Assembly: GCA_001816645.1 (NCBI GenBank)
Contig: MHCO01000007.1
Coordinates: 42,442-59,326 of the forward strand
Length of the DNA: 16,885 nt
Source of the DNA: Candidatus Woykebacteria bacterium GWB1_45_5
Lineage (GTDB): Bacteria; Patescibacteriota; Microgenomatia; Woykebacterales; RBG-16-39-9b
Direction of reading: 5' to 3'
In this document: piece by piece, positions 1 to 16,885 of the stretch
Layout: each line of letters begins with the position of its first letter
Numbering within the stretch: position 1 is the stretch's first letter
Position numbers and translations under genes: made by a program
Notes under the pieces: model-generated
The model's input: the letters and a program-made list of their open reading frames with translations, nothing else
Told to the model about the DNA's origin: nothing
Database searches by the model: none

Positions 1-1
1 G

Positions 2-163
2 CTATATTCCGGCATCTGCGGACAGGCCCCCTCGGTTTACCCAGAACTAACCGAGAAATTAGTAGAATGGGGAATCTCCTCCGTCTCGGTTTCACCCGAC
101 GCCATCGAAAAGACTCGCCATGCGGTCTACGAAGCAGAAAGAAAACTAGTCTCAAAATCCTAA
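2..163 (+). CDS. ppsA: Phosphoenolpyruvate synthase, C-terminal end (partial)
   Basis: The window opens inside this gene; 53 residues and a TAA stop remain. The visible tail contains GICGQAPS followed by a YPELTEKLVEWGISSVSVSPD stretch, which matches the end of the PEP-binding TIM barrel of PEP synthase/PPDK enzymes: the GxCGQAPS loop carries the catalytic Cys of the family, and the 'GI.S.S..PD' strand-helix closes the barrel. PEP synthase makes PEP from pyruvate and ATP in the cytoplasm for gluconeogenesis. The N-terminal ATP-grasp and swivel domains lie outside the window, so the distinction from another PEP-utilizing enzyme rests on this short tail. No clear intrinsic terminator follows; a T run at 174-179 lacks a preceding stem. 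Confidence 0.82.
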   Translation, partial: LYSGICGQAPSVYPELTEKLVEWGISSVSVSPDAIEKTRHAVYEAERKLVSKS

Positions 164-202
164 ACCACGTGAGTTTTTTGGTAAAACTTCTTTTTGTTTA
201 GT

Positions 203-355
203 CCACGAAGTCGCGTTGAGCGGGACGAGTGGTCGCCCGCCTGCCAAAGACTGGCACTGTCGGGCAGGCAGCATTCGTGAGTACCTAAATTAACTTCGCG
301 ATTAGCGAATGTAGCCCACGCAAGTGGTCGCAAAGCGCGAAGCGATTTAATTTAG
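203..355. repeat. Palindrome-rich intergenic region
   Basis: The spacer between the PEP synthase and CYTH genes is full of inverted repeats. The strongest pairs 285-300 with 336-342 and 347-355 (CTAAATTAA/TTAATTTAG and CTTCGCG/CGCGAAG) with a 4-nt bulge, 16 pairs in all. Within its loop CCAC-GCAA-GTGG (316-327) forms a hairpin with a GNRA-type tetraloop. Upstream, GCCTGCC (239-245) pairs with GGCAGGC (263-269), and CCAC (203-206) can pair with GTGG (229-232). AGTGGTCGC occurs twice (228-236 and 323-331). This may be a transcript-end structure for the upstream gene, a dispersed intergenic repeat or a small RNA; none can be decided here. Confidence 0.5.
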
Positions 356-365
356 TTACGGAGAA

Positions 366-374
366 TGCTAAAAT
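366..374 (+). promoter_or_regulatory. Extended -10 promoter element of the CYTH gene
   Basis: TGCTAAAAT matches an extended -10 (TGnTATAAT). The first transcribed base would fall near 381, next to the ATG at 383, and no Shine-Dalgarno sequence sits at a usable distance, so the message is probably leaderless or nearly so. The -35 is weak (TTTAAT at 346-351). Confidence 0.4.
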
Positions 375-382
375 AGCTGCAG

Positions 383-850
383 ATGAAGCAAGAAATCGAA
401 AGAAAGTTTTTAATTGATGCTAAAAAGCTACCCAAACTTTCCCGTCCTCGCAAAGTAATCCAGGGATACTTGTCGCAAAATCCGGAAGTAAGGGCGAGAA
501 TCACTGATAAAAAAGCACACCTCACTATAAAAACTCTTGGGGAACTCACGCGAGATGAATTTGAGTACGAAATTCCTCTGAAGGACGCAAAAAAATTGCT
601 AGAACTAACAAACCTCACGGTAGAAAAACTGCGCTACTTCTTAACTTTGAATGGGTTTTGCTGGGTAATTGATTTCTTTCAAGGAGAGAACTCTCCCTTG
701 GTCACCGCTGAGGTAGAACTACCACATGAAGATTCTAAATTCAAAAAACCTCTCTGGGTAGGTAAGGAGGTAACATTTGATGCTCGCTTTAACAACCGCT
801 CCCTCGCCAAAAGCCCTTTCTGTAACTGGAAAGATTCTGTTTCCCACTAA
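383..850 (+). CDS. CYTH-domain inorganic triphosphatase
   Basis: A 155-residue single-domain protein of the CYTH superfamily (CyaB / triphosphatase tunnel enzymes). The diagnostic ExExK motif is at the N-terminus (E4, E6, K8 in EIERKFLI), followed by the usual order of tunnel strands: QGYL near residue 28, VRARI, LTIK, EFEYEIP, KLRY, WVIDFF, TAEVELP, and the closing GKEVTFDARFNN...LAKSPF. Length and motif order resemble small bacterial CYTH proteins that hydrolyse inorganic triphosphate with a metal ion in the cytoplasm; an adenylate cyclase role is the older family name and less likely. It starts right after an extended -10 box and converges on the minus-strand gene ending at 895. No partner gene reveals its physiological substrate. 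Confidence 0.92.
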   Translation: MKQEIERKFLIDAKKLPKLSRPRKVIQGYLSQNPEVRARITDKKAHLTIKTLGELTRDEFEYEIPLKDAKKLLELTNLTVEKLRYFLTLNGFCWVIDFFQGENSPLVTAEVELPHEDSKFKKPLWVGKEVTFDARFNNRSLAKSPFCNWKDSVSH

Positions 851-867
851 TAACTGTTCTCTGTTCC

Positions 868-891
868 CTGTTTGCTGTTTGCTGTTTGCTG
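868..891. repeat. Short tandem repeat, 7-bp unit CTGTTTG x3
   Basis: Three perfect copies of CTGTTTG (868-874, 875-881, 882-888) followed by CTG, preceded by related CTGTTCT/CTGTTCC units from about 854. It fills the 44-nt gap between two convergent genes and probably arose by replication slippage. The gap holds no obvious terminator hairpin. Confidence 0.6.
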
Positions 892-894
892 ACC

Positions 895-1410
895 TTACGG
901 TCCTTTTACTTCAAACTTATTCCCGTTAGAAAGAGTTGCTGCTACCTGCCAGCTTTTTTTGTCTTGAGAAAGCTTGTAGCTATATTCTTTTTTGGTCACT
1001 GGGTCGGTTAGCAATTTCTTTAAGTAATCAGGAATCAATTCCTTCAATAAATCTGGAGGCCTTTTCTCTTTTAGATAAAAACTTTTCAACGCTGAGTTCA
1101 GAGTATCTACATCGTTTCTTCGTTGTTGATCTTGCTCGGCTTGAAGCTGGATTTGGGAAAGATTTTGGCTCTGACTACTAGTTCGGGTTTTCTCTGTTCC
1201 ATTTTGATCCCGAAGCAACCTCTCCTGATCAAACCGCAAATAAACATAAAAAACGGCTGCAACCAGCACGGCAATTCCAAGAAAACCTGCTAAATGGAGA
1301 TAAGTAGATTTTTCAATATTCCGCAGATCGAACGGATTAGAAGCCCTCTTTAGCCTCCCACCTGCAGGCGCAGGTTCTTTCTCGGGAACAAAATCAGCCA
1401 TTGAATCCAT
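895..1410 (-). CDS. Single-pass membrane protein with pseudopilin-like C-terminal domain
   Basis: 171 residues from ATG at 1410; a TTG nine codons further up would give 180 residues but lacks support, and ATG at 1401 is also possible. The order is a 40-residue Pro/charged cytoplasmic N-tail, one membrane segment (LAGFLGIAVLVAAVFYVYL), a Gln/Ser-rich polar linker, and an outer domain containing RRNDVDTLNSALKSFY, RPPDLLKELIPDYLKKL, TDPVTKKEYSYKL and WQVAATLSNG. That pattern (helix, 'P..L..L.P.YL..L..DP', then a Tyr-rich sheet ending in an L.NG turn) recalls the globular domain of type IV pilins/type II secretion pseudopilins often seen in Patescibacteria. The prepilin peptidase GFxxxE site is absent and the membrane helix is far from the N-terminus, so it is a pilin-like domain on an ordinary anchor. 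It probably shares a transcript with the gene ending at 1481. Confidence 0.7.
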   Translation of the reverse strand: MDSMADFVPEKEPAPAGGRLKRASNPFDLRNIEKSTYLHLAGFLGIAVLVAAVFYVYLRFDQERLLRDQNGTEKTRTSSQSQNLSQIQLQAEQDQQRRNDVDTLNSALKSFYLKEKRPPDLLKELIPDYLKKLLTDPVTKKEYSYKLSQDKKSWQVAATLSNGNKFEVKGP

Positions 1411-1480
1411 TATGGGGAAATAAAAGAAAAAAGTCAAAGGCTAACGAACCTGAACCGTTGGATTGCCCAAGGGAATAAAA

Positions 1481-1969
1481 CTAATCTGATTCTTGTTCTA
1501 TTTCAACTTCTTGCTCGATTGAGGATTTATTCTTGGTGTGCTGGTCAAAATCAACATCAAAATCTACCTTTCCATTATTTACCTTAATTCTAAAATTATT
1601 CCCATCGACAACATCGCTAATATCTTGGGTAAAAATCTGGGTCTGTCCGTCTTGAGTCACCTCGACACTTGCTTGGCCGGTAGTTTCTCCATTTGTGGTA
1701 TTGGAACTTACCGAAACGTGAACCTTGGTCGATGTTGACTCCTGTGAATCGTTGTTATTCCCCTCTTCACCATCTGTATTCGATTGCAGCGAACTAACCT
1801 GAGATGCCTGGTTTTCTTCTTGAAACTTAGAGGGGATTGGCTCTTTGTTATTTTGTACTTGTTTACTGTTTCCGGAAGAACCAAAAATGGCAAGCGCCAA
1901 GAGCAGGAGGGCGGCTCCTACGAGGTAAACTATTCTCCATGGAAAACTACGCAAAACTGCCAGTCTCAT
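1481..1969 (-). CDS. Hypothetical membrane-anchored protein, acidic Asn/Gln/Ser-rich ectodomain
   Basis: 162 residues. An N-terminal membrane helix (about residues 12-29, preceded by Arg residues, so probably an N-in anchor or uncleaved signal) is followed by a low-complexity Asn/Gln/Ser/Glu-rich stretch to about residue 82, then a small repeated beta-like region (KVHVSVSSNTT, ASVEVTQDGQ, FRIKVNNGKVDFDVDFD) and an acidic tail. I do not recognise a family. ATG at 1969 is supported by TGGAAG five bases upstream and by a good promoter immediately before it (-10 at 1985-1980). It lies 70 nt upstream of the pilin-like gene on the same strand and is divergent from the macroglobulin gene. Confidence 0.65.
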   Translation of the reverse strand: MRLAVLRSFPWRIVYLVGAALLLLALAIFGSSGNSKQVQNNKEPIPSKFQEENQASQVSSLQSNTDGEEGNNNDSQESTSTKVHVSVSSNTTNGETTGQASVEVTQDGQTQIFTQDISDVVDGNNFRIKVNNGKVDFDVDFDQHTKNKSSIEQEVEIEQESD

Positions 1970-1979
1970 AGTTACTTCC

Positions 1980-2009
1980 AGAATACCTTTTTACAGCAAG
2001 GTTTGTCAA
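1980..2009 (-). promoter_or_regulatory. Minus-strand promoter of the 1969-895 gene pair
   Basis: On the minus strand, TTGACA (2009-2004), an 18-nt spacer and TATTCT (1985-1980). The start of transcription would be near 1973, only a few bases before ATG 1969, so the SD-like TGGAAG would not be transcribed and the mRNA is probably close to leaderless. Confidence 0.6.
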
Positions 2010-2087
2010 CCCCTGAAAATATACTTTAATAACAATATATAGGCTAGTTAGACTGTTTTAGTCCATTCACCTCCCAAAACCAAAGAG

Positions 2088-2117
2088 TTGACACCGCTTA
2101 TCTAAAGAGGCGATAAT
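2088..2117 (+). promoter_or_regulatory. Promoter of the macroglobulin-Memo operon
   Basis: TTGACA (2088-2093), 18-nt spacer, GATAAT (2112-2117). Transcription would begin near 2124, giving a leader of about 98 nt before ATG 2222. It faces away from the minus-strand promoter at 2009-1980; the roughly 80 bp between the two -35 boxes are AT-rich and could hold an operator, but I see no clear palindrome there. Confidence 0.6.
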
Positions 2118-2127
2118 TAAATTAATA

Positions 2128-2194
2128 TACGAGGGCAGATAATTACCACTATCTAGCTACTTCTGTTTGTAGACTTGTCTAAAGACCCCTCGTA
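2128..2194 (+). promoter_or_regulatory. Structured 5' leader, 8-bp closing stem
   Basis: TACGAGGG (2128-2135) is perfectly complementary to CCCTCGTA (2187-2194), enclosing 51 nt, directly after the predicted transcription start. The Shine-Dalgarno AGGA (2211-2214) is outside the stem, seven bases before the ATG. No known riboswitch was recognised; it may protect the 5' end of the long mRNA or regulate it. Confidence 0.4.
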
Positions 2195-2221
2195 AAAACA
2201 TTTCTTGGATAGGAATGGTCA

Positions 2222-5200
2222 ATGAAGGACCGTGATCAACTTGCCCAAAAATTAAAAAATTTATTTTCCCCTAAAATCTCATCGCTGTTGGTAGGGTTAA
2301 TCCCAATAATAGCTCTCGCCGGAATTTATTTAACCCTAAACAACTTCCACCCGTTTGAAAAAAACAGTCCTCAAAAGGCCAAAAATCAAACGCCACAGGA
2401 ACGAAATAAAGACAGAGTCTTAGCCGAACAATCAACCGGAATTTCTATTTCCGGCAGTAAAGGCGGAGGCGAGGGAGGATTAGTTGCTTTAGCCTCGACC
2501 GAAGAGCCAGCTGTTTATGTAGGTGCTGGAAAAGATGTTTCTGGTTCAGCTGAGATATCTATCTATCAAGCTAGTGAAGACACTTTGCTTAACTATTTGT
2601 TACACGACAAAAACGGGAAGCAATTAAACCCAAATCCGGATATTAGTAAATTTACCTATGTCACAAAAGTCAACCAGCAAATAACCGGCGGTTATGGCAA
2701 AGAAGTAAAAGTGATTCTACCTCTTGCCGAAACCGGCATTTGGTTTCTGAGAGCTACTCTTGGATCATCAAGTAGCGATCTTTTTGTCATCCGGTCTAAC
2801 ATTGGAACAACTGTGAAGGAAGGCGACAATGAGTACATCTTTTGGGGGCAAAACTTCAAAACTCGTCGCAGTGTTTCCGAGGGAGCTATCACAATCTACG
2901 ATTTAAAGGACTCCCGCAAAGTAATTACCTCAACTTCATTCAACACTCAAGGTATAGCGAAAACCAAACTAACCGCCGAAGCCGACATCGCTGTAATAAA
3001 ACAAGGAGATGATAAATCCATCATACCAATAAATTTAAAGTATCTCAGTCCAGAGGGGGAGTCTTACTTTTACGAATATCGCACCTTCCAGCCCAAAAGC
3101 CGCCAAAGCGGGTATTTTATCTTTACTGATCGGCCTCTTTATCGACCTGGGGACAAAGTTTATTTTAAATCCGTCCTACGCGACGACGATGACGTACGCT
3201 ACACCGTACCAAAAGGCACTGCTTCAGTTAAGATTTACGAAGGTTACAATTGGGGATCATCTAATACCAGCAACGAAGGTCTCGTTTTCGAAAAAAACTA
3301 TCCTATCTCCAAAGACGGTACAATTAATGGCGAGTATACACTGCCGGCAAATTCCAAAACAGGGACCTACACTCTAGCTGTTTCTATCCCTGGTAGCACT
3401 GGGAGTTCGTTGTGGTTTGATGTCCAATTTTTCCGTAAACCCGAGTACTCCATTGATGTCACGACGCAAAAAACAGAATTGGTCGCTGGCGATAACTCTT
3501 CTTTCACAATATCAGGAAACTATTTTTCTGGCCAGCCGATCTCCAACCAAAAGGTCAAGTACACTATTTATTCGGCTGATTTTTACGAATATTCGTACCT
3601 CACTGACCGATCTTATGCTTTAAATGATAATTATCGCTACGGTTATTGGGGTGGTGACAAAGTGAAGGAAGGCGAAGTCACTTTAGACCAAAAAGGTAGG
3701 GCTGACACTGCTCTCGACACAAAAGCCCTGCTGGCAGCTGCTAAGGGTAAAAGCCAGGTGCTTTCTATCGAGGCCGAATTTGACGATGGCTCTGGCAATC
3801 CTTCTTTTAGCCGTAAGAATATTCTCGTTTATGCTGGCGAATTTGGTATTTATCGCAAGGATTATAGTTACGGCACGAAAGTTAATACTCCCCTTTCCTT
3901 ACCGGTCGTTTTAGTCTCTCGTCACAACACAAATGTTTCCGGCGTTAATTTAACAGCCAAAATCCACCGCGAAAACTGGATCTCTTATCAAGAACCGGAT
4001 AAAAAATATCCTTCCTACAAAAAAGAAGAGGAAGATTTGCCACCAGTTAAAACAAAAACCGATGCCCAAGGTAACGCCACCCTAAACTTCACTCCGACGA
4101 AAGCTGGCTCTTATAAAATAACTGCCGAAGCAAGCGACCAACGCGGCAATTTAGTTTCAAAAGAGTTTTACTCTTACGTCTGCTCAGAGGATCAGTTCTG
4201 CTACAGCGGCGAGCAAGATAACGGTATTATCATCCAAACTGATAAACAAAAATACCTACCAACCGATACAGTTCACTTTACTATCTATTCAGAAACAGCC
4301 GACCGAGATGTCTTTTTATCCCTTGAGCGTGCTAGAGTCAACAGATTCCAAATAGTCCACCTGACTGGTAAAAGCGGAACCGTCGATGTACCTTTGGTAA
4401 GTACTGACATGCCTAATATGTTTGCTAAAGTTTCAAGTTTTTCAAACAATACCCACGATACCGGCTCAGTAACTATTGTTGTTTCCCCTGAAAGTAAAAG
4501 ATTAACAGTTAAAATCACACCGGATCGAAACAAGCTAGGACCAAGCGACAACGTAACCATAAATCTAGAAACCAAAGACTCCACCGGCAAGCCTGTTTCG
4601 GCTGATCTAGCAGTTTGGGTTGTTGATAAAGCTATCTTTGAACTAGTCGATGAAGGACTGGGAGATATTTTCACTACCTTTTGGCAAGAACGTTATAACG
4701 ACACACAAGAAGCCCACGCCTTAGAAGGAATCCCAATTATTTCTGCGGAGAGAGGCGCTGGCTGCTTTGCTGCCGGAACACCGGTTTTATTAACTGACAA
4801 AACAACCAAACCAATCGAAAAAATCAAAGTTGGCGATACTGTTTTAACGAGAGAAAGCGAAAAAAGCCCTGAACTTGTTAAGGCCAAGGTTGTCGGCACT
4901 CATCAAGCAGTAGTTTCTGGTTATCTTATTATTAACAGCAACCTCCGAGTCACTCCCAACCACCGACTTTGGGTAAACGATTCCTGGAAACTAGCCGGAT
5001 CAATCCAAATTGGCGATAAGTTAACCGACCTCAACGGAAAATCAATCACCATCTCTTCACTAGAATGGGTACGCGGAAAGTTCACTGTCTATAACCTACA
5101 AATTGAAAGGTATAAAACCTATTTTGCTGCTGGCATTTGGGCTCACAACGACAAGGGTGGGGCGAGAGAAATCTTCAAAGACACCGCTTATTGGAACCCT

Positions 5201-7450
5201 TCAGTCCACACAGATAAGTCGGGCAAGGCGAGTATTAGCTTCAAGCTACCGGACAATCTGACCACCTGGGTTTTGTCAGCTGTTGGTTCAACTACTGACA
5301 CCAAGGTTGGTCAAACCACAAGTGAAATCGTGGTTACCAAGGATGTCATCGTCCGACCGATTTTACCAAACATCTTGCGCGAAGGTGACAAGGTAATCCT
5401 CGCGGCCTTGGTGCATAATTTTACCGACAAAGATCACGTCTTTGACACTGACCTAAAGTTTGATTCTGGCGATGTTAAACCCACCGCCACTACTTCGGCT
5501 ATACCGATTAAATCCAAGGAGACGCAGCAAGTCTCTTGGAATGTCTCCCCAAAGAAGGAAAATGAAGCGGCTAAACTTACTTATTCCGCTACCGCCAAAG
5601 AAGATAAAAAGGCTGCTGATACCGTCGTTCAGAAAATTCCAGTCCGGCCATTTGGCTTCCTAGAGCAAAGAGCCGAAACTGGCGATGGGCCAAAAACATT
5701 CAACGTCAAGTTGTCCCCAGATTCTTCCAAGCAAAAATCGGGTGTCACAATTTCTCTTTCCCCAACTCTTGTTGGCGCCTTACCAGCGGCGATGAAGCAT
5801 TTAATCTACTACCCTTACGGTTGTGTCGAGCAAACCACTGGCTCACTTGTCCCTGCTGTGATTGCTAAAACCAATCCCGATCTGTTTGCCCAAAGCCTAG
5901 CCGATCATAATCTTGACCTTATTATTCAAAAAGGACTAACTAGGTTAGCAAACCTCCGGCACTCGGACGGCGGTTGGGCCTGGTGGGGTTCTGGTAAATC
6001 AGACACTTTTATTACTGCTTATGTTGTCGAGTACCTGCTAGCAGCAAGACAAGCTGGTTTTTCTGTTGATCAAGAACTACTTTCCCAAGCTCAAAGTTTC
6101 CTAGAGGCCGAGAATAAAGAAGACACACGAGAAGACGTAGTAGCCAAAACCTATGCTCTCACGTTGCTGAATTCTTCCAAACGCAAGACCAAACTTTCTG
6201 ATCTAGACAAACTTAGCCCAGACTTGCTCTCTCTAGCGGTGATGGCAAACGTCCTAAATGGTGATAAAAATCCGCAGAGTAATGGCTTAGCAAAACTCGC
6301 TGCGGCGGCTAAAACCCAAGGTGACGCTGCTTTCTGGGAGGCTGGTAGTGAAAAGAAATTTGGTTCAAAAGATACCTCAACCGCTTTTGCTATCCGGGCA
6401 ATTCTTACCGCCGGCGGCGACCGAAATCTAGCCGTAAAAGGAGCAAAGTACCTCAACCGCAACCGCCGATACCAGTACTGGACAAGCACTTTCGCTACTG
6501 CCCAGGTGGTTCGGGCTCTTGTTGATTTATCCAAAACCGGCAGCGAACAGACGCCAAACTACACCTACACTGTTTCGCTCGATAAAAAGGAGATTGCCAA
6601 GGGAACTGTCAACAGTCCAAAACAAATAATTAAAGATATTGCCATACCCATCGACAAAATAAAGCCCGCTGGTTCTAATCTCGCCATCTCTAAAAGCGGC
6701 GCCGGCCAAATATATTCAACATTGGTAATCAATGAATTCCGAACTGACCGAAATGCCAAAGCAGTTAACCATGGTCTGGAAGTGAAAAGAGAATATATCA
6801 GTGATCAAGGCTCTGATTATTCCCTGGCTGTTGGCGACACAGTTACCGTCAAGATCACCGTTAAAGGCTTGAAAACCGAGGAAAATTATGGAATTATCAC
6901 CGATGAACTACCCGCCGGCATGATCCCGGTAAATAAAGTATTTAAAAACGAGCAGTATGGAAAGGACCCTTATTACAGCTATTACCATTCCTACGATGTC
7001 ACTGACCAGGAAACCACCGAAAATGGCGTAGTTCTCTCCCTTTATCAAATAGCCGTTGGTGAGCACACTTACACCTACAAGGCTCGAGTGATCAGCGCTG
7101 GTACCTTTAGCACACCGCCGGCAACTGCCTCACTAATGTATGCCCCGGAAATCTGGGGCCGCTCAGGAGCCCAAACCGTCCAAGTAACAACCGAATCGAA
7201 GATTCTTCCGCAAAAAGCCATCCAGAAAGCGCTCGAAAAATATGCCAGAGCGAAAACTGTGATCGCTGGTGCGATAATCCTAATTGTTCTTTTGGGTGCT
7301 GGCACCATCTTTATTCTGAAAAGAAAAGGTGTCACAATAAAGCAACTTAAGGAGGGGATTTTTAGGATTTTAGAGGGTCTGAAGACCAAGATCCCTTGGC
7401 GAAATAAACAAGGGCCAAGTCAGCCTGGTCCACCAAACAACAGCCTATGA
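2222..7450 (+). CDS. Membrane-anchored alpha-2-macroglobulin with Hint domain in the bait region
   Basis: A 1742-residue bacterial alpha-2-macroglobulin, a large extracytoplasmic protease trap. Order: N-terminal hydrophobic helix (about 19-38, no lipobox Cys); Gly-rich linker; macroglobulin (MG) beta domains, with the family hallmark TDRPLYRPGDKVYFKS at about 302-317; further MG domains to about 845, including AVWVVDKAIFELVDEG; a complete Hint domain (C848 to N976); the continuation of the interrupted MG domain, FKDTAYWNPSV...LPDNLTTW; the alpha-helical thioester domain with GCVEQ (Cys1201 to Gln1204 as thioester partners); C-terminal MG domains; a membrane helix (about 1680-1699) and a basic cytoplasmic tail. 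In the family, bait cleavage by a protease collapses the trap and exposes the thioester, which bonds the attacker. The start has AGGA at a 7-nt spacing. The gene overlaps the Memo gene by ATGA. The Hint insertion is unusual; splicing, self-cleavage or a passive bait are the options. Confidence 0.95.
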   Translation: MKDRDQLAQKLKNLFSPKISSLLVGLIPIIALAGIYLTLNNFHPFEKNSPQKAKNQTPQERNKDRVLAEQSTGISISGSKGGGEGGLVALASTEEPAVYVGAGKDVSGSAEISIYQASEDTLLNYLLHDKNGKQLNPNPDISKFTYVTKVNQQITGGYGKEVKVILPLAETGIWFLRATLGSSSSDLFVIRSNIGTTVKEGDNEYIFWGQNFKTRRSVSEGAITIYDLKDSRKVITSTSFNTQGIAKTKLTAEADIAVIKQGDDKSIIPINLKYLSPEGESYFYEYRTFQPKSRQSGYFIFTDRPLYRPGDKVYFKSVLRDDDDVRYTVPKGTASVKIYEGYNWGSSNTSNEGLVFEKNYPISKDGTINGEYTLPANSKTGTYTLAVSIPGSTGSSLWFDVQFFRKPEYSIDVTTQKTELVAGDNSSFTISGNYFSGQPISNQKVKYTIYSADFYEYSYLTDRSYALNDNYRYGYWGGDKVKEGEVTLDQKGRADTALDTKALLAAAKGKSQVLSIEAEFDDGSGNPSFSRKNILVYAGEFGIYRKDYSYGTKVNTPLSLPVVLVSRHNTNVSGVNLTAKIHRENWISYQEPDKKYPSYKKEEEDLPPVKTKTDAQGNATLNFTPTKAGSYKITAEASDQRGNLVSKEFYSYVCSEDQFCYSGEQDNGIIIQTDKQKYLPTDTVHFTIYSETADRDVFLSLERARVNRFQIVHLTGKSGTVDVPLVSTDMPNMFAKVSSFSNNTHDTGSVTIVVSPESKRLTVKITPDRNKLGPSDNVTINLETKDSTGKPVSADLAVWVVDKAIFELVDEGLGDIFTTFWQERYNDTQEAHALEGIPIISAERGAGCFAAGTPVLLTDKTTKPIEKIKVGDTVLTRESEKSPELVKAKVVGTHQAVVSGYLIINSNLRVTPNHRLWVNDSWKLAGSIQIGDKLTDLNGKSITISSLEWVRGKFTVYNLQIERYKTYFAAGIWAHNDKGGAREIFKDTAYWNPSVHTDKSGKASISFKLPDNLTTWVLSAVGSTTDTKVGQTTSEIVVTKDVIVRPILPNILREGDKVILAALVHNFTDKDHVFDTDLKFDSGDVKPTATTSAIPIKSKETQQVSWNVSPKKENEAAKLTYSATAKEDKKAADTVVQKIPVRPFGFLEQRAETGDGPKTFNVKLSPDSSKQKSGVTISLSPTLVGALPAAMKHLIYYPYGCVEQTTGSLVPAVIAKTNPDLFAQSLADHNLDLIIQKGLTRLANLRHSDGGWAWWGSGKSDTFITAYVVEYLLAARQAGFSVDQELLSQAQSFLEAENKEDTREDVVAKTYALTLLNSSKRKTKLSDLDKLSPDLLSLAVMANVLNGDKNPQSNGLAKLAAAAKTQGDAAFWEAGSEKKFGSKDTSTAFAIRAILTAGGDRNLAVKGAKYLNRNRRYQYWTSTFATAQVVRALVDLSKTGSEQTPNYTYTVSLDKKEIAKGTVNSPKQIIKDIAIPIDKIKPAGSNLAISKSGAGQIYSTLVINEFRTDRNAKAVNHGLEVKREYISDQGSDYSLAVGDTVTVKITVKGLKTEENYGIITDELPAGMIPVNKVFKNEQYGKDPYYSYYHSYDVTDQETTENGVVLSLYQIAVGEHTYTYKARVISAGTFSTPPATASLMYAPEIWGRSGAQTVQVTTESKILPQKAIQKALEKYARAKTVIAGAIILIVLLGAGTIFILKRKGVTIKQLKEGIFRILEGLKTKIPWRNKQGPSQPGPPNNSL
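4763..5149 (+). other. Hint (intein-like) domain coding segment inside the macroglobulin gene
   Basis: In-frame segment for residues 848-976 (129 residues). It starts with C848 in CFAAGTPVLL (Hint block A), has KIKVGDTVL, the block B TxxH (T911, H914 in VTPNHRLWV), LAGSIQIGDKL, and ends with block F/G TVYNLQIERYKTYFAAG then AHN (H975, N976). All residues needed for N-terminal acyl shift and Asn cyclization are visible. There is no room for a homing endonuclease, so it is a mini Hint, most like bacterial intein-like or pretoxin-Hint domains. The +1 residue is D977, not Cys/Ser/Thr. Removal would join ERGAG to DKGGAREIF, a Gly-rich loop like that of macroglobulins without an insert. Confidence 0.9.
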
Positions 7451-8370
7451 AGAAAAAACCGTTAATTTTAATACTGATAATAGCCTTCGCCCTCCCTCTT
7501 TTAGTCTGGGAATTGTTTATAACCAACCTTGCTAAAACCACTACGCAGTCACTGCCAGATAAACCGCTTGGTACGGTCAAGAAAGCTATGGAACGACCCT
7601 CTCACCCACTAGTTTTTTGGGACGAAAATGGTTTTTATAAAGGAGTCTCCCAGGCAGAAAAAGAAACCAAGAAACCAAATTACAAAATCGCCGGCGGCAT
7701 AATTCCCCACCACCTTCTTCCTAGTTTCATGATTGCCGATTTCTTTAATCGTTTAAGCGCCCAGGAGCCAAACACCATTATTCTCCTTGGTCCAAACCAT
7801 GATGAATTGGGTGATTTTGAGGTTCTAACTAGTCTCTATGGCTGGCAAACGCCTTTTGGAACAGTGGAACCCAATGATGCAATAATTAACAGCTTAATCA
7901 ACAATAATCTCGCCAAGGTAGATGAGGATGTTTTAGCCAAGGAAACTTCGGTGTCAGCAATTGTACCTTTTATCAAGTTTTATCTACCAAAAGCAAAGGT
8001 AGTTCCTCTGATCCTTAGCGCCAGAATGACGCAAGATGAAACAAGGACCTTGGCCAACGACCTAAAAAACCGCTTGAGTAATAAAACCGTGATTGTCGCC
8101 GCAGTAGATTTTTCCCATTATTTAACAAGTCCGCTAGCAAAGGAGAAAGACGAACTAACCTGGCAGGTGATGAAAAACTTCGATTACCGCCAACTTTTTA
8201 CCCTTAACAATGATTACCTAGATAACCCACCCTCGATCGCCACTCTTTTGATGGCGATGCAAAAGCGTGGAACAACCAACTTTGATCTCCTTTATCACAC
8301 CAATTCTGGTGAGTTACTGAAAGACAGCTCTATCTCCACCACCAGCTACTTCTCCATCGATTTTCACTAA
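7447..8370 (+). CDS. Memo-family (AmmeMemoRadiSam B-like) protein with N-terminal membrane anchor
   Basis: 307 residues. An N-terminal helix (KKKPLILILIIAFALPLLVW) anchors or exports the protein; the rest is a Memo/MEMO1-like alpha/beta domain: GGIIPHHLLP (H88, where PHAG is usual), ILLGPNH (H118), TPFGTVE, VVPLIL, and VDFSHYL (H224), ending in a SYFSIDF strand. These three His residues correspond to the metal-binding His set of Memo proteins; the family's usual C-terminal active-site Cys region is replaced by PPSIATLL, with no Cys. Memo proteins are metal-dependent, redox-linked or dioxygenase-related; the bacterial role is unsettled. ATG 7447 overlaps the macroglobulin stop (ATGA), so translation is probably coupled and both proteins face the outside of the membrane. 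The other AmmeMemoRadiSam members (AMMECR1 and its radical SAM) are not seen here. Confidence 0.85.
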   Translation: MKKKPLILILIIAFALPLLVWELFITNLAKTTTQSLPDKPLGTVKKAMERPSHPLVFWDENGFYKGVSQAEKETKKPNYKIAGGIIPHHLLPSFMIADFFNRLSAQEPNTIILLGPNHDELGDFEVLTSLYGWQTPFGTVEPNDAIINSLINNNLAKVDEDVLAKETSVSAIVPFIKFYLPKAKVVPLILSARMTQDETRTLANDLKNRLSNKTVIVAAVDFSHYLTSPLAKEKDELTWQVMKNFDYRQLFTLNNDYLDNPPSIATLLMAMQKRGTTNFDLLYHTNSGELLKDSSISTTSYFSIDFH

Positions 8371-8414
8371 AACAGAAGGACTGAAATTTTGTTGAATAAG
8401 CAATCCTCCAACCA

Positions 8415-8443
8415 TTGAAAATTCAGCCTCGATTTGTTATTAT
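8415..8443 (+). promoter_or_regulatory. Promoter of the tRNA-Lys / GIY-YIG locus
   Basis: TTGAAA (8415-8420), 17-nt spacer, TATTAT (8438-8443). Transcription would begin near 8450, five bases before the duplicated tRNA 5' fragment. It looks like the original tRNA promoter, now driving fragment, nuclease gene and intact tRNA together. Confidence 0.5.
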
Positions 8444-8454
8444 ATAACGCGTGT

Positions 8455-8499
8455 GGGCCCGTAGCTCAACCCCGACTGAGTCGGGGTCAATGGTAGAGC
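8455..8499 (+). pseudogene. Duplicated 5' fragment of tRNA-Lys (acceptor strand and D arm)
   Basis: 8455-8469 and 8491-8499 together are identical over 24 nt to the first 24 nt of the intact tRNA-Lys at 8749-8772 (GGGCCCGTAGCTCAA + TGGTAGAGC). The identity stops at the end of the D arm, with ATAAATG of the nuclease gene following. The D loop is interrupted by 21 nt (8470-8490). It cannot make a tRNA. Its GGTAGAG (8492-8498) lies five bases before the nuclease ATG and may serve as a ribosome binding site. Confidence 0.85.
8466..8490 (+). repeat. 17-nt palindrome flanked by TCAA direct repeats inside the tRNA fragment
   Basis: TCAA (8466-8469), the near-perfect palindrome CCCCGACTGAGTCGGGG (8470-8486; 7-bp stem, 3-nt loop), TCAA (8487-8490). 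The intact tRNA has a single TCAA at this point, so the palindrome looks like a tiny insertion with a 4-bp target duplication. I see no second copy in the window. Confidence 0.65.
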
Positions 8500-8503
8500 A
8501 TAA

Positions 8504-8758
8504 ATGTATTATCTTTACGTTTTGAAAAATGAATCAACCGGAAGGTATTACATTGGATCCACAAATAATCTAGAGAGAAGGTTACAAGAGCACCGGAAAG
8601 GTAAAACCAGAACAACAAGGGTTTTAAAAACTTACAGCCTAGCGTACAAGGAAGAGTTTGAAACAGAACAAGAAGCAAGGTTCAGAGAAAAGAAGTTGAA
8701 ATCATACAAGAGTAAACGTTATATTGATTGGTTGATCAGCAAAGATGCGGGCCCGTAG
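8504..8758 (+). CDS. GIY-YIG nuclease family protein nested in a tRNA-Lys locus
   Basis: 84 residues, the whole being one minimal GIY-YIG domain of the UPF0213/YhbQ-like type: YYLYVLKNESTGRYYIGST holds the paired YVL...YIG strands, followed by NNLERRLQEHRKGK (catalytic Arg in the helix), LAYKEEF (the conserved Glu), and EARFREKKLKSYKSKRYIDWL, the usual C-terminal basic helix. Such proteins are small DNA endonucleases; some act in homing, others have poorly known repair roles. The gene begins three codon-lengths after a duplicate of the tRNA 5' end and its last residues (AGP, stop TAG 8756-8758) are read from the 5' end of the intact tRNA-Lys, overlapping it by 10 nt. This points to a mobile or once-mobile element in the tRNA. 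Start ATG 8504 follows SD-like GGTAGAG. Confidence 0.9.
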   Translation: MYYLYVLKNESTGRYYIGSTNNLERRLQEHRKGKTRTTRVLKTYSLAYKEEFETEQEARFREKKLKSYKSKRYIDWLISKDAGP

Positions 8759-8823
8759 CTCAATGGTAGAGCGCCAGCCTTTTAAGCTGGGCGTTGAGAG
8801 TTCGAATCTCTCCGGGCTCACCA
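8749..8823 (+). tRNA. tRNA-Lys(TTT), CCA encoded
   Basis: A complete cloverleaf can be drawn: acceptor GGGCCCG (8749-8755) with CGGGCTC (8813-8819, one G-T pair); D arm GCTC/GAGC; anticodon stem CCAGC (8774-8778) and GCTGG (8786-8790) around loop CTTTTAA, anticodon TTT (8781-8783); T arm GAGAG-TTCGAAT-CTCTC; discriminator A8820 and encoded CCA 8821-8823. It reads lysine AAA/AAG. Its first ten bases also encode the end of the GIY-YIG protein. Confidence 0.97.
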
Positions 8824-8831
8824 TGTTATTT

Positions 8832-8853
8832 ATACTGATTTGTCAATCAGTAT
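8832..8853 (+). terminator. AT-rich hairpin after tRNA-Lys
   Basis: ATACTGATT (8832-8840) and AATCAGTAT (8845-8853) form a perfect 9-bp stem with a TGTC loop, nine bases after the tRNA. No T tract follows, so it is a weak terminator at best, or a processing/stability hairpin. Confidence 0.45.
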
Positions 8854-8913
8854 TAGATGTACCCCTGATTTTCACTTACATTCGTTTTAATAAAATGATA
8901 GCATTATAGTTGA

Positions 8914-9375
8914 ATGATCTTTAAATTTCTTACCTTGATAATTGAATTGTTGGTGGTTTCGTATCTTTTGGGTTATCCTGTTTCCAAAAGGAGACCGCTT
9001 TTTATTAGAGAATTTTCTAGCTTAGTTATTGTGCTTACTTTCTTCTCTGTGATCGCTATTTTCTCATCCCCACTATTTTATCTTTTAGGTGTGCTGTTAG
9101 GAACTATTGTGTACTTCTACGGGAGAGTCTGGTTTGTTCTTGGGGTAAGCATAACCCAAGTTAAAAGTGCCCTTGAAAAAGCCTTAGTGATGACAAGGTC
9201 AGAATTTAATAATGGTAACAATGAATATGATGTTCAAGATTTATTAAAAATTTCAATCAGTAACTTTGCAGGCTTTCAAATTATCCGATTCTACCCATAC
9301 CAAAAAACTCGAAAAGTAAGTCTCATACAAAATGTTTTTAGAAAGTTTATCAGCAATTATTATATTTCCTTTTAG
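8914..9375 (+). CDS. Hypothetical membrane protein
   Basis: 153 residues, family not recognised. Visible are about three hydrophobic segments: 1-20 (FKFLTLIIELLVVSYLLG), about 34-52 (LVIVLTFFSVIAIFS) and 54-79 (LFYLLGVLLGTIVYFYGRVWFVLG), followed by a soluble, probably cytoplasmic, C-terminal half with mixed helix and strand (ITQVKSALEKALVMTR ... AGFQIIRFYP) and a basic tail. The start at ATG 8914 has no Shine-Dalgarno; TATAGT lies four bases upstream and TAAAAT at 8891-8896, so the message would have a very short leader. It is flanked by the tRNA locus and the promoter of the SRPBCC gene and is probably its own unit. Base composition is AT-rich like the following genes. Confidence 0.6.
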   Translation: MIFKFLTLIIELLVVSYLLGYPVSKRRPLFIREFSSLVIVLTFFSVIAIFSSPLFYLLGVLLGTIVYFYGRVWFVLGVSITQVKSALEKALVMTRSEFNNGNNEYDVQDLLKISISNFAGFQIIRFYPYQKTRKVSLIQNVFRKFISNYYISF

Positions 9376-9390
9376 TCGTTCCGATGTTAG

Positions 9391-9441
9391 TATAATCGCA
9401 AGATTGGTATCTCGACGATTGTTTCTCTAGCGATATATAAT
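9391..9441 (+). promoter_or_regulatory. Two candidate -10 boxes before the SRPBCC gene
   Basis: TATAATCG occurs twice, at 9391-9398 and 9436-9443, each a perfect -10 hexamer. Neither has a good -35 at 16-18 nt. The second would start transcription near 9448, inside the Shine-Dalgarno; the first gives a leader of about 60 nt and is therefore the more plausible for this SD-led gene. Confidence 0.4.
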
Positions 9442-9445
9442 CGGC

Positions 9446-9457
9446 AAAGGAGGTGAT
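9446..9457 (+). promoter_or_regulatory. Very strong Shine-Dalgarno that fixes the SRPBCC start
   Basis: AAAGGAGGTGAT is complementary to essentially the whole anti-SD of 16S rRNA. A GTG at 9453 lies inside it and cannot be its start; the in-frame GTG at 9462 is eight bases after GGAGG and is chosen. This is unusual here, as most neighbours lack an SD. Confidence 0.8.
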
Positions 9458-9461
9458 AAAA

Positions 9462-9905
9462 GTGGCTAAAGTAGGATCTTCAATCTCTATAAATAAACCA
9501 ATAGAAGAGGTCTTTGACTACACTGCTTCTCCGTTTAATGGTCCGGCTTTTATTCCTAACCTAATGGAAAACACAAATATAAATCCCGAAAAACCAGGTG
9601 TGGGGCAAACATTTAATTGGCGATTTAATCTAGCCGGGCTCGATTTGACAGGGAATGGGGTTGGAACTAAATATGAAAGGCCGCACTTAGCTGAAATCAA
9701 AACTACTGGTGGTGGCGAAAGCATCTGGACTTACAAATTTAATGAGAAAGATGGCGGGACAAAGGTCACAATAGAAGTAGAGTATAAACTACCTGAGGGT
9801 GTCTTAAAAAAAGTAACTAATCCGCCAGTTATAGACAAATTGAATCAGCACTCTGCAGAAGAGATGCTCAAAAACCTTAAAGTGATTTTAGAAGAGAGTA
9901 GCTAA
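9462..9905 (+). CDS. SRPBCC (START/polyketide cyclase-like) ligand-binding protein
   Basis: 147 residues from GTG 9462. The opening, SSISINKPIEEVFDYTASPFNGPAFIPN, is the typical SRPBCC first strand and helix pair (I.I..P.E.VF.Y...), followed by GQTFNWRFNLAGLDLTGNG, the antiparallel strands ending IWTYKFNEKDGGTKVTIEVEY and a long C-terminal helix (SAEEMLKNLKVIL). These helix-grip folds hold hydrophobic ligands such as lipids, polyketides or sterols, or act as cyclases; no catalytic residue can be assigned. Cytoplasmic, no signal. It stands six bases before the radical SAM gene, so the two are very likely co-transcribed and may handle the same hydrophobic substrate. The ribosome binding site is the strongest in the window, implying high expression. 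Confidence 0.85.
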   Translation: MAKVGSSISINKPIEEVFDYTASPFNGPAFIPNLMENTNINPEKPGVGQTFNWRFNLAGLDLTGNGVGTKYERPHLAEIKTTGGGESIWTYKFNEKDGGTKVTIEVEYKLPEGVLKKVTNPPVIDKLNQHSAEEMLKNLKVILEESS

Positions 9906-9911
9906 AATCAT

Positions 9912-11051
9912 ATGAACTCTTTTCTGAATAAACTAAGGTTAAAGTGGTTCGTAACCACTAAGACCTTAGGTTACACCTCAGACTACCTAGATCAAATTTA
10001 TAAAATATACCTTAACCATAATAAGGTCATACATTGGCGGGATGGCTATCCAGTTTATTCTCTTTCCACCCCAGCTTTATATAGTAAACCGGCTGCCAAC
10101 TTCTTTGCTAGGCAGCTTTTCAGAACTATACAGAATAAAAACACACCAAATATAATGAGCTTCGCGGTAAATGATGTTTGTAATGCTAATTGTGAGCATT
10201 GTAGTTTTTTTAATGCTGTTGAGGACAAATCGAGAAAGGTTTTAACCTTGGAGCAGAGCAAAAAATTAATAAAGGACACCCAAGATCTTGGGGTCTCGGT
10301 TATAAATTTCGTTGGCGGTGAGCCGCTGTTGCGAAAAGATTTACCAGAAATTATCAGCTCTGCGGACAAAAATTTATCAACCACGATTTTGTTCACAAAT
10401 GGTTTGCTTCTTACCGAGACAGCTGAAATTTTAAAGAGGGCAGGACTAGATGGTGTCTACGTCAGCGTCGACTCGGCGGATCCCAAAAAACACGATCTAA
10501 TTCGCAATAAAAGCGGTTCGTTTGAGAAAGCAATGGCTGGAATAGAAAAAGCTAAAGAGGTGGGTTTATCAACTGGTATCTCTTGTGTTATAACACCGGA
10601 GTCCTTTAGGAGTGGAGAATTGGAAAGACTGATTAAATTAGGTAAAAGTGTCGAGGTTCATGAAGTCTTGGTTTTCGATGCGATGCCGACCGGAAGGTAT
10701 AAGTCTCGTAAAGATTTGATTGACAGCAATGGGTGGGTAGAAGAGATGATTAGCTCAACAGAAAAATACAATAAAGACTCCTCTTACCCAGGAGTTTTGG
10801 TTTGGGTTTATACTACTAGCCACCGTAGCGTCGGTTGTTCGTGTGGTACAAGCTATTTTTATATTTCTCCGTACGGAGATATGATGTCGTGCGATTTCAA
10901 CCATGCTAAGTTTGGAAATATTCTTGAGACCCCACTTTACCAAATTTGGGACAAGTTGAGTTCTAGCGAGGACTTTAGATCTGCAAAATGGGGCGGTTGC
11001 AAAATCAAAGATTCTAAATATCGAAAGAAAGAAACGGTCTCTGCGGGTTAA
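9912..11051 (+). CDS. Radical SAM enzyme with SPASM-like C-terminal region
   Basis: 379 residues. A 75-residue N-terminal extension (KTLGYTSDYLDQIYKIYLNHNKV) precedes the radical SAM core: C90xxxC94xxC97 in CNANCEHCSF binds the 4Fe-4S cluster, then FVGGEPLLRKDLPEII (the SAM-binding GGEP motif), TTILFTNGLLL, VYVSVDSADPKKHDLIR and later core strands. The C-terminal region has C309, C311, C327 (ISPYGDMMSCDFNH) and C363 in a SPASM-like layout (FGNILETPLYQIW), with fewer Cys than a full two-cluster SPASM, so perhaps one auxiliary cluster. The family modifies peptides, cofactors or lipids by radical chemistry; the substrate is not evident. No small precursor-peptide gene is seen alongside. The adjoining SRPBCC gene (6-nt gap) suggests a hydrophobic substrate. 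It is not of the AmmeMemoRadiSam type. ATG 9912 has no clear SD and may be translated by coupling. Confidence 0.9.
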   Translation: MNSFLNKLRLKWFVTTKTLGYTSDYLDQIYKIYLNHNKVIHWRDGYPVYSLSTPALYSKPAANFFARQLFRTIQNKNTPNIMSFAVNDVCNANCEHCSFFNAVEDKSRKVLTLEQSKKLIKDTQDLGVSVINFVGGEPLLRKDLPEIISSADKNLSTTILFTNGLLLTETAEILKRAGLDGVYVSVDSADPKKHDLIRNKSGSFEKAMAGIEKAKEVGLSTGISCVITPESFRSGELERLIKLGKSVEVHEVLVFDAMPTGRYKSRKDLIDSNGWVEEMISSTEKYNKDSSYPGVLVWVYTTSHRSVGCSCGTSYFYISPYGDMMSCDFNHAKFGNILETPLYQIWDKLSSSEDFRSAKWGGCKIKDSKYRKKETVSAG

Positions 11052-11058
11052 GCACCAA

Positions 11059-11073
11059 TTGCCAGTCTGGCAA
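11059..11073. promoter_or_regulatory. Perfect inverted repeat TTGCCAG-T-CTGGCAA
   Basis: A 15-nt palindrome eight bases after the radical SAM stop and about 35 bases before the -10-like TATAAA (11108-11113) of the next gene. No T tract follows, so it is better read as an operator-type site or short RNA hairpin than as a terminator. No regulator is identified. Confidence 0.4.
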
Positions 11074-11122
11074 ATGGCTACTTGCATATCAAAATAAAAT
11101 GTGATTGTATAAATATACTCAT

Positions 11123-12160
11123 ATGAATCTAAACGTTGCCTGCACGTTAGCTAACAATCCTCTCCTATCGTGTACTTTTGATAAAACCCCGACTTTACCG
11201 ATTATTTCGTTTGAGCTTTTCGTAATTATTGGGACAATAGTCGCCCTTTTTATCCTATCTAAAATTAGCAAACAAGTTTTATTACGCTATTTTATTGTCA
11301 CGATCGGCGTTTTAATTTTTGAAGTCTTTACCGCACCGATGTGGAACAATTTTAAATTAGGTTGGTGGGCCTACGTCTACAAAGATGTCACCTGGGTATT
11401 AACGATCGGCTGGTCGACTTTAATTTTATCCACGGTTACACTGATCGATAAATTTTTCGCCAAACTAAAAGAATGGCAAAAATTTGGTTTGTATCTAATC
11501 CTTCTAACTATTTTGGTGTTTATTGCCGAGTCAGTTGTACTAGGTTTAGGGATAAGAAGTTATTCACCGGAAGTTTTAAATACTTTAGTTGGCTACTACA
11601 TATTTAACGTACCTATTGAGGGTCTTTATTACATACCCGTATTCATAAGTTTAGTAATTAGTTTTTACAAGTATTGGGGTTTCATGCTTGATAAGGAACC
11701 AATCATCCCGATAAAACGGAGAGCATGGTTAAGAAACCTAGCGATCGCTTTTATAGGCGTATTTTTCTTTGAGCTCATGATTGAACCAATGGTTGTTAAT
11801 GCCAAGCTGCCTTCCTGGTCTTATGTGTACCGTGATATCAGTTTTCTGATGACAGGTTTTTGGATACTTATAATTTGGTTATCTACTAATGTGGTCGATA
11901 AGTATCTGATACACTACGATTTAAGAGCAAGATTTCTTCTCTATCTTTTGGTAGCTGGTGCATTCACCTTACCACTTGAGTCTTGGTTCATAATCCATGG
12001 TTTTAGGGTATACGGTCCAAGCGCTGTCGCTAACTTCACAGGATTTAATACTCCGATAACTAATGTACCGGTTGAAGTTGCATTTGCCATTCCCTGCTAT
12101 TTGGCATTGATAATTTCTTTTATTAGGTGCTGGGAAATTAATTTAGATAACAAACGATAA
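11123..12160 (+). CDS. Polytopic membrane protein with internal duplication
   Basis: 345 residues from ATG 11123; an in-frame TTG at 11105 would overlap the -10-like TATAAA (11108-11113) and is rejected. The protein is two homologous halves of about 140 residues, each with about four to five membrane helices. Shared positions include FEVFTAPMWNNFKLGWWAYVYKD against FELMIEPMVVNAKLPSWSYVYRD, an LIDKF/VVDKY turn, FGLYLIL/FLLYLLV, AESVVLGLGIRSYSPE/LESWFIIHGFRVYGPS and NVPIEGLYYIP/NVPVEVAFAIP. Pairing of two helical repeats with conserved Trp, Glu and 'vPiE' recalls lycopene cyclase (CarR-type) domains, but the resemblance is faint and I would not name it so. Acidic residues inside the membrane (Glu of FE..., Glu of vP.E) suggest an enzyme or transporter. 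It shares its stop/start (TAATG) with the next gene. Predicted leader is only about 3 nt. Confidence 0.75.
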   Translation: MNLNVACTLANNPLLSCTFDKTPTLPIISFELFVIIGTIVALFILSKISKQVLLRYFIVTIGVLIFEVFTAPMWNNFKLGWWAYVYKDVTWVLTIGWSTLILSTVTLIDKFFAKLKEWQKFGLYLILLTILVFIAESVVLGLGIRSYSPEVLNTLVGYYIFNVPIEGLYYIPVFISLVISFYKYWGFMLDKEPIIPIKRRAWLRNLAIAFIGVFFFELMIEPMVVNAKLPSWSYVYRDISFLMTGFWILIIWLSTNVVDKYLIHYDLRARFLLYLLVAGAFTLPLESWFIIHGFRVYGPSAVANFTGFNTPITNVPVEVAFAIPCYLALIISFIRCWEINLDNKR

Positions 12161-12561
12161 TGTCAAAATTTGCGAAAACCCTAATTGGCTTTGTTACCAT
12201 AACGGTAGTCCTCTCCTTGTTTACAGCAGGCGGGGCACTTATTCTAATTCTGGCATCGATAGTCTGTACAGCTGGAGTTAGTTTAGTAATTTGGATACCT
12301 CTTTCATACGGTGTAGGCTCCTTGATTGTCGGATTACTTCAAGGCCAACGGATTATAGTACAAGAGGCGAAAGTTGAAACAGCTGGTCCCGGAACGGGGC
12401 CAAAAATGCCTATTACAAACGAGGAAGTTGCTCTCACAAATTATGTAAAGCAGGCGAGAGCATGCGGAATGCCTGCTAGTGAAATTGCCGCTAATCTAAA
12501 AGAAAAAGGGTGGTCCGAAGAATTACGAATGAAAGTCTTATCAGAGTCTTTTGAATATTGA
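12160..12561 (+). CDS. Small two-helix membrane protein with C-terminal 'GW' helical motif
   Basis: 133 residues. Two closely spaced membrane helices (about 8-32 and 34-60, the latter GVSLVIWIPLSYGVGSLIVGLL) form a hairpin; a Gly/Pro linker follows, then a helical domain: LTNYVKQARACGMPASEIAANLKEKGWSEELRMKVL. The pattern Y(I/V)..A...G....EI...L...GW.......L is a short three-helix module that I have often seen appended to small membrane proteins in Patescibacteria; its function is unknown. Start ATG overlaps the preceding stop by one base (TAATG), so translation is coupled and the two products may form one membrane complex. A hairpin terminator follows at 12565-12592. Confidence 0.75.
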   Translation: MSKFAKTLIGFVTITVVLSLFTAGGALILILASIVCTAGVSLVIWIPLSYGVGSLIVGLLQGQRIIVQEAKVETAGPGTGPKMPITNEEVALTNYVKQARACGMPASEIAANLKEKGWSEELRMKVLSESFEY

Positions 12562-12564
12562 AGA

Positions 12565-12592
12565 AAGGCAACGCTCGGGGTTACGTTGCCTT
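12565..12592. terminator. Bidirectional hairpin terminator
   Basis: AAGGCAACG (12565-12573) and CGTTGCCTT (12584-12592), a perfect 9-bp stem with a 10-nt loop, between convergent genes. On the minus strand it is followed by TCTTC after CTT, giving a modest T-rich run, and the stem overlaps the last codons of the GNAT gene. On the plus strand the T tract is poor. Confidence 0.65.
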
Positions 12593-13147
12593 CGGATTAA
12601 TCCACTTTACGACGGTGGCCCAGTTGTGACTCTCCTTGTCTTCACCGTAGTTTGGAACTGCTTTTATGACAGTAAAACCATAGCGTAAGAATGTTTCCAA
12701 CGAAGACAGTCGGCTTCCGAAGAATATACACTCAAGACCCTTCTCAACCGCAAGCCTCTTGAACCCATCCATGAGCTCTTTAGAAACTCCACGTCCCCGA
12801 AAAGAAGGCCTTGTGCACATTGATATCCCGAACAAAGCGTCTCCCGTAGGATTGTGGCTCCTTTTGATCCAACCATTATCAGTCCACTCATCCCAGCTTT
12901 GGCCGAGTAGGCCTCGTTTGTATATAACAAGCTGGCAGGTAGCAAAACCTGCAAGATTACCGTCTCGGTGGGCCAGAAAGAAACCCTCAGGAAAGACCTC
13001 GTACCGGCTCTTTAGTTGCTCCAGGCTAGCCTGCATATCTTCTGGGTACGACTCTCTCTCCACCTCCATAATCTCATTCCAAGGCATATTCACAGGAAGC
13101 CTCCCCTCACTCCGTTTGGATAGTGCTTGTTGTATCATTGGAGCCAT
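12581..13147 (-). CDS. GNAT-family N-acetyltransferase
   Basis: 188 residues (185 if the second ATG at 13138 is used). The GNAT core is plain: IMEVERESYPEDMQASLEQL (N-terminal helices), GFFLAHRDGNLAGFATCQ (strands 2-3), then ALFGISMCTRPSFRGRGVSKELMDGFKRLA, where strand 4 and the acetyl-CoA pyrophosphate loop RGRGVS lie, and GLECIFFGSRLSSLETFLRYGF, the strand 5-helix 4 region. It transfers an acyl group from acyl-CoA to an amine; the acceptor is unknown. It is the only minus-strand gene between 2 kb and the window end, interrupts two plus-strand units, and seems less AT-rich than they are, which may mark it as an insertion. Its promoter is TATAAT at 13156-13151, three bases from the first ATG, which favours the second ATG as start. 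Confidence 0.9.
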   Translation of the reverse strand: MAPMIQQALSKRSEGRLPVNMPWNEIMEVERESYPEDMQASLEQLKSRYEVFPEGFFLAHRDGNLAGFATCQLVIYKRGLLGQSWDEWTDNGWIKRSHNPTGDALFGISMCTRPSFRGRGVSKELMDGFKRLAVEKGLECIFFGSRLSSLETFLRYGFTVIKAVPNYGEDKESHNWATVVKWINPKAT

Positions 13148-13170
13148 TATATTATAAATTAGTAAATTTT
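13148..13170. promoter_or_regulatory. Compact divergent promoter region
   Basis: Only 23 bp separate the GNAT gene and the prenyltransferase gene. The sequence TATATTATAAATT gives TATAAT on the minus strand (13156-13151) and TATAAA on the plus strand (13153-13158); the two -10 boxes overlap, so transcription in the two directions should be mutually exclusive. Leaders would be only a few bases. Confidence 0.45.
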
Positions 13171-14088
13171 ATGCAAGATAGAGGGCAGTTTTTAAAAAGA
13201 TTTTTTACTTATTTGGGCGAACGGTTTTCTCTACAACAGTTTATCCCGCTCTCCCTAATATTTGGTATCCACGCAAGTTTGTTTGCCCAATTCTTTTTAC
13301 ATAATAACTATAAATTATCAATTGCCATTCTAAGTTCGCTAGCGTTGTTTCTTTTCTTGTTTAGATTAAGATTATTTGATGAATTTAAAGACTACGAGCA
13401 TGATAGAAGGCACTACACCACCAGACCTGTCCCAAGGGGTCTGATTTCTCTTTCAGAATTAAGAATTCTTACCTTTACAGTATTAACATTTGAGGTGATT
13501 TTGAGTTTATACCTGGGAATTGTACCGTTTGTGTTTTTTGTTATTGCCTCTTTGTACTCACTTTTGCTTTTTAAGGAATTTTTTATAAGAGATTGGTTAA
13601 GAGAACATTTTACTGTTTATATTGCAGTGCATGAGGTTTTGACCATCCCGTTATTTTATTACCTGTACTCTATCAATATAAAAAACTTTAACTTTCTTTC
13701 AAATAACATTTTCCTGGCTCACTCGATCCTTCTAATGACCTCATTTTTTAGCTTGGAAGTTGCAAGGAAAATTAGACCAAAGGAATTGGAGATTCCGTCT
13801 AAAGATACCTACACAGCTCAGTATGGCATCTCGGGAACTAGTAAATTATTGCTTGGCTTAGCGATTATAAGTTTTATCTTGTCAATTTTTATACTTCTGA
13901 CAATAAATAACCTGACCTTTATCTTGTTAATTCCAGTATTAGTCGGTCTTTTATTTTTGGCAGTAGCAATTAATAAGTTTCAGAAAGGCCCAGATATCAA
14001 TACTTCCAAAAAGGTATTACTCTGGACTATTATTTACACAGTTTTACTAAATATCGGTCTGATAAGTTCCTTATGGGTCGCGAAATAA
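13171..14088 (+). CDS. UbiA-superfamily membrane prenyltransferase
   Basis: 305 residues from ATG 13171; a GTG at 13123 would run through the GNAT start and is rejected. About eight or nine membrane helices are visible. The first Asp-rich motif is D70xxxD74xxxD78 (FDEFKDYEHD) followed by RPVPRG, as in UbiA enzymes where it binds Mg-diphosphate of the prenyl donor. The second motif is of the variant EVARKIRPKELE...DTYTAQYG (E196 to D212) rather than a plain DxxxD. The family transfers a polyprenyl chain to an aromatic ring or sugar phosphate, or makes lipid ethers. The acceptor is not shown. It is first of a tight plus-strand run and overlaps the next gene by 16 nt, so it probably works with the swivel protein and the phosphatidyltransferase downstream. 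Confidence 0.88.
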   Translation: MQDRGQFLKRFFTYLGERFSLQQFIPLSLIFGIHASLFAQFFLHNNYKLSIAILSSLALFLFLFRLRLFDEFKDYEHDRRHYTTRPVPRGLISLSELRILTFTVLTFEVILSLYLGIVPFVFFVIASLYSLLLFKEFFIRDWLREHFTVYIAVHEVLTIPLFYYLYSINIKNFNFLSNNIFLAHSILLMTSFFSLEVARKIRPKELEIPSKDTYTAQYGISGTSKLLLGLAIISFILSIFILLTINNLTFILLIPVLVGLLFLAVAINKFQKGPDINTSKKVLLWTIIYTVLLNIGLISSLWVAK

Positions 14089-15806
14089 AATACATTTTTG
14101 ACAACTCCAACCTTAATGAAAGCTACTCTGGAGTAACCACGCCTTTAACTTACAGCTTTGCTAAGCGGGCTTACGAGCGGGTTTACATAAACTTTTGCAA
14201 GCTCCTTGGTGTCAGCAACAAAGATATGAAGCTAAATTCTGATCTCTTCCCAAACATGCTGGAATATCTGGGCGGCCGAATGTATTACAACCTTATAAAT
14301 TGGTATCGTCTTGTAGCACTGTTGCCGGGATACAAATTTAACAGGAAGTTTTTAGAACAAATGATGGGTGTGGACAGAGAACATTTTTATCAACCAGCCA
14401 GAAAAAGCAATCCAATAGAAAAATCGGTTGATTTCTTAAACTTTATGTATAGGATCTTCAAGGTGGCGTCTTCCTTCCTTTTAATGAAGCTTCTAGTTAG
14501 GAGATTTAACAAAGATTTTGACGAAAAATTCTCCTATTTAAATAGGGTTAATTTTACAAGCAAAAAAGATAAAGAATTAGTTAAGTTTTACGAGAACTTT
14601 GAGAATAAACTAACTAAAGATTTTAGTATCCCGATAGTAAACGATTTCGCCGTAATGGTCAGTGTTGGTGTACTAAAGACTTTAGCTAGTAAATGGCTCG
14701 ACGACAAAGCCGGCTCAGAAGCAAGTTATCTGATATCAGGGGGTATCGGATTAAAAAGTTCTGAGCCTGGAAAAGCGATTCAAGAAATAGTAAGGGCCAT
14801 AAATACCAATCCTAAACCAAAAAGACTATTTAGCTCAGAAACCCCTGAAAAGATTTTATCAACACTCACCTCTGATAATTCTTTTTCCGAAATAAAAAGA
14901 AAGGTTTATCATTATATCGAAAATTATGGATCAAGAATGCCAGGAGAGCTAAAGCTTGAATCTATAAGTTTTCAAGACAACCCGTTGGTTTTGATCAAAA
15001 TCCTCAAGAACAGCCTCAACAATAAAGTACAAGTTACAAAAAAATTCCCCAAAGTAGCAGTAGAAAAAGAGTTTAACAAACTTTCATGGATCAAAAAAAG
15101 AGTATTTAATATTGCACTTAAATGGGCACAATCCTCTATTGCGATGAGGGAAGAGACCCGATTTAAGAGAACACTTATCTTTGGCCTGGCTAGAAGAGTA
15201 TTTAAGGAATTTGGAGAACGCTTAAGAAGTCAAGACAGATTAGGAAATGCAGACGAGGTATTTTACTTAACAGTAGATGAGATATTTGGATATTTTAGAA
15301 ACAAGGGAGAACAAGAGTTTTCTTTTAGCAAAGTTGTGCAAACAAGAAAAAGATTGAATGAAGTTTGGAAAAATATTGATTTACCAAGAAGGATCACTAC
15401 TGATCTGACGCCTGAAGAGTACGATAAAGACTTACTGGCGGCAGGGGATGAAGGATTAAGATTAAAGTCAAACAAGGTAAAAGTGTTGGGACAACTTGCC
15501 TCACTTGGAAATTTTGGGTCGGTGGTAATAGCGGAGTCTTTAGTAGTTGTAGATTTTGATCCAAATAAAGATTACACCGACAAAATTCTTGTGACTAAGC
15601 AAACAGACCCAGGGTGGACAATTATCTTTCCTTCCTTGAGGGGTTTGGTGGTTGAAAGAGGCGGGGCTCTTTCCCATGCAGCAATCGTAGCAAGGGAATT
15701 TGGTATCCCCTGCATTATTAACGCCACTGGTGCTACTAAACTTATCCCAAATGAAACTGAGATAAAAATGAACCTTAAACAAGGTGCAGTTACCTTAAAT
15801 GGATAA
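14073..15806 (+). CDS. PEP-utilizing/phosphohistidine-swivel protein lacking the ATP-grasp domain
   Basis: 577 residues. It opens with NLNESYSGVTTPLTYSFAKR and GGRMYYNLINWYRLVALLPGY, the start of the middle, substrate-side domain of rifampin phosphotransferase/PigC-like members of the PEP synthase superfamily. A long helical region follows (about 100-430). The last 80 residues are the mobile swivel domain: LVVERGGALSHAAIVAREFGIPCII with the phosphate-carrying H535, then GAVTLNG at the end. The N-terminal ATP-grasp (PEP/pyruvate-binding) domain that would phosphorylate the His is missing, and there is no C-terminal PEP barrel, so a separate ATP-grasp subunit should exist elsewhere, or the protein has another use. 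It overlaps the UbiA gene by 16 nt and the next by 8 nt. Expected role: phosphorylation or ATP-driven ligation of a hydrophobic compound of this pathway. Confidence 0.85.
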   Translation: MGREIKYIFDNSNLNESYSGVTTPLTYSFAKRAYERVYINFCKLLGVSNKDMKLNSDLFPNMLEYLGGRMYYNLINWYRLVALLPGYKFNRKFLEQMMGVDREHFYQPARKSNPIEKSVDFLNFMYRIFKVASSFLLMKLLVRRFNKDFDEKFSYLNRVNFTSKKDKELVKFYENFENKLTKDFSIPIVNDFAVMVSVGVLKTLASKWLDDKAGSEASYLISGGIGLKSSEPGKAIQEIVRAINTNPKPKRLFSSETPEKILSTLTSDNSFSEIKRKVYHYIENYGSRMPGELKLESISFQDNPLVLIKILKNSLNNKVQVTKKFPKVAVEKEFNKLSWIKKRVFNIALKWAQSSIAMREETRFKRTLIFGLARRVFKEFGERLRSQDRLGNADEVFYLTVDEIFGYFRNKGEQEFSFSKVVQTRKRLNEVWKNIDLPRRITTDLTPEEYDKDLLAAGDEGLRLKSNKVKVLGQLASLGNFGSVVIAESLVVVDFDPNKDYTDKILVTKQTDPGWTIIFPSLRGLVVERGGALSHAAIVAREFGIPCIINATGATKLIPNETEIKMNLKQGAVTLNG

Positions 15807-16404
15807 AATAAAACCGCTCACAATTTCGAACATCGCATCTTTTGGAGCTCTTTTACTAAGCTGGGTTTCAATTCTATTTTTACTGGACGATAAATTTTAT
15901 CTATCGTTAGGAACCATGCTGCTTGCTTTTATTGCGGACACCCTTGATGGGTGGTTAGCAAGAAAATTAAAACAAGAATCAGATTTCGGAAGGCAACTTG
16001 ATGGTTTTGTAGATATCTTTATTTATCTCCTTTATCCAAGTTTAGTTTATTATTTACATTTCAAATTTCAGGACTTAATCTCGGTTGTAATCCTTTACAT
16101 CTTTATCGGGGCAGGTGTATTTAGGTTGGTCAGATTCAATATTGTAGGATACATTGAGAAAAAATTTACAAAGAGTTACCCTGGCCTACCTGTGTTTTTT
16201 AGCTATCTCACCCTTTTATTAATTTTCTTAGGTTCTTCGGTATTAAAAGAATCTATCTTCCAGGTATTTGCTTTAGCTCTGATTTTACTTCAGAGTGTCC
16301 TGATGGTCTGCAATTTTTTAGTCCCGAAACCGAAAAACAGCTGGCCCCTGGTAGTTATATTGATAATGACGTCAATCTACTTGTTTTATTTAGCACTAAC
16401 CTAA
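15799..16404 (+). CDS. CDP-alcohol phosphatidyltransferase, phosphatidylserine synthase-like
   Basis: 201 residues, about six membrane helices. The CDP-alcohol phosphotransferase signature is complete: D47xxD50G51xxA54R55(x8)G64xxxD68xxxD72, the two-metal site that moves a phosphatidyl group from CDP-diacylglycerol to an alcohol. After it FRLVRFN and YPGLPVFFSYL match the RxxRFN...GLP pattern of the PssA branch (serine as acceptor) better than the PgsA branch. Length is that of short PssA proteins. It may alternatively use another alcohol such as an inositol phosphate; the signature alone does not tell. ATG 15799 overlaps the stop of the swivel gene by 8 nt (ATGGATAA) and the next start is one base after its stop, so it sits in the middle of an operon whose other products look lipid-related. 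Confidence 0.88.
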   Translation: MDKIKPLTISNIASFGALLLSWVSILFLLDDKFYLSLGTMLLAFIADTLDGWLARKLKQESDFGRQLDGFVDIFIYLLYPSLVYYLHFKFQDLISVVILYIFIGAGVFRLVRFNIVGYIEKKFTKSYPGLPVFFSYLTLLLIFLGSSVLKESIFQVFALALILLQSVLMVCNFLVPKPKNSWPLVVILIMTSIYLFYLALT

Positions 16405-16405
16405 C

Positions 16406-16885
16406 ATGAGGGTAAGGATTATAAACGCGAAAGATACACCTGTAGACCCGGGGTTTGTACAAAAAATGTCTGAGATAACACTCCAAGACAAAGGCCTAGC
16501 TTACCGATCACCAAACCTAATAAAAAATTCTATCCAAGCAGGCTTTTTCCTGGTAGCTTTGGGTGAATCAAATAAAATCCTTGGTTGGATAGAAAAATAT
16601 AAAATCTGGGAGGACTGGTGGGGCTTATCAACTTTGTATGTATTCCCAGAATATCGAAATCTGGGTATTGGAAGGGGACTTCTTATACCTGCCGGAGTCA
16701 AAGATTTAAAGAATAAAAACATCTTTGCAGCCACAACCAATTCAGAAGTTCAGTCGGTCCTAGAGGGGCTTAATTTTAAGAAAGTCGTCTTGTCTCAACT
16801 ACCTTTGATGGTTAGAATCAACCTTCTTTTAACAAGATATTTAAACATTAAAAGTCTTTTGAAATTACTGGAAGTTAGAAGTAGG
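16406..16885 (+). CDS. GNAT-family acetyltransferase (partial, runs off the window)
   Basis: 160 codons are open to the last base without a stop. The protein begins MRVRIINAKDTPVDPGFVQKM and shows a GNAT core: FFLVALGESNKILGWIEKY (strands 2-3), GLSTLYVFPEYRNLGIGRGLL (strand 4 and the acetyl-CoA loop R/N-LGIGRG), and IFAATTNSEVQSVLEGLNFKKV (strand 5 and helix 4). A hydrophobic, basic stretch follows (LMVRINLLLTRYLNIKSLLKLL). It starts one base after the stop of the phosphatidyltransferase gene, so it is a fourth member of that operon; an acyl-CoA N-acyltransferase would fit tailoring of an amino group, for example on a lipid head group. No SD is visible and translation is probably coupled. The C-terminus is unknown. 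Confidence 0.85.
   Translation, partial: MRVRIINAKDTPVDPGFVQKMSEITLQDKGLAYRSPNLIKNSIQAGFFLVALGESNKILGWIEKYKIWEDWWGLSTLYVFPEYRNLGIGRGLLIPAGVKDLKNKNIFAATTNSEVQSVLEGLNFKKVVLSQLPLMVRINLLLTRYLNIKSLLKLLEVRSR

Follow-up and report, generated by a model that had tools for sequence, protein, structure and literature searches.

RESULTS

The A2M gene and its Hint domain

In this work, we have analysed a stretch of 16,885 nucleotides (the window) from Candidatus Woykebacteria bacterium GWB1_45_5, in which an alpha-2-macroglobulin (A2M) gene encodes a Hint domain placed in the bait loop of the protein. Its features, all on the forward strand, are the following:

2222..7450, +, A2M ORF, 1742 aa, thioester-type bacterial A2M
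2276..2332, +, N-terminal membrane helix, residues ~19-37 (hydropathy)
3113..3412, +, MG2 domain, residues 298-397 (Pfam PF01835)
4232..4645, +, A2M bait-region domain A2M_BRD, residues 671-808 (Pfam PF07703, 5.5e-13)
4646..4762, +, N-side of the bait loop, residues 809-847, ending in ...AERGAG
4763..5149, +, Hint, A-type BIL-like domain, residues 848-976, 129 aa (Pfam, sequence, AF2 and Foldseek)
4763..4765, +, C848, N-junction nucleophile
4952..4963, +, block B TxxH (T911, H914)
5093..5095, +, N958 in 'VYN' of block F, invariant, its F:4 role assigned by motif alone
5144..5149, +, H975-N976, C-junction
5150..5155, +, D977 (+1; Q, D or E in relatives) and K978 (+2)
5165..5167, +, R982, aligned with R956 of YfhM
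5183..5434, +, A2M domain, residues 988-1071 (Pfam PF00207, 1.5e-20)
5819..5833, +, thioester motif GCVEQ, residues 1200-1204, within the TED (sequence motif)
6773..7150, +, bMG10 domain, residues 1518-1643 (Pfam PF17973)
7259..7315, +, C-terminal membrane helix, residues ~1680-1698 (hydropathy)
7447..8370, +, Memo-like gene (PF01875) downstream, overlapping the A2M stop codon; context, outside the Hint

The BRD, A2M, TED and MG10 domains follow each other in the ORF (Pfam) as they do in bacterial A2Ms, and among solved structures its best matches are E. coli YfhM (ECAM) and the Salmonella A2M. The protein agrees with these two in the order of its domains and in its bait site, thioester and MG10. 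The CxEQ motif is present, and its Cys, Glu and Gln are found in 120 of 121 aligned rows, with a gap in the other. Whereas YfhM is a lipoprotein by its PDB name, the window A2M has a membrane helix at each end; hydropathy finds both helices in 106 of the 111 full-length homologs of the window's clade, and the C-terminal one in 111/111 of these versus 0/79 in a deep clade of A2Ms. Since there is a helix at each end, both halves of a cut window-clade A2M would stay on the cell. Of 80 related loci, 11 have a Memo-like homolog (L061-L064, L066-L070, L072 and L096), one of them (L096) being Hint-free, and the A2M-Memo association looks independent of the Hint.

The preliminary description had named C848, T911-x-x-H914 and H975-N976 as the hallmarks of a complete Hint, and these residues are as it gave them. 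It had set the span at 4700-5215, which does contain the Hint, although its edges are 4763 and 5149 and the remainder belongs to two linkers. Pfam places PT-HINT (PF07591) on residues 858-977 (1.7e-9; 38.5 bits, cut-off 27.7), and the Hint matches the sequence of the C. thermocellum BIL (2lwy) at 6e-7. In an AF2 model of residues 650-1080 (35-row alignment, mean pLDDT 81.9), proposed earlier as a check on the bait loop, the Hint is folded between two low-confidence linkers (model positions 187-196 and 330-336, pLDDT below 50). Foldseek aligned the Hint part with 2lwy (TM 0.85 over the target, 1.8 Å) and with the Tetrahymena BUBL1 BIL2 (0.76-0.79), while the modelled segment gave long matches of low TM to A2M and complement chains.

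The profile score above the cut-off and the Foldseek match to BILs place the domain in the Hint superfamily, among the PT-HINTs, and BILs are its best match among solved Hints by both fold and sequence. It has the Cys1, TxxH and C-terminal His-Asn of A-type BILs and, like them, a +1 residue other than Cys, Ser or Thr; D977 stands where a class 1 intein has one of these three, which are absent in 245 of 248 proteins. The C. thermocellum BIL resembles it in size, in these same residues and in having neither an endonuclease nor a +1 nucleophile. Many inteins, not all, carry a homing endonuclease. In the window Hint, Pfam gave no endonuclease match, Hom_end_hint covering only positions 1-31 of 228. 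Judged from its sequence, then, the window Hint is complete, endonuclease-free and closest to A-type BIL domains. It differs from the known ones in being fixed in an A2M bait loop, with flanks that are mostly AExGG[Hint](D/E/Q)KG, and in that its activity is predicted. The PT-HINT domains of polymorphic toxins precede a C-terminal toxin domain; the window A2M shares PF07591 with them, but Pfam shows no toxin domain in it, and a toxin reading was dropped.

The insertion site

An alignment with K-12 YfhM (locus L141; the misaligned rows L009, L084 and L102 were ignored) places the Hint in the Gly-rich bait loop at G949-D950 of YfhM, between A2M_BRD and the A2M domain, as had been proposed. Residues R923, L942, F947, R956, N963, C1187, Q1190 and M1634 of YfhM fit the numbering used in PMC4498604. 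According to that paper, in the elastase-cleaved E. coli A2M residues 923-942 are missing and 947-963 are ordered on the CTMG domain, where R956 contacts M1634 after bait cleavage, and it is proposed that the segment, once free, pushes the TED aside and exposes the thioester (PMC4498604). With that account and the YfhM alignment, the Hint sits where the activating segment starts, a few residues ahead of the arginine. The E. coli and Salmonella baits are short, disordered and cut by foreign proteases (PMC4498604), whereas that of the window A2M is filled by the Hint.

Empty sites could be recognised in relatives. The Hint-free A2M L096 reads ...HSLESLGLYGAERGGGGGGDDLRDIFKDTAYWNP where the window A2M reads ...AHALEGIPIISAERGAG[Hint]DKGGAREIFKDTAYWNP, and the Hint-free L020 reads SIDRINSNTNLGAKGGSGGGGGGDAGFETTRKEFPETAYW where the Hint-bearing L011 reads SIDRINANMNLGSKGGSGAA[Hint]DKGAEDSSRKYFPDTAYW. 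Deleting the Hint does therefore leave an ordinary Gly-rich loop. Measured between simple anchors, the loop minus the Hint has a median length of 43 (27 of 36 rows measurable) versus 42 in Hint-free A2Ms (71 of 78 rows). The linker ahead of the Hint (residues 809-847) has a mean entropy of 1.32, compared with 1.34 each for the BRD and the Hint and 0.91 for the A2M domain; conservation equal to that of the BRD and Hint seems, from these alignments, unusual for a bait.

Distribution in Patescibacteria

Among 379 sampled genomes of the phylum, PF00207 matched 51 places in 48 genomes, and an alignment of the Hint (A1) matched 95 places in 66. All 95 were compared with the A2M places, the 25 best first and then the other 70. 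The top 20 each lie 28-58 bp ahead of an A2M match, so that 20 of the 51 A2M places carry the Hint. The 21st, in G057, stands where a contig stops. On another contig of that genome, the A2M L015 begins with a Hint tail; the two are probably one gene. None of the other 74 lies beside an A2M match, two being on a contig with one but more than 40 kb apart. In the window's own assembly, the window Hint was the sole match in both Hint searches. In the relatives search, 8 of 59 genomes (its own included) had a strong Hint match, inside an A2M in six and elsewhere in two (G199, G379).

The same Hint was found at the same site on 17 contigs of named records (L070 being cut by a contig end), which were retrieved by motifs of the window's clade and thus say nothing on frequency. 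Their carriers are named as Daviesbacteria, Blackburnbacteria, Woesebacteria, Amesbacteria, Gottesmanbacteria, Shapirobacteria and Moraniibacteriota, and source names add Peregrinibacteria, Gracilibacteria, Magasanikbacteria and Doudnabacteria; three matches named for other phyla (P0061, P0115, P0254) are possibly binning errors. The Hint in the A2M bait loop is a widespread architecture in the phylum. Recurrence in 20/51 A2M places and on 17 contigs rules out a single oddity, a chimera, chance or an assembly artefact. The search for further A2Ms with a Hint at this site, suggested by the preliminary description, thus succeeded, and its account of one protein, right for the window, has to be widened to an architecture that has been acquired or lost on several occasions and that is found also in A2Ms without the thioester motif.

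Gain and loss of the Hint

The A2M tree was built from 114 rows of 130 segments with the Hint removed, leaving out L015, L070, L051 and duplicate rows. It needs 7 changes of Hint state (shuffled mean 31), at least 4 of them forced by well-supported branches. A single clade of all 36 carriers was 319 log units worse (AU p = 4e-9, on a quick tree with long branches). Because the carriers form no single clade, the Hint has been gained and/or lost repeatedly at one site. The tree of the Hints themselves is weakly resolved. It places the divergent f33 Hints (L014, L018) with non-A2M Hints at 96/80, but we do not claim a separate origin for them, as a single clade of all A2M Hints stays acceptable in the AU test (p 0.663).

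The Hint of L049 is flanked by a perfect 15/15-bp direct repeat (Ala-Glu-Lys-Gly-Gly); L050, L047 and L004 show similar repeats that are imperfect or shorter. Such a repeat could allow precise gain or loss. Insertion through target duplication is not general: the mean flank match in the 36 hosts is 6.6 versus 6.0 in mixed pairs, and 15/15 is reached only in L049.

Conservation of the active site

G847, C848, F849, T911, H914, H975, N976, K978 and R982 are each found in 120/120 of the homologs listed among 1633 hits (one of them the window's own protein), and in the same alignment a few further residues besides N958 are invariant too. The +1 residue of these 120 listed matches is Q in 79, D in 21 and E in 20. 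Further protein searches, one of which listed 120 of its 127 hits, added at least 216 proteins. Of these, 128 have a Hint adjoining an A2M domain, 68 are A2Ms without a Hint, and 20 have a Hint and no adjacent A2M match. Cys1, TxxH and His-Asn are kept in 126 of the 128, the exceptions being P0214, with Ser in place of Thr, and P0221, whose N-terminus is cut off. Here the +1 residue is D in 74, E in 25, Q in 14, G in 5, A in 4, N in 3, S in 2 and T in 1, and the +2 residue is K in 122. The full set of Cys1, TxxH and terminal His-Asn is thus present in 246 of the 248 database Hint-bearing A2Ms examined, in only 3 of which +1 is Cys, Ser or Thr, and in 36/36 of the distinct hosts that the genome and contig searches gave.

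Thioester status and Hints outside A2Ms

A CxEQ motif was searched for within 420 residues, an off-site match in L043 being discarded. Among the 35 Hint-bearing A2Ms with enough downstream sequence, 17 have it at the expected place and 18 lack it, including all 13 deep-clade carriers, L014, L018, and also two that fall with the window's clade, L007 and L077. L074 has Ser in place of the thioester Cys, and its near kin L075 has Cys. A tie between the Hint and the TED thioester is therefore unsupported: with 18/35 carriers lacking CxEQ, the Hint cannot be understood simply as this thioester's switch, nor is thioester release its general purpose.

Hints of this kind are not bound to A2Ms, since a few lie in other proteins. 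In the gracilibacterial protein P0219 (970 aa), SLH repeats are followed by YAEKGG[Hint]DKG and a beta-propeller. As the flanks are the same as in A2Ms, the flank motif would seem to be part of the Hint, and the Hint to be used for cutting (or transfer). L144, from a genome of the window genome's family (G379), has a strong Hint match (167 bits) in a frame of 654 aa that contains no A2M domain, and its flanks differ (VLST[Hint]VKLD). P0220 and P0223 have two PT-HINT stretches apiece.

DISCUSSION

Our results place a BIL-like Hint in the bait loop of A2Ms from many uncultured Patescibacteria. What could it do there? A mere spacer, or mere food for proteases, would hardly be expected to hold an active site so strictly, and we infer selection for excision; the earlier idea of a decoy offered as bait gains nothing from the data, as a merely degradable domain would need no intact active site. 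Were a single cut enough, drift would be expected at the other junction, yet the residues of both are invariant, which points to excision with both cuts. Purifying selection on the active site argues for real self-processing. As the chemistries of both junctions are conserved, selection likely favours self-excision, which would mostly leave two separate chains and perhaps some religated product; classical splicing is unlikely, because +1 is Cys, Ser or Thr in only 3/248. According to PMC4031507, A-type BILs, which end in His-Asn and have no +1 nucleophile, are able to splice, and cleavage products dominate.

We propose, at about an even chance of being right, that an active A-type BIL-like Hint excises itself, mainly cutting the bait into two chains, and thereby trips the trap. 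The A2M would be held at the surface by a helix at either end, and the Hint would act after export and folding. C848 would take the acyl group of Gly847 as a thioester and Asn976 would cyclise; water or another nucleophile would resolve the thioester, so that both junctions are cut and the Hint is released, religation by the freed +1 amine being at most partial. The resulting two-chain A2M would have a new N-terminus, D977-K-G-G-A-R982, five residues before R982. The freed segment would be the one that in the cleaved E. coli A2M binds the C-terminal MG domain, and the trap's trigger could thus be pulled from inside the protein. Cleavage is favoured by the non-nucleophilic +1 residue, as in the A-type BILs that mostly cleave (PMC4031507), by the G949-D950 site with R982 aligned to the R956 that contacts CTMG after bait cleavage (PMC4498604), and by P0219, where the Hint links a wall anchor to an ectodomain and cutting makes more sense than splicing. 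On the other side, a bait that cut itself without a gate would spend a classical trap for nothing, and no such gate was identified; A-type BILs also ligate, and splicing too explains loop lengths equal to those of Hint-free A2Ms. Tripping through the thioester does not suit the 18/35 carriers without CxEQ, the deep clade without a C-terminal anchor (0/79) does not fit the anchored two-chain picture, and the few such Hints in other proteins (P0219, L144) speak against an A2M-specific role.

We consider it rather unlikely, though a serious alternative, that the Hint delays arming: it would shut the bait during synthesis and export and then splice out by way of the +1 amine, leaving a Gly-rich bait that awaits a protease. 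The joined flanks do resemble Hint-free loops in length and make-up, C1 and N976 are both invariant, and A-type BILs ligate without a +1 side chain, but they mainly cleave (PMC4031507). Moreover, Cys, Ser or Thr is missing at +1 in 245/248, the linker ahead of the Hint (entropy 1.32) matches the BRD and the Hint in conservation, unlike a bait open to many proteases, and in P0219 splicing would merely rejoin a linker.

Two further readings are both improbable. By one, the Gly847 thioester would be passed to a neighbour's amine or to Lys978, making the bait a warhead or surface cross-link, and could stand in for the missing TED thioester. The active site is indeed kept in 36/36 hosts while 18/35 carriers lack CxEQ, L074 has lost the thioester Cys that its near kin L075 keeps, Gly at -1 is found in 120/120 of the matches listed, and Lys at +2 in these same 120/120 and in 122/128. 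Foldseek also matches the Hint to a BIL from the Tetrahymena BUBL1 locus, which reportedly passes its ubiquitin-like flank to amines. However, no acceptor is known, 17/35 carriers have both the Hint and CxEQ, +2 is Glu in 4/36 hosts, and transfer would be an unusual outcome for a BIL. By the other reading, the Hint would be kept in the mature A2M and react on cue (reduction, pH or an attacker's clip), turning the bait into a sensor. This would avoid the spending of the trap by a spontaneous cut, and the low-confidence linkers on either side of the modelled Hint would suit its exposure, but a non-systematic look turned up neither a regulatory residue that is conserved nor a partner for a disulphide. 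A selfish mini-intein merely surviving in a tolerant Gly loop is very improbable: repeated gain and loss at one site and the 15/15-bp repeat of L049 would fit it, but it has no endonuclease (Pfam), should splice poorly because the +1 nucleophile is absent, and occupies 20/51 A2M places in the phylum sample with a fully constrained active site.

Complement C3, C4 and C5 have an anaphylatoxin domain in this part of the MG fold, and a separate convertase excises it. They resemble the window A2M in that a folded domain occupies the bait position, and the C5 chain 3prx_A aligns from 768 on with the window A2M from 984 on, just after the Hint. The anaphylatoxin relies on that separate convertase, whereas the Hint brings its own chemistry. 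Going beyond self-excision as proposed above, we can imagine a self-triggering, partly self-arming A2M of defence or attachment, with the Hint as a built-in convertase; where the TED thioester is lost, the Gly-Cys thioester would be the warhead, coupling the surface A2M of epibiotic Patescibacteria to whatever touches the bait. We regard this wider scheme as speculative and doubtful.

The preliminary description knew of no described example, and we found none of a Hint in an A2M in the open-access library searched. The A2Ms of Vampirococcus and other Patescibacteria have been discussed as a defence against host proteases, with no mention of a Hint in the passages concerned (PMC8080830, PMC9793634); in PMC13059738, macroglobulin appears solely within a reference. 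The databases already hold the fact, since the automatic JGI name of P0154 lists both domains.

On the current view, a trap of the A2M/complement superfamily depends on a foreign protease for the bait cut. If the Hint processes itself, such traps could mature or fire with no protease involved, and its repeated presence at the bait site would be a bacterial parallel to the domain found there in complement C3 and C5. It would also give BIL domains a concrete, testable role and offer a handle on the surface biology of Patescibacteria.
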